Of a DNA stretch of 64,000 nt, positions 1-64,000 are shown one piece after another. The position numbers and the translations under genes are program-made. Origin of the DNA: Leeuwenhoekiella aequorea (GTDB taxonomy: Bacteria > Bacteroidota > Bacteroidia > Flavobacteriales > Flavobacteriaceae); assembly GCF_004104375.1 (NCBI RefSeq), contig NZ_QOVM01000007.1, positions 62,001 to 126,000 on the forward strand, written 5' to 3'. The notes beneath the pieces are model-generated. The model was not told the origin of the DNA, made no database searches, and saw nothing but the letters and a program-made list of their open reading frames with translations. Each line of letters opens with the position of its first letter. The stretch's first letter is position 1.

Positions 1-166
1 TTACAGCTATACCTAAGCGTTCTGCAAGTTCGGTAGCTAATTTACCTCCTCCGTGAACCAATATTTTAGGTCCTTCAAGGTTTGCAAACAAATCTAAAAA
101 ATGCTGAAGATCTTCATCTTTTTCAATAATATTTCCACCTACTTTAACAATATGAAGATTTCTCAT
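1..166 (-). CDS. argB: Acetylglutamate (or succinylglutamate) kinase, N-terminal part
   Basis: This is the first 55 codons of a gene that leaves the window at position 1. The translation starts MRNLHIVKVGGNIIE and continues to a KILVHGGGK motif, the nucleotide and substrate binding signature of the amino-acid kinase family as found in ArgB. The family phosphorylates the N-acylated glutamate in the second step of arginine synthesis. It lies 10 bases downstream of argF' on the same strand and is the last visible gene of the arg operon. If the pathway uses succinylated intermediates, as argF' suggests, the substrate would be N-succinylglutamate; this is inference. Confidence 0.9.
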   Translation of the reverse strand, partial: MRNLHIVKVGGNIIEKDEDLQHFLDLFANLEGPKILVHGGGKLATELAERLGIAV

Positions 167-176
167 AAGAATAGCG

Positions 177-1127
177 TTAATTGAGGTTCTCTAAAATTGA
201 TTTGAGAATTACCTGAGCAGAATAGGTTCTATTATTTGCTTGTTCAATCACTACCGAATTCTTTCCATCTAAAACACTATCGGTAACGATTACATTTCTT
301 CTTACCGGAAGACAATGCATAAACCTGGCTTCTCCTAACTTCTCATCAGTTATTGTCCAACTCGTGTGAGAATCTGTTGTGGCAAGCACTTTGCCATAAT
401 TCTCATAGTTACTCCAGTTCTTCACGTAGACGAAGTCTGCATCCTTTAATGCTGCATCCTGATCATATTCTACTACCGAATCTTTTACAACAGCCTTATC
501 CAGTTCGTAGCCTTTGGGATGTGTGATCGTGAAATCGACATCCATTTTCTGCATCATTCCTATAAATGAATTTGCTACGGCGTGAGGTAAAGCTTTAGGA
601 TGTGGCGCCCAACTTAAAACCACTTTGGGCTTTTTCTTTTTTGCCAATTCTGTAATGGTAATGGCATCTGCAAGTGCTTGCAAAGGATGAGCTGTTGCAC
701 TTTCCATATTAACAATAGGAACACTCGCATACTTAACAAAACTAGAAATTACATATTCAGATTCATCTTTAGCTTTATCCGTTAGAGTAGGAAAAGCGCG
801 TACAGCAATAATATCTGCATATTGAGAAATCACTTGAGCAGCCTCTTTAATATGCTCTGACGTATCTGCATCCATAACAGTACCATCTTCAAATTCTAAT
901 TTCCAGGCATCACTATTAAAGTTCATAACCGTGACATCCATTCCCAGATTGCTTGCAGCTTTTTCTGTACTTAACCGGGTGCGTAAGCTAGAGTTAAAAA
1001 ATAGCATTACAAGGCGCTTGCGCTTACCCAGTTGCTCATAAGCGTATGGATTATTTTTAAGTTCGCGCGCTTGCGCGATTAGTTCTTGTAGATCTGTAAT
1101 GTCGTCTAAACCAGTGTATTTTTTCAT
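177..1127 (-). CDS. argF': N-succinylornithine (or N-acetylornithine) carbamoyltransferase
   Basis: A 316-residue transcarbamylase of the ArgF' type, which acts on N-acylated ornithine and replaces the ornithine carbamoyltransferase of the classical route. The carbamoyl-phosphate motif SLRTR is at residues 47-51, HPLQAL is in the middle and HCLPVRR is near residue 270. The DADTSEHI segment puts Ser at residue 90, the site where acetylornithine enzymes have Glu and the Bacteroides fragilis succinylornithine enzyme has Pro. Published mutants at this site show that Ser or Pro gives succinylornithine preference, so a succinyl substrate is the better guess. It is in the arg operon between argD and argB. 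Confidence 0.93.
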   Translation of the reverse strand: MKKYTGLDDITDLQELIAQARELKNNPYAYEQLGKRKRLVMLFFNSSLRTRLSTEKAASNLGMDVTVMNFNSDAWKLEFEDGTVMDADTSEHIKEAAQVISQYADIIAVRAFPTLTDKAKDESEYVISSFVKYASVPIVNMESATAHPLQALADAITITELAKKKKPKVVLSWAPHPKALPHAVANSFIGMMQKMDVDFTITHPKGYELDKAVVKDSVVEYDQDAALKDADFVYVKNWSNYENYGKVLATTDSHTSWTITDEKLGEARFMHCLPVRRNVIVTDSVLDGKNSVVIEQANNRTYSAQVILKSILENLN

Positions 1128-1178
1128 TAGTGATTCCTGTCAAAAGATAAGTAGCAGCCGAAATCTCTGCTTAGTTGA

Positions 1179-2312
1179 TTATATTTTTTCTAGTTCTATT
1201 TTAAGTGCATCAAAAAACTGATCAATATGCACATTTTGCACTGTTAATGGCGGAAGTATGCGTATAAGATTCTTATTCTTTGCGCTTCCTGTAAAAATAT
1301 GTTGGTCGTAAATAAGTTGTTTTCTCAATGCTGAAGTATCAAAATCAAATTCAATTCCTAACATCAATCCACGTCCTTTTACACCTTTGATTTGAGGAAA
1401 ATCTAATGCCCTGGCATTAAAATGATCTGAAACCCGAAGGGCATGTTCCAGAAGGTTCTCTTCTTCTAAAACTTCAAGAACTGTTAGTGCCGCAACACAA
1501 GCCAGGTGGTTTCCTCCAAAGGTTGTTCCCAACATCCCAAATTCTGCATCTATTGAAGGATGAATTAAAATGCCTCCAACTGGGAAACCATTACCCATAC
1601 CTTTTGCCATCGAGATTAACTCTGGCTGTACATCGTACTCTTGGAATGCAAAAAATCTTCCTGTACGCCCAAAGCCAGCTTGAACCTCATCGGCGATAAG
1701 CATTGTTCCGGTTTGCTTGCACAATTTATCAATCCCTTCGTAAAATTCTTTTGTGCTTATATCTAAACCTCCTACTCCCTGAATAAACTCTACAATTACT
1801 GCACAAACATCACCTTTAGCAAGTACACCTGCTAACGCATCAAGATCACCTAGTGGTAAAAACTCAACCTCCTGTTGTGCATTTATTGGAGCAACAATCT
1901 TAGGATTATCTGTAGCTGCAACTGCGGCAGATGTGCGCCCGTGAAAGCTATTGTTAAAGGCAACAACCTTTTTTCTTCCTGTAACAAAAGAGGCTACTTT
2001 AAGTGCATTCTCATTAGCTTCTGCTCCGCTACTACACATAAATAGCTGATAATCTGGACATCCAGATTGAACCGGTAAACGTTCTCCAAGTGCTTCTTGC
2101 AATGGATTGTGCACTGCATTGCTATAAAACCCAATATCTCCTAATTGCTTTGTTAAATTCTCCACATATTTAGGATGCGAGTGACCTATAGAAATCACAG
2201 CGTGACCTCCATATAAATCCAGATACTTAGTAGGTTTTGAATCATAAACCCAAACATCCTGAGCTTTTATCGGGGTTACGTCATACAACGGGTAAACATC
2301 AAATAGACTCAT
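1179..2312 (-). CDS. argD: N-acylornithine aminotransferase
   Basis: A 377-residue class III PLP-dependent aminotransferase. Visible features are the SSGAEAN phosphate-binding loop (residues 94-100), FHGRT near 123, Asp209 in ADEVQ contacting the PLP ring nitrogen, and the Schiff-base lysine Lys237 in MAKGMG. In arginine synthesis the family converts N-acyl-glutamate semialdehyde to N-acyl-ornithine with glutamate as amino donor. Its start codon overlaps the proC stop by one base (TAATG), so translation is probably coupled. Length and operon position make the ArgD role firm; the acyl group (acetyl or succinyl) cannot be read from this protein. Confidence 0.95.
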   Translation of the reverse strand: MSLFDVYPLYDVTPIKAQDVWVYDSKPTKYLDLYGGHAVISIGHSHPKYVENLTKQLGDIGFYSNAVHNPLQEALGERLPVQSGCPDYQLFMCSSGAEANENALKVASFVTGRKKVVAFNNSFHGRTSAAVAATDNPKIVAPINAQQEVEFLPLGDLDALAGVLAKGDVCAVIVEFIQGVGGLDISTKEFYEGIDKLCKQTGTMLIADEVQAGFGRTGRFFAFQEYDVQPELISMAKGMGNGFPVGGILIHPSIDAEFGMLGTTFGGNHLACVAALTVLEVLEEENLLEHALRVSDHFNARALDFPQIKGVKGRGLMLGIEFDFDTSALRKQLIYDQHIFTGSAKNKNLIRILPPLTVQNVHIDQFFDALKIELEKI

Positions 2313-3112
2313 TATTTCTGATCAGATTTTATAATATTAATTTTATTAAAAGAAGCTACCATCCCTTGAATTAGAGAAGAACTCAAGCCTTTATGTTCCA
2401 TTTCATTTAAACCTTCAATCGTACAACCCTTAGGTGTTGTAACACGATCAATTTCTTCTTCGGGATGATTTCCCGAATCTATAAGCAATTTTGATGCTCC
2501 ATTACACGTATGCATAGCCAATTCTTGTGCTTCCTTTGCGTCAAATCCCAGTTGTATAGCAGCCTGAGTAGTCGCACGAATCAGTCGCATCCAAAAGGCA
2601 ATACCGCTTGCGCAAACTACAGTAGCTGCCTGCATTTGAGTTTCAGGAATAATCAAACTATTTCCCAAACGATTAAAAATAGCCTCTGCAATTTTTATAC
2701 GCTTCATTCCTTTTTCATTACTGGCAAGACAGGTCATCGATGCGCCCACTGCAATTGCTGTGTTAGGCATTGCACGCACAATATATTGATCTGTACCTAC
2801 AATTGCTTCAATTTGAGAAATTTGATATCCTGTAATGGTGGATATAAGAACATGTTTATCTGTAAGATGATCTTTTATGTCATTTAAAATAGCACTTAGT
2901 TGCGCTGGTTGAACTGCAAATATTAAAATATCAGACTTCTGTACTGCCTCTACGTTATCTGAAGTAACATACACATTTTTATACTCTGCATAAGATGCTA
3001 TTGCCTCGGGATTACGACGAGTCATAAATAATGAGGTAATTGCATTATTTGTTATCAGCCCCTTGGCTATTGAAAGGCCTAGATTACCAGTTCCTATAAT
3101 TGCTATTTTCAT
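2312..3112 (-). CDS. proC: Pyrroline-5-carboxylate reductase
   Basis: The translation beginning MKIAIIGTGNLGLSIAKG carries the N-terminal NAD(P) Rossmann motif GTGNLG and the C-terminal ProC signature region around TPKGCTIEGLNEMEH. The enzyme reduces pyrroline-5-carboxylate to proline. An upstream in-frame ATG at 3151 would add 13 residues, but they precede the Rossmann strand and have no family counterpart, so I chose 3112 (266 residues). The gene sits between argC and argD, so proline and arginine synthesis share a transcript. The 122-base gap to argC contains a small stem, TTTCGC/GCGAAA. Confidence 0.93.
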   Translation of the reverse strand: MKIAIIGTGNLGLSIAKGLITNNAITSLFMTRRNPEAIASYAEYKNVYVTSDNVEAVQKSDILIFAVQPAQLSAILNDIKDHLTDKHVLISTITGYQISQIEAIVGTDQYIVRAMPNTAIAVGASMTCLASNEKGMKRIKIAEAIFNRLGNSLIIPETQMQAATVVCASGIAFWMRLIRATTQAAIQLGFDAKEAQELAMHTCNGASKLLIDSGNHPEEEIDRVTTPKGCTIEGLNEMEHKGLSSSLIQGMVASFNKINIIKSDQK

Positions 3113-3234
3113 ATACTGTCCTTTATGTAAATTTCGCGAAGGCGAAAGCAACCCCTTTTATAGTGTCATTATTGCTTAAATAATTCTTTTTTATAACTTC
3201 CGATTGTGCTCTTCAACTAATCTTATAGAAATTA

Positions 3235-4212
3235 TTAAAAATAGCTGCCCTTAAGGTTAAGCCCTTCAACCTGCGGAAGCCCAAAGATAAGATTCATATT
3301 TTCTACTGCTTGACCAGATGCTCCTTTTAAAAGATTATCTATACAACTTGTAATTAACAATTGACTTCCTTGTTGGTGTAAATGAATCAGGCATTTATTA
3401 GTATTTACTACCTGTTTCATATGTATTTCTGCATCTGAGACAAACGTAAACGGAGCATCGGCGTAATAGTCTTTATACAAATTTTTTATCTCATCAAATA
3501 CGCCATCAAACTTGGTATATGCAGTTGCAAAAATTCCTCTGGAAAAATTTCCACGATTAGGCAGAAAAAATAATTCTTTATCAAAACCAGATTGAAGTTG
3601 AGCTACAGTCTGATTAATTTCACCCATATGTTGATGTGTGAATGGTTTGTAATATGAAAAGTTGTTATCTCTCCACGTATAATGAGTAGTCGCAGAAAGT
3701 GAAGTACCCGCACCAGTTGCACCTGTAACAGCATTTATATGGATGTCATTTGATATTTTTCGTGCATCAGCTAAGGGCAATATCGCTAACTGAATCGCTG
3801 TAGCAAAACAGCCGGGATTTGCAATAGATCCGGCTTGCTTTATAGCATCTCTATTAAGTTCTGTCAAACCATATACAAACTCTCTACCTTCAAAATCTGC
3901 ATCTGCTTTTAATCGAAAATCATTACTTAAATCAATAATAACAGTAGATTCAGTAAAGTTATGTTCCTTTAAGAATGCTTTGGAATTTCCGTGACCTAAA
4001 CATAAAAAAACTACATCTACAGAAAAATCAATTGTGTCTGCAAAACGTAACGATGTGCTTCCTATCAAATCCTGATGCACATCACTAAGCAAGTTTCCGG
4101 CATTAGAGGTGCTGTAAACAAAACTCAATTCTACAAAGGAGTGGTTTAATAAAATACGCAACAGTTCTCCTGCTGTATATCCTGCGCCACCTACTATACC
4201 TGCTTTAATCAT
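3235..4212 (-). CDS. argC: N-acyl-gamma-glutamyl-phosphate reductase
   Basis: A 325-residue NADPH-dependent reductase. The N-terminal GGAGYTAGELLR motif (residues 8-19) is the ArgC dinucleotide loop and Cys135 in ANPGCFAT is the catalytic thiol that forms the acyl-enzyme. It reduces N-acyl-glutamyl phosphate to the semialdehyde, the step between ArgB and ArgD. Its start codon overlaps the end of argG by four bases (ATGA), which implies translational coupling. Identity is firm. Confidence 0.96.
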   Translation of the reverse strand: MIKAGIVGGAGYTAGELLRILLNHSFVELSFVYSTSNAGNLLSDVHQDLIGSTSLRFADTIDFSVDVVFLCLGHGNSKAFLKEHNFTESTVIIDLSNDFRLKADADFEGREFVYGLTELNRDAIKQAGSIANPGCFATAIQLAILPLADARKISNDIHINAVTGATGAGTSLSATTHYTWRDNNFSYYKPFTHQHMGEINQTVAQLQSGFDKELFFLPNRGNFSRGIFATAYTKFDGVFDEIKNLYKDYYADAPFTFVSDAEIHMKQVVNTNKCLIHLHQQGSQLLITSCIDNLLKGASGQAVENMNLIFGLPQVEGLNLKGSYF

Positions 4213-5396
4213 GAGTTTCCGTTTACGTGATTGTAAATTTTATTTTGGTTTCCGGTGATTTTTATAAATCCTTTTGCATCGTCGGCTGTCCATCCCTTAT
4301 TCATCTCGCCATATGCCCCAAAAGATGCATTCATCAAATCGTGATCAGATTTTATACCTTCCAAAGTAAATCGATAGGGATGTAATGTTACATACACATC
4401 ACCTGATACATTTTTCTGACTATCTTCTAAGAAGGCTTCCATATTACGCATAGCCGGATCTAAATATTGACCTTCATGTAAATGCATTCCATAAAAATTA
4501 GCTAGATAATCTTTATGCTGCATTTGCCATTTTGTAAGCGTATGCTTTTCTAATAAATGATGCGCTTTAATTATTATCACTGGTGCGGCCGCTTCAAAAC
4601 CTACGCGACCCTTTATCCCTATAATGGTATCTCCTACATGAATATCCCGACCTATACCAAAAGGTGCCGCTAATTTTTGCAGGGTTTCAATATTCTCTAC
4701 GGCACCGGCAGTCTTGCCATTTACCGCTGTTAATTCGCCTTTTATAAATGTTAAAGTAACTTGTTCTGACTCGGTTTTTTCTACTTGTGAAGGAAAAGCA
4801 GATTCTGGCAATCCTTGATGAGAAGTTAAGGTCTCACTACCTCCTACACTTGTTCCCCATAGCCCACGGTTTACAGAATATTTTGCTTTCTCCCAAGCCA
4901 TCTCCACACCGTGACTTTTTAAATAATCGATTTCCGCCTGTCTTGAGAGTTGTAAATCTCTAATAGGAGTAATGATTTCAATTTCTGGAGCAAGTGTTTG
5001 AAAAATCATATCAAAACGAACTTGGTCATTGCCAGCGCCCGTACTTCCGTGAGCAACATATTGTGCATCTATCGATTTTGCATAGTTTATAATCTCAACA
5101 GCCTGAATAATACGTTCTGCACTTACTGAAAGAGGGTAAGTATTATTTTTTAATACGTTACCATAAATTAAATTCTTGACAACCTTATCATAAAAGCGAT
5201 CTACAGCTTGAATATTTTTATAGGTTTTAGCTCCTATTTTTAAAGCTTTAGACTCTATTTCGTCAATTTCTTCCTGACTAAAACCCCCTGTATTAATACT
5301 TACAGCATGTACTTCAAATCCTTTTTCTTCAGATAGATACTTAGCGCAATAACTTGTGTCAAGACCGCCACTATAGGCGAGAACTAATTTTTTCAT
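4209..5396 (-). CDS. argG: Argininosuccinate synthase
   Basis: A 395-residue ATP-dependent ligase that joins citrulline and aspartate to argininosuccinate. The N-terminal ATP pyrophosphatase loop SGGLDTS is at residues 9-15, and the citrulline/aspartate motifs HGSTGAGNDQVRF and NRGLWGTSVGG are present. Finding argG upstream of argC is common in Bacteroidota arg clusters. The 41-base gap to the preceding acyltransferase gene holds a short palindrome (5414-5431) that could fold between the two messages. Confidence 0.96.
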   Translation of the reverse strand: MKKLVLAYSGGLDTSYCAKYLSEEKGFEVHAVSINTGGFSQEEIDEIESKALKIGAKTYKNIQAVDRFYDKVVKNLIYGNVLKNNTYPLSVSAERIIQAVEIINYAKSIDAQYVAHGSTGAGNDQVRFDMIFQTLAPEIEIITPIRDLQLSRQAEIDYLKSHGVEMAWEKAKYSVNRGLWGTSVGGSETLTSHQGLPESAFPSQVEKTESEQVTLTFIKGELTAVNGKTAGAVENIETLQKLAAPFGIGRDIHVGDTIIGIKGRVGFEAAAPVIIIKAHHLLEKHTLTKWQMQHKDYLANFYGMHLHEGQYLDPAMRNMEAFLEDSQKNVSGDVYVTLHPYRFTLEGIKSDHDLMNASFGAYGEMNKGWTADDAKGFIKITGNQNKIYNHVNGNS

Positions 5397-5413
5397 TCTA
5401 ATATGGTTTATTC

Positions 5414-5431
5414 TAGACTCTACAGAGTCTA
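5414..5431 (-). repeat. Stem-loop between the acyltransferase gene and argG
   Basis: Perfect 8-base arms, TAGACTCT and AGAGTCTA, are separated by two bases, so the RNA would form about seven pairs with a four-base loop. There is no following T-run on the minus strand, so it is not a canonical terminator. It may act as an RNA processing or stability element inside the arg transcript. Confidence 0.5.
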
Positions 5432-5437
5432 AACAAT

Positions 5438-6082
5438 TTAATCTTGTTTCTTTTTATCTTTTTTCAAGAACAAATGTTCTTTAATACTTTTTAACCGTGT
5501 AAAAGCTTTTGGATTCATTTGCTTAACGTCTTCAGGTATAAGCATTTTTTTCTGCTCTTCTTTTGCAGGATCATATAACATTCCCGTACACAAACACATT
5601 TTTTGCTCGGTACGCTGTAAAATATCATAATTACGACAGGTTTGGCAGCCTTTCCAGAACGTAGGATCATCAGTAAGTTCTGAAAAGGTTACGGGACGAT
5701 ATCCCAAATCTGAATTAATTTTCATAACGGCAAGACCCGTAGTGATACCAAAAACTTTTGCATCTGGATATTTATGGCGAGAGTGTTTAAAAATGGCCTC
5801 TTTAATTTGCCGTGCAAGACCACTGCCTCTATAGTCAGGGTGTACAATAAGACCACTATTTGCGACAAATTTGCCATGTCCCCAAGCCTCGATGTAACAG
5901 AAACCAGCAAATTTATCACCATCAAGTGCTATAACAGAATTTCCGTTTTCCATTTTGGTGATTACGTACTCTGGTGTGCGTTTTGCAATACCTGTACCAC
6001 GTACCTTAGCCGATTCTGCGATCGTATCGCATATATATTGTGCATATCCCGCATGGGATTTATTTGCAATAGTAATTTCCAT
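5438..6082 (-). CDS. GNAT-family acyltransferase heading the arg operon
   Basis: A 214-residue GNAT protein. The acyl-CoA pyrophosphate loop YRGSGLARQ is at residues 84-92. After the GNAT fold there is an unusual C-terminal region with Cys146, Cys149, Cys163 and Cys165 (CxxC...CxC), which could bind zinc. It is the first structural gene after the arginine-codon leader ORF and is co-directional with argG. No argA or argJ is visible in the window, and arginine synthesis needs an enzyme to acylate glutamate. I therefore infer that this may be the N-acetyl- or N-succinylglutamate synthase, but the sequence alone does not prove the substrate. Confidence 0.8.
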   Translation of the reverse strand: MEITIANKSHAGYAQYICDTIAESAKVRGTGIAKRTPEYVITKMENGNSVIALDGDKFAGFCYIEAWGHGKFVANSGLIVHPDYRGSGLARQIKEAIFKHSRHKYPDAKVFGITTGLAVMKINSDLGYRPVTFSELTDDPTFWKGCQTCRNYDILQRTEQKMCLCTGMLYDPAKEEQKKMLIPEDVKQMNPKAFTRLKSIKEHLFLKKDKKKQD

Positions 6083-6171
6083 ATTCTTTTGAATTGGAAG
6101 TTAGAAAAAAAGTGAAATTGATATTGAAGACGGAACCGGACTCACCTAAGTTCCCAAGAAAACTGCACCCA

Positions 6172-6306
6172 CTAGGGGCGGCGACGCTCATGACGGCGTA
6201 CAGGAATACATACCAAAGAAGTATGGGTCTCAACTGGATACAATGACAAAACAGCAGCCTTGATAGCGTGCTTCAGTACATTTATATGTAAGTTTATTCC
6301 TTTCAT
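6172..6306 (-). CDS. Arginine-rich leader peptide of the arg operon
   Basis: A 44-codon ORF begins MKGINLHINV and ends PVRRHERRRP followed by TAG. Five of the last eight codons are Arg (CGC CGT, then CGT CGC CGC), and this stretch is GC-rich in an otherwise AT-rich gap. The ORF ends 89 bases before the acyltransferase start. Such a run of cognate codons before an amino-acid operon is the hallmark of a leader peptide whose translation senses charged tRNA-Arg. The stop codon lies inside a CCC-TAG-GGG stem (6165-6179), and a second small stem (GGAAC/GTTCC, 6132-6154) follows. Expression and mechanism are inferred. Confidence 0.7.
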   Translation of the reverse strand: MKGINLHINVLKHAIKAAVLSLYPVETHTSLVCIPVRRHERRRP

Positions 6307-6322
6307 TTATTCTGCTAAAGTA

Positions 6323-6348
6323 CAAAGTAGATTTAAATGACAGTCCAA
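6323..6348 (-). promoter_or_regulatory. Candidate promoter of the arg operon
   Basis: On the minus strand TACTTTG (6323-6329) resembles the Bacteroidota minus-7 element TAnnTTTG with one base missing, and a TTG lies 16 bases upstream (6346-6348). Transcription would begin near 6316, about ten bases before the leader ATG. Confidence 0.45.
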
Positions 6349-6380
6349 TAATGCCTGAAAATGTCAAATAAATCTACTTT
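6324..6380. repeat. 12-bp inverted repeat flanking the arg promoter
   Basis: AAAGTAGATTTA (6324-6335) and its exact reverse complement (6369-6380) are separated by 33 bases. One arm covers the proposed minus-7 element and the other lies just upstream of the minus-33 region. This is the geometry of a pair of operator half-sites, though a regulator cannot be named from the sequence. Confidence 0.45.
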
Positions 6381-6458
6381 TTTATGATTTCTTCAAGTTT
6401 CAGTTCGATAATAATTTTTCACTGCTATATTTCTAACAAAATAAGCTTTTGATAATTA

Positions 6459-8054
6459 TTATAACAAGTAATCTGTACTTACGAAGTTAGATTTCTTAGT
6501 ATCTAATAACTCATTTAAGATTGCATTATTATATTCATTGTCTTTAGAAGCCACAAATGTGCGTATCGAAAAAGAACGCAAAGCATCGTGAACACTCAAA
6601 GTTCCTACTGCAGAATCTTTTCTGCCTGTAAATGGATATACATCTGGACCACGTTGACACGAACTATTTAGATTTACACGACAAACTAAGTTTACCAAAG
6701 TATCTATAAGCGGCGCTAACGCCTTAACATCTTTTCCAAAGAGACTTACTTGCTGGCCATAGTTTGACTCTGCCATATCATCTAGTGGCTCATCTATATG
6801 TTTAAAAGTAAGTATAGGAACTACAGGACCAAACTGCTCCTCTTGATATACCAGCATATCTTTTGTTACTGGAAACAATACAGCAGGCCATATAAAATTT
6901 TCAAAATGAGTACCTCCTTTGGCATTAAGAACTTGCGCTCCTTTTGCCGTAGCATCATCTATAAGCCCTTGAATATATGCAGGTTTTGAAGGTTCTGGCA
7001 AGGGTGTAAGTTTTACGCCATCTTCCCAGGGCAGTCCAAACTTCAACGCATCAACTGCTTCTGAATACTTACGGTTAAATGTCTCTGCAATATTCTCGTG
7101 TACATAAATCACCTTTAGAGCTGTACATCGCTGACCATTAAATGAAAGTGTACCTGCAATACATTCTGCAACAGCAAGATCAAGATCTGCATCAGGTAAA
7201 ATTATCGCAGGATTTTTTGCTTCAAGGCCAAGTACCAATCGTAGACGATTTTGTTTAGGATGTAATTTTTGTAATGCGTTTGCAGACGAACTGTGCCCTA
7301 TTAAAGCCAAAACATCTATTTTTCCCGTTTGCATTGCAGGAGAAGCAATCGCTCTACCTCTACCAAATACTACGTTAACCACACCCGGAGGAAAACTTTC
7401 TTGAAATGCTTCTAGTAATGGTGCAATTAATAAAACCCCGTGTTTAGCAGGTTTAAAAACAGCTGTATTCCCCATAATTAGAGCAGGAATAAGCAAGCAA
7501 AAAGTTTCGTTAAGCGGATAATTATAAGGTCCCAAACACAGCACTACACCTAATGGTCCTCTACGAATATGTGCATGTATCCCGTCTTGCTTATAAAATT
7601 TAGCACTATCACGATCCATATCCTTATAATCTGCAATAGTATCATTGATATACTCAACGGTACGATCAAACTCTTTTTGGGAATCTGGAAAATTTTTCCC
7701 TATTTCCCACATCAATAGCGTTACAATAAGCTCCCGCTTAGTTTTCATTTTTTCAACAAAAGTCTGCATACATTTAATGCGATCTGCAACCTTCATCGTT
7801 GGCCATAAACCTTGACCTCTATCATAAGCTTTATGAGCGGCATCTACAGCTAATAGTGCTTCCTCTTTACCAAGACTGGGAGTTGAGCCTAATCTTGTGG
7901 GTCGACGCTCACCATCAACCTCTGTATGAATGCTTGAATAAACCTCTGCAGTTTCTCCTTCCCATGTTAAAAGCTTACCATCTATGAGATAGGTTCTTTG
8001 CTCTATTAGCTCAACTTTAAATTGCTCTGGTATTTCGGTTGTAAGTGGTTTCAT
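6459..8054 (-). CDS. gapN: NADP-dependent glyceraldehyde-3-phosphate dehydrogenase-like aldehyde dehydrogenase
   Basis: A 531-residue aldehyde dehydrogenase superfamily protein with oxyanion Asn178 (PYNYP), general base Glu278 (LGLEAKN) and nucleophile Cys310 (NGQRCTA). The C-terminal segment with [14 protein letters not shown] and ALRSFSIRT resembles the non-phosphorylating GAPDH (GapN) branch, which oxidises glyceraldehyde-3-phosphate to 3-phosphoglycerate and makes NADPH. It lies 45 bases downstream of ilvA on the same strand and is probably the last gene of the ilv transcript. The aldehyde dehydrogenase class is certain; the exact substrate is inferred from motif resemblance. Confidence 0.82.
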
Positions 8055-8099
8055 GTGGATAGGTTTTGTAGTTGCTTCTTGATCGAAAAAAGAAATAGC

Positions 8100-9365
8100 T
8101 TATATCAAAAATTCAAATAAATCGGGTTTATCATTTAAATACTCGCCGAAAAATTTACGGCTTTTCATACGTGCAATTAAGGGTTCTAAACTTGCCGAAT
8201 CTTGTATCTCAATTCCTACTACGGCTGGACCATCTTCCCGCGATGTCTTCTTTTTGTATTCAAAAAATGTAATATCATCATTGGGTCCTAATATCTCATT
8301 TAAAAATTCGCGTAACGCTCCGGCACGCTGCGGAAAACGTATAATGAAATAATGTTTTAAACCTTGATATAACAGTGCACGTTCTTTAATTTCTGCTGTT
8401 CGCGTTATGTCATTATTACTTCCGCTTACGATACAAACAATATTTTTTCCCTTAATCTCATCAGCAAATTGATCTAGAACTGATAAGGTAAGTGCTCCTG
8501 CAGGCTCTACTACAATAGCGTCTTTATTATAAAGATCTAATATGGTCTGGCATACTTTACCTTCCGGAACAGTTACCATTTTATGTAAGTACTCCTTGCA
8601 TATAGCAAAATTGCGATCGCCTACCCGTTGCACCGCAGCGCCATCTACAAATTTTTCTATTAATCTAAGTGTTGTGTTTTCCTTATTAAATATAGAAGTA
8701 CTCATTGATGGAGCACCTTCAGGCTCTACACCTATTACTTTGGTTTTAGGAGATAGTAAATGAAATATGGTACTCAATCCTGAAGCAAGACCACCTCCAC
8801 CTACGGGTACAAAAACATAATCAATCTCTTCCTCAGCTTGTTCAATTATTTCTAATCCCACAGTCGCCTGACCTTCTATGATTTTTTCATCGTCAAAAGG
8901 ATGAACAAATATTTTACCCAGCGCATCACATTCAGTTTTTGCAGCTTTATAAGCATCATCAAAGGTATCTCCTGTTAGAACTATTGTCACATAGTCTTCT
9001 CCAAACATTTTTACCTGCTCAGTTTTCTGACCCGGTGTGGGAGCAGGCATAAAAATGGTGCCTTTTATTTTTAATTTTGCACAGGCAAATGCAACACCTT
9101 GTGCGTGATTACCAGCACTGGCACAGACAATTCCCTTATCCCGATCATTTTGCGATAACGAACTTATTTTATTGAAGGCTCCTCTAATTTTATAGGACCG
9201 CACCTGTTGCAAATCTTCCCGTTTAAGAAGAATTTTTGCCTCAAATTTACGTGAGTAATTAAGACTAGGCAGTAATGGAGTTAAAGCTGCAACACCCTTC
9301 AAGGTTGCTGCAGCCTTTTTTACATTTTCTAATTCTGGGAAATATGAGATTTTTAAGTCGCTCAA
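8100..9365 (-). CDS. ilvA: Threonine dehydratase, biosynthetic
   Basis: A 421-residue fold-type II PLP enzyme. The PLP lysine is Lys59 in RSYKIRGAF; SAGNHAQG and the phosphate-binding GGGGLASG loop follow. The last 90 residues (from about 330) form a single ACT-like regulatory domain containing FPQRAGALREF, which suggests feedback control by isoleucine. It deaminates threonine to 2-oxobutanoate, the committed step to isoleucine. The 80-base gap to ilvC contains a strong hairpin (9386-9421). Confidence 0.94.
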   Translation of the reverse strand: MSDLKISYFPELENVKKAAATLKGVAALTPLLPSLNYSRKFEAKILLKREDLQQVRSYKIRGAFNKISSLSQNDRDKGIVCASAGNHAQGVAFACAKLKIKGTIFMPAPTPGQKTEQVKMFGEDYVTIVLTGDTFDDAYKAAKTECDALGKIFVHPFDDEKIIEGQATVGLEIIEQAEEEIDYVFVPVGGGGLASGLSTIFHLLSPKTKVIGVEPEGAPSMSTSIFNKENTTLRLIEKFVDGAAVQRVGDRNFAICKEYLHKMVTVPEGKVCQTILDLYNKDAIVVEPAGALTLSVLDQFADEIKGKNIVCIVSGSNNDITRTAEIKERALLYQGLKHYFIIRFPQRAGALREFLNEILGPNDDITFFEYKKKTSREDGPAVVGIEIQDSASLEPLIARMKSRKFFGEYLNDKPDLFEFLI

Positions 9366-9385
9366 AATTGTAATTATTTTGATTG

Positions 9386-9421
9386 ACTAAACTTGGTTAT
9401 TCGGGTGTAACCAAGTTTAGT
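9386..9421 (-). repeat. 14-bp perfect stem-loop between ilvC and ilvA
   Basis: ACTAAACTTGGTTA (9386-9399) and its exact reverse complement (9408-9421) flank an eight-base loop. On the coding (minus) strand the stem is followed by CAATCAAAAT, not a T-run, so it is unlikely to be a simple terminator. It may protect the 3' end of the ilvC message or set the ilvA dose. Confidence 0.65.
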
Positions 9422-9445
9422 ATATACAGTGATTTAAAAAGAATA

Positions 9446-10945
9446 TTAAGCGGTAACCGGCTCTGCCGACGCTACTGTCTTAACTTCTTTCATGGCAGTC
9501 ATAGATTCTCTTAACCACGCTCCTACTTCTTCAACTTCGTGACCTCGTATAGCGTCGTTCACTGCAATAAGTGTTTTATTATCTACACCATTATCTTTTG
9601 CGAAAGCTTTACCAATGATATTTGTATCTACAGAATTCATAAAATCTGTCAAAAGAGGCTTGCAAGCATGGTCAAATAAGTAGCAACCATATTCTGCAGT
9701 ATCTGAGATAATACGATTCATCTCAAATAATTTTTTACGCGCAATAGTATTCGCAATTAGCGGAGTTTCGTGAAGCGATTCGTAATAAGCAGACTCTTCA
9801 ATAATACCCGCTTCTGTCATCGTTTCAAAAGCTAACTCTACTCCGGCTTTAACCATTGCTACCATTAATACGCCGTGATCAAAATATTCTTGTTCAGAAA
9901 TCTCAACGTCTCCGGCAGGTGTCTTTTCAAATGCAGTCTCTCCAGTTGCAGCACGCCATTTTAAAAGGTTTTCATCGTCATTTGCCCAATCTTCCATCAT
10001 CGTTTTGGAGAAATGCCCTGAGATAATATCATCCATATGCTTGTGGAATAAAGGACGCGTAATCTCCTTAATTTCTTCAGCCAATTCAAATGCTTTAATT
10101 TTTGAAGGATTGTTTAATCGATCCATCATATTTGTTATACCACCATGCTTTAAAGCCTCGGTAATAGTTTCCCAACCATATTGAATCAACTTAGCTGCAT
10201 AGCCTTTATCAATTCCTTTTTCAACCATTTTATCGAAACAAAGAATAGAGCCGGTTTGAAGCATACCACATAAGATAGTTTGCTCACCCATTAAATCACT
10301 TTTTACCTCAGCGACAAATGAAGATTCGAGCACACCTGCTCTATGACCACCCGTTGCAACTGCGTATGCTTTAGCTTGATCTTTTCCTTTTCCTTCAGGA
10401 TCATTTTCAGGATGAACTGCTATCAAGGTAGGAACTCCAAAACCACGCTTATATTCTTCCCGCACTTCAGAACCAGGACATTTAGGAGCACACATAATAA
10501 CGGTAAGGTCTTCCCGTATTTGCATTCCTTCTTCTACAATATTAAAACCGTGGCTATAAGCTAAAGTTGCTCCTTTTTTCATAAGAGGCATAATCGCCTT
10601 TACAACCGCAGTATGTTGCTTATCTGGTGTTAGGTTACATACAAGGTCTGCTGTGGGAATTAATTCTTCATAAGTCCCAACAGTAAAACCATTTTCTACA
10701 GCATTTTTATAAGATGCTCTTTTCTCTTTAATAGCACTTTCGCGCAACGTATATGAAATATCTAACCCACTGTCGCGCATGTTTAATCCTTGATTTAATC
10801 CCTGCGCTCCACATCCTACGATTACAACTTTCTTACCGCGTAATGCTTCTATACCATCTGCAAACTCATCAGACTCCATAAATCGGCATTTTGCCAGCTG
10901 AGCTAACTGATCTCTTAAGGATAGTGTATTAAAGTAATTTGACAT
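9446..10945 (-). CDS. ilvC: Ketol-acid reductoisomerase, class II (long form)
   Basis: A 499-residue protein, the size of the long E. coli/plant-type enzyme with a duplicated C-terminal knotted domain. The dinucleotide motif [10 protein letters not shown] starts at residue 44. Arg68, Ala71, Arg76 and Ser78 occur at the same positions as the NADPH-determining loop of E. coli IlvC, so NADPH is the predicted cofactor. It isomerises and reduces acetolactate or acetohydroxybutyrate for valine and isoleucine. It is 33 bases downstream of ilvN in the ilv operon. Confidence 0.96.
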
Positions 10946-10978
10946 TTTAATGTATTTTATTGATTATGATTAGTTGTT

Positions 10979-11506
10979 TTATTCTGCAAATTCGGCAAGC
11001 ATCGAAGATATTTTCATCTCATCTTTTGTAACAGCTATACGACCAGAACGTACAAATTGCATTATCCCAAAAGCACTTAACTCTCGATATAATAATTCTA
11101 TCTCAGATCTGCGGCCTGCTTTTTCAAGCACAAAAAACTCTTTATTTACGGTTACAATCTGAGCGTTACTTTCTTTTATAATATTCTGAATCTGACGTTC
11201 TTCAAATAGCAAATCAGATTTAATTTTAAAAAGACAGGTTTCTAAAAATATGGTTTGCTCATCGGTATGATAAAATGCCTTAATAACCTCAACTTGCTTT
11301 TCTAGCTGACCAATTATTTTCTTAATTCGCTCTTCAGTTATATTAATAACTATCACAAATCTTGATACGCCTTCGATCTCAGACATCGAAGTATTCAGGC
11401 TTTCTATATTAACTTTTCTACGTTGAAATATTGCCGAAATACGATTTAACAAACCGATATTATTTTCGGTATAAATAGAAACTGTAAATGTTTTTATCTC
11501 GCTCAT
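10979..11506 (-). CDS. ilvN: Acetolactate synthase small (regulatory) subunit
   Basis: A 175-residue protein with an N-terminal ACT domain (TVSIYTENNIGLLNRISAIF, about residues 8-27) and a C-terminal half typical of IlvN/IlvH. The subunit binds IlvB, raises its activity and confers valine feedback inhibition. It begins one base after the ilvB stop, consistent with stoichiometric coupled translation. Confidence 0.95.
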   Translation of the reverse strand: MSEIKTFTVSIYTENNIGLLNRISAIFQRRKVNIESLNTSMSEIEGVSRFVIVINITEERIKKIIGQLEKQVEVIKAFYHTDEQTIFLETCLFKIKSDLLFEERQIQNIIKESNAQIVTVNKEFFVLEKAGRRSEIELLYRELSAFGIMQFVRSGRIAVTKDEMKISSMLAEFAE

Positions 11507-11507
11507 A

Positions 11508-13241
11508 CTATTCTAATCTTATATCTGAAACTGATGCTCCTGATGGTATCATTGGGAATACATTATCTTCTTTTTCTACGCGTACTTCTAAAAAGTAAGG
11601 TCCTTCTGATGCTAGCATGGTTTCAATCGCTCCGGCAAGATCCTCGCGTTTAGTCACTTTCTGAGCATCTATAAAATACCCCTTAGCAATTGCTACAAAA
11701 TCTGGATTTACCATTTCTGTAGATGCATATCTGCGGTCAAAAAACAACTGCTGCCACTGGCGAACCATTCCGAGAAATTCATTATTGAGTACGACAATTT
11801 TCACAGGGACTTTGGTTTGAAATATGGTACCCAATTCCTGAATGGTCATTTGATATCCCCCATCACCTATTATAGCAACAACCGGACGGTTTGGTGCCCC
11901 CATTTGTGCACCTATAGCTGCCGGAAGAGCAAATCCCATAGTACCAAGTCCGCCAGAAGTAATATTACTTTTAGAAAGATTAAATTTTGCATAACGGCAA
12001 GCAATCATCTGGTGTTGACCAACATCGCTTACAATTACGGCATCACCCTTAGAAACCGTATTTATACCTTCAAGAACCTCACCCATCGTAAGACCTTCTT
12101 TTGTAGGGTGAATATCTTCGCTTATGATTTTATCATATTCGATCTGATACAAATCTTTAAAACGCTGATGCCAGTCTGTATGCTCTTTTTTATCTAATAA
12201 GGGCAAAAGTGCTGCTAAAGATTCTTTACTGTCACCTAAAACAGCCAGTTCTGCATTTACATTCTTATTAACCTCCGCAGGATCAATTTCAAAATGAATT
12301 ACTTTAGCTTGTTTTGCATACGTATTCAAATCTCCGGTTACCCGGTCATCAAAGCGCATACCTATTGCGATTAATACGTCACACTCATTGGTTAACATAT
12401 TAGGAGCATAATTACCGTGCATACCTACCATACCCACATTTAAAGGATGCTCTGTAGGAATTGCAGAAACTCCGAGGATCGTCCAAGCAGCAGGAATACC
12501 AGATTTTTCAACCACTGCTTTAAATTCTGCTTCGGCTTTGCCAAGGATTACACCCTGTCCCCAAACTATAAACGGTTTTTTAGCATCATTGATTAGTGCT
12601 GCCGCAGCTTCGACATCGGAAAGATTAAGCTTGGGAACTGGTTTATAGCTACGTATTGCAGTGCATTTTTTATACTTAAAATCAAGCTCAGCAAACTGTG
12701 CATCCTTTGTGATATCAATTAAAACAGGACCTGGTCTGCCACTACGGGCAATGTAAAATGCTTTTGCCAGTACTTCAGGAATTTCAGACGCTTTTGTTAC
12801 CTGAAAATTCCATTTTGTAACCGGAGTAGAAATACCAATGATATCTGTTTCCTGAAAGGCATCACTCCCTAATAAATTTGAAGCTACTTGACCAGTAATG
12901 CACACCATAGGCGTTGAATCTATTTGTGCATCTGCAATACCTGTTATAAGATTTGTTGCTCCCGGTCCCGATGTAGCGATAGCCACACCCACTTTACCAC
13001 TAACACGGGCATAACCCTGAGCAGCATGGGTAGCCCCTTGCTCGTGACGGGTAAGAATGTGGTTAATTTTATCTTGATATTTATACAACTCATCATAAAC
13101 GGGCATAATCGCACCACCCGGATAGCCGTACAATGTATCTACTCCTTCAGCAAGAAGGCATCTTATGATTGCCTCTTTACCTGTAATTCGCTCTGTATCT
13201 TGCGAATCTGTAGCTTGTAATTTAATAGTTTGTGTTTCCAT
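11508..13241 (-). CDS. ilvB: Acetolactate synthase large (catalytic) subunit
   Basis: A thiamine-diphosphate enzyme of about 577 residues. The N-terminal GVDTLYGYPGGAIMP carries the catalytic glutamate region, and the ThDP/Mg motif GDGGYQMTIQEL with a downstream NN is near residue 440. It condenses two pyruvates, or pyruvate with 2-oxobutanoate. I chose the start METQTIKLQ at 13241, ten bases after the ilvD stop; an ATG at 13262 that overlaps ilvD would add MKCRSRL, which lacks family support. It is the second gene of the ilv operon. Confidence 0.95.
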   Translation of the reverse strand: METQTIKLQATDSQDTERITGKEAIIRCLLAEGVDTLYGYPGGAIMPVYDELYKYQDKINHILTRHEQGATHAAQGYARVSGKVGVAIATSGPGATNLITGIADAQIDSTPMVCITGQVASNLLGSDAFQETDIIGISTPVTKWNFQVTKASEIPEVLAKAFYIARSGRPGPVLIDITKDAQFAELDFKYKKCTAIRSYKPVPKLNLSDVEAAAALINDAKKPFIVWGQGVILGKAEAEFKAVVEKSGIPAAWTILGVSAIPTEHPLNVGMVGMHGNYAPNMLTNECDVLIAIGMRFDDRVTGDLNTYAKQAKVIHFEIDPAEVNKNVNAELAVLGDSKESLAALLPLLDKKEHTDWHQRFKDLYQIEYDKIISEDIHPTKEGLTMGEVLEGINTVSKGDAVIVSDVGQHQMIACRYAKFNLSKSNITSGGLGTMGFALPAAIGAQMGAPNRPVVAIIGDGGYQMTIQELGTIFQTKVPVKIVVLNNEFLGMVRQWQQLFFDRRYASTEMVNPDFVAIAKGYFIDAQKVTKREDLAGAIETMLASEGPYFLEVRVEKEDNVFPMIPSGASVSDIRLE

Positions 13242-13251
13242 AAGCCTACTT

Positions 13252-14928
13252 CTACATTTCATCAGTCACACATCCTTCTGATGCAGACGATACTGTTTTT
13301 GCATATTTATAAAGCACTCCGCGCTCAAACTTTAGTTTTGGAGCAACCCATTTCTCTTTTCTCTCTGCCAATTCTTCTTCAGTAACATCTACTGAAATTG
13401 TATTGGCTTCTGCATTAATCGTAATAATATCACCATTCTCTATAAGTGCGATATTCCCCCCGGCTTGTGCCTCTGGAGTAATATGCCCCACTACAAATCC
13501 GTGTGTACCTCCAGAAAAACGACCATCAGTAATTAAGGCTACTTCTTTTCCTAAACCTGCACCCATTATGGCTGCTGTAGGCTTTAGCATTTCTGGCATT
13601 CCCGGTCCGCCTTGTGGTCCTTCATAACGAATAACAACCACATCGCCTTTTTTAACTTCTCCTTTTCCTATTCCTGCATTTGCAGCATATTCGCCATCAA
13701 ATACGCGTGCAGTACCGCTAAAATGAAGACCTTCCTTCCCTGTTATTTTTGCCACACTACCTTCTGTAGCTATATTGCCATATAGAATACGTATGTGTCC
13801 CGTTTCTTTAATTGGATTTTCTTTAGGATGAATTACATCCTGCCCTTCAATAAGATCAGGAACTTCAGCTAGATTTTCGGCAAGTGTTTTACCCGTTACT
13901 GTTAGGCAATCTCCGTGAAGCATTCCTTCAGCAAGCATATATTTTAAAACTCCAGGAACGCCACCTACATTATGAAGATCTTCCATAAGGTATTTACCAC
14001 TAGGTTTCAGATCTGCTAAAAATGGGGTAGTATCACTTATTCTTTGAAAATCTGCTAACTTAAATTCGAGTTGTGCAGCTTTCGCAATAGCCAAAAAGTG
14101 CAAGACTGCATTTGTAGATCCGCCAAGAACGGTTACTAAGCGCACCGCATTTTCTAACGATTTTGCCGTAACAATATCACTAGGTTTAATATCTTTTTCA
14201 ATCAGGTTTTTTAAGGCTGCACCTAAACGTTTACACTCTTCTTCTTTGTTACTACTTACTGCAGGATTTGACGAATTATAAGGAAGTGACATCCCCAAGG
14301 CTTCTATCGCCGAAGCCATTGTATTTGCAGTATACATACCTCCACAAGCACCAGCACCCGGACAGGCTTTATTTATCACACTTTTAAATTCTGTCTCATT
14401 AATTGCTCCAGACATTTTAGAACCCCAGGCTTCAAATGCTGAAACCACATCTAACTTTTTACCATTATGGCATCCCGGGGCAATTGTACCTCCGTAAACT
14501 AATATAGAAGGTCTATCTAATCGCAATTGCGCCATTAAAGCACCCGGCATATTCTTATCACAACCTACCACGGTTACCAGCGCATCATAGCTCATGGCTT
14601 GCACTACAGTCTCCATCGAGTCTGCTATAATATCTCGAGATGGTAGCGAGAAACGCATTCCTGGAGTACCCATAGAAATACCATCACTCACTCCTATTGT
14701 ATTAAAAATAAGACCTACCAGTTCATTTTTATCTACACCCTCTTTCACATAAGTGGCCAGATCATTAAGGTGCATATTACAAGGATTACCTTGATATCCT
14801 GTACTTGCAATACCTACCAGAGGTTTTTTAAAATCTTCGTCTGTAAGACCTATTGCGTGAAGCATTGCTTGCGCCGCTGGTTGTGTAGGGTCTTGAGTTA
14901 CTGCTTTACTATATTTGTTTAATTCCAT
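13252..14928 (-). CDS. ilvD: Dihydroxy-acid dehydratase
   Basis: A 558-residue Fe-S dehydratase that makes 2-oxo acids from dihydroxy acids in valine and isoleucine synthesis. The cluster ligands are Cys50 (NPCNMH), Cys123 (VGCDKNMPG) and Cys195 ([14 protein letters not shown]); the C-terminal GRFSGGTHG active-site motif is present. It is the first structural gene of the ilv operon, preceded by a long untranslated leader with a terminator hairpin. The 558-residue length is normal. Confidence 0.96.
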
Positions 14929-15289
14929 TTTTTTAAATCTATACCGAAATTAATTAATCCTGTTTTTAAGTCTATCATAACTAAAAAGCTTTGAATATAT
15001 CAGATTAAGAATAAAATTATATATTTTACTGAATATCAATTTATTAACCTAAAAATACTACTACGCCCAACTCATAAAATCTATTTAAAATTCCTCCTAT
15101 AATCTATTTACAGGTAGTTAATTTTCAAAAAAAAACCTCCTAATTAAGGAAGTTTAAATTTGCTTATGCGAGAGACTACTACTTTAAATAGGAACGGTTT
15201 CTTTTAGTTCTTAAACTGATTTTTTCTACATTCAAAATTATTTAATTTAAAAGCTATCAACTCCAAATCAGCCGTCAAATGCCATCTCT
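14929..15289 (-). promoter_or_regulatory. Long 5' leader of the ilv operon
   Basis: About 360 bases separate the proposed promoter from ilvD. The first half ends in a terminator hairpin (15127-15155); the 190 bases after it are AT-rich with no gene. Near the 5' end GAGAGA can pair with TCTCTC just upstream of the terminator, giving a possible alternative fold. The only peptide-like reading of the region (containing KVVVSRIS and ending inside the terminator loop) has no start codon, so I do not call a leader peptide. From 15319 to 15547 I see nothing further. Confidence 0.45.
15127..15155 (-). terminator. Intrinsic terminator / attenuator in the ilv leader
   Basis: On the minus strand AAACTTCCT pairs with AGGAGGTTT (one G-U) around a five-base loop, followed by a run of nine T. 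It lies about 200 bases before ilvD and well downstream of a promoter-like sequence, so it would end most transcripts unless antitermination occurs. It is more than 390 bases past the preceding gene, so it is not simply that gene's terminator. Confidence 0.7.
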
Positions 15290-15318
15290 CAAAGTATTTT
15301 TAAACATCGTTCAAACAA
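15290..15318 (-). promoter_or_regulatory. Candidate promoter of the ilv operon
   Basis: Minus-strand TACTTTG (15290-15296) with TTG 19 bases upstream (15316-15318). The same TACTTTG variant of the TAnnTTTG element occurs at the arg promoter. Confidence 0.4.
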
Positions 15319-15547
15319 GACCACATTCTGTAGAGACCTGTTAACAAATCATTAATGAATATATGTTTTTAATGCAATTTTGATTGATGCATTTGAGATA
15401 AATTCAGAAAAATTGCGTCAAGTAGATGCCATTCGGGCAATTTTGTAGTATAAAATAATAAAGAACAATTAAAAATGGTGAATACTTATCTGTGATGAAT
15501 ATAAGAGGGAATTAGCAATAATAACTGAATACTTAAGAAATAAAAAC

Positions 15548-16021
15548 CTATTCTAGTATTTTACCATATTTAGTTAAATCTGGTGTAAAACCTAACGAAG
15601 AGTACAGTTTTCTGGCTTTTTTATTATCGTCAAAAACATTTAGAGTAAGTAAACTATAGCCGCAATCCTTAGTCCATTCTTCCGCTTTATTCATTAGCAT
15701 TTTTCCGATTCCGCGACCTCTGGCTTCAGGAGAAACGATAATATCTGCTATATGACCATGAGGTTCTCTATGGTAATAATCGGTTCCTATTTCTAAGAAA
15801 ATAAAGCCAAGTTGTAATTTAGTTTCTTCATCCTCAGCAATAAAAATAGCGTTATCCTTATTTCCATCTAGAATTTCAGCTTTTATAATACGCTGATCAA
15901 TATCGAGCATCACATTAGGATCGCGCCAATGCGGTAATTCTGGATCCATTAAACTAGGGAGTAATTCTAAAATAAAATTGGTATCACGCTTTTCTACGCG
16001 TCTTATAGTTACTGAAGGCAT
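15548..16021 (-). CDS. GNAT-family N-acetyltransferase
   Basis: A 157-residue protein with the GNAT core: IIVSPEARGRGIGKML (residues 94-109) is the acetyl-CoA binding loop and LNVFDDNKKARKLYSSLGF is the C-terminal alpha4/beta motif of small-molecule or peptide acetyltransferases. The substrate is unknown. It is monocistronic or pairs with the downstream ilv leader only by proximity; a 71-base gap separates it from the aldehyde dehydrogenase on the same strand. Confidence 0.85.
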   Translation of the reverse strand: MPSVTIRRVEKRDTNFILELLPSLMDPELPHWRDPNVMLDIDQRIIKAEILDGNKDNAIFIAEDEETKLQLGFIFLEIGTDYYHREPHGHIADIIVSPEARGRGIGKMLMNKAEEWTKDCGYSLLTLNVFDDNKKARKLYSSLGFTPDLTKYGKILE

Positions 16022-16092
16022 TTTTGAATGGTTTAAATTCTGAAGTTACTAAATTCATTTTTTTTCAATTAGTTACCCGAACGAATTGAATA

Positions 16093-17451
16093 TTAGAATT
16101 TGTTAAAATACACCGTTTTTTTGTTTACAAACTCTTGTATTCCGTCTGCCGAAAGTTCGCGGCCATAACCCGAAATCTTAGTACCTCCAAAAGGTAAACG
16201 TGGGTCACTTTTTACAAGATCATTTACAAAAACTGCCCCATCATCAAATCGAGGAACTAATCGTTTTGCACGATCGTAATCTTCTGTAAATAAGGAAACT
16301 CCCAACCCAAAGATAGATTGGTTAACAAGATCAACGGCTTCATCCTCGGTTTCAAATGTTGTAATACCTATAACAGGTCCAAATGTTTCTTCTTTAAATA
16401 GTGGCATCTCTGAGGTTACATTTCCCAAAACAGTAGGTTCAAAATAGGCTTTATTGCGATTTCCTCCTAAAAGGATTTTTCCGCCGGCATCTATTGTTTT
16501 ATTCAATTGTTCTTCGAGTTCCTCAGCAAGATCTTCGCGTGCCATTACACCTATATAGGTATCTTCTTGTAATGGATCACCACTTTCTAACTTTTTTACA
16601 GCCTCTACAAATTTACTGGTAAAAGAATCGACAATATTTTTATGTACCAGCAAGCGTTTACCAGCAATACAACTCTGTCCTGTATTTTGATAGCGTGCTG
16701 TAACTGCCTTTTCTATGGTTTTTTCCATATTGCAATCTTCAAAAACTACAAGCGCATTACTACCACCTAATTCAAGCACGGACTTCTTAATTTGGCTACC
16801 AGCAGTAGCTGCTACGGCTTTACCGGCTGGTGTGCTTCCCGTAAGTGTTACTGCTTTTACCTTAGGATTTTTTATTACATCCTCAATTTTTGAACTACTT
16901 AAAGGAAGATGTGTAAAGCAATATTCTGGAAAACCGGCACGCTCAAAAACCTTTTGTATATTGTCTGCACTGCGCATAACGTTACTCGCGTGTTTTAATA
17001 TACCTATGTTACCAGCCATTAAAGCCGGTGCTGCAAAACGAAATACCTGCCAAAACGGATAATTCCATGGCATAACCGCCAGAACAACACCTATGGGTTC
17101 ATAACTTACATAGCTTTCTTCTGCATCGGTTTCTATCATTTTTGGAGCCAAATGATGCGCAGCCTGATCGGCATAATAATCACAAACCCAAGCACATTTT
17201 TCAATTTCAGCAATGGCTTGAGAAATAGGTTTTCCCATCTCGAGTGTTATAGTGCGGGCGTACTCCTCTTTATTTTTGCGCAACTCTTCCCCGGCAGCTT
17301 TCATCAATTTACTGCGTTCTGCAAAAGACGTAGTTCTCCAGGATAAAAAACGATTGTGCGCTTGATCTATAGCACTTATAGTTTCTTCAATGGTTAATTC
17401 TTGAGTTTCGAATTCAACCTTTTGATTGTAAGGATTTACAGACTTGATCAT
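16093..17451 (-). CDS. NAD(P)-dependent succinate-semialdehyde-type aldehyde dehydrogenase
   Basis: A 452-residue aldehyde dehydrogenase with Asn130 (MPWNYP), Glu227 (LELGGSN) and catalytic Cys261 (GQSCIAGKR). The short N-terminus (MIKSVNPYNQK) and the MPWNYPFWQVFR and QSCIAGKR segments resemble the YneI/Sad branch of succinate-semialdehyde dehydrogenases. It would oxidise succinate semialdehyde or a similar aldehyde in the cytoplasm. No GABA aminotransferase is nearby to confirm the substrate. Confidence 0.87.
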   Translation of the reverse strand: MIKSVNPYNQKVEFETQELTIEETISAIDQAHNRFLSWRTTSFAERSKLMKAAGEELRKNKEEYARTITLEMGKPISQAIAEIEKCAWVCDYYADQAAHHLAPKMIETDAEESYVSYEPIGVVLAVMPWNYPFWQVFRFAAPALMAGNIGILKHASNVMRSADNIQKVFERAGFPEYCFTHLPLSSSKIEDVIKNPKVKAVTLTGSTPAGKAVAATAGSQIKKSVLELGGSNALVVFEDCNMEKTIEKAVTARYQNTGQSCIAGKRLLVHKNIVDSFTSKFVEAVKKLESGDPLQEDTYIGVMAREDLAEELEEQLNKTIDAGGKILLGGNRNKAYFEPTVLGNVTSEMPLFKEETFGPVIGITTFETEDEAVDLVNQSIFGLGVSLFTEDYDRAKRLVPRFDDGAVFVNDLVKSDPRLPFGGTKISGYGRELSADGIQEFVNKKTVYFNKF

Positions 17452-17630
17452 AATATATTTGCACTAATTTTCTTTAAAGTTAGCAAGGGTGCGGTAATGC
17501 CGAGGTTGTATTAAGAGCACTTTAACTATGAAAATCGGTGTTTTACTGCGAGTATATTAAATAGATCATTTTCAAATCTTTTATTCTTAATAAAATAAGT
17601 GAACCTGTTTATAAGTCGTTTACAACTCTT

Positions 17631-17657
17631 TTGGCTTCATTCTTGAAGCCAATTTTT
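17631..17657 (+). repeat. Palindrome with T-run just upstream of the 17685 gene
   Basis: TTGGCTTCA and TGAAGCCAA (9-base arms, TTCT loop) are followed by five T on the plus strand. It could be a terminator acting in the leader of the next gene, since no plus-strand gene lies upstream. Alternatively, because a TTG at 17643-17645 sits 18 bases before TAATTTTA (17664-17671), it may be an operator over the minus-33 box. Confidence 0.5.
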
Positions 17658-17684
17658 AATAATTAATTTTAGAAAACTTCTTTT

Positions 17685-18092
17685 ATGAAAACTCGAGACA
17701 CTCAATTAATCGACATTAGACCAGAAATACCTTCTGCTAAAATAAATGATCAAATGAGTGCCGAAGAGCATTTTCAAAATGCAACACTCAGACCGATAGC
17801 AAAACTTCAAAATGATTTATTGGTAGAAGCGTTTAGAAACTATATTACAAAACATAAGAATGTCTATTATGAGCTTACGGTAGAAAAACGTATGGCTTAC
17901 ATAGAAAATGCAATACAGAAGGATATTAAATTTAGAAATAGTTTAAAAGGTATGCTAATTGGTCAATTTACTCTTGATGAATACCGAACTTATATTCAGA
18001 ACTCTTCGGCATTAAATAAGCGTATGATGAATTTGGTACGCGAACGTATACAAAGCAATATTCAACTGCTTGAAAAGGGAATAGCGGTTTAA
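17685..18092 (+). CDS. Conserved protein of unknown function
   Basis: A 135-residue, soluble, mostly helical, charged protein starting MKTRDTQLIDIRPEIP. There is no signal peptide, membrane segment or recognisable catalytic motif. Conserved-looking stretches such as FQNATLRPIAKLQNDLL and SSALNKRMM remind me of a flavobacterial family that databases sometimes label glyoxalase, but I see no glyoxalase metal motif and do not support that name. It stands alone behind a palindromic element (17631-17657) that may control it. Confidence 0.75.
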   Translation: MKTRDTQLIDIRPEIPSAKINDQMSAEEHFQNATLRPIAKLQNDLLVEAFRNYITKHKNVYYELTVEKRMAYIENAIQKDIKFRNSLKGMLIGQFTLDEYRTYIQNSSALNKRMMNLVRERIQSNIQLLEKGIAV

Positions 18093-18113
18093 AATCACTT
18101 AGCTAAATATATT

Positions 18114-18296
18114 TTATACTGAATAAAGTAAGATACCTCCAATAATCGCAAAAGCGAGAGCGGCATAGGTTACATTTTTCCATTTCTGAGATATTATGTC
18201 GCTTTTATAAACTCCATAAAGACCCAGTGGTGGAAATAAAATCAATAAATACCCCACTATATAGTTATTATACCATTTTGGTTTGGCTTCCATCAT
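18114..18296 (-). CDS. Small two-helix membrane protein
   Basis: A 60-residue protein with two hydrophobic segments (about residues 11-30 and 43-60) joined by a short KSDIISQKWKN loop. The segment LLILFPPLGLYGVYKSD looks like a small Bacteroidota membrane family in which a proline-rich turn is conserved. It is convergent with the 17685 gene. Function unknown; small size keeps confidence moderate. Confidence 0.6.
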   Translation of the reverse strand: MMEAKPKWYNNYIVGYLLILFPPLGLYGVYKSDIISQKWKNVTYAALAFAIIGGILLYSV

Positions 18297-18424
18297 TTGA
18301 GAGTTTTAATTATTCTTATTGAATTTAAAGTTTTTTTTTAGATTCTCTTTCCCAATCTGGACTATTCTCTATAATTTAATGAGATAGATTAAGTTAAGAA
18401 CCCGTAAATTAATCTACCAGATAT

Positions 18425-18461
18425 AAAAAATCCCTCTAAACAAAGTCTAGAGGGATTTTTT
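18425..18461 (-). terminator. Intrinsic terminator after ychF
   Basis: AAAAAATCCCTCTA and its reverse complement form a 14-bp stem with a nine-base loop and T-runs on both sides, so it can work in both directions. It lies 22 bases past the ychF stop. Confidence 0.85.
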
Positions 18462-18482
18462 ATAAGTGTAAGCTTGTAGCTC

Positions 18483-19577
18483 TTAAACGTTAAATAAGAA
18501 GTGCATCACATCACCATCTTTGACAATATAATTTTTTCCTTCTACACCCATTTTACCGGCTTCTTTCACTTTAGCTTCGCTACCAAATTTTACAAAATCT
18601 TCATAGCCTATAACCTCTGCACGTATAAATCCTTTTTCAAAATCGGTGTGAATCACTCCTGCAGCCTGTGGCGCAGTAGAACCTATATTAATTGTCCAGG
18701 CACGTACCTCTTTTACACCTGCAGTAAAATAGGTTTGTTGCTTTAGTAATTTATAAGCAGCACGAATTAATTTAGCCGAACCCGGTTCATCAAGACCTAT
18801 ATCTTGCAAAAACATCTGGCGCTCTTCATAATCATCTAGTTCTGTAATATCTGCTTCGGTACCTACGGCGAGTACAAGAACTTCTGCCTTTTCATCTTTT
18901 ACAGCTTCGCGTACTTGCTCTACGTATGCATTGCCATTTACGGCAGAACCTTCATCTACATTACATACATACATTACCGGTTTATCTGTAATAAATTGTA
19001 ATGGCTTTACATATTCCGCGTAATCCTCATCAGAAAACTCAATAGCACGTATAGAAATACCCTGCTCCAATGAAGTTTTGATTTTTATTAAAACAGTCTC
19101 TTCTTTTTGAGCATCTTTATTACCAGTACGGGAAGCTTTCTTTACTTTTTCAAGCTTCTTCTCTACTGTTTCAAGATCTTTAAGTTGTAACTCAATATCT
19201 ATCGTTTCTTTATCTCTAACAGGATTTACGCTATTATCAACGTGAACAATATTATCATTATCAAAACAGCGTAATACGTGTAGAATAGCGTCAGTTTCTC
19301 GTATGTTTCCTAAAAACTGGTTACCTAGACCTTCACCTTTACTTGCTCCTTTAACTAATCCTGCAATATCAACGATATCTACAGTCGCAGGTACTACACG
19401 CTCAGGATTTACCAATTCTTCAAGCTTTAAAAGTCTTGGATCTGGTACATTAACCACACCTACATTAGGCTCTATGGTACAAAAAGGAAAGTTTGCACTT
19501 TGTGCCTTAGCATTTGACAAACAATTAAAAAGAGTTGATTTACCAACATTTGGTAATCCTACGATACCTGCTTTCAT
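18483..19577 (-). CDS. ychF: YchF/Ola1 family ribosome-associated P-loop ATPase
   Basis: A 364-residue member of the Obg-related family. The Walker [10 protein letters not shown] is at residues 7-15, the switch region with [16 protein letters not shown] follows, and the base-recognition motif is NVDE (206-209) instead of NKxD, which explains why the family prefers ATP. The C-terminal TGS-like domain begins near residue 280. The family binds ribosomes and takes part in translation and stress responses. It is monocistronic, with a TATATTTG promoter element just upstream and its own terminator. Confidence 0.95.
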
Positions 19578-19597
19578 TACTATTATTTTTGGAGGCG

Positions 19598-19605
19598 CAA
19601 ATATA
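19598..19605 (-). promoter_or_regulatory. Minus-7 promoter element of ychF
   Basis: TATATTTG on the minus strand matches the Bacteroidota TAnnTTTG consensus exactly, and lies 20 bases before the ychF ATG. The 5' untranslated region would be about a dozen bases. Confidence 0.6.
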
Positions 19606-19802
19606 GGAAGCTTCTATATATTTCAGGACTATACTGAGACAATAATTAGCAGATGTTTACACTCTGGATTTTAAAGCAACATTTATGGTATTCCCTCCTT
19701 TTTTAAAGTGCTATTACATTATAGAATGGCACTTAAAACTAAGGAATTATATAAATAGCAGGAAGATCACAGCTGTTAGCCATTTAATTTAAACCTAAAG
19801 GC

Positions 19803-19837
19803 AAAAAAAAAGCCCGGCAATTGCCGGGCTTTTTTTT
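19803..19837. terminator. Bidirectional terminator after the ferredoxin gene
   Basis: GCCCGGCAA and TTGCCGGGC form a perfect GC-rich palindrome flanked by nine A and eight T. It ends 14 bases past the ferredoxin stop on the minus strand. Confidence 0.9.
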
Positions 19838-19851
19838 AAAAATTTTAGTTT

Positions 19852-20217
<366 letters not shown>

Positions 20218-20267
20218 TTATCCGTAATTTTGCCTTAATACTTATAATTGGTCGTAAAATTACAAAT

Positions 20268-20275
20268 CAAATGTA
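20268..20275 (-). promoter_or_regulatory. Minus-7 promoter element of the ferredoxin gene
   Basis: TACATTTG on the minus strand matches TAnnTTTG and lies 66 bases before the ATG. I see no clear TTG at the expected upstream spacing. Confidence 0.4.
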
Positions 20276-20372
20276 AGATTTAAGTTTATCAGTAATACAC
20301 CTTTTAACGGGTATTATGTTTTAATATCAACGTACAAAATTAAGGTCTGCCCTTAACTCTACCAAACCATTT

Positions 20373-21434
20373 ATGGATTTAAACCAAAGAATTACTGCAT
20401 TCTCAAAGCTGGGTCTTTTTTTAACCGATTTTCTTTCAACGGAAGATAAAAATGAATTAGCCTTAGCTAATACGGAACGTTTACAATTAGAATTTTCTGA
20501 AGTACTTGTAGCTGCTGAGCGCAAAAATGCCTGGTTTACCCCGGCAAACTTAAAACTTGCTCTTACCGGCTGGGCAGAATCACTTTCAGTGGATAATTTG
20601 AACAACTGGATTTCTGCATATTCTTTTTCCGAAAGAAGCCTATCAAAAAAAGTAGCTGTGATTATGGCTGGAAATCTTCCGATGGTGGGATTTCACGACT
20701 TTTTGAGTGTCCTTATAAGTGGACATTCGGTATTAGCAAAATTATCATCAGATGATAAATTAATTCTTCCATTTCTTGCTAAAGTATTAATAGAAATAGA
20801 ACCTCAATTTGAAACTAAAATTGAATTTACAGAAAGTAAGTTAACCAATTTTGATGCGGTCATCGCTACGGGAAGCAATAACACTGCGCGTTATTTTGAA
20901 TATTATTTCAAGAATAAACCTCATATCATCCGTAAAAACAGGAATGCTGTTGCCGTACTGCAGGGAACAGAAACCACCAACCAACTAGAAAAATTAGGAG
21001 ATGATATCTTTAGATATTTTGGTATGGGTTGCAGAAGTGTCTCCAAACTTTTTGTCCCTAGAGATTACAACTTCGATGCCTTTTATCAAGCTATGTTCAC
21101 ATACAAGGACATTGTAAATCATCACAAGTATGCTAATAATTACGATTACAATAAAGCTGTCTATTTAATGAGTTTATTTCCTATACTCGATAATGGATTT
21201 CTTGTATTAAAAGAAGAAGAAACATTCTCCTCTCCTATCTCGGTAGTATTCTATGAGCATTATGAAAATATTGATAGTTTACAAAAACAATTGAAAGAAA
21301 AAGAGGAAGAAATACAGTGTATAGTTGCATCTGGTTTTGATCAAAAAGAAGTAAACTTTGGACAGTCGCAAAAGCCAAAACTTAATGATTATGCCGATGG
21401 TGTAGATACCATTGCATTTTTATTAAAAATATAG
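20373..21434 (+). CDS. LuxC-like acyl-CoA reductase family protein
   Basis: A 353-residue protein related to the LuxC acyl-CoA reductase family of the aldehyde dehydrogenase superfamily. Supporting features are the nucleotide-binding stretch VAVIMAGNLPMVGFHDF (about residues 93-110), the IATGSNNTARYF segment and the catalytic-region GMGCRSVSKLFVP, where Cys is the expected nucleophile. The natural substrate in non-luminous bacteria is unclear. It lies just upstream of serC/serA on the same strand, an arrangement I recall from other flavobacteria. Confidence 0.82.
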   Translation: MDLNQRITAFSKLGLFLTDFLSTEDKNELALANTERLQLEFSEVLVAAERKNAWFTPANLKLALTGWAESLSVDNLNNWISAYSFSERSLSKKVAVIMAGNLPMVGFHDFLSVLISGHSVLAKLSSDDKLILPFLAKVLIEIEPQFETKIEFTESKLTNFDAVIATGSNNTARYFEYYFKNKPHIIRKNRNAVAVLQGTETTNQLEKLGDDIFRYFGMGCRSVSKLFVPRDYNFDAFYQAMFTYKDIVNHHKYANNYDYNKAVYLMSLFPILDNGFLVLKEEETFSSPISVVFYEHYENIDSLQKQLKEKEEEIQCIVASGFDQKEVNFGQSQKPKLNDYADGVDTIAFLLKI

Positions 21435-21468
21435 ATAATATAAACCTATAAATTATCAATTTATTAAG

Positions 21469-21497
21469 TTGTTTTCTTAAGGTTTTAGGCATCTTTG
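21469..21497 (+). promoter_or_regulatory. Candidate promoter of serC
   Basis: TTG (21469-21471) is followed 18 bases later by CATCTTTG (21490-21497), one mismatch from TAnnTTTG. It leaves a 5' untranslated region of about 115 bases. Confidence 0.45.
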
Positions 21498-21619
21498 CAA
21501 TGCTTTTTAAAGAGAACAAACAGTTATAAGAATGCATGTCGATTCTTCTAGATTGTACTTTAAAATCCGTAATTTTTCGACTTCAAAAACATTGATAAAG
21601 CAGATCAAATATTCTATCC

Positions 21620-22684
21620 ATGAAAAAACATAATTTCAGTGCCGGACCAAGTATTCTTCCACAAGAAGTGCTTAAACAGGCCTCTGACGCCGTACTTAAT
21701 TTCAACAACTCAGGTCTTTCTCTTCTAGAGATTTCTCACCGTAGTAAGGACTTTGTAGATGTAATGGAAGAGGCTCGTGAACTTGCTCTTCAGTTGCTAG
21801 GCCTTGAAGGCAAAGGTTATAAAGCTTTATTTTTGCAAGGTGGTGCTAGTATGCAATTTGTTATGGCTGCATACAATTTATTAGAAAATAAAGCTGGATA
21901 CTTAAATACAGGTACCTGGAGTGATAAAGCTATTAAAGAGGCAAAACTTTTTGGTGATGTTGTAGAAGTAGCTAGTTCAAAAGATAAAAATTTCAACTAC
22001 ATCCCTAAGGATTACGCTATCCCTTCAGGATTAGATTATTTACATATTACTACGAATAACACCATTTTTGGTACTCAATTAAAAAATATTCCTGCATTAG
22101 ATATCCCACTAGTTGCAGATATGAGTAGTGATATTTTCTCTAGAGAATTAGATTTTACAAAATTTGACCTTATTTATGCTGGTGCTCAAAAAAATATGGG
22201 TCCGGCAGGTACTACTTTAGTAGTTGTGCGTGAAGATATTTTAGGCAAGGTTACACGTAAAATACCGGCAATGTTAGACTACACGCAGCATATATCTAAA
22301 GGCAGTATGTACAATACACCTCCTGTGTTTGCCGTTTACACTTCTCTATTAACGCTGAGATGGTTAAAAGAAAATGGTGGTATTAAAGGTGCTGAAGAAA
22401 ACAATGATAAGAAGGCTACATTAATCTATTCTGAAATAGATTTAAATCCATTATTTACAGGATTTGCTGCTTTAGAAGATCGTTCTACTATGAACGCTAC
22501 CTTTAATCTTACTGAAGATAATTTAAAAGAAACCTTTGATACTATGCTTAAAGAAGCTGGTATTAGTGGAGTTAATGGTCACCGTAGTGTAGGTGGTTAT
22601 CGCGCTTCTATGTACAACGCCTTATCGCTTAAGAGTGTTGGTACGCTTGTAGATGTTATGAGCGAACTAGAGCGTAAAGCTTAA
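21620..22684 (+). CDS. serC: Phosphoserine aminotransferase
   Basis: A 354-residue class V PLP aminotransferase. It starts MKKHNFSAGPSILP, the typical SerC N-terminus, and the PLP lysine is Lys191 in AGAQKNMGPAG. The C-terminal GHRSVGGYRASMYNA motif binds the phosphate of the substrate. It transfers the amino group from glutamate to 3-phosphohydroxypyruvate for serine synthesis. serA follows 71 bases downstream. Confidence 0.96.
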   Translation: MKKHNFSAGPSILPQEVLKQASDAVLNFNNSGLSLLEISHRSKDFVDVMEEARELALQLLGLEGKGYKALFLQGGASMQFVMAAYNLLENKAGYLNTGTWSDKAIKEAKLFGDVVEVASSKDKNFNYIPKDYAIPSGLDYLHITTNNTIFGTQLKNIPALDIPLVADMSSDIFSRELDFTKFDLIYAGAQKNMGPAGTTLVVVREDILGKVTRKIPAMLDYTQHISKGSMYNTPPVFAVYTSLLTLRWLKENGGIKGAEENNDKKATLIYSEIDLNPLFTGFAALEDRSTMNATFNLTEDNLKETFDTMLKEAGISGVNGHRSVGGYRASMYNALSLKSVGTLVDVMSELERKA

Positions 22685-22755
22685 AAACAAGATTATTAAA
22701 TAAGTGTAAATCTTATTACTAACACGTGCTTTAGTCACGTAAATTCTAAATAATA

Positions 22756-23709
22756 ATGATGAAAGTTTTAGCAAACGATGGCATTTCTCAATCTGGCGTT
22801 GACGCTCTTAAAGAAGCCGGTTTTGATATCATTACAACAAAAGTTGCTCAAGAGCAGTTAGAAAATTATATCAACGAGCATAAAATTGATGCGCTTCTTG
22901 TACGTAGTGCGACTAAAGTGCGTAAAGAGCTTATTGACGCATGTCCTAGCTTAAAGCTTATAGGCCGAGGTGGTGTAGGAATGGACAACATTGATGTTCA
23001 ATATGCAAAAGACAAAGGTCTTAGCGTAATAAACACACCTGCATCGTCATCTGCTTCTGTAGCAGAACTTGTTTTTGCTCATTTATATGCGGGGGTAAGA
23101 TTCTTATATGACGCTAACCGTAATATGCCACTTGAGGGCGAGTCAAAATTTGGTGATCTTAAAAAGGCTTACGCTAAAGGTGTAGAATTAAGAGGCAAAA
23201 CATTAGGTGTTATTGGTTTTGGCCGAATTGGTCAGGCTACTGCTAAAGTTGCCTTAGGAGCAGGAATGAAAGTTATATTTTCTGATCCTTATATGGACAA
23301 GGCTGAAGTTAAACTTGACTTTTTTGATGGTCAGGAAGTTACTTTTAATTTTGAAAGTAAGTCAAAAGAAGAAGTTCTTAGAGAAGCAGATTTTATCACA
23401 TTGCACGTTCCTGCACAAAAGGAATATGTTATAGGTAAAGCAGAACTTGAACTTATGAAAGATGGTTCAGCTCTTATAAATGCTGCTAGAGGTGGTGTTG
23501 TTGATGAGATTGCACTTATTGACGCATTAGATTCTGGTAAACTTGCATTTGCAGGGTTAGATGTTTTTGAAAGCGAACCTAAACCGGAAATTCGTATTCT
23601 AATGCATCCAAAAATTACATTATCTCCTCACATTGGCGCAGCGACAAACGAGGCTCAAGACCGTATCGGAATTGAATTAGCAGAGCAGATACAAGCAATA
23701 CTTAAATAA
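22756..23709 (+). CDS. serA: D-3-phosphoglycerate dehydrogenase, short form
   Basis: A 317-residue D-isomer-specific 2-hydroxyacid dehydrogenase. The NAD motif GFGRIGQA is at residues 154-161; the catalytic triad is carried by NAARGGVVDE (Arg), FESEP (Glu) and LSPHIGAAT (His). It lacks the C-terminal ASB and ACT domains, so allosteric serine control through ACT is not expected. Context with serC supports phosphoglycerate as substrate. The ATG at 22756 is followed at once by a second ATG, so the true start may be three bases later. Confidence 0.93.
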   Translation: MMKVLANDGISQSGVDALKEAGFDIITTKVAQEQLENYINEHKIDALLVRSATKVRKELIDACPSLKLIGRGGVGMDNIDVQYAKDKGLSVINTPASSSASVAELVFAHLYAGVRFLYDANRNMPLEGESKFGDLKKAYAKGVELRGKTLGVIGFGRIGQATAKVALGAGMKVIFSDPYMDKAEVKLDFFDGQEVTFNFESKSKEEVLREADFITLHVPAQKEYVIGKAELELMKDGSALINAARGGVVDEIALIDALDSGKLAFAGLDVFESEPKPEIRILMHPKITLSPHIGAATNEAQDRIGIELAEQIQAILK

Positions 23710-23730
23710 TTTTTTTTATAAATATCTAAC

Positions 23731-23757
23731 AAAGCCGAAAGAGATTTCGGCTTTATT
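23731..23757 (+). terminator. Terminator of the ser operon
   Basis: AAAGCCGAAA/TTTCGGCTTT forms a 10-bp stem with a four-base loop, followed by a T-rich stretch, 21 bases past serA. Confidence 0.8.
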
Positions 23758-23835
23758 TATTTTATCAAACCTTAAATTTCTGTTAAAAAACAAAAACACT
23801 TCTTATATTTAGGGTCTAACTATAATTTAAAAAAA

Positions 23836-24471
23836 ATGGCGGGGTTATTAGATTTATTAAATAGCGATTTAGGAAAGCAACTTATAAGTGGCGCAAGTGC
23901 TCAAACGGGTGCTTCAGAAAATAAGACTGCAGAAGTCTTAAGTATGGCGTTACCGGTTCTTCTAGGAGCAATGAAAAAAAATGCACAAACTCAAGAAGGA
24001 GCTAGCGGTTTATTAGGTGCTTTAAGTAATAAACATGATGGTAGTATTCTAGATAATTTAGGCAGTTTACTTGGCGGCGGAGATGTCGATCAAAGTGTGA
24101 TGAATGATGGTGCCGGAATATTAGGTCATGTTCTAGGTGGTAAACAACCGGTTGTAGAAAATACTCTCAGTCAGAAAACAGGTTTAGATGCCGGAACTAT
24201 AGGACAAATACTAAAAATTGCCGCTCCTATTTTACTTGGCGTAATAGGAAAACAAACCAAGCAGAATGATGTAAATGATTCAAGCGCACTCTCTAGTATT
24301 TTGGGAAGTATGCTTGGAGGTCAACCCAAAAGAAATCAAAGTCTAATAGAAAGTCTTATCGATGCTGACGGTGATGGGAGTGTTTTAGATGATGTTGCAG
24401 GTATGGTTTTAGGATCTAATAAAAAAAAGGGCGGCTTAGGCGGAATGCTGGGTGGCCTTTTTGGAAAATAG
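23836..24471 (+). CDS. DUF937-type glycine-rich protein
   Basis: A 211-residue protein starting MAGLLDLLNSDLGKQLI, which fits the DUF937 family. It consists of alternating hydrophobic helices and Gly-rich turns (LLGALSN, LGSLLGGG, ILGSMLGG, GGMLGGLFGK). Residues DADGDGSVLDD near 178-188 look like a calcium-binding EF-hand loop. There is no signal peptide. Function unknown. It has its own terminator downstream. Confidence 0.85.
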   Translation: MAGLLDLLNSDLGKQLISGASAQTGASENKTAEVLSMALPVLLGAMKKNAQTQEGASGLLGALSNKHDGSILDNLGSLLGGGDVDQSVMNDGAGILGHVLGGKQPVVENTLSQKTGLDAGTIGQILKIAAPILLGVIGKQTKQNDVNDSSALSSILGSMLGGQPKRNQSLIESLIDADGDGSVLDDVAGMVLGSNKKKGGLGGMLGGLFGK

Positions 24472-24493
24472 ATTTATCGTTCTGAATATAGAT

Positions 24494-24519
24494 AAAGCCG
24501 CTTTTAAGCGGCTTTCATT
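24494..24519 (+). terminator. Terminator after the DUF937 gene
   Basis: AAAGCCGCTT/AAGCGGCTTT forms a 10-bp palindrome with a minimal loop followed by CATTTTG, 22 bases past the stop. Confidence 0.75.
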
Positions 24520-24564
24520 TTGCTGAAAATTTGGCAAGAGTTTTGTAGCTTTAAAAGAAAAAGC

Positions 24565-24996
24565 ATGAAAACATTTTTTTACTTTCTAGTCGCATTAGGT
24601 ATCATTTACGGTTGTGCCAGCACGCAAACCGATAAAAAGATGGTTGGTGAAAATCCCACAGCTACAGAAAATGACACCGTACGTATAGCAAATGATAGTC
24701 TCGAATACGAGATTCTAATAATAGAACCGGGATTTAATACATTTCTCAATTCTATTGCCAGACCCGAAGGGTACTACTCTCAAAATTACTTAGAGAATAA
24801 AAATAAATTTCTTGTTATTGAGTATAATCAGCGTGTTAATCAACCTTTTCAATACAATCCTGAATTGTATCCTTTACAAATAAATTATGACGGTAATGTT
24901 GATTATGGTTACGATGTAAATTACAAATTGTATAATTACTTTGTCTTTTTTAGTAGAACCTACAATCAGCGATTTAGTGTACCTACTAGAATATAA
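24565..24996 (+). CDS. Predicted lipoprotein of unknown function
   Basis: A 143-residue protein. Starting at the ATG at 24565 it begins MKTFFYFLVALGIIYGCAS, a signal peptide with a lipobox cysteine at residue 17; the longer in-frame start at 24520 would put 15 charged residues before it, so I rejected that. The mature part contains NDSLEYEILIIEPGF and VDYGYDVNYKLYNYF, which I recall from a small Bacteroidota family of unknown function (possibly DUF6146). Anchoring to a membrane by a lipid is inferred. Confidence 0.8.
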   Translation: MKTFFYFLVALGIIYGCASTQTDKKMVGENPTATENDTVRIANDSLEYEILIIEPGFNTFLNSIARPEGYYSQNYLENKNKFLVIEYNQRVNQPFQYNPELYPLQINYDGNVDYGYDVNYKLYNYFVFFSRTYNQRFSVPTRI

Positions 24997-25006
24997 ATCC
25001 TCACTC

Positions 25007-25033
25007 TTGTTTAAGTTGGGAATACTATATTTG
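25007..25033 (+). promoter_or_regulatory. Promoter of the 25038 gene, implying a leaderless mRNA
   Basis: TTG (25007-25009) and TATATTTG (25026-25033) with 16 bases between. Transcription should start within a few bases of the GTG start codon at 25038, so the message would have little or no 5' untranslated region. Confidence 0.55.
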
Positions 25034-25037
25034 CGCC

Positions 25038-25562
25038 GTGAAAAAATTTAAAGAAAACTGGGAGATAACCCAAAACTGGCAACTATTTTATCCCATCTTC
25101 GGTATGCTCCTCGCGCTGGGTTCAGGACTATTAATAGCTTTTCGTTTTAGTGATTCTTTTGAATCAGGAACCATTAAACAACTTATTTTTATAGTTGTCG
25201 CAACGCTGGTACTAACCTATATTTTTATTAAAGTAAGTTTATTCTTTTTCAGTAAACTTAAAAATAGATGGCTTTTAGAGTATAGATGGGAGTTTATCGC
25301 AGTTTTTATTGTATTTGCAATCACCGGTTCAACCGCAGGAAGGATTTCAAGTCCTGTTATGGAGTTTATTGGCTTAGATTATGAGTCGATCTCGGGTTGG
25401 TTGTATTGGCCACTACGCATTATACTTATTTTCCCGTTATATCAAATTTTGCTGTTAATTGTAGCCTGGATTTTTGGACAGTATAAATTTTTCTACAGTT
25501 TTGAAAAGAAAATGCTTTCGAGAATGGGACTGGGTTTCTTATTTAAAAGTAAAACTGAATAA
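25038..25562 (+). CDS. Four-helix membrane protein of unknown function
   Basis: A 174-residue integral membrane protein with hydrophobic segments near residues 19-35, 50-71, 85-99 and 122-145, starting at GTG. The start MKKFKENWEITQNWQLFYPIFG and the end GQYKFFYSFEKKMLSRMG remind me of a Bacteroidota family of unknown function (possibly DUF6787). No catalytic motif is visible. A perfect promoter element lies only a few bases upstream. It is convergent with the NAD(P)HX repair gene across a 54-bp palindrome. Confidence 0.8.
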   Translation: MKKFKENWEITQNWQLFYPIFGMLLALGSGLLIAFRFSDSFESGTIKQLIFIVVATLVLTYIFIKVSLFFFSKLKNRWLLEYRWEFIAVFIVFAITGSTAGRISSPVMEFIGLDYESISGWLYWPLRIILIFPLYQILLLIVAWIFGQYKFFYSFEKKMLSRMGLGFLFKSKTE

Positions 25563-25607
25563 AACAAAAAAGCTCTGTAATTACAGAGCTTTTTTGTTTT
25601 ATTCAGT
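25554..25607. terminator. 54-bp perfect palindromic bidirectional terminator
   Basis: Twenty-seven-base arms with no mismatch, centred on GTAA/TTAC and containing GCTCTGTAA flanked by A6 and T6. The left arm includes the last codons and the TAA stop of the 25038 gene. It ends eight bases before the stop of the convergent gene and would terminate both. Confidence 0.9.
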
Positions 25608-25615
25608 AACAACTT

Positions 25616-27142
25616 CTATTTCTTTTCAGATTCCTGAGCAAAAAGATCGAGATAGGCCTGACCTAAAAACTCTACAATCATTCCTGCTGTGAGGCCTTCA
25701 TACCCTGTATGATTTATTGCTATATCTCCTGCTCTTCCGTGTAGATACACCCCAAATATTGACGCCGAAAGCGGATCATATTGTTGCGCGATTAATCCCG
25801 TTATGATACCGGTAAGAACGTCGCCACTTCCTCCAGTTGCCATACCTGGATTACCAGTGTTATTCACATAATATTTACCTTCAAATACAACAATTGTATG
25901 CGCATCTTTTAAAACCAATATACACTTGTATTTATCTGAAAATGCTTCTGCTTTTTTGAGTTTTTCAAAATCATCACTCCAGCTTCCTATCAAACGTTCA
26001 AGCTCCTTAGGATGAGGGGTGAGCACCGAAAACTGAGGTAGCAACTCAAGTAGATCATTGTTTTCGCTAAGCATATTTAAGGCATCCGCATCTAAAACAA
26101 GTTGGCTTTCATTTTGTTTCAAAAAATTCTTTAACGCATCCTGGGTAGTCTTAGCCATACCTAGTCCCGGTCCTATACCTATGACGTCTGGTTGCAAATC
26201 AAATTTTATTTCTTCAAGAAAATCACCATTATGCCGATCTGTAACCACCATAATTTCGGGGGCTGCAGATTGCATTATAGGCATACCTTGGCGTGTTGTG
26301 TATGCTGTAACCAGTCCACTTCCACTACTCAAAGCTGCTTTCCCACTAAGTATTGCAGCACCCATTTTACCGTAACTACCAGCAATTATTAAACTGTGTC
26401 CATAGGTACCTTTATGGCTGAATTTTGACCGTGGCTTGTACATTTGTTTTGCTTCAGCCTTACCTATTAATTGTGCTTTTGTTTCTACAGAATTTAAGTA
26501 ATTACGATCAAGACCTATATCTAGAACTTCCCAACTGTTGATATGTTTTCCGCCTTGCGGAAGGAAAAAAACAAGTTTTGGAGTTTGAAAAGTAAGCACC
26601 ACCGTAGGCTTCAAGACCACTTCATCTTTTAAAAGTTGATCTATAGCCATTCCTGAAGGAACATCTATTGCGAGAACATATGCCCGACTTTCATTTATAT
26701 GATTAAAAAGTTTTTGAACCCAGGAATCAGCAGGTCTGTTAAGCCCAATTCCAAAGATGCAATCCACTATTAAATCCTCCGGTTGAATTTCTGGGAAATC
26801 ATTTTCGGATTTTATAAGTTGCGGCCAATTTTTAGTGCTGTTCTTTAATACAGATAATGCGTTAAGAAAATCTGTAGATCGTGATTCACTATAGTTAACT
26901 ATATAGGTAACTACCGAATATCCATTCTCTATAAGATTACGTGCAATTACAAGTCCGTCTCCTCCATTATTTCCTGTACCACAAAAAATCTTGATATTCA
27001 CCGGCTGATTTTGTAATCGCTGGTGTAAATAGTGGTAGGCATATCCTCCCGCACGCTCCATAAGATTAAAGGATGGAATGTGTTCTGCTTGTTCTGTTGC
27101 TTTATCTGCTGCGTAAATCTGTTCTTTACTAAGTATCTTCAT
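25616..27142 (-). CDS. nnr: Bifunctional NAD(P)H-hydrate epimerase / ADP-dependent dehydratase
   Basis: A 508-residue two-domain enzyme for repair of hydrated NADH and NADPH. The N-terminal YjeF_N domain (about 1-215) has GTGNNGGDG at residues 55-63. The C-terminal ribokinase-like dehydratase domain has GPGLG, LDADALN, LTPHPKEL and the GSGDVLTG anion-hole motif near residue 435. The fused form is the common bacterial arrangement. It is monocistronic and faces the 25038 gene. Confidence 0.94.
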   Translation of the reverse strand: MKILSKEQIYAADKATEQAEHIPSFNLMERAGGYAYHYLHQRLQNQPVNIKIFCGTGNNGGDGLVIARNLIENGYSVVTYIVNYSESRSTDFLNALSVLKNSTKNWPQLIKSENDFPEIQPEDLIVDCIFGIGLNRPADSWVQKLFNHINESRAYVLAIDVPSGMAIDQLLKDEVVLKPTVVLTFQTPKLVFFLPQGGKHINSWEVLDIGLDRNYLNSVETKAQLIGKAEAKQMYKPRSKFSHKGTYGHSLIIAGSYGKMGAAILSGKAALSSGSGLVTAYTTRQGMPIMQSAAPEIMVVTDRHNGDFLEEIKFDLQPDVIGIGPGLGMAKTTQDALKNFLKQNESQLVLDADALNMLSENNDLLELLPQFSVLTPHPKELERLIGSWSDDFEKLKKAEAFSDKYKCILVLKDAHTIVVFEGKYYVNNTGNPGMATGGSGDVLTGIITGLIAQQYDPLSASIFGVYLHGRAGDIAINHTGYEGLTAGMIVEFLGQAYLDLFAQESEKK

Positions 27143-27261
27143 AATATTTTGATGAGTCTTTTGAACAATTCGTAAGTATTGAAGTGATTTTAAGGTATTA
27201 TTAATAAATAACCTTTTTAAAATCCTAAGGCTGCTAAATCCTCAAAAGTAACCGCTAAGCC

Positions 27262-27291
27262 TTGCCATTCAAGGTAAAAATAATACTTTTG
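27262..27291 (+). promoter_or_regulatory. Promoter of the thr operon
   Basis: TTG (27262-27264), a 19-base spacer and TACTTTTG (27284-27291) match the Bacteroidota consensus exactly. Transcription would begin near 27297, about 14 bases before the leader ATG. Confidence 0.7.
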
Positions 27292-27310
27292 AAAGCAACA
27301 GTTAATAGCT

Positions 27311-27403
27311 ATGAAAGCAAATACTTGTATTACAAACTTCACAATTGCAACCCGTATTGGTTTTGCAACTGCTTTCATTATTACCCCTAGGGGTATTATA
27401 TAA
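27311..27403 (+). CDS. thrL: Threonine/isoleucine-rich leader peptide of the thr operon
   Basis: A 30-codon ORF starting MKANTCITNFTIATRIG. It contains six Thr and seven Ile codons, so 13 of 30 residues are the two end products of the pathway started by thrA. It is placed between a consensus promoter and thrA, as thrL is in E. coli. Codons 24-28 coincide with a 14-bp palindrome, TACCCCTAGGGGTA (27382-27395). A second stem, TTCGTG/CACGAA (27423-27438), lies between the leader stop and thrA. No T-run follows either stem, so the downstream mechanism is not the simple E. coli terminator. Confidence 0.7.
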   Translation: MKANTCITNFTIATRIGFATAFIITPRGII

Positions 27404-27438
27404 ACATATAACTTCGTTTCTATTCGTGTTTACACGAA
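27382..27438 (+). promoter_or_regulatory. Stem-loops of the thr leader
   Basis: A 14-bp palindrome centred on CCCCTAGGGG overlaps the end of the leader ORF, and TTCGTG-TTTA-CACGAA follows. GTTTC before the second stem can also pair with GAAAC on its 3' side, giving a possible alternative structure. Confidence 0.45.
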
Positions 27439-27475
27439 ACCATCTCATATCTTATTCATATCAAACACAAAAGCC

Positions 27476-29914
27476 ATGCGTGTTTTAAAATTTGGCGGTA
27501 CTTCTGTAGGAAGTGTTGCAAACATCAACCAAGTAATCAGCATTGTTTCTAAAGCTGCTGAAAATCAAAAAATAGCCGTTGTAGTCTCTGCCTTAGGTGG
27601 TATTACAGATTTACTTATGCAATGCGGAATTGAGGCTAGTAAAAAAGAGGAATATGCTTCAATTTTTGAGAAAGTTGAACGTAAGCATCTTGACTTTATA
27701 ACCACATTGGTCAAAGATGATGCTGAAGCACTTGCTGAAATTCAAAATCTTCTCAACGATCTAAAATCACTATTGCAGGGTATATTCTTAATTAATGAAC
27801 TGTCCCCAAAAACTGTAGATAAACTCTTGGCATATGGTGAGATTTTATCTTCTACTATAATTGTAAGAGCGATGTATGCTCAGGGTCTTGATGCCACACG
27901 TAAAGATAGTCGGGATCTTATTACTACAAATGATAAGTACACTAAAGCCGGTGTCAATTATAAAGTAACAAATAGCCAGCTAAAATATTACTTTTCAAAA
28001 GCAACTCAAAAAATAACGGTTCTACCGGGTTTTATTGCTAGTTGTGCATCTGGAGAAACGACTACTTTAGGACGTGGAGGATCAGACTTTACTGCTGCCA
28101 TAGTAGGCGCAGCTTTAAATGTGGAACAAGTTGAGATCTATACAGATGTAAGCGGAATGTATACCGCTAATCCAAAACTTGTAAAACAAGCAAAGCCTAT
28201 AGACACAATATCTTATCACGAGGCGATGGAACTTTCACATTTTGGGGCTAAAGTGCTTTATCCTCCTACCATTGTTCCCGTAATGAGCAAAAACATCCCT
28301 ATTCGTATAAAAAGCACATTGAATCCTGAAGAGCCCGGTACGCTTATTCAAAATCAAGTGGGAATTAACGAGAACCCTATAAGAGGTTTAAGCAACATTA
28401 ACAATGTAGCTCTTCTAACCTTAGAAGGTGGCGGAATGGTAGGAATTCCGGGAATTAGCAAGCGCCTTTTTGAAACTTTAAGCAATCAAGGGATAAACAT
28501 TATCCTAATAACTCAAGCTTCAAGCGAACATAGTATTTGCTTAGGAGTAATGGAAGAGGATGCAGGAAAGGCTAAACTTGCAATTGATGAGGAATTTGAG
28601 TATGAGATTTCTCTGAATAAAATTGACCCGCTTACAATGGAAATTGGTCTTAGTATAATTGCTCTTGTAGGAGACCAAATGAAAAGTCATCAGGGAATAA
28701 GCGGTAAAATGTTTAGTACATTAGGTAAAAACAACGTTAATATCCGAGCTATAGCACAAGGTGCTAGTGAAAAGAACATATCTGCTGTCATTGCCCAAAA
28801 GGACGTTAAGAAAGCTTTAAACAGCTTACACGAGCGTTTCTTTGAAGCACAACGTAAACAATTAAACTTATTTATTACCGGTGTTGGTAATGTAGGTGAA
28901 CGATTGCTAAAACAAATAGAGCAACAACAAGACTATTTAAAAAAGCAACTTAATATTAATATGCGTGTTCTGGGACTAAGCAACTCTCGTAAAATGCTAA
29001 TTGATGAAAACGGAATAGATTTATCAAACTGGAAGGCTTTGCTAGAAGAGGGAACGCCGGTAACACTTGATTCTTTTCATAGCGCTGTAGTAGAGTTAAA
29101 TCAGCGTAACAGCATTTTTGTTGATATTACAGCAAATGCGGATGTTGCAGCAATGTATGGCAAGTACCTCAAACAAAGTATTGCGGTAGTGGCTTGTAAT
29201 AAAATCGCTTGCTCCTCAGATTATGATAAATACAACGAATTAAAACATTTAAGCAAAACATATAACGCTCCGCTCTTATTTGAAACTAATGTAGGCGCGG
29301 GATTACCTATTATAGATACATTAAATAACCTCATCGCATCTGGAGATCGTGTAAAACGTATCCAAGCTGTATTATCGGGCAGTTTAAATTTTGTATTTAA
29401 TAAATTTAAATCTGGTGATAGTTTTTACGATGTTGTACAAGCTGCAAAAGCAGAAGGTTATACAGAGCCAGATCCTCGTATTGATCTTAGTGGTGTAGAT
29501 GTTGCTCGCAAAATTTTAATATTGGCTCGAGAAAGCGGACTCAAAATCAATTTAGAGGATATCACTAATGATCCGTTTTTGACCCAGAACAACCTAGAAA
29601 GTACAGATGTTCCTCATTTCTTTGAAACATTAAAAGAAGATGCAGCTCATTTTGAAAAACTGGTTGCAGATGCAGAAGCTAAAAATCACCGTTTAAAATA
29701 TGTTGCTCAGCTAGATAATGGCAAAGCAAGCGTAGGCTTACAGAGCGTACCTGAGGGCCATCCTTTTTACGATTTGAAAGGCTCAGACAATATTGTTTTA
29801 TTTTTTACTGAACGTTATCCAGAACAACCTATGCAAATTAAGGGTGCAGGTGCAGGAGGAGATGTAACCGCTTCTGGACTTTTTGCAGATATAATTAGAA
29901 CTGCAACATTCTAA
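27476..29914 (+). CDS. thrA: Bifunctional aspartate kinase / homoserine dehydrogenase
   Basis: An 812-residue fusion. The N-terminal kinase begins MRVLKFGGTSVGS and has the GRGGSDFTAA motif; two ACT domains lie around residues 310-460; the dehydrogenase begins at LFITGVGNVGERLL near 465 and includes NKIACS and the GADV-type segment. It catalyses the first and third steps from aspartate to threonine and methionine, and ACT domains suggest threonine feedback. It heads the thr operon behind the Thr/Ile leader ORF. Length is normal for ThrA/MetL fusions. Confidence 0.95.
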   Translation: MRVLKFGGTSVGSVANINQVISIVSKAAENQKIAVVVSALGGITDLLMQCGIEASKKEEYASIFEKVERKHLDFITTLVKDDAEALAEIQNLLNDLKSLLQGIFLINELSPKTVDKLLAYGEILSSTIIVRAMYAQGLDATRKDSRDLITTNDKYTKAGVNYKVTNSQLKYYFSKATQKITVLPGFIASCASGETTTLGRGGSDFTAAIVGAALNVEQVEIYTDVSGMYTANPKLVKQAKPIDTISYHEAMELSHFGAKVLYPPTIVPVMSKNIPIRIKSTLNPEEPGTLIQNQVGINENPIRGLSNINNVALLTLEGGGMVGIPGISKRLFETLSNQGINIILITQASSEHSICLGVMEEDAGKAKLAIDEEFEYEISLNKIDPLTMEIGLSIIALVGDQMKSHQGISGKMFSTLGKNNVNIRAIAQGASEKNISAVIAQKDVKKALNSLHERFFEAQRKQLNLFITGVGNVGERLLKQIEQQQDYLKKQLNINMRVLGLSNSRKMLIDENGIDLSNWKALLEEGTPVTLDSFHSAVVELNQRNSIFVDITANADVAAMYGKYLKQSIAVVACNKIACSSDYDKYNELKHLSKTYNAPLLFETNVGAGLPIIDTLNNLIASGDRVKRIQAVLSGSLNFVFNKFKSGDSFYDVVQAAKAEGYTEPDPRIDLSGVDVARKILILARESGLKINLEDITNDPFLTQNNLESTDVPHFFETLKEDAAHFEKLVADAEAKNHRLKYVAQLDNGKASVGLQSVPEGHPFYDLKGSDNIVLFFTERYPEQPMQIKGAGAGGDVTASGLFADIIRTATF

Positions 29915-29936
29915 AATCATAATTCTCAAAGTATAG

Positions 29937-29975
29937 CTAAGAAAATTGAATGCGTATTCAATTTTCTTAGTTTTC
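29937..29975 (+). terminator. 15-bp perfect stem with T-rich tail between thrA and thrB
   Basis: CTAAGAAAATTGAAT and its exact reverse complement flank a GCGT loop, followed by TTTTCTTCTTC. The stem is AT-rich. It looks like a partial terminator or a 3' end stabiliser inside the operon, since thrB begins 25 bases later. Confidence 0.6.
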
Positions 29976-29999
29976 TTCTTCAATCTTGAAAACAAAACA

Positions 30000-30929
30000 A
30001 TGAACGAAATACGGGTTTTTTCTCCGGCAACTGTAGCTAATGTAAATTGTGGATTTGACGTTTTGGGTTTTGCTCTTGACGGTCTTGGTGATGAAATGGT
30101 ACTACGAAAAGTACCCGAAAAAGGAATTAAAATCACTAAAATAACCGGTGCAGATTTACCTTTTGAACCTAAAGAAAATGTTGTGGGTGTTGCAGGATTA
30201 GCTATGCTAAATTCACTTGATTTAGATTTTGGTTTTGAAGTTGAAATACATAAAAAAATTCGTCTTGGAAGCGGAGTTGGAAGTAGTGCCGCAAGTGCTG
30301 CAGGTATCGTTTATGGCATAAATCAATTTCTGGAAAGACCTATTTCAAATTTAGAACTCACAGCTTTTGGAATGAAAGGTGAAGCAATTGCAAGTGGCAA
30401 TGAACATGCAGATAATGTTGCTCCTTGTGTGTATGGTGGCTTTACTTTAATCACAGGTTATTCCCCTTTAAGTATAGTTTCATTACCAGTTCCTGATGAT
30501 CTTTATGTAACAATAATTCATCCTCAAATTACAATCAAAACCAAAGAAGCTAGAGCGATTTTACCTAAGCAAGTTTCCTTGCAAAATGCTATAAAACAGT
30601 CCGGAAATTTGGCCGGATTAATAGCCGGACTTTACACAGAAGATTATGAACTAATCGCATCGAGTACTCAAGATGTTTTGGTAGAACCGTATCGCAAAAA
30701 TCTAATCCCAAATTTTGATTTCTATAAACAAACCGCACTCGAAAATGGTGGTATTTCTTTTGGAATTAGCGGTTCTGGACCTTCAATGTTCACCTTATGT
30801 AAAGGTGTTAAAGATGCTGGTAATGTAGAAGTTGCATTAACAAATGCATTGAAATTAAAAAATATGCAAGGAGATAGTTATATATCGCCAGTTTCGAAAT
30901 TTGGAAATCGAATTCTAGAGCAAAAATAA
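30000..30929 (+). CDS. thrB: Homoserine kinase
   Basis: A GHMP kinase of 309 residues from the start MNEIRVFSPATVANV. The ATP motif GSGVGSSAASAAG is at residues 90-102, and the C-terminal GGISFGISGSGPSMF is the third GHMP motif. It phosphorylates homoserine. An upstream in-frame ATG at 29946 lies inside the thrA-thrB hairpin and would add a hydrophobic stretch without family support, so I chose 30000. Confidence 0.94.
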   Translation: MNEIRVFSPATVANVNCGFDVLGFALDGLGDEMVLRKVPEKGIKITKITGADLPFEPKENVVGVAGLAMLNSLDLDFGFEVEIHKKIRLGSGVGSSAASAAGIVYGINQFLERPISNLELTAFGMKGEAIASGNEHADNVAPCVYGGFTLITGYSPLSIVSLPVPDDLYVTIIHPQITIKTKEARAILPKQVSLQNAIKQSGNLAGLIAGLYTEDYELIASSTQDVLVEPYRKNLIPNFDFYKQTALENGGISFGISGSGPSMFTLCKGVKDAGNVEVALTNALKLKNMQGDSYISPVSKFGNRILEQK

Positions 30930-31015
30930 CAATCAAAAAAGTAGGCTTGGAATTATTCCTAGCTGTAGGAAAAGACAAAAATTACCGATTTTATAACCAC
31001 GAATACGATACAAAA

Positions 31016-32314
31016 ATGATCTATTATAGTTTAAACGGAAAGGCACCAAATGTAGGTTTAGAAGAAGCTGTTGTTCGCGGCATTGCTCCCGATAAAGGTT
31101 TATATTTTCCTGAAGAAATTAAACCACTTCCCTCCTCTTTTTTTGAGAACATAGAATCGCTTTCAAATAATGAAATTGCCTTTGAAGCAATCAAACAATT
31201 CGTAGAAGGAGTTATCCCCGACGAAGCTTTAAAAGACATAATTGAAGATGTACTTTCTTTCGATTTTCCGGTCGTGGAGATCGAAGAAAATATTGGAACG
31301 CTAGAATTATTTCACGGTCCTACTATGGCATTTAAAGATGTTGGTGCTCGATTTATGGCTCGTTGTCTCGGGTACTTTTCTGCACAAAGTAAAAAGCAGG
31401 AACCGGTAACAGTTTTGGTCGCAACAAGTGGAGATACCGGAGGGGCTGTTGCTCGTGGTTTTTTAAATGTAGAAGGGGTTGATGTGGTCATTCTTTATCC
31501 AACAGGTAAGGTTAGTGATATTCAAGAAAAACAGCTTACAACTCTGGGAGCAAATATAACAGCTCTAGAAGTTGATGGCGTGTTTGATGATTGCCAAGCT
31601 ATGGTAAAAACTGCCTTTTTAGATGATGAAATAATTTCTAAACGCAAACTTACATCTGCCAACTCGATCAATATTGCACGCTGGATTCCGCAGTTATTTT
31701 ATTTTCTATTTGCCTACAAGCAGGCAAAATCCAAAGGCAAAGAACTTGTTTTCTCTGTGCCTAGTGGTAATTTTGGAAATATTTGCGCAGGTATGGTCGC
31801 TCATAAATTAGGAATGCCCGTTAAGCATTTTGTTGCCTCTGTTAATAGCAATGATATAGTTCCTGAGTTTTTAAAAACGGGCGTTTACAAACCTAAACCT
31901 TCGGTAGCTACTATTAGCAATGCGATGGATGTGGGTGATCCCTCAAATTTTATACGCATACAGAAATTATTTAATAATGATCTCGAAGCGCTTTCAAAAA
32001 AACTGTCATCCTTCTCCTATACAGATCAAGAAACCAAGGAGGTTATGCAGTATATTTATAAAGAAACGGGCTATATAGCAGACCCTCACGGAGCAGTGGG
32101 TTATTTAGGTCTTAAAGATTATTTAAAAAACCATCCTGATGCTTATGGCATTTTCCTTGAAACTGCTCATCCTGTTAAATTTTTACCGGTTGTAAATGAG
32201 GTGATTGATGCTGAAATTAGTATTCCTTCTCAAATTGAGCAAGTTATGCACAAAGAAAAGCAAGCTATAGCTATTAAAAATTACGATCAATTTAAAGCGT
32301 TTTTGTTGAAGTAG
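31016..32314 (+). CDS. thrC: Threonine synthase
   Basis: A PLP enzyme of 432 residues starting MIYYSLNGKAPNVGLEEAV. Lys107 in GPTMAFKDVGARF is the PLP lysine, and ATSGDTGGAVARGF is the phosphate-binding region. It converts phosphohomoserine to threonine. A TTG 69 bases upstream is in frame but the residues it adds (ELFLAVGKD...) do not resemble the family N-terminus. It is 86 bases after thrB and closes the thr operon. Confidence 0.95.
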   Translation: MIYYSLNGKAPNVGLEEAVVRGIAPDKGLYFPEEIKPLPSSFFENIESLSNNEIAFEAIKQFVEGVIPDEALKDIIEDVLSFDFPVVEIEENIGTLELFHGPTMAFKDVGARFMARCLGYFSAQSKKQEPVTVLVATSGDTGGAVARGFLNVEGVDVVILYPTGKVSDIQEKQLTTLGANITALEVDGVFDDCQAMVKTAFLDDEIISKRKLTSANSINIARWIPQLFYFLFAYKQAKSKGKELVFSVPSGNFGNICAGMVAHKLGMPVKHFVASVNSNDIVPEFLKTGVYKPKPSVATISNAMDVGDPSNFIRIQKLFNNDLEALSKKLSSFSYTDQETKEVMQYIYKETGYIADPHGAVGYLGLKDYLKNHPDAYGIFLETAHPVKFLPVVNEVIDAEISIPSQIEQVMHKEKQAIAIKNYDQFKAFLLK

Positions 32315-32341
32315 TCGGTGCGCTTTTCAGTGTAGTTTTGA

Positions 32342-32349
32342 TACATTTG
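32342..32349 (+). promoter_or_regulatory. Minus-7 promoter element of gcvT
   Basis: TACATTTG matches TAnnTTTG and lies 18 bases before the gcvT ATG. Confidence 0.5.
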
Positions 32350-32367
32350 TGGACTTAAAATTTACAG

Positions 32368-33450
32368 ATGAAATCTACAGCACTTACTAAAATACACGAA
32401 AGTCTTGGAGCTAAAATGGTTCCTTTTGCAGGCTACAATATGCCTGTTTCTTACGAAGGAATCAACATAGAACACGAGACCGTGCGCACTGGTGTTGGTG
32501 TTTTTGACGTATCACATATGGGTGAATTTCTAGCAATAGGAGAAAATGCCCTAGCCCTACTTCAAAAGGTGTGTAGTAATGACCTTTCTAAACTTAAAAT
32601 AGGTGGCGCTCAATATAATTGCCTTCCTAATAATGAGGGAGGAATCGTAGATGATCTTATCGTTTACCGCATACGAGAAAATGAATATCTTCTGGTAGTT
32701 AATGCTTCAAACATTGAGAAAGACTGGGAATGGATTAGTAGTCATAACGATCTGGGCGTTGAGCTTAAGAATATTTCAGACAACTTTTCGCTTTTAGCAA
32801 TTCAAGGACCTAAAGCTATCGAAGCTATGCAGTCTCTTACTGAAACTGATCTCTCTGCTATAAAATTTTACAATTTTGAAGTTGCCCCTTTTGCAGGAAT
32901 TGATCACGTGATTATAAGTGCTACAGGATATACTGGAAGTGGCGGATTTGAAATTTATTGCCATAACGAGTTCGCAGAACAATTGTGGACTAAGGTTTTT
33001 GAAGCCGGAAAAGAATACGGAATCAAACCGATAGGTCTCGCTGCTCGTGATACTTTACGTCTGGAAATGGGATATTGTTTGTACGGAAACGATATTAATG
33101 ATACCACGTCACCTATCGAAGCTGGTTTAGGCTGGATTACAAAATTCTCTAAAGATTTTATAAATGCAGAGGCTCTTAAAGCCGAAAAAGAATCGGGTCC
33201 TGCCCGAAAACTTGTAGGTTTTGAACTTCTAGAACGGGGTATACCTCGTCACGGTTATGAGATTGTAGACGCAAATGATACTGTAATAGGTGTGGTGACA
33301 TCTGGAACAATGTCTCCATCTCTCTCAAAAGGTATAGGACTTGGTTATGTGAAAACTGAAAACACATCAGTAGATACCGAAATTTTCATCAAAGTACGCA
33401 ATAAAAACATAGCCGCTAAGGTTGTCAAATTACCTTTTTACAAAGGTTAA
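32368..33450 (+). CDS. gcvT: Aminomethyltransferase, glycine cleavage T protein
   Basis: A 360-residue folate-binding protein. The DVSHMGEF motif (near residue 48), the [10 protein letters not shown] segment and [18 protein letters not shown] are characteristic of GcvT; the Asp that activates the folate is in [13 protein letters not shown]. It transfers the methylene group from the aminomethyl H-protein to tetrahydrofolate. Its stop codon is directly followed, in the same frame, by the coding sequence of the next gene. Confidence 0.96.
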
Positions 33451-34296
33451 ATTAAGCAAGTTATCCCGAACCAAAATTCACATAGAATACTCATTTTAGG
33501 AGCCAGTGGGTTTCTAGGTGGTGCCTTGTATAAAGAATTACACAGGTATTATGATACCTATGGTACTTATCATACCGGTAAAATATTTTCAGACAACAAA
33601 CATTTTATTCATTTTGATGTAGTACAAGATAGTATATATGAAGTACTCAATTATGTAAGACCTAATATTGTTATTTCTGCAATTAGAGGCGATTTTCAAG
33701 GTCAGGTTGAAGCACACGAGGATTTATGCGATTACGCAAAGCGTACTGGTACTTTTGTGATCTACTTGTCTTCTGCAAATGTCTTTGATGCGTTTACTAA
33801 TTACCCAAGTTACGAACTTGATAAAACCTTGTCTGAAAGTAAATTTGGTAAACTGAAAATACGCTGCGAGAATTTTTTTCTCAATTATTTACCAGAACAG
33901 CAATATGCAATTATACGGTTGCCAATGGTTTTTGGGTCTAACTCTCCACGTGTACGAGAAATCAAAAATGCCATTTTACTTCAAGAGCAAGTTGAGGTTT
34001 TCCCCCATTTAATAATGAATACAAATACAGATAAGAAATTGTCTCAGCAGATTCATTACATTATAAATAGAAAACGATTTGGGATTTTTCATTTAGGAAG
34101 TAACGATTTGATACATCATCAGGAGTTTATTAATGAAATTATACAAAAACTAGATTTAAAGATCAAACCCAATTTTAAGTTGGTTTACACTTCAAATTTT
34201 GACCGGTATTTAGCTGTACTTCCCAAAGACAATAAATTACCAGGACATTTAGCGATTACCAATGAGGAAGTAGTGGCAGAATCGTATGCTTACTAA
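33451..34296 (+). CDS. NAD(P)-dependent sugar-nucleotide reductase-like SDR, probable ATT start
   Basis: An extended short-chain dehydrogenase, similar in outline to RmlD/epimerases. The Rossmann strand and loop ILILGASGFLGGALYKEL are encoded at 33487-33540, yet no ATG, GTG or TTG lies between them and the gcvT stop; the first usable TTG (33526) falls after the loop. The frame is open back to the gcvT TAA, and its first codon is ATT at 33451, giving 281 residues with a 12-residue extension before the first strand. I infer ATT initiation; readthrough of the gcvT stop is the alternative, since both genes share a frame. Downstream motifs include YLSSANVFDA and IIRLPMVFG. Substrate unknown. Confidence 0.75.
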   Translation: MKQVIPNQNSHRILILGASGFLGGALYKELHRYYDTYGTYHTGKIFSDNKHFIHFDVVQDSIYEVLNYVRPNIVISAIRGDFQGQVEAHEDLCDYAKRTGTFVIYLSSANVFDAFTNYPSYELDKTLSESKFGKLKIRCENFFLNYLPEQQYAIIRLPMVFGSNSPRVREIKNAILLQEQVEVFPHLIMNTNTDKKLSQQIHYIINRKRFGIFHLGSNDLIHHQEFINEIIQKLDLKIKPNFKLVYTSNFDRYLAVLPKDNKLPGHLAITNEEVVAESYAY

Positions 34297-34304
34297 GCTA
34301 TAAT

Positions 34305-35378
34305 ATGAAATATAAAAAACTGTTTATCTATTCGGCTTTGCTCCTTTTACAGATAGCAGCTTTAAAAATTGTTGCACATTTTCCGCTTTTTATCGAAAAC
34401 TTCTATAGCACTGGCTTCTACTCTTACAGTTCTAAAGTGTTTCGATTCGTATTTGGGTGGTTACCTTTTTCGTTTGGTGACGTTATGTATGCCATATTAA
34501 TTTTCTACCTAATTATTTCGATTTTAAATTTAGTAAGAAACAGATTTCAAAGTATTTTGAAGTTTATAACTGAAGGAATTTTACTGGTTAATGTTCTTTA
34601 CTTCAGTTTCCATATTCTGTGGGGTCTCAATTATTACAGGCTTCCCCTACACGAATCCTTATCGATAGAAAAAGATTATTCTACGGAAGCTTTAGTGAGC
34701 CTTACCCAAAGACTCATCAAAGAATCAAATAAACTACATAAGCAGCTAGAGTCTAATGATAGTCTGGCAGTAGAATTTAAGTATTCATTAGCTGAAGTAT
34801 TTGCCAAAACTCCCGAAGGTTACGCTATTGTCGAAGATAATTTTCCGCAGTTAGACTATACTCCTAAGAGTATTAAAAACTCACTCTTTAGACTTCCGCT
34901 GACCTATATGGGTTTTGGCGGCTATTTAAATCCCATCACGCAAGAAGCTCAAATAAACGGTCTTATGCCTGCGCATCGATGGCCGCTTGTAGCTTGTCAT
35001 GAAGAGGCGCACCAGTTAGGATTTGCTAAAGAAAATGAAGCCAACTTTATAGCTGTGATGGCAACCACAAATAATCCTGATCCTTACTTTAAATATTCAG
35101 GATACATCTTTGCCCTGAGATATTGCTTAGGAGAAGTGTACAATCGCAACCGCACGATGGGTGAAATCTTAAGTACACAAGTAAGTCCGGGTATTGTGGC
35201 TAACTATAGAGAATCGCAGGATTTCTGGAATGCTTATGAAAATCCTATCGAACCCATTCTTGCAATTGTTTATGGTAATTACCTCAAAGTCAACAACCAA
35301 CCTTCGGGGATGCAAAGCTATAGCTATGTAGTTGCTCTTCTTGTGAATTATTTTGAGAATAAAACTACATTGCCTTAA
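34305..35378 (+). CDS. DUF3810-type membrane protein with HEEAH motif
   Basis: A 357-residue protein with three N-terminal hydrophobic segments (about 8-25, 58-76, 88-106) and a large soluble domain. Residues 230-250, ACHEEAHQLGFAKENEANF, contain HxxxH plus a downstream ENEAN, resembling a zinc-metallopeptidase active site of the HExxH type with the first Glu retained. The family is of unknown function. It follows the SDR gene by 8 bases and is probably cotranscribed. Confidence 0.83.
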   Translation: MKYKKLFIYSALLLLQIAALKIVAHFPLFIENFYSTGFYSYSSKVFRFVFGWLPFSFGDVMYAILIFYLIISILNLVRNRFQSILKFITEGILLVNVLYFSFHILWGLNYYRLPLHESLSIEKDYSTEALVSLTQRLIKESNKLHKQLESNDSLAVEFKYSLAEVFAKTPEGYAIVEDNFPQLDYTPKSIKNSLFRLPLTYMGFGGYLNPITQEAQINGLMPAHRWPLVACHEEAHQLGFAKENEANFIAVMATTNNPDPYFKYSGYIFALRYCLGEVYNRNRTMGEILSTQVSPGIVANYRESQDFWNAYENPIEPILAIVYGNYLKVNNQPSGMQSYSYVVALLVNYFENKTTLP

Positions 35379-35468
35379 AAACGTTAAATTATTCCTAATT
35401 AATTACAATTTTCAGCTAACAAACTGCACAAAAAGTATCTTTAAGAAACTCTAAACAATTTGTTAAAA

Positions 35469-38453
35469 ATGAAAAAAAAACTATTCTTCTCCGGATGGTT
35501 TTTACTCATGTGTTGCTTTTTATCTGCACAAGAGTATTTTCCGGTAAATGATGGTGTCAAAGCCATTAACACTAACTACACACTTTTTAAAAACGCAACC
35601 CTGCACCCCACTCCCGGGGAGGTTGTTTCAAACGGAAGTTTACTTATTAAGGATGGCAAAATAGTATCTGTAGGCAAATCTGTAAATGCGCCTAAAAATG
35701 CCGTTATCGTTGATCTGATGGGAAAACATATCTATCCGTCATTTATTGAAATGTATTCTACTTTTGGGGTAGAAATCCCAAAACGCGAGCGTAATGGTCG
35801 TAGTCCGCAATATGAGCCAACACGTGATGGTTACTATTGGAATGATCATGTAAGAGCGGAAACAAATGCGCTGAATGATTTTAAATATGATTCTAAGGCA
35901 GCTAAAGAATTAATGGAAGCTGGTTTTGGTGTTGTAAATACCCATAAAGCAGACGGCTTAGTGCGTGGAAATGGAATCTTAGTAGCACTTAATGATGATG
36001 GAGGCACATCGGAACGCTTATTAGAAACTCGTTCTGCTCAATTCTTTTCTTTTAATAAAAGTAATCTTTCTCCACAGTCTTATCCCGGTTCGATTATGGG
36101 AGCTACCGCTTTAATAAGACAAGTATTTGAAGACGCAAAATGGTACAAGGGCGGAAATATAGCAACACAAGATTTAGCTCTTGAAGCCTTAAATGCAAAT
36201 ATGGATTTACCTCAAATATTCTATGGTGACAATCTTTATGATGATCTGCGTATTGCTAAACTTTCTAAAGAAGTAAATGTGCCATTTATTATTGTAGGTG
36301 GCGGAGATGAATATAAACGTATAGGTGAGATTAAACAAACCGGTGCATCATACATCATTCCAGTAAATTTTCCGGAAGCTTACGATGTTGAAGATCCGTA
36401 TCAGGCATCTTATGTAAGTTTAAGTCAAATGCTAGAATGGAATCAAGCACCTACAAATCTTGCGGCTATGCAAGACAATGGACTTAAATTTGCCATTACC
36501 ACCACAGACTTAAAGTCTCCAGATAAACTGATGACAATGCTTCGTAAAGCCTTTAAATATGGCTTAAAAGAAGAAACTGCATTAAGAGCCCTTACTACTA
36601 TACCTGCAGAACTTTTAGGTAAATCTAAAGAAATTGGATCATTAACTAACGGCGCCTGGGCAAACTTGCTTATAACATCAGGAACCATTTTTGACAAAGA
36701 AACTATAATCTATGAGAACTGGGTTCAGGGATCAAAAAATGTGATTAAAGATGCTTCAATAGTAGATATTGATGGAAATTATGCACTTGCTGTAAACGGA
36801 AAAACCTATGATATGGAAATCTCTAAATCCTTAGAGAAACCGGCAGTAACAGTTAAAAGCGGAGAGACCAAATTAGGATCTAAAGTATCGTATTCTGATG
36901 GATGGTTAACTGTATTATTTACCGGTGAAAATTCAGACAATAAAGAATACACCCGATTAACTGCTCAGGTAAATCCTAATGAAAAATGGTCTGGGACAGC
37001 AATTCTACCTAATGGGAGTGAAAGTAGTTTCACAGCTACTAAAAAGGAGGATACAGTTTCAAAAGAATCTGATTCTAAAGATAAAGAAGATTCTGATAAG
37101 GAAGAAGAGGCAATTGAAGTAATGCCACTTACCTATCCTAATATTGCTTACGGCTATAAAGAAAAACCAAAAGCACAAACCATTTTATTTAAAAATGCTA
37201 CTGTTTGGACAAATGAAGAAGCAGGAATTCTAGAACAAACAGATGTTCTAGTGAGAAATGGGAAAATAGCAGCTGTAGGTAAAAACCTCAGCGCTGGAGG
37301 AGCACAGGTAATTGATGCTACCGGAAAACATCTTACGAGCGGTATAATTGATGAGCATTCGCATATAGCTGCATTTGATGTTAATGAATCTGGGCAGAAC
37401 TCATCTGCAGAAGTACGTATGCGGGACGCTGTAGATCCAGACGATATTGATATCTATCGTGATCTTGCCGGTGGAGTGACCACTATTCAACTGTTACACG
37501 GCTCTGCAAACCCAATAGGTGGTCAATCTGCTGTGATGAAACTTAAATGGGGATCTAGTATTGACGAGATGGTTCTTGACGATATTAAGTTTATCAAGTT
37601 TGCTTTAGGAGAAAATGTAAAACAATCAAACTGGGGTAGTTTTAATCGATTCCCACAAACTCGTATGGGAGTACAGCAAATGTTTACAGATTATTTTCAG
37701 CGTGCAAAAGAATATGAAGTAAAAATGAAAAGCGGCAAACCCTATCGTAAAGATTATGAGATGGAAACGCTTGTAGATATTTTAAACGGTGAGCGCTTTA
37801 TATCATCACACTCGTATGTTCAAAGTGAGATTAATATGCTTATGAAGGTTGCAGATGATTTTAATTTTAGAGTAAATACATTTACACACATTCTTGAAGG
37901 CTACAAAGTTGCAGATAAAATGGCTGAACATGGAGTTGCAGGCTCAACCTTTAGTGACTGGTGGGCTTACAAATATGAGGTTAATGATGCAATACCATAC
38001 AACGCTGCAATTATGTGGAGTGCAGGTGTGTTAACCGGTATAAATAGTGATGATGCAGAAATGAGTCGCAGATTAAATCAAGAAGCTGCAAAAACGATGA
38101 AATATGGTGGCGTCCCAGAAGAGGAAGCTTGGAAATTTGTTACACTTAATCCTGCAAAAATGCTACACATAGATGATCGTACAGGTAGTATTAAAGAGGG
38201 CAAAGATGCAGATTTAGTATTATGGTCAACATACCCTATGTCTGTAAGCGCAGTGGCAGAAAAAACACTTATTGAAGGTGCTGTATACTTTGATATAGAA
38301 AAAGATAAGCAGCTACGAGATGAAGTTAAAATGCAAAAGAACAAGTTAACTACGCTTATGTTATCTGCAAAAAACAAAGGTTTAAAAACTCAACCTGCGA
38401 AAAAAGAAGAAAAACAGCGATTAGATTGTGACACTTTAGAAACACTAGATTAA
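35469..38453 (+). CDS. Secreted tandem amidohydrolase-like protein
   Basis: A protein of 994 residues with a signal peptide (MKKKLFFSGWFLLMCCFLSAQ). It contains two amidohydrolase-like modules joined by an acidic, low-complexity linker near 515-560 (repeats of Lys, Asp, Glu, Ser). The first module has PSFIEMYSTFGV where a metal HxH is expected, so it is probably inactive. The second has GIIDEHSHIAAF with intact HxH, and downstream TFTHILEG and NSDDAE. The outer-membrane or periplasmic location is inferred. The start at 35469 is preferred over a TTG nine bases upstream. The following gene begins two bases after the stop. Confidence 0.88.
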   Translation: MKKKLFFSGWFLLMCCFLSAQEYFPVNDGVKAINTNYTLFKNATLHPTPGEVVSNGSLLIKDGKIVSVGKSVNAPKNAVIVDLMGKHIYPSFIEMYSTFGVEIPKRERNGRSPQYEPTRDGYYWNDHVRAETNALNDFKYDSKAAKELMEAGFGVVNTHKADGLVRGNGILVALNDDGGTSERLLETRSAQFFSFNKSNLSPQSYPGSIMGATALIRQVFEDAKWYKGGNIATQDLALEALNANMDLPQIFYGDNLYDDLRIAKLSKEVNVPFIIVGGGDEYKRIGEIKQTGASYIIPVNFPEAYDVEDPYQASYVSLSQMLEWNQAPTNLAAMQDNGLKFAITTTDLKSPDKLMTMLRKAFKYGLKEETALRALTTIPAELLGKSKEIGSLTNGAWANLLITSGTIFDKETIIYENWVQGSKNVIKDASIVDIDGNYALAVNGKTYDMEISKSLEKPAVTVKSGETKLGSKVSYSDGWLTVLFTGENSDNKEYTRLTAQVNPNEKWSGTAILPNGSESSFTATKKEDTVSKESDSKDKEDSDKEEEAIEVMPLTYPNIAYGYKEKPKAQTILFKNATVWTNEEAGILEQTDVLVRNGKIAAVGKNLSAGGAQVIDATGKHLTSGIIDEHSHIAAFDVNESGQNSSAEVRMRDAVDPDDIDIYRDLAGGVTTIQLLHGSANPIGGQSAVMKLKWGSSIDEMVLDDIKFIKFALGENVKQSNWGSFNRFPQTRMGVQQMFTDYFQRAKEYEVKMKSGKPYRKDYEMETLVDILNGERFISSHSYVQSEINMLMKVADDFNFRVNTFTHILEGYKVADKMAEHGVAGSTFSDWWAYKYEVNDAIPYNAAIMWSAGVLTGINSDDAEMSRRLNQEAAKTMKYGGVPEEEAWKFVTLNPAKMLHIDDRTGSIKEGKDADLVLWSTYPMSVSAVAEKTLIEGAVYFDIEKDKQLRDEVKMQKNKLTTLMLSAKNKGLKTQPAKKEEKQRLDCDTLETLD

Positions 38454-38455
38454 TT

Positions 38456-39754
38456 ATGAAAACGCTAAATAAATTATTTATAGCGCTGTTCTTTGCAACA
38501 CTATCTATGCAAGCACAGCAAACACCTGCCATAGCACAAACCGGCGAGATAACGCTAACTGGTGCTACTGCTCACATAGGTAATGGAGAGGTAATTGAAA
38601 AAAGCCTGATTTTTATTAAAGACGGAAAAATTACCGGTGTCTATGATGCACGTACAACAAAAATGCCGCTACGTGGTGAGATCATTAATGTAGATGGTCA
38701 ACATATATACCCGGGATTTATTGCTCCTGACACCACTCTAGGTCTGGTTGAAATTTCAGCGGTTAGAGCTACTGAAGATCAGGACGAAGTAGGAGAATAC
38801 AATCCGCATATTGAGGCAATTGTAGCTTATAATGCAGAATCTAAAGTTGTAGAAAGTATGCGTCCTAATGGTGTGCTAATTGCGCAAGCAGTGCCTCAGG
38901 GCGGCACGATTTCCGGACAATCATCTGTAGTTCAGCTCGATGCCTGGAACTGGGAAGATGCTGCAGTTAAGCGTGGAGACGGTATTCATTTAAACTGGCC
39001 TAACAGCTATCGAAGAGGCCGCTGGTGGGAAGGTGAAGATCCTGGCTATAGCCCTAACAAAGATTACAAATCTGATATTACAGAAATCGAAAACTTTATA
39101 GCTCAATCTAAAGCTTTTACGTCGGGAGATTCTTCAGTTAAGAATTTGCCTTACGCAGCAATGCAGGGTATTCTTGATGGGACTCAAAACTTATATATTC
39201 ACGTGGATTCTGAGAAAGAGATACTTGATGTATTAAAGTTTAAAGAAGCGATGAATATTGAAAAAGTAGTGTTAGTAGGTGCATATCGCGGTTACAAAGT
39301 AGTGGACGCCATTGCTAAAGCTAATGTTTCAGTTATTCTTGCTCGTGTACATAGTTTACCAGATGCCGAAGATGATGACTATAATATTTCTTTTAAAATG
39401 GTAAAAGATCTTATTGATGCAAAAGTTACCGTAGCCTTAGGAAATAGTGGTGAGTACTGGCAATCCAGAAATATTCCTTTTTATGCAGGACAAACAACTG
39501 CTCACGGCCTCAGTTTTGAAGATGCATTGCAGCTTATCACAAAGAATCCTGCAACCATATTAGGAGTGTCTGATAAACTAGGAACGCTAGAAGCTGGTAA
39601 AGATGCTACACTTATTGTAAGTAAAGGGAACGCTTTAGAAATGAGTGGTAATACCATTAGCCATGCATTTATTAATGGAAGATCTATAAGCCTTGAAAGT
39701 CATCAGACTGAATTATACAAGCGCTATATGGAAAAGTATGAACGTGCTAAATAA
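38456..39754 (+). CDS. Secreted amidohydrolase-like protein lacking the HxH motif
   Basis: A 432-residue protein with a signal peptide ending near MQAQQ. The fold is that of the amidohydrolase/imidazolonepropionase group (IFIKDGKITGVYD, GQHIYPGFIAP, LGTLEAGKDATLIV), but the metal HxH after PGF is replaced by APDTTLGL. It pairs with the preceding 994-residue protein, with which it shares sequence in the first module, suggesting a complex or duplication. Catalytic activity is doubtful. Confidence 0.86.
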   Translation: MKTLNKLFIALFFATLSMQAQQTPAIAQTGEITLTGATAHIGNGEVIEKSLIFIKDGKITGVYDARTTKMPLRGEIINVDGQHIYPGFIAPDTTLGLVEISAVRATEDQDEVGEYNPHIEAIVAYNAESKVVESMRPNGVLIAQAVPQGGTISGQSSVVQLDAWNWEDAAVKRGDGIHLNWPNSYRRGRWWEGEDPGYSPNKDYKSDITEIENFIAQSKAFTSGDSSVKNLPYAAMQGILDGTQNLYIHVDSEKEILDVLKFKEAMNIEKVVLVGAYRGYKVVDAIAKANVSVILARVHSLPDAEDDDYNISFKMVKDLIDAKVTVALGNSGEYWQSRNIPFYAGQTTAHGLSFEDALQLITKNPATILGVSDKLGTLEAGKDATLIVSKGNALEMSGNTISHAFINGRSISLESHQTELYKRYMEKYERAK

Positions 39755-39780
39755 TAAATAAACCTATCATTATAATATAA

Positions 39781-39812
39781 AAGGTTCGGGACAATCCCGA
39801 ACCTTTTTTTTG
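39781..39812 (+). terminator. Terminator after the amidohydrolase pair
   Basis: AAGGTTCGGGA/TCCCGAACCTT, an 11-bp stem with a three-base loop, followed by eight further T, 26 bases past the stop. Confidence 0.9.
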
Positions 39813-39920
39813 TAAGCAAATGTATTAGTCATTTGTTTAAAACAGATCACTTATAGTAAACAATTCATACAACGTATAATCACAGTTAATTCAAATTGTA
39901 TAAATAGAATTTAAGGCTAT

Positions 39921-39950
39921 AAAAAAAGCCCAATCGCAAGAAAGGGCTTT
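39921..39950 (-). terminator. Terminator after the TPR gene
   Basis: On the minus strand AAAGCCC and GGGCTTT form a 7-bp stem with a twelve-base loop followed by T4, 27 bases past the TPR stop codon. Confidence 0.75.
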
Positions 39951-39976
39951 AATATATGTATTAATTGTTAAGCTAA

Positions 39977-41245
39977 TTATTTAGATTCAAGAGCATCTAA
40001 TTTAGCTTTGTACTTATCTGCCTCAGTAGTGTTACCTAATTGAACGTGGATGTTATATAAGGTACGTACCGCTTCAATATTAGATTCTTCACCCGCAATA
40101 GCTTTCTCTAAATAAGGAACAGCTTCACCGTAAAGAGCTAAACGTTGTTTCTTTAACTCGTTATATTTAGCATTATCAGCTTTAGAATTACCTAAAGTAT
40201 TCATTTGCTCAATGATGTCTTTATCTTTTCCAAGCATTAAAGCAGCTATATTCAAGTTAGCAGCGCTGTAATCAGGATCTATTTCTAAAGCCTTCTCGTA
40301 ATAACCCATTGCTTTTTCCATATCATCAGCCTTAGCAGCACCTACACCTAAATTAAAATACAATCCAGGGTTGTTAGGGTCCTTAGCGATAACCTTATTC
40401 ATAGCGGCCTCATATTCAGTAGTCATATCCATTTTAAGATATACATCTGCTGCAGAACGTAAAAGAGCATCATCATCTGGATTTTCAGCAAGAGCATCAT
40501 CTATAGCAGAAATTGCTTTATCGTTCTCACCTTCTTGAACATAGATAAGTGCGATATTTTTTGCAATCTCACCTGCACGAGATTCAGTAACTTCTGTTTG
40601 TGGGTCTTCGTGAGTACCAGATTTTACAAATAGATCACGTTGTTGTTTTGAATTAAAACTCTCAACTTGACCATTAGCTTTGTTTTTTGCAGTAAATTTT
40701 GTTTCAACACCGGTATAACCCAATGATTTTAACTGACTGTAGTAATCTAATGCAGTAGGGAAATCTTGCGCATTAACAGCGTTTGATGCCGCAAAATATA
40801 AATAAGATGTATCCTTCGGAGTTAGCGTATATAGTTTATAAAGTTTAGTGGCTGCATCGCTATATTTTTCAGCATTTTGATCATCTACAGCAGATGAAAT
40901 AACTGCATTCATAGCTTGCTGCTTATATTGAGTTGCTTCTTGACCATATTTACTACCGTCATTAAACTCATTTACTTTTGTGAAAGCTTCCATAGCTTTT
41001 AAAAGATCTTCAGACTTTTTGTTGTCTTCACCTCCTAAAAATGCTCTACCTTTTATAAAGTAATAGTATTCTTTTTCCTTTTCGTCCATCTGGCTCATCA
41101 TACCTTCAAGACCACTAATTTCTGTTTGAGCTTGAACAAAACTGCCAGATTCAACTGTTTTTTCCGCAGATTTAATCTCTTTCTTCTGCGCAAAAGTTAA
41201 AGCGGTAACAGATAGTGCCGCTAATACTAAAGATTTTGTTTTCAT
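39977..41245 (-). CDS. Secreted tetratricopeptide-repeat protein
   Basis: A 422-residue protein with a signal peptide (MKTKSLVLAALSVTALTFAQ). Several TPR units follow, for example ISAIDDALAENPDDDALLRSA, NPGLYFNLGVGAAKADDMEKA and YYEKALEIDPDYSAANLNIA, in the region 240-340. TPR proteins scaffold protein complexes; in this location it would act in the periplasm. The start at 41245 is chosen because it begins the signal peptide; an ATG eight codons upstream would precede it. It is 30 bases downstream of gyrA and may be cotranscribed. Confidence 0.88.
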   Translation of the reverse strand: MKTKSLVLAALSVTALTFAQKKEIKSAEKTVESGSFVQAQTEISGLEGMMSQMDEKEKEYYYFIKGRAFLGGEDNKKSEDLLKAMEAFTKVNEFNDGSKYGQEATQYKQQAMNAVISSAVDDQNAEKYSDAATKLYKLYTLTPKDTSYLYFAASNAVNAQDFPTALDYYSQLKSLGYTGVETKFTAKNKANGQVESFNSKQQRDLFVKSGTHEDPQTEVTESRAGEIAKNIALIYVQEGENDKAISAIDDALAENPDDDALLRSAADVYLKMDMTTEYEAAMNKVIAKDPNNPGLYFNLGVGAAKADDMEKAMGYYEKALEIDPDYSAANLNIAALMLGKDKDIIEQMNTLGNSKADNAKYNELKKQRLALYGEAVPYLEKAIAGEESNIEAVRTLYNIHVQLGNTTEADKYKAKLDALESK

Positions 41246-41275
41246 TATTTTACTAATTTTAATATTCAACTTTGG

Positions 41276-43825
41276 TTATTCTTCTTCGTCAGAAGAAGGT
41301 TTATCATTATTTAAATTTTCGTCAGCAGCGGTTGATTCTACTATTGTAGTATCTATATCTTCGATATCTTCATCATCAATAGCATCTTCGTCTTTTTTCA
41401 CTTTTGTAACCGCAGCAATGGTATCTCCATTTTTTAAATTTATTAAACGTACACCCTGCGTAGCTCTACCCATTACACGCAATTCTGAAACTGCCATTCT
41501 AATCGCAATACCAGATTTATTAATAATCATAAGATCATCATCATCTGTTACATTATTAATTGCAACTAAATTACCGGTTTTTTCTGTAATCGAAATAGTC
41601 TTAACTCCTTTACCACCACGATTTGTAACACGGTAATCTTCAACTAAAGATCGCTTACCATATCCATTTTCAGAAACAACTAATATGTTAGATTCTGAAT
41701 CGTTAACAGCAACCATCCCTATCACTTCGTCATTATCATCTGCAAGAGTTATGCCACGTACACCAGATGCGTTTCTACCCATAGGTCTGGTTTTCTCTTC
41801 TTCAAAGCGTATTGCTTTTCCAGATTTGATTGCCAATACTACTTGGCTATCTCCGGTTGTAAGTTTTGCAGAAAGCAGTTCATCATCATCTTTTATAGTA
41901 ATGGCATTGATTCCATTTGTACGTGGACGTGAATATTGCTCAAGAGATGTTTTCTTAACCTGGCCTTTTTTAGTAACCATAATGACATAATGACTGTTTA
42001 TGTACTCTTCATCTTTAAGATCATTAGTACAGATAAACGTCATCACTTTATCGTCTGGCTCAATATTAATAAGGTTTTGAATAGCACGGCCTTTTGACGT
42101 TTTGCTTCCCTCAGGAATTTCAAAAACACGCATCCAGTAACACTTACCTTTCTGGGTGAAAAATATTAAGTATTGGTGATTTGTACCTACAAAAAGATGC
42201 TCTAGGAAATCTTCATTTCTCGTAGTCGAACCCTTTTGTCCTACTCCACCTCTATTTTGAGTTTTATATTCTAATAGTGAAGTACGTTTTATATAACCTG
42301 CATGCGAAATAGTCAATACTACTTTCTCATCAGGAATCAAATCTGTAATACTTACATCGCCACCTGCAAAATCAATAGTTGTACGGCGCTCGTCACCATA
42401 TTTATCTTTAATTTCTTGTAGCTCTTCTTTAATAATTTCCATTCTCCGCTCTTTGCGGGCAAGAATGTCTTTTAGATCTTCAATAGTTTTAACTATTTGC
42501 TCATATTCTTCTCTTAGTTTGTCTTGCTCTAGTCCAGTTAATTGGCGTAGACGCATCTCAACTATTGCTCTAGCTTGAATTTCTGAAAGATCAAAACGCT
42601 CCATTAACTTGGTACGCGCCTCTTCGGCATTACTACTAGCACGTATAAGAGCGATAACTTCGTCAATATTATCTGATGCAATTATTAAACCTTCTAAGAT
42701 GTGAGCTCGCTCTTCAGCCTTTTTAAGAAGATATTCAGTACGTCTAACGACCACCTCGTGACGGTGTTCCACAAAATGATGAATCATATCTTTAAGATTC
42801 AACATTTCTGGTCTTCCTTTTACTAAGGCTATATTGTTTACACTAAACGAAGACTGTAAAGCTGTATATTTAAATAAGGTATTCAATACGATATTGGGAA
42901 TTGCATCACGTTTTAAAACGTAAACAATACGCATCCCATTACGATCAGACTCATCACGTATAGAAGCGATGCCATCTATTTTTTTCTCGTTAACAAGATC
43001 TGCAGTCTTCTTAATCATATCAGCCTTATTTACCTGATATGGAATCTCATTTACAACAATACATTCACGACCTCTAACCTCTTCAAAAACAGCCTTTGCA
43101 CGCATAACAACACGCCCTCTACCTGTTTTAAACGCCTCACGTACACCCTCATAACCGTAAATAGTTCCTCCGGTAGGGAAATCTGGTGCAGTAATATGCT
43201 GCATCAGTTCGTCTATTTCGATGTCGTTATTTTCAATATATGCAGATATTCCGTTTATAACTTCGGTTAAGTTATGAGGTGGCATATTTGTAGCCATACC
43301 TACAGCAATACCTGAAGCTCCATTTACTAAAAGACCAGGAATACGAGTAGGTAAAACTTTAGGCTCCTTAAGTGTATCATCAAAGTTTAACTGATGATCT
43401 ACAGTATCTTTATCTATGTCTGCAAGCATCTCCTCAGAGATTTTGCGCATACGTGCTTCTGTATATCGCATTGCTGCAGGACTATCTCCATCTACAGAAC
43501 CAAAGTTACCTTGACCATCTACAAGCATATATCTCAAAGACCACTCCTGGGCCATACGCACCATAGTATCATAAACTGAAGTATCACCATGTGGGTGATA
43601 TTTACCAAGAACTTCACCTACAATTCTAGCAGATTTTTTATGTGCGGTGTTAGATCTAACACCTAATTCATGCATTCCAAATAAAACACGTCTGTGTACA
43701 GGTTTTAAACCGTCTCGTACATCTGGTAATGCACGTGACACGATGACCGACATTGAATAGTCAATGTAGGCTGATTTCATCTCATCTTCAATGTTGATAG
43801 GAATTAACTTCTCTCCTTCAGCCAT
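41276..43825 (-). CDS. gyrA: DNA gyrase subunit A
   Basis: An 849-residue type IIA topoisomerase subunit. The active tyrosine is Tyr121 in AMRYTEARM, and the quinolone-determining region is [10 protein letters not shown] (residues 77-86), with Thr82 where E. coli has Ser83. The C-terminal beta-pinwheel repeats include [11 protein letters not shown], close to the GyrA box, which favours gyrase over topoisomerase IV. The last 45 residues are strongly acidic. It works with GyrB, which is not in the window. Confidence 0.95.
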
Positions 43826-44024
43826 ATGTATTTATCTTTAAATTTTTGGTTTAAACAGTAAGGGGCAATATACGTTTTTCTCTTGTGTTTTCGGTATTTA
43901 GCAACTCGCTGTATATGGTTTTTATTAACAAAAATATGTTTCCCTTTTTAATAAGTATGCTTAACTTCCATTGTCACTTTAAAACTTATTTTGTCAATTT
44001 ACTTAAAGTGATATCAACGGAACG

Positions 44025-44048
44025 GTTTTTGAATTGGTATTCAAAAAC
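44025..44048 (+). repeat. 10-bp inverted repeat in the clpC leader
   Basis: GTTTTTGAAT and its exact reverse complement flank TGGT. It lies 23 bases before the clpC start and could be an operator or an RNA stem. It does not resemble CIRCE or the CtsR site. Confidence 0.45.
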
Positions 44049-44061
44049 TATAGAAAAAGAT

Positions 44062-44066
44062 AGGAG
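44062..44066 (+). promoter_or_regulatory. Shine-Dalgarno sequence of clpC
   Basis: AGGAG ends five bases before the ATG at 44072. Most genes in this window lack such a site, so clpC may be translated more strongly or in a different way. Confidence 0.6.
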
Positions 44067-44071
44067 AGTTT

Positions 44072-46618
44072 ATGGATGATAATTTTTCACCACGAGTTAA
44101 AGATGTAATTGCTTATAGCAAGGAAGAGGCTTTACGTCTAGGTCACGATTTTATTGGAACCGAACATCTTATGTTAGGTCTACTACGTGATGGTAGCGGC
44201 AAGGCTATAGAAATCCTTGAGGCATTGGATATAGATCTAAGTCACTTAAGACGAAAAGTCGAGATTTTGAGTCCGGCAAATCCCACTCCGGGATCGGCCA
44301 GCAGCGAAAAGCAAAATTTACATTTAACGCGACAAGCAGAGCGCGCATTAAAAACCACTTTTTTAGAAGCTAAACTTTTTCAAAGTTCTTCTATTAATAC
44401 AGCGCATCTTTTACTTTGTGTATTACGCAATGAGAATGACCCAACAACCAAGTTGCTTAATAAACTAAAAGTAGATTATGATAATGTAAAGGATCAATTC
44501 AAACTTATGATGACAAGCGATGATGATTATATAGAGCCTATAAAGAGTGAATCTTTTAGTGATGATGATACAACATCTGAGTCGTCAAAAGATAACCCTT
44601 TTAATGCTCCAGGAAATAAAAGCAACAAAAAGTCTAAAACACCTGTTCTAGACAACTTTGGGCGTGATCTTACAGCAATGGCCGAGGAAAATAAACTGGA
44701 TCCTGTTGTAGGTCGTGAGAAAGAAATAGAACGCGTTTCTCAAATATTAAGTAGACGTAAGAAAAATAATCCGCTATTAATTGGAGAGCCGGGTGTGGGT
44801 AAATCTGCCATTGCAGAAGGTCTTGCTTTACGTATTGTAAAACGTAAAGTTTCACGTATTCTTTTTGATAAACGTGTAGTGACTTTAGACTTGGCGAGTT
44901 TGGTCGCGGGTACTAAGTACAGAGGACAGTTTGAAGAGCGTATGAAAGCCGTTATGAACGAGCTTGAGAAAAATAAAGATATAATCTTATTTATCGATGA
45001 AATTCACACCATTGTAGGTGCAGGTGGAGCGACTGGTTCACTAGATGCGAGCAATATGTTTAAACCTGCTCTAGCACGTGGCGAACTGCAATGCATAGGA
45101 GCAACTACACTGGATGAATACAGACAATATATCGAAAAAGACGGCGCTTTAGAAAGACGTTTTCAAAAAGTAATAGTAGAGCCTACAAATGAAGAGGAAA
45201 CCATAGAGATCCTAAATAATATCAAGGATAAATATGAAGATCATCACAATGTAGTCTATACACCTGAAGCGATAAAAGCCTGTGTAACGCTTACAAGCAG
45301 ATACATGACAGATCGTTTTCTTCCAGATAAAGCAATTGATGCTTTAGATGAAGCTGGATCTCGTGTGCATATTATTAATATTGACGTACCCAAGAAAATT
45401 CTTGATTTAGAACGCCAACTTGAGGAAGTGCGAGAACGCAAAAATTCTGTCGTTAAAAAGCAGAAATATGAGGAGGCAGCTAAATTACGGGATGACGAGA
45501 AAAATATTGAGAAGGAGTTAGCAACTGCCCAAGCTACTTGGGAAGAAGATTCTAAGCAACATAAAGAAACGGTTACCGAAGATAATGTAGCAGACGTTGT
45601 CTCGATGATGTCTGGAATACCGGTTACACGTATAGCAAAAACTGAAAGTAATAAGCTAGCCGAATTACCTAATTCTATTAAAAACAAAGTAATAGGTCAG
45701 GATGAAGCGGTTGCTAAAGTTGCTAAGGCTATACAACGTAATCGTGCTGGATTAAAAGATCCTAATAAGCCAATTGGTTCTTTTATTTTCTTAGGACAAA
45801 CTGGTGTAGGTAAAACGCAACTTGCGAAAATTTTAGCCACAGAGTTATTTGATAACGAGGATTCACTGGTACGTATCGATATGAGTGAATACATGGAGAA
45901 ATTTGCAGTCTCAAGACTCATTGGAGCACCTCCGGGATATGTAGGTTATGAAGAAGGTGGACAGCTTACTGAGAAAGTAAGAAGAAAGCCTTATGCTGTT
46001 ATCTTACTAGATGAGATTGAAAAAGCTCACCCAGACGTATTTAATATGCTGCTTCAAGTTCTTGATGATGGTTACCTTACAGATTCTTTAGGTAGAAAGA
46101 TTGACTTTAAAAATACAGTAATCATTATGACTTCAAACATTGGAGCTCGTAAGATTAAAGATTTTGGCCAAGGTGTAGGTTTTGGAACTGCAGCCCGAAA
46201 AGATCAGGCAGAAGAAAATGCTAAAGGTATTATTCAAAATGCCCTGAAAAAAGCATTTGCTCCTGAATTCTTAAATCGGGTAGATGATGTTATTGTATTT
46301 AATGCTTTAGATCGCAAAGAAATACACCAGATTATCGATATAGAATTGAAAAAGCTTTACAATCGTATTCAATCACTTGGTTATAATTTAGAATTGAGCG
46401 ATAAAGCAAAAGACTTTATTAGCGAGAAAGGTTTTGATAAAGAATATGGCGCAAGACCATTGAAGCGAGCAATTCAAAAATATATCGAAGACGCTCTTGC
46501 AGAAGAAATTATCACTGCTAAAATAGGTGAAGGCGATAAAATCTTTATGGATATCGAAGAAGGTAAAGAAGAGCTAACCATCAAGATTGAAAAGACTGAG
46601 AATTCTACACAATCTTAA
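44072..46618 (+). CDS. clpC: ATP-dependent Clp protease ATP-binding subunit ClpC
   Basis: An 848-residue AAA+ unfoldase. Two Clp-N repeats occupy residues 1-145, followed by an acidic linker. The first ATPase domain has GEPGVGKSA near residue 238; the middle region with the UVR-like motif ([17 protein letters not shown], about 462-480) marks ClpC rather than ClpB; the second ATPase domain has GQTGVGKTQ near residue 575. It feeds proteins to ClpP. It is monocistronic with an inverted repeat and a real ribosome-binding site upstream. Confidence 0.96.
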
Positions 46619-46640
46619 CTTCTTAAATTATAACTATTTA

Positions 46641-46671
46641 AAAAAGAACCACTTATGTGGTTCTTTTTTTT
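46641..46671 (+). terminator. Terminator of clpC
   Basis: AAAAAGAACCAC/GTGGTTCTTTTT with a TTAT loop and extra T, 22 bases past the stop. Confidence 0.9.
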
Positions 46672-46723
46672 ATAAATAACATTTTCTTAATTTATATTAT
46701 TTATAATTTAGTTATATTTAATT

Positions 46724-47116
46724 ATGGCATCATTGAGGAAAATTATACATCTACGTTCTGGTAGAATTGAATTCGATGAATTCTGTGCTCTGGGATTTGT
46801 AAAATCAAATATCAACTTTGATGAAGACGATCGTGTTTCCTTTTTAAATGCTTGCCTAGATCATTATAATGGCCATCCATTCGGTTATATTTCAGTAAGA
46901 GAACATTCTTACAGTATTAACCCTATGATTTACACAGAACTTAATAAAGTAGAAAGTTTAAAAGCATTTGCTATAGTTTCTGATACAAGTATTGGTCGAG
47001 GTAATGCAGAAATTGAAGGGAAATTTTACAAGAAACCTTTTGGGATATTTGGAGCTAAAGAGGATGCCATTCAATGGATGAATGAAGAAATATTAAAAGC
47101 TATAGAAAAAGAATAA
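46724..47116 (+). CDS. Conserved protein of unknown function
   Basis: A 130-residue soluble protein (MASLRKIIHLRSGRIEF...). The arrangement of a beta-strand-rich N-terminus followed by KAFAIVSDTSIGRGNAEIEGKFY and a C-terminal helix with AKEDAIQWMNEE is reminiscent of STAS/SpoIIAA-like folds seen in many Bacteroidota, but no binding residues can be identified. A near-consensus TATATTTA lies about ten bases upstream, so its leader is very short. It has its own terminator. Confidence 0.75.
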   Translation: MASLRKIIHLRSGRIEFDEFCALGFVKSNINFDEDDRVSFLNACLDHYNGHPFGYISVREHSYSINPMIYTELNKVESLKAFAIVSDTSIGRGNAEIEGKFYKKPFGIFGAKEDAIQWMNEEILKAIEKE

Positions 47117-47143
47117 AAAAAGGTGCTATTAGCACCTTTTTTT
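47115..47143. terminator. Bidirectional terminator between convergent genes
   Basis: AAAAAAAGGTGCT and its exact reverse complement, 13 bases each, flank ATT. It serves both the 46724 gene and the convergent 47145 gene, and its left arm overlaps the stop codon of the former. Confidence 0.9.
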
Positions 47144-47144
47144 A

Positions 47145-47456
47145 TTAGTCTTTAATCCGTATCGGAATAACTCTTCCTTTGCTAGGTCGAGGTTCTGTAT
47201 TTATTAAAAAAGTATATACCCACATTAATGTAAAAGATGGGACGATATCTGTAAATGGAAGTATCTCTTCTATAAAAACTAATATCGAAGCAAATTTTCC
47301 TTTACGACCAGGATACATTTTTGACATTTGTTTAGCTGCAACTGGAGCCCACGCTAGATCTAAGAAGGGCCCTACTACAGGAATTGCCATACTCAGCATA
47401 CCAACTGCATCAAAAAATATCCCCTTTACCAGTAAATTATAATCTAATGCTTTCAT
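47145..47456 (-). CDS. Small membrane-associated protein of unknown function
   Basis: A 103-residue protein with a hydrophobic segment at about 15-45 (IFFDAVGMLSMAIPVVGPFLDLAWAP in part) and a second at about 57-85. The middle loop SKMYPGRKGK is basic. No known domain is recognised. The opposite strand also has an open frame here, but the minus-strand reading has better codon use, a nearby terminator and a start close to the divergent folE end. Confidence 0.65.
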   Translation of the reverse strand: MKALDYNLLVKGIFFDAVGMLSMAIPVVGPFLDLAWAPVAAKQMSKMYPGRKGKFASILVFIEEILPFTDIVPSFTLMWVYTFLINTEPRPSKGRVIPIRIKD

Positions 47457-47499
47457 AACATTTTATTTTTATAAATATAAAGCAAATAACCTGCCACAG

Positions 47500-48099
47500 T
47501 TAACTTAAATCAGAACTAATAAGCTTTAGAAACTCATTTCTAGTTTCAATCTTTTCAAATTGACCTCTAAACCCAGAAGTCGTGGTTGTAGAATTCTGTT
47601 TTTGAACCCCACGCATCATCATACACATATGTGAAGCTTCAATCACTACGGCAACACCTTCAGGTTTTAAAGTAGTATTAATACATTCTAAAATATCGTG
47701 AGTTAGACGCTCTTGTACTTGCAATCTTCTAGAGAAAACATCTACTATGCGCGGCAGTTTACTAAGACCTACAATACTCCCATTAGGGATGTAAGCAATG
47801 TGTGCCTTTCCGAAGAAAGGTAATAAGTGGTGTTCACATAGCGAATACAATTCGATATCCTTCACAATGACCATCTCTCTATAATCTTCTTTGAACATTG
47901 CTCCTTTTAAAATTTCTGCAGGATCAACATCATAGCCACTTGTCAAATACATCATTGCTTTTGCTGCACGTTCCGGAGTTTTAAGAAGACCATCACGAGT
48001 GACATCTTCTCCTAAATCTTTTATAATAGACGAGTAGCTATCTTTTATCTCATCCTTCAAGTCGATATTATACTCCTCAAATTTTTTATATGGCGACAT
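47500..48099 (-). CDS. folE: GTP cyclohydrolase I
   Basis: A 199-residue enzyme that opens GTP to dihydroneopterin triphosphate. Zinc ligands are Cys88 and His91 ([10 protein letters not shown]) and Cys159 (SHMCMMMRG); the RLQVQERLT helix and GVAVVIEA strand complete the signature. It serves folate and possibly other pterin or queuosine pathways. It is 14 bases downstream of msrA on the same strand. Confidence 0.95.
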
Positions 48100-48113
48100 A
48101 AATATGTGTTTTA

Positions 48114-48665
48114 TTATAGGTAGGATTCTAAAAGCTGTTCTTTAAAAAGCTTTTTAATTTTAGCAATTTTAGGATCTATTATGTATTGGCAATAGCCCTG
48201 AAGTTTATTGTTATCATAATAAGAAGCATGATCATCTTCTGCGTCATAAAATGGCATTGCCTGAGTAACCTCTGTAACAATTTTAGAATCAAAAATATGC
48301 TCTTTTTCTAATATTTCTATCATTGCATTAGCCTCATTACATTGTTCTTGAGAATGATAGTAAATAGCACTTCGATATTGGGTTCCCACATCGTTTCCTT
48401 GTCTGTTGAGTGTCGTAGGGTCGTGAGTAGTAAAAAATACTTGAAGCAACTCTAGATAAGATATTATTTCGGGATCATATTGAAGTTGTATGGCTTCAGC
48501 GTGACCTGTTCTTCCCTGACAAACTTCCCGGTACGGTGGATTTTTTATTTTACCTCCCGTGTAACCACTTTTTACATTGTATACACCTTTAAAACGTTGA
48601 AAAACCGCCTCTGTACACCAGAAGCATCCGTTTGCAAAAGTTGCAGTTTTCAAATTAGTATTCAT
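48114..48665 (-). CDS. msrA: Peptide methionine sulfoxide reductase A
   Basis: A 183-residue protein with the catalytic GCFWCTEA motif (Cys14 and Cys17) and the conserved [20 protein letters not shown] and [19 protein letters not shown] stretches. It reduces methionine-S-sulfoxide in proteins. There is no signal peptide, so it is cytoplasmic. It heads an operon with folE. Confidence 0.95.
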
Positions 48666-48792
48666 AGTTTAACAAATTTAGACGCTAGAAGCATCTTAAA
48701 ATTCAGTTTAACGTATTGTTAATACATCTACAGAAATCATTAAACAAAATGATAAAATATTGTGTTAACAACAATTATTATGTTTAGTACAT

Positions 48793-48800
48793 TACCTTTG
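48793..48800 (+). promoter_or_regulatory. Minus-7 promoter element upstream of the lolD-like gene
   Basis: TACCTTTG matches TAnnTTTG. It leaves a 5' untranslated region of about 95 bases. Confidence 0.45.
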
Positions 48801-48899
48801 AAATCTTAACAAGATATACTTATTTCTGAAAATCAAAGTGTCGTTGAAGTAGTCGGTTTTAACCCACTTTAATTACAGTTTAAAGATTCATAACTTCTT

Positions 48900-49562
48900 A
48901 TGATTAAAGCTGAAAATATTCTAAAATCTTATGGGGACGTCCAGGTTCTAAAAGGTGTTGATCTTTTAATTAAAGATGCCGAAGTTGTGTCTATTGTAGG
49001 CGCAAGTGGTGCCGGCAAAACCACACTTTTACAAATTTTAGGAACTTTAGATCGTGCAGATAAGCATGCTAATACAAATCTGTACATAAATGATATTGAA
49101 ATTTCTAAGCTGAACGAAAGAGAACTCAGTCGATTTAGAAATTTGAACATTGGGTTTATCTTTCAATTTCATCAATTACTGCCTGAATTTACCGCTTTAG
49201 AAAATGTTTGCATCCCTGCATTTATAGCAAAAAAGGAAAAAGATGTTGCTGAAAAGAAAGCTAAAGAACTTCTTGATTTTTTAGGACTTTCGCATCGTAT
49301 GTATCACAAACCAAGTCAACTTTCTGGGGGTGAGCAGCAGCGTGTTGCCGTTGCACGTTCTCTTGTTAATGAGCCCGCCCTCATACTAGCCGATGAGCCT
49401 TCTGGAAATCTGGATAGCGAATCTGCAGAAAATTTACATAAATTATTCTTCAAGCTTCGTGACACCTATAACCAGACATTTGTAATTGTAACTCATAATG
49501 AAGAATTGGCTGAAATGGCCGATCGCAAATTAACCATGGTAGATGGCAAAATCATCTCTTAA
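48900..49562 (+). CDS. lolD: ABC transporter ATP-binding protein, LolD/MacB type
   Basis: A 220-residue ABC ATPase with Walker [10 protein letters not shown] (34-42), signature LSGGEQQ (141-147) and Walker B LILADEP (161-167). The size and the [13 protein letters not shown] segment place it with LolD, which powers lipoprotein release from the inner membrane. The partner permease is not adjacent; the MacB-like permease at 61556 is 12 kb away. The gene overlaps the next by 20 bases. Confidence 0.88.
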
Positions 49563-50334
49563 ACTTTCTAAAAGCGAGCTTAAAGAATTTATAGATGAGA
49601 AGGCTAACCTATATGAAAGCCCAAAATTTATAGGTACAGATCCTATTCAAATTCCTCATCAATTTACTAAAAAAGAAGATATAGAAATTATAGGCTTTTT
49701 GGTTGCAACTATAGCTTGGGGAAATCGCAAAAGCATTATTAACAATGGTAATAAACTTATTGAAATACTTGATAATGATCCCTACGATTTTGTACTAAAT
49801 CACGGAGCTGATGATCTAAAACCTCTTCATAATTTTGTACATCGAACTTTTAATGGTTCAGACTTAATAACTTTTGTCGAAAGTTTAAAAAACATCTATT
49901 TAAACCACGGTGGTTTAGAGCTCATTTTTCAATCTCAGAATGCTAATGAAGATTTACAACCTGTTATAAGCAGATTTAAATCTATTTTCTTTGAAATACC
50001 TCATACAACCCGTACCCAAAAACACATTAGTGATCCGTTAAAAAACTCTGCGGCAAAACGTATAAATATGTTTTTGAGATGGATGGTACGACCAGCGACA
50101 GCTGGAGTAGATTTTGGCTTATGGAAAAATATAAGTCCAGGGTTACTATCTTGTCCACTTGATGTACATTCGGGTAGAATAGCTCGTCAATTAGGCTTAC
50201 TCACACGGGTACAAAATGACGCTAAGGCTGTAGCAGAGCTTGATAGTAAATTGCGAAAATTAGATCCTAAAGATCCTGTAAAATATGACTTTGCCTTGTT
50301 CGGTTTAAGCGCTTTTGAAAAGGATCTATTTTAA
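49543..50334 (+). CDS. TIGR02757 (DUF2400) family protein
   Basis: A 263-residue protein of the TIGR02757 type, recognised by [36 protein letters not shown] and [16 protein letters not shown]. The family is all-helical and resembles DNA glycosylase folds, but its function is not established. It overlaps the preceding ABC gene by 20 bases in another frame, so translation is probably coupled. Confidence 0.88.
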
Positions 50335-50419
50335 CCAGTTATAATTGTATTTTTGCAATATAATTATTGCTGATAATCCTATTAGCCATAACTCCCTCTT
50401 AAAGACCCTTAAAATATAT

Positions 50420-51640
50420 ATGCAATCTCTACCTATTCCAGAAAATGAAACTTCTCGCCTATCGCAATTAGAACAATTGCATTTGTTAGATACTGCATCA
50501 GACACAAATTTTGATGTTATAACGCGTCTGGCTTCAACAATTTGTGAGGCACCTGTTTCATTAATTTCACTTGTAAGTGAAGATAGACAGTGGTTTAAAT
50601 CTAAAGTTGGTTGGGATATTTGTGAAACTGATCGAGAGGTGTCGTTTTGTGCGCACGCTATAATGGATCCTAAGAATATTACAGTTGTTCCAGACTCAAG
50701 ACTGGATGATCGTTTTAAGAATAATCCGCTGGTGCGTGCAGATTTTCCGGTAATCTTTTATACCGGAGTTCCATTACTAACTCCCTCGGGAGAAGCCTTA
50801 GGTACTCTTTGCGTTATAGATAGAAAACCTAAGACACTTACCGACACACAGTTAAATGCACTAAGAGATCTGGCTACGCAAGTAGAAAATCTTTTTGAAC
50901 TTAGAAGAAATAATTTACAATTAAAGAAAATTGAAAAACTTTTAAATGCAAAAAACGAACAATTAAAGACATTTGCAGGTGTAATATCTCACGACATGAA
51001 GATGCCGCTAGCAAATATGATTGTCACCACAGATATATTGAAAGCTAAATATGCTAACCAATTTGATGAGCAGGGAAATGAATATCTTTCTTATTTGAAA
51101 CAGTCCTCGTTTTCCCTTAGTGATTATATCGATAATCTACTTTCCTATTATGAGAGTGAAGATTTGACCATACAAAATTTAGAAAATTTTGAACTCAATC
51201 ATCTGTTAGAAGAACTAATCGATCTCTTAAATATTAACGAAGATTATATCATAAATTTTCCAGACAAAAATCTGGAATTACAAACGAATCGTTCTGCAGT
51301 AAGTCAAATCCTCATTAACTTAATCACTAACAGTCTTAAGTATAATGATAAGGAGACTGGTATTATCGATTTTAAATGTACCGAAGATCACGCTTACTAT
51401 TACATTCAGATAAAAGATAACGGTAAAGGAATATCTAAAGATAAGCAGTCTTCTATTTTTGATTTGTTTACTGTAGCTTCAGAAACAGATAATAAAGGAA
51501 AAAAAGGAAATGGAATTGGCTTATCTACTGTGCGCAACCTAGTGAATTCTTTAGGCGGAATTATTAGTGTAAATAGTGATGGAATTAGCGGTACTACCTT
51601 TGACTTTACTATTAAAAAAGTTGCTTCAAAAAACAGCTAG
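50420..51640 (+). CDS. GAF-domain sensor histidine kinase, copy 1
   Basis: A 406-residue cytosolic kinase starting MQSLPIPENETSRL. The GAF domain covers about 20-160; a short coiled coil leads to the HisKA helix with His191 in SHDMKMP; the ATPase domain has NLITNSLKYND (N box), DNGKGISKD (G1) and GNGIGLSTV (G2). There is no membrane segment, so the signal is probably intracellular. An upstream in-frame ATG at 50345 would add an unrelated stretch. No response regulator is adjacent. It is followed by a close paralogue. Confidence 0.9.
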   Translation: MQSLPIPENETSRLSQLEQLHLLDTASDTNFDVITRLASTICEAPVSLISLVSEDRQWFKSKVGWDICETDREVSFCAHAIMDPKNITVVPDSRLDDRFKNNPLVRADFPVIFYTGVPLLTPSGEALGTLCVIDRKPKTLTDTQLNALRDLATQVENLFELRRNNLQLKKIEKLLNAKNEQLKTFAGVISHDMKMPLANMIVTTDILKAKYANQFDEQGNEYLSYLKQSSFSLSDYIDNLLSYYESEDLTIQNLENFELNHLLEELIDLLNINEDYIINFPDKNLELQTNRSAVSQILINLITNSLKYNDKETGIIDFKCTEDHAYYYIQIKDNGKGISKDKQSSIFDLFTVASETDNKGKKGNGIGLSTVRNLVNSLGGIISVNSDGISGTTFDFTIKKVASKNS

Positions 51641-51654
51641 TTTGTAGTATCTTT

Positions 51655-52920
51655 ATTTTTCACAAAAAAACCAAAGTTCTGAACGAGAGAAAGAGACAAG
51701 AAGCCGTAGATTCTTATAAATTAGTAGGCACCTTACCTGAGAGAAGTTATGATGACATCACTCAGATTGCCGCATACATATGTGATGCGCCCATATCGCT
51801 TATTACAATGTTAGACTACAATCGTAACTTTCTAAAATCTCATTATGGTGTCCCATTTTCAGAATCTCCGCGCAAAATATCTTTTTGTACGCACGCAATA
51901 CAATCTCCAGAATCCATTTTTGTAATACCAGATGCGCGTAAAGATGATCGGTTTAAGAATAATCCCTTAGTTACCGGTGAGATGAAAGCCATTTTCTATG
52001 CGGGTGTACCTTTAATAGATAAGGGTGGACACGCTTTAGGAACTTTATGCGTTTTTGATCACAAACCACGCACACTTAGTGACAGACAAAAGAATACCTT
52101 AATTGCTTTAGCTAATCAAGTCGTTAATTTATTTGAGCTTCACCGCCAAAACTTAGAAAACAAAGCTTTACAAAAGAATCTGCTTAAGAAAAATAGCCTT
52201 TTGAAAGATTTTGCAGGGGTAGTATCTCACGATATGAAAATGCCTTTGGCTAATATCATAACTACAACAGATTTATTAAAAGCAAAGTATAAAGAACTTT
52301 TAGATGAGAAGGGTCTCGACTATCTCAACTATCTTAAAAGTTCGTCGTTCTCCCTTTCAGAATACATTAATGGCATTTTACTGCATTATGAAAGTGATAA
52401 TCTTACCATAAATCAGCGTGAGCTTTTTGATATTCACGACTTACTGGAGGAGCTTGAGGATTTACTGAACGCAGATTATAAGTGTGTTATTCATTTACCC
52501 GAAACCAATCATCTTATTAATTGCAATAAGGTTGCTCTTAATCAGATATTCTTAAATCTTATAGGTAATAGTTTAAAATATTCTGATAAAGAAAGTCCGG
52601 AGATATATATTTCTGTTGATGAAAATGATGATTTCTATTTATTTGAAGTAAAAGATAACGGGATAGGTATTGCTCCAGATAAGCTAGGAGAGATTTTTGA
52701 TTTGTTTACAATTGCAACAGACAAAGATAAAAATGGTAATCGCGGTAATGGCATAGGATTATCTACCGTTAAGAAGTTAGTAACTAATTTAGGCGGAAAA
52801 ATAAATGTAGCTTCAGAAATTGGGAAAGGGACAACTTTTAAATTTACTGCTCGTAAAGCGGATATCCCTACACAAATAAGTGGACCCGAATATGACACAT
52901 CTAAAAGCTATAAGAATTAG
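51655..52920 (+). CDS. GAF-domain sensor histidine kinase, copy 2, probable ATT start
   Basis: A paralogue of the preceding kinase. The first ATG (51808) falls inside the GAF domain, while the frame upstream encodes clearly homologous GAF sequence (VLNERKRQEAVDSYKL, LPERSYDDITQIA) with no ATG, GTG or TTG. ATT at 51655 gives 421 residues, puts the phospho-accepting His at 192 (191 in copy 1) and aligns the NE pair at residues 10-11 with copy 1 residues 9-10. I infer ATT initiation; ATC (51649) and CTG (51679) are alternatives. N, G1 and G2 boxes are intact, so it does not look like a pseudogene. Confidence 0.78.
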   Translation: MFHKKTKVLNERKRQEAVDSYKLVGTLPERSYDDITQIAAYICDAPISLITMLDYNRNFLKSHYGVPFSESPRKISFCTHAIQSPESIFVIPDARKDDRFKNNPLVTGEMKAIFYAGVPLIDKGGHALGTLCVFDHKPRTLSDRQKNTLIALANQVVNLFELHRQNLENKALQKNLLKKNSLLKDFAGVVSHDMKMPLANIITTTDLLKAKYKELLDEKGLDYLNYLKSSSFSLSEYINGILLHYESDNLTINQRELFDIHDLLEELEDLLNADYKCVIHLPETNHLINCNKVALNQIFLNLIGNSLKYSDKESPEIYISVDENDDFYLFEVKDNGIGIAPDKLGEIFDLFTIATDKDKNGNRGNGIGLSTVKKLVTNLGGKINVASEIGKGTTFKFTARKADIPTQISGPEYDTSKSYKN

Positions 52921-52993
52921 AAATTAAGGAGAAGTATATCGTCATTGTCTTTGTAAAACACCTATTTTCGTCTCGGCTAATTAGCGTTTAACT

Positions 52994-54913
52994 ATGCAGT
53001 TTAAAAATCCTGAAATACTCTACGCTCTTTTTCTGCTGCTTATACCTATTTTAATACACCTATTTCAATTAAGACGCTTTAAAAAGACTCCGTTTACGAA
53101 TGTAGTTTTTCTTCAGAATGTTATTCAAAATACACGCAAGAGCAGTTCTATAAAAAAATGGCTCATACTTGCTATACGTTTAATCGCACTTGCCTGCCTT
53201 GTTATAGCCTTTGCGCAGCCTTATTTACCCGCATCTTCTAGCGCAACAAAACCTAAAGAAACCGTTGTTTTTATAGATAACTCATACAGTATGCAAGCCA
53301 CCGGTAAAAAAGGTAATTTGCTTACGGAAGCCTCACAAGATCTTCTATCCCATTTATCAGACGACCAGTTAGTAACCCTAGTAACCTGGGATGAAGTATT
53401 TAAAAACTTTAATGTTCAAAAAGATAGAGATATCCTTATTGATCTCGATTTTACTTCAAAAACTACAGATAGTAAAAGCCTGCTGTTGCGTTTAAATACT
53501 CTTTTTTCAAAGGATCTCAATACTGAAAAACGACTAGTGCTTGTTTCAGATTTTCAAGATTTAGATCTTTCTAATCTTGCAGATACTTCATCTGTAAAAA
53601 TTTATCCCGTAGTACTAGATCCGGTTGCTTTTAAAAATTTTTCAATAGACAGTTTAACTATCGAGCGTAATGCAGATCTGTACAATTTAAATGTCCTTAT
53701 CTCTAGCTCTTTTAAGTCTGAAGATCAATTGCCTGTCTCTTTATATAATGGCAACGAACTTATCGCAAAATCTTCGGTTAAATTCTCAGCTAGCGACACG
53801 GCTTCAACGCAATTTCAATTACCTGCAGATAAAGCTATAAAAGGATTAATACGCCTTGATGATGCTGCTCTAGAATATGATAACAGTTTCTACTTTAGCA
53901 TAAATAACGCTTTACCTCTTAAAGTATTAGCTATTACAGATGAAAGTTTTGACTTTCTAAAAAAGCTCTATAGCGCAGCCAGTTTTGAATTTGTTTCGGT
54001 TTCTGAAAATCAATTAGACTATGCACTTCTTGCAGATCAAAATCTGATTATATTAAATGAAATTAATAATATTCCGATTTCACTTATTAATAGTCTAAAG
54101 GCACACACGCAAAAAGGAGGAACCGTTATATTAATTCCTTCTACGAGAGATCAACCGGAAGCATATTCTAATTTACTTACCGCTTTCGGGATGCAAACAT
54201 TTACAAAAACTATAAGCACGCCGAGCTACATTACGGGTATAACTTATGACCACCCTCTTTTTCAGAATGTATTTAGCGGCAGATCCTCTAATTTGCAGTC
54301 TCACATAGTTAATTCGTATAGCAAGCTCAATACCAACAATCCCATACTAACATTTGAGAATGGAGACCCATTCTTGACAGAAAATAATAATCTGTATGTT
54401 TTTACAGCCTCATTATCTTCTTCAAATAGCAACTTCATTAAAGGACAATTGATAGTTCCAACTTTTGATAAGATGGCACTTCAAGCGCTTTCTTTACCAA
54501 AACCCTATTATACACTAGGCACTAACGCTACATTTGATATCAAAATGGATCTTACCACAGATGCTGCGCTCGTACTTGAGAGAAAAAGCAAACAATATAT
54601 TCCTCTACAACAGAAACGTGGTGATATTATATCTGTTTCTACCTCGCAAGGCATTACAAATGCAGGCCTATTTGAAGTGAAATACAAGAGCGACACACTT
54701 ACTACTGTAGCTTTTAATCACGATAGAAAAGAAAGTAAACTTCAAAGTCCAGTTACACAAACCAAAAATAAAATCGAATTTTCTTCTACTATAAAATCAC
54801 TTTTTGATACACTAGAACAAGAGTCAAATCTTAATTTGTTTTACAAATGGTTTGTTATTTTTGCACTGCTGGCTTTTCTGGCAGAAATGCTCCTTTTAAA
54901 ATTTCTTAAATGA
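52994..54913 (+). CDS. BatA/von Willebrand-type membrane protein
   Basis: A 639-residue protein. The N-terminus has the double transmembrane motif of the BatA-type family (NPEILYALFLLLIPILIHLFQLRRFKK, in part, then a second helix at 56-75). A von Willebrand A-like region begins with the metal-site sequence FIDNSYSMQATG (about 92-103), and one C-terminal helix spans 618-636. The outer region probably faces the periplasm. It overlaps the next gene by four bases (ATGA). Confidence 0.85.
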   Translation: MQFKNPEILYALFLLLIPILIHLFQLRRFKKTPFTNVVFLQNVIQNTRKSSSIKKWLILAIRLIALACLVIAFAQPYLPASSSATKPKETVVFIDNSYSMQATGKKGNLLTEASQDLLSHLSDDQLVTLVTWDEVFKNFNVQKDRDILIDLDFTSKTTDSKSLLLRLNTLFSKDLNTEKRLVLVSDFQDLDLSNLADTSSVKIYPVVLDPVAFKNFSIDSLTIERNADLYNLNVLISSSFKSEDQLPVSLYNGNELIAKSSVKFSASDTASTQFQLPADKAIKGLIRLDDAALEYDNSFYFSINNALPLKVLAITDESFDFLKKLYSAASFEFVSVSENQLDYALLADQNLIILNEINNIPISLINSLKAHTQKGGTVILIPSTRDQPEAYSNLLTAFGMQTFTKTISTPSYITGITYDHPLFQNVFSGRSSNLQSHIVNSYSKLNTNNPILTFENGDPFLTENNNLYVFTASLSSSNSNFIKGQLIVPTFDKMALQALSLPKPYYTLGTNATFDIKMDLTTDAALVLERKSKQYIPLQQKRGDIISVSTSQGITNAGLFEVKYKSDTLTTVAFNHDRKESKLQSPVTQTKNKIEFSSTIKSLFDTLEQESNLNLFYKWFVIFALLAFLAEMLLLKFLK

Positions 54914-56163
54914 ATATACGCATCACACAAGTAACTCTTTTAGATGAGAGTAATGACCACCACGGTAGCGTGGTCGACATTAGAATAAAAGATGGAATTA
55001 TAACTGATATTGCTCCAAAATTGAATGCTACTAAGGGGGAGCAACATATAGACTTTGAAAACTTAATAGTTTCGCCGGGGTGGTTTGACAGCAGCGTTTG
55101 TATAGGAGAACCTGGTTATGAAGAGCGTGAAACTATAAAAAACGGACTTCTGGTAGCAGCAAAAAGTGGTTTTACTGCTATAGCTGTAAACCCCAACACC
55201 TATCCCGTAACAGATTCTAATTCGTCTGTTTCCTATCTTATTAATAAAGCTCAAAATAATGCAGTTAGCTTATACCCTATTGGTTCTCTAACCCGTAATG
55301 GTGAAGGAGTTGATCTAGCCGAATTATTTGATATGACTAAGGCGGGAGCAATTGCATTTGGAGATTATCAACACGCAATAAGCAATCCTAATCTTCTTAA
55401 AATAGCGCTGCAATACACGCAAAGTTTTGACGGACTTGTTTTATCCTTTCCGCAGGAAAATGATCTTGTTATTAAGGGAATGGCGAACGAAGGAGAAATT
55501 GCTATTAAATTAGGATTAAAAGGTATTCCTGCACTTGCAGAACATTTACAAATTGCCAGAGATTTATACATTCTAGAATATACTGGAGGTAAATTACATA
55601 TACCTACCATTTCTACGGCACAAAGTGTTGCTCTTATTAAAGAAGCAAAGGCTAAAGGTCTAGATGTAACTTGCAGTGTTGCGATGGCAAATATTTACTA
55701 TACAGATAGTGAGCTGGAAGAATTTGATACCCGTTATAAAGTTTTGCCTCCACTACGCAATGAGACAGATCGTAAAGCTTTAATTGCAGGCTTAAAGGAT
55801 GGCACAATAGATATGGTTACCAGCGATCACAATCCGCTTGATATCGAACAGAAAAAATTAGAATTTGATCACGCAAAATTTGGTACAATAGCTCAAGAAG
55901 CTACACTTGGAGCTTTGCTAACTTTAGTTACAGAGCGTCAAGCAATACACCTACTTACAGCAGGAAGATCTAGATTTACCGGCGAAAAAGCCAAAATTGT
56001 TGTGGGTGAGCCTGCAAATATAACCTTATTTACAGCTAAGGGAACAAGCACTTTTACAAAGGAAAATATATTATCAAAGTCTAAAAATGCAGCATTTCTT
56101 GGTGCTAAACTTAAGGGTAAAGTTTACGGGATCATTGCAAATAATCAATATATAGCATCATAA
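54910..56163 (+). CDS. Dihydroorotase-like protein lacking metal ligands
   Basis: A 417-residue member of the dihydroorotase family (allantoinase/PyrC-like). In active enzymes the first strand ends PGxxDxHxHxREPG; here residues 56-69 read PGWFDSSVCIGEPG, so both metal histidines (now Ser62 and Cys64) and the substrate arginine (now Gly66) are missing. The later HxxHxST motif is LHIPTIST, also without the second histidine, while the catalytic Asp region (TSDHNPLD) remains. This matches the inactive PyrC-like subunits that support aspartate transcarbamylase in some bacteria; such a role here is inference. Confidence 0.85.
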   Translation: MNIRITQVTLLDESNDHHGSVVDIRIKDGIITDIAPKLNATKGEQHIDFENLIVSPGWFDSSVCIGEPGYEERETIKNGLLVAAKSGFTAIAVNPNTYPVTDSNSSVSYLINKAQNNAVSLYPIGSLTRNGEGVDLAELFDMTKAGAIAFGDYQHAISNPNLLKIALQYTQSFDGLVLSFPQENDLVIKGMANEGEIAIKLGLKGIPALAEHLQIARDLYILEYTGGKLHIPTISTAQSVALIKEAKAKGLDVTCSVAMANIYYTDSELEEFDTRYKVLPPLRNETDRKALIAGLKDGTIDMVTSDHNPLDIEQKKLEFDHAKFGTIAQEATLGALLTLVTERQAIHLLTAGRSRFTGEKAKIVVGEPANITLFTAKGTSTFTKENILSKSKNAAFLGAKLKGKVYGIIANNQYIAS

Positions 56164-56166
56164 ATA

Positions 56167-56496
56167 ATGACAAACGAAATAATCAAACAAGGTAAGACTA
56201 CAGCCATAATTGCATACCTAAGTATGATTGGAACCATAATAGCATTATTTATTAATTCGGAACCAAAAAACTTATTTGCAAGATTTCATATTAGACAAGC
56301 ATTCGGGATTTTTATCGCCTTCTTTGCACTCGGTTTTTTAGTATCTTATTTAAATAGCTGGCCGGCAACCATAGGCTTCTATATTTTTATAATTGTACTT
56401 TGGGGTTACGGCATAGTTAGTGCTTTTCAAGGCACATATACCCCCGTTCCTATACTAGGAAAACAATTTCAAAAATGGTTTACATTTATACAATAA
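56167..56496 (+). CDS. Small multi-helix membrane protein (DUF4870-like)
   Basis: A 109-residue protein with hydrophobic segments near 12-28, 44-62 and 68-88, and a conserved-looking FARFHIRQAFGIFI motif that resembles DUF4870/Tic20-like small membrane proteins. Some databases call such proteins import components, without evidence I can see. It begins 4 bases after the dihydroorotase-like gene. Confidence 0.8.
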   Translation: MTNEIIKQGKTTAIIAYLSMIGTIIALFINSEPKNLFARFHIRQAFGIFIAFFALGFLVSYLNSWPATIGFYIFIIVLWGYGIVSAFQGTYTPVPILGKQFQKWFTFIQ

Positions 56497-56497
56497 A

Positions 56498-57151
56498 ATG
56501 AATACACTTTCACTTGAACATTTAATACAACGACCTAAAAATGCCGGTTCTGGTAAGGCACCACTTATACTTCTTCTACACGGTTACGGCAGCAATGAAG
56601 AAGATTTATTTTCATTTGCTCCAGAGCTGCCAGATCATTATTTTGTGGTCTCTGCAAAAGCTCCACGCCCTATGCAACCTTCAGGAAATGCCTGGTATAC
56701 GATACACTGGGATGCTACAGACGGAAAATGGTCTGACGATGAAGAGGCTATAGAATCTCGAGAATTAATTTCTAAATTTATTGACGAAGTTGTCACGACA
56801 TATGATTTAGATCCTGCAAATGTCACTCTTTTGGGATTTAGTCAAGGTTGTATATTAAGTTATGCAGTTGCATTAACCTATCCTGAAAAAGTAAAAAATA
56901 TCATTGGACTCAGTGGATATGTTAATCCAGATATTACAGCTCCTAAATCTGATTTAGATGCATACAAACATTTATCGATATTCTCATCACACGGAAGTGT
57001 CGACCAGGTCATACCAGTAAGTGCTGCAAGACAAATCCCAGCCTATCTCAACAACCTGGGCATTTCGGTAAAACTGAATGAGTATCCAGTAGGCCACGGT
57101 GTAGCACCACAAAACTTCTACGATTTAAAAGATTGGCTTTTAAATCATTAA
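56498..57151 (+). CDS. Alpha/beta hydrolase of the phospholipase/carboxylesterase family
   Basis: A 217-residue cytosolic hydrolase. Nucleophile Ser115 is in LLGFSQGCIL, the acid is in HGSVDQVIP and the base in YPVGHGVAPQNF; the oxyanion loop is LLLHGYGSNEED (25-36). Substrate is probably a short-chain ester or lysophospholipid. It is the last gene of the 52994 operon, and its TAA overlaps the stop of the convergent 57148 gene through a shared TTAA. Confidence 0.88.
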   Translation: MNTLSLEHLIQRPKNAGSGKAPLILLLHGYGSNEEDLFSFAPELPDHYFVVSAKAPRPMQPSGNAWYTIHWDATDGKWSDDEEAIESRELISKFIDEVVTTYDLDPANVTLLGFSQGCILSYAVALTYPEKVKNIIGLSGYVNPDITAPKSDLDAYKHLSIFSSHGSVDQVIPVSAARQIPAYLNNLGISVKLNEYPVGHGVAPQNFYDLKDWLLNH

Positions 57152-57633
57152 GGATAAAGGACACTTTGAAGCGTTTCAAATGAAACGCTTCCGTCTTTTG
57201 ATACATCATAAAGTAATATAAGTTCGCCCCAACGTTTACTATCACTAAAATCTGCAATAACCCATTTGTGATTGAGCACTTCAATTTTATTAATTTGAAA
57301 CACACTGTCACCGCTGCTTTCATAAGCAACTAACGGATTTCCTGAAGTTCCATTTTGACTTATAAGTGCAGATTCTATTCTCTTATCTAAATCAGTATAA
57401 TCTATATCAAAATTTTCAAAATAAGAATAGGCATTGTCATTATCAACCAGCTTAAAATAGCGCTCAGATTGTCCTTCAACATTTTGTGAAATTGAATCCG
57501 CCTTCTGAACTTTCTCTTCTAAATGCGCAATTTGTTTTTCTTGATTTTCATAGATCTTTGTCGAATTTGTATACTGAAAAACAATCCACAAGGCTGCAAA
57601 TAAGAACAGATACAAAAAGATATTTCTTCGCAT
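57148..57633 (-). CDS. Single-pass membrane protein of unknown function
   Basis: A 161-residue protein with an N-terminal transmembrane helix (residues 5-20), a short coiled coil (30-50, heptad-rich) and a beta-rich C-terminal domain ending FETLQSVLYP. No catalytic residues are recognisable. It starts 2 bases after the end of the MBL-fold gene and is probably cotranscribed with it. Confidence 0.78.
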   Translation of the reverse strand: MRRNIFLYLFLFAALWIVFQYTNSTKIYENQEKQIAHLEEKVQKADSISQNVEGQSERYFKLVDNDNAYSYFENFDIDYTDLDKRIESALISQNGTSGNPLVAYESSGDSVFQINKIEVLNHKWVIADFSDSKRWGELILLYDVSKDGSVSFETLQSVLYP

Positions 57634-57635
57634 AA

Positions 57636-58400
57636 TTATATTTCTAAGGTTAAGCCATCATAAGCGAGATGTACATTTTCAGGAAGACGCTTTTCAACAT
57701 CTGCATGAAATCCAAGTAAATGACTTATATGTGTAAAATAGGTTTTTTTAGGTTTTAGCTCTTCAACAAAAGCTAAGGCTTCTTCAAGATTAAAGTGTGT
57801 ATAATGCTCCTCTTCACGCAATGCATTAACAACTAAAACATCTAGATTTTTTAGCTTCTCTTTTTCTTGATCACTTATTGTTTTAACATCAGTGAGGTAT
57901 GCAAAATTTTTAAATCTATATCCAAAAACTTGAAGATTACCGTGTAAAACATCTACAGGAATAAACTCCAGATTATTAGCTGTAAAAGGATTATTATTTA
58001 CAACTTCATTAATTTCTACAGCAGGAGCACCTGGATACCGATTCTCGGTTTGAAATATGTAATCAAATCTCCTTTTTAATTCAGAAATAACACGTTTATG
58101 CGCATATATAGGTATATCACCTTGTCTGAAGAAAAATGGACGTATATCATCTAGACCAGCGGTATGATCTGCATGTTCATGTGTAAAGAGTATTGCCTCA
58201 AGATGGGTGACTTTTTCACGCAACATTTGTTGCCTAAAATCAGGACCACAATCAATTACATAATTCGCATTATTATAGTTAATTAAAATAGAAACACGCA
58301 GTCTTTTGTCTCGTTCATCGTGACTTTGACAAACGGGATGTGTACTGCCTATAATGGGGATTCCCTGTGATGTTCCTGTGCCTAAAAAGGTAACTTTCAA
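57636..58400 (-). CDS. MBL-fold metallohydrolase, PhnP-like
   Basis: A 254-residue metallo-beta-lactamase fold protein. The metal motif HEHADH (His74, His76, Asp78, His79) is intact, with further ligands in DVLHGNLQVFGYRFKNFAYLTD and THISHLLGFHADVE. The overall sequence, beginning MKVTFLGTGTSQGIP, resembles PhnP-type phosphoribosyl cyclic phosphodiesterases, but no phn genes are near, so the substrate is not settled. Confidence 0.87.
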   Translation of the reverse strand: MKVTFLGTGTSQGIPIIGSTHPVCQSHDERDKRLRVSILINYNNANYVIDCGPDFRQQMLREKVTHLEAILFTHEHADHTAGLDDIRPFFFRQGDIPIYAHKRVISELKRRFDYIFQTENRYPGAPAVEINEVVNNNPFTANNLEFIPVDVLHGNLQVFGYRFKNFAYLTDVKTISDQEKEKLKNLDVLVVNALREEEHYTHFNLEEALAFVEELKPKKTYFTHISHLLGFHADVEKRLPENVHLAYDGLTLEI

Positions 58401-58508
58401 ACCTGCAAAATTTAGAACAAAACTACACTTAATTTTTTGTAAGCCCTACCATTTTGTTACCTTTAACCCCTGAAGGAACTAACCTATATTCACCCAAAAC
58501 TTAGCACA

Positions 58509-59963
58509 ATGCCTATAACAATTCAAGGTGACAAAGAGTTTGAAAATATCCCCTCTCTAATCAATAAAGCACTACGCATAAATCTTAATGAAAATATCTA
58601 CGGGACTTTTGCAGAAATTGGAGCAGGACAAGAAACAGTAAGGCATTTTTTTAGAGCAGGAGGTGCCAGCGGTACTATCGCAAAGGCAATGTCTGCTTAC
58701 GACAAAGATTTTAGTGATGCTGTTTATGGTGTAGAAGAAGACCACCGCTACGTTACTGAAGCACGTTTAAAGAAAATGCTTACTCACGAAACAAATCTAT
58801 TAGAAAATAGAATTTCACGTGAAAAGCATCCTAACAAAATCTATTTCACCTACGCAAATACTGTTGCTACAATAGATTTTGCTAAAAAATATAAAGGCCA
58901 CGGTTGGGTTGGAATTAAGTATCAAACAGAACCGCAAGCAGAATTTAATGAGATTATACTTCACGTACGATTTCATGAGACCGATGCACGTTTACAGCAG
59001 CTAACGTTGGGTACGCTGGGAGTAAATTTGATTTATGGTGCCTATTACAAGTACGACTCTCCTAAAAAACTTTTACGTTATCTATATGATCATATAGATA
59101 AAGATCAAATTGAGATCGATATGATCAATTTTTCTGGACCTGAGTTTGAACGCGTTGATAATCGTCTAATGAGTTTACAACTTGTTAAAAACGGTTTTAC
59201 CGATTCTGTAATGTTTGGACCAGACGGAAATAATGTCTTGGCGGCAAAAATTCTTTACAAGAAAAATATACTAGCCCTACGCGGAAGTTTTAGACCGGTT
59301 ACCAAAGTAAATACAGATATGTATCGCAAATCTTTGGAAATATTCTTAAATGAAAACCGTGTTAAAGAAGAAAATACTCAAGTGATTTTTGAAATCACCT
59401 TATCTAACTTACGTGCTGAAGGGGAAATTGACGAAGAGGATTTTATGGCACGTGCTCGTTTACTGTGTAACCTTGGCCATACAGTAATGATTTCAAATTT
59501 TCAGGAATATTATCGACTTGTAGAATATTTCTCCAGATACACAAAAGAACGTATGGGTCTGGCTATGGGGGTTAACAACTTAATAGATATTTTTGACGAA
59601 TCATATTACAGACATTTAAGTGGAGGTATCTTAGAAGCTTTCGGAAAATTATTCTTTAAAGATCTACGCGTTTATTTATATCCTATGCGCGATCCTGAAA
59701 CCGGAGAGTTCTTTACAAGCGAAAATTTAAAAGTTCATCCTAGAATGAAAGAACTCTATAAGTTCTTTAAATATAATGGTCGTGTTGTAGATATTGAGGA
59801 TTACAATCCTGAAATTTTGAATGTTTTTTCTAGACAAGTACTAAAAATGATTAATAACAATGAGGAAGGATGGGAAGCTATGCTACCTTCGGGAATTGCA
59901 GATCAAATAAAAGAGCAGCGCTTATTTGACTATACTCCACCTGCGGAAGCTGTAGAAAAGTAA
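58509..59963 (+). CDS. Large conserved protein of unknown function
   Basis: A 484-residue soluble protein with no signal peptide. Striking conserved-looking stretches are AEIGAGQETVRHFFRAGGASGTIAKAMSAYD (in part), FARAYxVE-like YGVEEDHRYV, and GVNNLIDIFDESYYR. I do not recognise a family with a proven role; databases sometimes give homologues labels such as nicotinate-nucleotide adenylyltransferase or TonB-dependent receptor, which the sequence does not support. It stands alone with its own terminator, divergent from the MBL gene. Confidence 0.82.
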   Translation: MPITIQGDKEFENIPSLINKALRINLNENIYGTFAEIGAGQETVRHFFRAGGASGTIAKAMSAYDKDFSDAVYGVEEDHRYVTEARLKKMLTHETNLLENRISREKHPNKIYFTYANTVATIDFAKKYKGHGWVGIKYQTEPQAEFNEIILHVRFHETDARLQQLTLGTLGVNLIYGAYYKYDSPKKLLRYLYDHIDKDQIEIDMINFSGPEFERVDNRLMSLQLVKNGFTDSVMFGPDGNNVLAAKILYKKNILALRGSFRPVTKVNTDMYRKSLEIFLNENRVKEENTQVIFEITLSNLRAEGEIDEEDFMARARLLCNLGHTVMISNFQEYYRLVEYFSRYTKERMGLAMGVNNLIDIFDESYYRHLSGGILEAFGKLFFKDLRVYLYPMRDPETGEFFTSENLKVHPRMKELYKFFKYNGRVVDIEDYNPEILNVFSRQVLKMINNNEEGWEAMLPSGIADQIKEQRLFDYTPPAEAVEK

Positions 59964-59980
59964 TCTCCTTTATAAAGAAT

Positions 59981-60018
59981 AAAAAAATCCCGAACTTGAA
60001 AAGTTCGGGATTTTTTTT
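59981..60018. terminator. Bidirectional terminator between the 58509 gene and hisS
   Basis: AAAAAAATCCCGAACTT and its exact reverse complement (17-bp arms) flank GAA, with extra T beyond. It serves the plus-strand gene and hisS on the minus strand. Confidence 0.92.
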
Positions 60019-60024
60019 ATTCTA

Positions 60025-61395
60025 TTAATTCAATTCCTGAATCAGCTCAGAAATCGATAACCGCTTTTGATCGCCGGTTTTCATGTTTTTTAATGTATAA
60101 ACATCTTGCTCTATTTCTTCAGCTCCTGCAAGTACGACAAATTGAATATTACGCTTATCTGCGTGTGACATTTGTTTTTTCATCTTTGCCGCATCAGGAT
60201 ATAACTCTGAGGTAATACCCGCCTCTCGCAACTTCTTCACGGCTTTTAAACAATACAAGGATTCTGTTTCCCCAAAATTAATGAATAATAATTTTGTTCC
60301 CTTAAGTGCCTGAGCAGGAAAAAGATCTAATTCTTCTATTACTAAATATATGCGGTCAAGACCAAAAGATATACCTACGCCACTCATATTTTTTAAACCA
60401 AAAATACCCGTAAGATCATCATAACGACCTCCTCCACCTATACTACCCATAGCAACAATTTTAGGAGCTGCAACTTCAAAAATGGCTCCCGTATAATAAT
60501 TAAGACCACGTGCCAATGTCACATCAAGATCTAAAGAAATTGTACTAAGACCTAAAGCTTCAATTTTTGTATTTATATATTCTAGCTCCTCTATTCCTTT
60601 CTTTCCAATAACAGAATCTGCCAGTAAAGCTTTAAGTAAAATTAATTTATCGGCAAAATTACCGTGTACTCTAAAAATGGGTTTTACCCGTTCTATAGCT
60701 GTCTGAGAAATACCTTTTTCAAGCATTTCTTTGATCACTCCCTCCTCACCTATCTTATCTAATTTATCTAATGCTACTGTAAAATCAATAAGTTTATCTG
60801 CTTCACCTATAGTTTCCGCCAGACCAGAAAGAATTTTTCTATTATTCATTTTTACAGTAACACCTTCAAGGCCTAAATCTCCAAAAACCGCATCATAAAG
60901 CTGGATGAAAGTCACTTCTTGCAACAAGCTATCTGAACCCACTGCATCTGCATCACACTGAAAAAACTCTCTAAAACGACCCTTTTGCGGTCTGTCTGCC
61001 CTCCATACCGGCTGTATCTGATACCTTTTAAATGGAAAATCTATTTCATTTTGATGCTGCACCACATAACGGGCAAATGGCACGGTAAGATCGTAGCGTA
61101 ACGCTTTCTCTGAAATTTCTGAAGTAAGCGCATTACTATCTTTAAAAGATAAATTTGCTTCAGAAGCTTTGCTCAAATAGTCTCCACTATTGAGGATTTT
61201 AAAAATGAGTCGATCCCCTTCTTCGCCGTATTTCCCCATAAGGGTATTGCTATTTTCAAAAGACGGAGTTTCTATGGGTTGAAAACCAAACAATTCAAAA
61301 TTGTGTCGAAGTATATTAATTATATAATTACGTTTTGAAACTTCTTCTGGAGAAAAATCACGAGTCCCTTTAGGTATACTGGGTTTTTGAGCCAT
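60025..61395 (-). CDS. hisS: Histidyl-tRNA synthetase
   Basis: A 456-residue class II synthetase. Motif 2 is near [22 protein letters not shown]; the histidine-specific segments [15 protein letters not shown] and [10 protein letters not shown] are present; the anticodon-binding domain occupies about the last 90 residues. It charges tRNA-His. The 5' region contains a small CGCAC/GTGCG stem (61433-61450) on the minus strand, of unknown meaning. Confidence 0.95.
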
Positions 61396-61555
61396 TTTTA
61401 AATATCTATAAAGCTAAATTTTATTTAATCTACGCACCATCAAGAGTGCGAAGCTGCAAATATCTTAAAAAATTGAGGGTTTGGCACTTCTTATTTTCCA
61501 TAAAACAGTAACTTTTTAATAGTTTGTAAGACCTATAGATTCAAAACGTAATTTT

Positions 61556-62797
61556 ATGTTCTCACTTTTTAGGGAAAATCTTCGTATTGCCTTTGATGCT
61601 ATACGTAGTCAGCTTTTAAGAACAATACTCACCGTAGTTATTATAGCTATAGGAATCACAGCTTTAGTAGCTATTTTAAGCCTTGTAAAAGCTTTAGAAA
61701 ACACAATAAGTAGTGATTTCTCATCCATGGGATCAAACACATTTAATATTCAACGTTACGAGTTCACTACGCAAAGACGTGGAAGCGGAGAAACCCAAAA
61801 AATAAACCCCACCATACGTTATACACAAGTAAAAGATTTTGAAGACCGGTATACGTTTCCGATGACACACGTTGCGGTTTCCTTTACAGGAACTACAAGC
61901 GCCGAAGTAAAATATGAAAATCTAGACACAGATCCCGAAGTGACGGTATTAGGTACTAATGAGAATTTTCTGGAAAATTCTGGTTTAGAGCTTGATCAAG
62001 GTCGTAATTTCAATCAGTTTGATATCAACAATAATAATAATGTTTGTATACTAGGTAGTGATTTTAAGAACGGACTTTTAAAAAATGTAGATCCTATAGA
62101 TAAAACTATAAGTATACGAGGTACAAAATTTAAGGTCATAGGTACTCTAGAAGAAAAAGGATCGACCTTTGGAAATAGTCAGGATTTACGCGTTCTTATT
62201 CCTATTCAGATTGCTCGTTCTATGTTTACAGCTCCTAATATCAATTATACACTTAGTGTAAAAGTAGATGATAAAGAACTTCTGGATGGAGCTCTAGATG
62301 AAGCTATAATTACTTTTAGAAATGTAAGAAAATTAGCTCCGGTTGAAGAAAATGACTTTGGTATAGGCCGAAGTGATGATCTTATTAATCAAATTTCTCA
62401 AATAAGTGGTTATCTTTCTATGGCTGCCTGGATTATAAGTATGATTACTGTATTAGGATCATCTATTGCTTTAATGAATATAATGCTGGTTTCCGTTACC
62501 GAACGTACACGGGAAATAGGCGTCAGGAAAGCACTAGGTGCTAAGAAATCTATTATTGCTGGTCAGTTTTTAATGGAGACCATTATAATAGGTCAGTTTG
62601 GTGGTATATTAGGGATACTTCTGGGCATCTCAATTGGTTTACTTATTTCATCTGTTGCTAATTTCAACTTTACTACTCCGTGGATGGCGATGTTATCTGC
62701 AACAGCTATCACCATTATAGTTGCAATCATTGCCGGTTTGTTTCCCGCTATTAAAGCAGCAAAATTAGATCCTATAGAATCTTTACGATATGAGTAA
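61556..62797 (+). CDS. MacB/FtsX-type ABC transporter permease
   Basis: A 413-residue permease with one N-terminal helix (18-44), a large periplasmic MacB-core domain (45-280), and three C-terminal helices (about 290-312, 335-360, 375-400). The motif ERTREIGVRKALGA near residue 320 is diagnostic for the FtsX-like permease domain. The family exports lipoproteins, macrolides or peptides. There is no adjacent ATPase; the LolD-like ATPase at 48900 is a candidate partner. It has its own terminator. Confidence 0.9.
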   Translation: MFSLFRENLRIAFDAIRSQLLRTILTVVIIAIGITALVAILSLVKALENTISSDFSSMGSNTFNIQRYEFTTQRRGSGETQKINPTIRYTQVKDFEDRYTFPMTHVAVSFTGTTSAEVKYENLDTDPEVTVLGTNENFLENSGLELDQGRNFNQFDINNNNNVCILGSDFKNGLLKNVDPIDKTISIRGTKFKVIGTLEEKGSTFGNSQDLRVLIPIQIARSMFTAPNINYTLSVKVDDKELLDGALDEAIITFRNVRKLAPVEENDFGIGRSDDLINQISQISGYLSMAAWIISMITVLGSSIALMNIMLVSVTERTREIGVRKALGAKKSIIAGQFLMETIIIGQFGGILGILLGISIGLLISSVANFNFTTPWMAMLSATAITIIVAIIAGLFPAIKAAKLDPIESLRYE

Positions 62798-62838
62798 CTC
62801 GTCTATGAATTCAAATTAATATTGGGTATAACTGAATT

Positions 62839-62882
62839 AAAAAAAAAGCCTGTCTGATAAAATCAGACAGGCTTTTTTTTTT
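62839..62882. terminator. Bidirectional terminator after the permease gene
   Basis: GCCTGTCTGAT and its reverse complement flank AAA, within runs of nine A and ten T, giving a perfect 20-bp stem. It serves the permease and, on the minus strand, the 62897 gene. Confidence 0.92.
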
Positions 62883-62896
62883 AATTGAAGTCAATT

Positions 62897-63373
62897 TCAA
62901 TCGACTTCTACAAACTTTTCAAACCAAGAGAACAAATCACCTTTTGTGATAGAAGCTCCTTGTCTTATAAGAACAAAAATATCATTGTTACGATCGTCTG
63001 ATAGCAATTTACTTGAACTATACAGATTTACTTCATCTTTCATAAAGTTATTCTGAAGCCATTTGTAGCCTGCAGGCGTTGTGATATCGATACCTTTATC
63101 TTCAACTTCAATTGAAATCATACTAATTTTCAATTCTCCAACCTTAAACAAAAACATGTGTTGCGGAGAGAAATGCTCAAGATATTCTACTTTACTAAGA
63201 ACTCCTTCCCAAACTAGATCACTAAAAACATCCAGTTCTTGCTCAGCAACTTCCGGTTTATTTTTTTTGATTGATTCCCATTCTTCAGCAGTAATAGATT
63301 GAGTTGCCAGAAAGTTTATAAACTCCTGATGCATCTCCTCTAATTGCTCTTTTGTAAGTCTAATATATTTCAT
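62897..63373 (-). CDS. Conserved protein of unknown function downstream of rplI
   Basis: A 158-residue acidic soluble protein (MKYIRLTKEQLEEMHQEFINF...). Segments such as ITAEEWESIKKNKPEVAEQELDVFSDLVW (in part) and VEYLEHFSPQHMFLFK are reminiscent of a flavobacterial family (possibly DUF6495) that I recall near ribosomal protein genes. Function unknown. A terminator (63394-63420) separates it from rplI. Confidence 0.78.
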   Translation of the reverse strand: MKYIRLTKEQLEEMHQEFINFLATQSITAEEWESIKKNKPEVAEQELDVFSDLVWEGVLSKVEYLEHFSPQHMFLFKVGELKISMISIEVEDKGIDITTPAGYKWLQNNFMKDEVNLYSSSKLLSDDRNNDIFVLIRQGASITKGDLFSWFEKFVEVD

Positions 63374-63393
63374 TAGAAAAATTTAAAATAAAA

Positions 63394-63420
63394 AAAGCTC
63401 CCGCGAGAAGCGGAAGCTTT
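63394..63420 (-). terminator. Terminator of rplI
   Basis: On the minus strand AAAGCTTCCGC pairs with GCGGGAGCTTT (one G-U), loop TTCTC, followed by a T-run, 20 bases past the rplI stop. It separates the ribosomal genes from the 62897 gene. Confidence 0.85.
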
Positions 63421-63439
63421 AATCTATATTTTGAATGTA

Positions 63440-63889
63440 TTAAGCTTCTGCTATAACATCAAATGTAAGGTTTGCAACTACATCACGGTGAAAACGAAGA
63501 CTAGCTTCATATTGACCTAAACGTTTGATGTTACCACCTGCAATTGTAATATATTTTCTGTCTATCTCTACGCCATTTTTAGCAAGAGCATCTGCAAGAT
63601 CTGCATCTGTAATAGAACCGAATAATTTATCTGCTTCACCAGCTTTAGCTGTAAGTTTAATATCTAAACCATTTAACTTTTCAGCTTGAGATTTTGCAGC
63701 ATCAACAACTTTCTTGTCTTTATAAGCACGTTGCTTTAAATTTTCAGATAACACTTTCTTTGCAGAAGGTGTAGCTAAAATTGCGTGGCCTTGTGGGATA
63801 AGAAAATTTCTTCCATAACCGTTTTTAACAGTTACTAGATCATCAATAAATCCTAGATTATCGACGTCTTTCTTTAAAATAACTTCCAT
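63440..63889 (-). CDS. rplI: 50S ribosomal protein L9
   Basis: A 149-residue protein starting MEVILKKDVDNLGF with the L9 N-terminal signature VTVKNGYGRNFLIPQGHA, a long connecting helix and the C-terminal domain ending VANLTFDVIAEA. It binds 23S rRNA. It follows rpsR by 13 bases; rpsR-rplI is the usual order after rpsF. Confidence 0.97.
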   Translation of the reverse strand: MEVILKKDVDNLGFIDDLVTVKNGYGRNFLIPQGHAILATPSAKKVLSENLKQRAYKDKKVVDAAKSQAEKLNGLDIKLTAKAGEADKLFGSITDADLADALAKNGVEIDRKYITIAGGNIKRLGQYEASLRFHRDVVANLTFDVIAEA

Positions 63890-63902
63890 CTTAATCTATT
63901 TT

Positions 63903-64000
63903 TTATTTGTATAAATCTGTTACGTAAGGCATAAGCGCAAGATGTCTTGCTCTTTTTACAGCCACACTAACTTTACGTTGGTACTTTAAAGAAGTACCTG
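63903..64000 (-). CDS. rpsR: 30S ribosomal protein S18, C-terminal part
   Basis: The last 32 codons of a gene entering the window at its right edge. The translation includes [20 protein letters not shown] and ends PYVTDLYK, which is the S18 C-terminus. The rest of the gene lies outside the window. Confidence 0.95.

What the first reader, a model, noticed from the sequence alone, without database searches (positions are those of the whole stretch)
6172..6306. Arginine-codon leader peptide before the arg operon
A 44-codon ORF, too short for usual gene calling, ends in PVRRHERRRP: five Arg codons in the last eight positions, then a stop, 89 bases before the first arg gene. Its stop codon lies in a CCC/GGG stem. 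This is what a translation-sensing attenuator for arginine would look like. Amino-acid attenuation by leader peptides is well known in Proteobacteria but little described for arginine or in Bacteroidota.
Basis: partly seen in the sequence, partly recalled or inferred. Interest (0 to 1): 0.72.

Follow-up and report, generated by a model that had tools for sequence, protein, structure and literature searches.

The report
Arginine leader peptide before arginine operon
A tiny gene ending in arginine codons, with two conserved RNA hairpins at and behind its end, sits in front of the arginine-making genes of many flavobacteria and most likely works as an on-off sensor that reads how much arginine the cell has.

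Summary
The ORF is real: window 6306..6172, minus strand, 44 codons...PVRRHERRRP-stop, 89 nt before an acyltransferase-argG-argC-proC-argD-argF' operon. Its conserved part is the Arg-codon end plus two hairpins: hp1 around the stop codon, and hp2 (6132-6154), an A-bulged hairpin with a UGNGU loop.

A covariance model finds this unit once per genome in 181 of 299 Flavobacteriaceae genomes (149 of 236 genera), and in 80 of 80 loci chosen only by acyltransferase similarity. In 137 distinct leaders the last ten codons hold 3.95 Arg on average, against 0.26 and 0.20 in the other frames. Only that end shows clear frame-specific selection. No Rfam family matched.

Most related leaders (90 of 137; control 1 of 137), but not the window's, have a second Arg-rich leader upstream, enclosed by a helix over the start of leader 2.

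Best reading: a ribosome-mediated arginine attenuator. It lacks the terminator/antiterminator switch of trp-type attenuators: no conserved alternative pairing and no full U-tract. The final step is therefore inferred. New variant of a known kind.

The parts
6172..6306 (-). Leader peptide ORF, 44 codons plus TAG
   Evidence: frame-specific conservation of its end
6193..6201 (-). First Arg cluster, codons V-R-R (GTA CGC CGT)
   Evidence: Arg at codons -6 and -5 in 73 and 65 of 137 leaders
6172..6186 (-). Second Arg cluster and stop, R-R-R-P-TAG
   Evidence: last two Arg codons conserved in 123 and 133 of 137, Pro in 121 of 137
6209..6226 (-). Hairpin 0 inside the leader ORF (6 bp), just 5' of the first Arg cluster
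   Evidence: the equivalent segment folds better than shuffles in relatives (mean z -1.59, n=137; flanking segments -0.22, 0.23 and 0.25)
6166..6180 (-). Hairpin 1, CGCCC(CUAGU)GGGUG, stop codon in the loop
6132..6154 (-). Hairpin 2, GGAACUUAGGUGAGUCCGGUUCC: 6-bp stem, UA bulge, 2 bp, UGAGU loop
   Evidence: compensatory changes; RNAalifold pair probability 0.87-1.0 over 135 leaders
6131..6190 (-). Extent matched by covariance model R1 (second Arg cluster, hairpin 1, spacer, hairpin 2)
   Evidence: 61.3 bits; the window sequence (as L001) is one of the 56 training rows
6315..6322 (-). TACTTTAG, a possible -7 promoter box (one mismatch from TAnnTTTG, a consensus recalled), 8 nt before the leader ATG
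   Evidence: sequence only; weak
5438..6082 (-). GNAT-family acyltransferase, first gene of the arg operon
   Evidence: Pfam PF00583 over cut-off
4209..5396 (-). argG, argininosuccinate synthase
   Evidence: TIGR00032 over cut-off
3235..4212 (-). argC
   Evidence: TIGR01850 over cut-off
2312..3151 (-). proC-like pyrroline-5-carboxylate reductase
   Evidence: TIGR00112 over cut-off
1179..2312 (-). argD-like acetylornithine-family transaminase
   Evidence: best hit TIGR00707, below its cut-off
177..1127 (-). argF', N-acetylornithine carbamoyltransferase type
   Evidence: NF003384 over cut-off

Best explanation
It is a cis-acting, ribosome-read arginine sensor. Transcription starts just upstream of the leader, and a ribosome translates the leader behind RNA polymerase. 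Near its end it must decode two clusters of CGY Arg codons. When charged tRNA-Arg is scarce the ribosome stalls there and covers the segment that would fold into hairpin 1. When arginine is plentiful it finishes and leaves, hairpin 1 forms, and hairpin 2, at a fixed distance behind it, acts as the stop signal for the operon. I infer that this stop is factor-assisted premature transcription termination (Rho or an RNA-binding protein at the A-bulge/UGNGU loop), because neither a full intrinsic terminator nor a conserved antiterminator is present. Arginine shortage thus switches the arg operon on. Shown comparatively: the in-frame Arg-codon end, hairpins 1 and 2, the spacing, the link to arg operons. 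Inferred: translation in the cell, stalling, direction of regulation, and how hairpin 2 acts. Subjective odds: Arg-codon sensing leader 0.85; acts on transcription 0.55; hairpin 2 as a factor-dependent stop 0.4.
For: Element in 80 of 80 loci picked only by acyltransferase similarity, and in 181 of 299 family genomes, one match each. It occurs in 178 of 197 genomes with the acyltransferase and 3 of 102 without it; in two of those three it precedes another first gene followed by argG. 137 distinct leaders: Arg in the last ten codons 3.95 in frame against 0.26 and 0.20; 132 of 137 open over 29 codons against 20 and 11. pN/pS over the last ten codons 0.41 against 1.71 and 1.46 in the other frames, while codons -28 to -10 show little (0.63 against 0.91 and 0.81), as expected if Arg codons rather than a peptide are read. 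A start codon (ATG, TTG or GTG) stands at codons -30 to -27 in 108 of 137 leaders, and in 84 of 86 with an upstream leader, where other four-codon windows give 1-4 of 86. Leader Arg codons are CGT/CGC in 490 of 541, against 189 of 594 in the acyltransferase genes of relatives and 64 of 120 in nine window genes. Hairpin 2 covaries, including GG/CC to GA/UC in two leaders. Pro codon to hairpin 2 is 18-22 nt in 128 of 136.
Against: No expression, transcript-end or ribosome data. No conserved alternative pairing: with hairpin 2 forbidden only hairpin 1 remains. The U-tract after hairpin 2 is short (U above 0.5 at only four positions), unlike the hairpin-plus-T-run of the 20 Bacteroid-trp loci read. 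Two of 13 same-genus genomes gave no DNA match, and 19 of 197 genomes with the acyltransferase lack the element. Hairpin 2 is not itself unusually stable (mean z -0.42). The window leader alone folds no better than shuffles. The CGY bias is weaker in the window's own genes than in relatives.
Confidence: 0.6

Rival explanations
1. Nascent-chain sensor: the finished peptide ...RRP stalls the ribosome at its stop codon when free arginine (or ornithine) is bound, as TnaC does with tryptophan or SpeFL with ornithine (the latter recalled), so the peptide and not tRNA charging is the sensor.
For: The stop follows the Pro (or replacing) codon directly in 108 of 137 leaders; that codon is Pro in 121 and Thr in 10 of 137. 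TnaC arrest by free Trp is stated in the abstract of PMC8429421 (seen in search listings); that TnaC ends in Arg-Pro is recalled.
Against: 29 of 137 leaders do not stop there (28 read on two to ten codons, one is frameshifted). Codons -28 to -10, the part that would lie in the exit tunnel, are hardly conserved as protein: differences at codon positions 1/2/3 are 95/93/98.
Confidence: 0.13
2. Post-transcriptional switch: the stalled or terminating ribosome controls mRNA decay or translation of the acyltransferase, hairpin 2 being a nuclease or protein site, with no early termination.
For: No conserved terminator or antiterminator. A Staphylococcus aureus Arg-codon leader, rbfL, acts on translation by covering the next ribosome-binding site (PMC13009471, passages).
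Against: The stop codon is 89 nt and hairpin 2 49 nt from the acyltransferase start in the window, too far for direct covering; in L171 the gap from hairpin 2 to the ATG is about 130 nt. This speaks against covering, not against decay.
Confidence: 0.22
3. Pure RNA element (riboswitch or protein-binding leader); the Arg codons are a by-product of a C/G-rich RNA motif.
For: Hairpin 2 and the codons next to hairpin 1 are the most conserved bases, and hairpin 1 overlaps the last Arg codon.
Against: The first Arg cluster lies outside hairpins 1 and 2 and is kept with synonymous change; frame-specific pN/pS, open frame and a fixed start-codon position; a second Arg-rich ORF upstream.
Confidence: 0.04
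4. Chance ORF without function.
For: Short ORFs are common; single-sequence folding is unremarkable.
Against: Unit conserved in 149 of 236 sampled genera of the family.
Confidence: 0.01

Closest known systems
Bacteroid-trp RNA (Rfam RF01692), Trp-codon leader of Bacteroidota
   Same: Short ORF with codons of the end product (TGGTGGTGG in the loci read) in the same family of bacteria (43 of 60 genomes, including the window's own). That it precedes trp genes is from PMC6414381 (passage).
   Different: The 20 Bacteroid-trp loci read end in a classical terminator-like hairpin followed by a T-run. The arg element has an A-bulged UGNGU hairpin with only a short U-tract, and often a second leader. 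Rfam scans gave no match.
Ribosome-mediated transcription attenuators of trp/his/leu/thr operons (recalled)
   Same: Leader peptide rich in the regulated amino acid near its end, overlapping an RNA hairpin, upstream of that amino acid's operon.
   Different: No conserved mutually exclusive terminator/antiterminator pairing was found.
rbfL arginine leader peptide of Staphylococcus aureus (PMC13009471, passages)
   Same: Leader peptide whose Arg codons sense arginine limitation by ribosome pausing.
   Different: Two Arg codons (AGA and AGG), acts by covering the rbf ribosome-binding site, regulates a biofilm regulator and not arginine synthesis.
TnaC and SpeFL arrest peptides (recalled; abstract of PMC8429421 in listings)
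   Same: Short leader whose last codons and stop are the point of control; TnaC also ends in Arg-Pro-stop (recalled).
   Different: The arg leader lacks conserved upstream residues and a fixed stop position.
Fungal arginine attenuator peptide (recalled)
   Same: Upstream peptide linked to arginine supply and an arginine-pathway gene.
   Different: Eukaryotic; nascent-peptide arrest by free arginine; no homology expected.

Membership tests
Amino-acid leader-peptide attenuator (general class) | Short ORF with clustered codons for the end-product amino acid before that amino acid's operon | tested here: met
Amino-acid leader-peptide attenuator (general class) | ORF end conserved as codons, in frame only | tested here: met
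   pN/pS 0.41 against 1.71 and 1.46
Amino-acid leader-peptide attenuator (general class) | Expression responds to the amino acid through leader translation | not testable with these tools
   no expression data
trp-type transcription attenuator | Intrinsic terminator: hairpin directly followed by a long U-tract | tested here: not met
   U fraction above 0.5 only at +2 to +5 after hairpin 2, then A-rich, over 136 leaders
trp-type transcription attenuator | Conserved mutually exclusive antiterminator pairing | tested here: not met
   135-sequence RNAalifold gives only hairpins 1 and 2; forbidding hairpin 2 leaves hairpin 1 alone; pseudoknots were not modelled, and the poorly alignable hairpin 0 is not seen by this method
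Bacteroid-trp RF01692 | Match to the family covariance model | tested here: not met
   no Rfam match at gathering scores in the window or 12 related loci
TnaC/SpeFL-type arrest peptide | Conserved residues in the exit-tunnel part of the peptide | tested here: not met
   codons -28 to -10: differences at positions 1/2/3 are 95/93/98 over 33 pairs
TnaC/SpeFL-type arrest peptide | Fixed stop codon as the arrest point | tested here: inconclusive
   108 of 137 stop right after the codon that follows the last Arg, 29 do not
TnaC/SpeFL-type arrest peptide | Arrest induced by the free small molecule | not testable with these tools
   needs toeprinting
Riboswitch | Conserved ligand-binding aptamer independent of translation | tested here: inconclusive
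   conserved RNA is two small hairpins; ligand binding not testable

The most novel reading that the evidence does not exclude
In most of the related leaders (90 of 137) the element is a two-stage arginine sensor. A first Arg-rich leader (LP1) carries in its early codons one strand of a helix whose other strand covers the start region of the second Arg-rich leader (LP2). Ribosome progress on LP1 would gate translation of LP2, and LP2 in turn gates the operon through a new kind of control hairpin (A-bulge, UGNGU loop) read by an unknown factor instead of a terminator/antiterminator switch. Leeuwenhoekiella, the window's genus, has only the second stage.
Probability: 0.35. Interest if true: 0.82.

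Novelty: new variant of a known kind. Interest (0 to 1): 0.66.

Why it matters
Arginine leader-peptide control of arginine synthesis in Bacteroidota did not appear among the papers listed by my searches (open-licence PMC only, two of the lists capped), and no Rfam family matched the loci scanned. The element is in 181 of 299 sampled genomes of Flavobacteriaceae, so it may be a main way many of these bacteria set arginine production. It also poses two testable questions: what reads hairpin 2 if it is not a terminator, and what two leaders in series are for.

Tried and rejected
Rfam at gathering and relaxed E-value on the window leader: only matches far below gathering scores, taken as chance. 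Other AGGTGNGTCC sites in the own genome: 9 sites, 8 without the hairpin-2 stem by eye, so the element looks single-copy there. The 11 weak R1 matches outside the family in the order search (E 0.004-0.09): the 8 printed did not look like the element, some resembling terminators or coding sequence by eye; taken as chance. A TAnnTTTG box 80-190 nt before the last Arg codon was not enriched (13 of 137; reversed control 15); upstream of LP1 it was (34 of 88; reversed 3; same motif 100 nt further up 0). The 26-nt match L015 is probably not the element: model R1 places that genome's copy on another contig. An SD-like reading of the AGGUGA in hairpin 2 (complementary to the 16S tail, recalled) was dropped, since the third loop base is A, U or C (107, 20 and 9 of 136).

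Rows dropped or adjusted: 144 model rows became 137 distinct leaders; the frame of L085 and L090 was moved by hand to undo an alignment slip; L157 (frameshift) and L177 were left out, and L177, whose hairpin-2 core did not fit the search pattern, of the hairpin-2 statistics. That pattern only admits G[GA][UC]GNGU[CU]C cores, so the loop counts are conditional on it. Four poorly placed LP1 calls (L088, L097, L098, L183) were left out and the 86-locus part. Searches took the 80 named loci, the window and 63 other loci; the loci left out were meant to be repeat copies, same-genus copies or controls, which I did not tabulate one by one. The 80 loci are the best 80 of 539 relatives, so '80 of 80' leans to near relatives; 178 of 197 is the fairer figure. 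The two handle lists compared were copied by hand.

Full report
WHAT IS THERE. On the minus strand at 6306..6172 lies a 44-codon ORF, ATG to TAG, ending PVRRHERRRP. It stands 89 nt before a GNAT acyltransferase followed by argG, argC, proC, an argD-like transaminase and an N-acetylornithine carbamoyltransferase. The gene upstream, also on the minus strand, is an aldehyde dehydrogenase. The genus is Leeuwenhoekiella (Flavobacteriaceae), by inference: same-genus handles G005, G006 and G010 share contig length and place with L. nanhaiensis, L. marinoflava and L. palythoae records. In the window, 3 of 4251 stop codons with eight open codons before them have five or more Arg there.

CONSERVED UNIT. 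A DNA search with the leader matched 15 of 60 genomes including its own, 11 of 13 in the genus. The alignment pointed to a hairpin after the stop codon, GGAAC-UUAGGUGAGUCC-GGUUCC. A pattern for it (up to 3 mismatches) hit 55 of 299 family genomes, once each; the backward control hit once. In the loci read, the hairpin was preceded by CGY CGC CCG-type codons and a small hairpin around the stop, with variants. From 56 sequences I built covariance model R1. R1 finds the unit in 181 of 299 family genomes, one match each, 149 of 236 genera, and in 80 of 80 loci selected only by acyltransferase similarity, the best 80 of 539. In the 299 genomes, 178 have unit and acyltransferase, 3 the unit alone, 19 the gene alone, 99 neither. 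Two of the three exceptions have the unit before a different first gene and then argG: in L210 that gene is a GNAT by Pfam, in L209 it has no Pfam match, and L209 also has an argC-like gene next. So the tie is to the arg operon. Outside the family, in the order search, only weak matches appeared (11 genomes), and the 8 printed did not look like the element.

RNA STRUCTURE. Hairpin 1 has a GCCC/GGGU-type stem; the stop codon follows the Pro codon, so falls in its loop, in 108 of 137 leaders. In 5 of 56 model rows one pair changes from C-G to A-U. Hairpin 2 has an outer stem that covaries (G-C 28, G-U 12, A-U 7, U-A 3 of 56 at the first pair), a bulge of 1-2 nt in 126 of 136 that ends in A in 131 of 136, two inner pairs, and the loop UGNGU (135 of 136; one CGAGU). 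The inner pairs are GG/CC in 134 of 136 and GA/UC in 2, a compensatory change (the search pattern admitted only such cores). RNAalifold found hairpin 2 without being told the structure; over 135 leaders it gives hairpins 1 and 2 and nothing else, and with hairpin 2 forbidden no alternative appears. The Pro codon is 18-22 nt from hairpin 2 in 128 of 136. After hairpin 2 comes a short U-rich stretch, then A-rich sequence. By single-sequence folding against shuffles, hairpin 1 stands out (mean z -1.88), hairpin 2 hardly (-0.42), and a third hairpin inside the ORF just before the first Arg cluster does (-1.59, flanks -0.22, 0.23, 0.25; n=137). The third is placed where a pause hairpin could synchronise polymerase and ribosome; that is inference.

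PEPTIDE. In 137 distinct leaders, with the frame taken from the structure alignment, the last two Arg codons are Arg in 123 and 133 and the next is Pro in 121. Arg also stands at codon -6 in 73, -5 in 65 and -2 in 53. The last ten codons hold 3.95 Arg on average (minimum 2) against 0.26 and 0.20 in the other frames, and 132 of 137 are open over 29 codons against 20 and 11. Start codons pile up at codon -29 (17 ATG, 44 TTG, 8 GTG of 130), giving a 31-residue peptide; 108 of 137 have a start codon at codons -30 to -27. Leeuwenhoekiella leaders are longer (44-46). Over 33 independent pairs, pN/pS for the last ten codons is 0.41 in frame and 1.71 and 1.46 out of frame; for codons -28 to -10 it is 0.63, 0.91 and 0.81, with differences spread evenly over codon positions. 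Selection sees the Arg codons and hardly the rest. Leader Arg codons are CGC/CGT (490 of 541). In the acyltransferase genes of the 80 loci these are 189 of 594 and AGA is commonest (275); in nine window genes they are 64 of 120 and CGT is commonest (40). So one isoacceptor may be read, though the contrast is weaker in the window's genome. In 29 of 137 the stop does not follow directly; one of these, L157, is frameshifted.

SECOND LEADER IN RELATIVES. Upstream of this leader (LP2), 90 of 137 loci have another Arg-rich ORF (LP1): at least three Arg in its last eight codons and a stop 115-165 nt before the last Arg codon of LP2; a window 300 nt further up gives 1 of 137. LP1 starts with ATG in 82 of 88 and is 20-24 codons long in 72 of 88. 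TAnnTTTG lies within 45 nt upstream in 34 of 88, against 3 for the reversed motif and 0 for the same motif 100 nt further up, so the transcript probably begins right before LP1. LP1's early codons (often AAAAATAAAATACGT) pair with a U-rich strand just before the LP2 start: mean duplex energy is -11.55 for own strands and -8.18 for swapped strands, and own strands rank in the best 5% of 40 swaps in 34 of 86. An LP2 start codon lies 38-58 nt after the LP1 stop in 84 of 86; other four-codon windows hold one in 1-4 of 86. LP1's frame signal is weaker: pN/pS 0.76 against 1.34 and 1.49 over its last ten codons, and 0.69, 1.10 and 0.62 over the ten before. LP1 was not found in the window.

HOW IT PROBABLY WORKS. 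Step 1, the leader is transcribed and translated (inferred from frame conservation and start codons). Step 2, with little charged tRNA-Arg the ribosome stalls on the Arg clusters (inferred from their conservation). Step 3, the stalled ribosome keeps hairpin 1 open; with enough arginine it leaves and hairpins 1 and 2 stand free (inferred from geometry). Step 4, hairpin 2 then stops expression of the operon. How is open; I favour factor-assisted termination, since the gap from hairpin 2 to the gene's start reaches about 130 nt (L171), which speaks against covering the start codon. Control of mRNA decay remains possible.

COMPARISON. It works like an amino-acid attenuator, and the class features that could be tested are met. 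It is not a trp-type attenuator in the strict sense: no conserved antiterminator, no full terminator. Bacteroid-trp, present in 43 of 60 family genomes (37 over cut-off), has both a WWW leader and a terminator-like hairpin with a T-run in the 20 loci read; no Rfam family matched the arg leaders scanned. An Arg-codon leader is known in S. aureus (rbfL), acting on translation of an unrelated gene (PMC13009471, passages). PMC9723704 (passages) reports clues for leader-peptide attenuation before amino-acid operons in F. psychrophilum; the passages do not name the amino acids, and its supplements could not be read here. PMC7366714 (passages) mentions short ORFs reminiscent of leader peptides in Bacteroides. 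PMC2864571 (term search of the main text) lists Bacteroid-trp and has no occurrence of 'arginine'. Searches for an arginine leader in Bacteroidota or for tandem leaders listed no such paper; these cover open-licence papers only, and searches showed 25 of 32 and 15 of 73.

VERDICT. The sensing is well supported by comparison; the output step and the regulation itself are not shown.

Noticed in passing
L129, L067, L138, L122 and 86 other loci, stop 115-165 nt before the last Arg codon of the RRP leader: A second Arg-rich leader peptide with its own enclosing helix, not found in the window.
   Followed up: partly
window 6324-6335 and 6369-6380: Inverted repeat AAAGTAGATTTA ... TAAATCTACTTT just upstream of the possible leader promoter, also seen in the aligned Leeuwenhoekiella loci that reach so far; could be an operator. 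TAAATCTACTTTG occurs exactly once more in the genome (C1:825701).
   Followed up: partly
window 15152-15127, minus strand, upstream of ilvD (start 14928): A terminator-like hairpin followed by nine T, with a Val-Val-Val stretch (...KVVVSRISKFKLP-stop) in one frame just before it, and a 29-codon ORF (15039-14950, TTG start, 5 Ile and 4 Leu) just before ilvD: a possible branched-chain amino-acid attenuator.
   Followed up: no
   Followed up: partly
L157 (Nonlabens ulvanivorans JCM 19298), around 2390-2452: The Arg-rich end is frameshifted next to a run of G; may be a sequencing error, as strain PLR of the same species (L136) keeps the frame.
   Followed up: no
own genome, contig C8:47528-47647: A Bacteroid-trp leader (RF01692) over its cut-off in the window's own genome.
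   Followed up: no
handles such as G068, G104, G145, G162: 19 of 197 family genomes have the acyltransferase but no detected element; what controls their operon is unknown.
   Followed up: no
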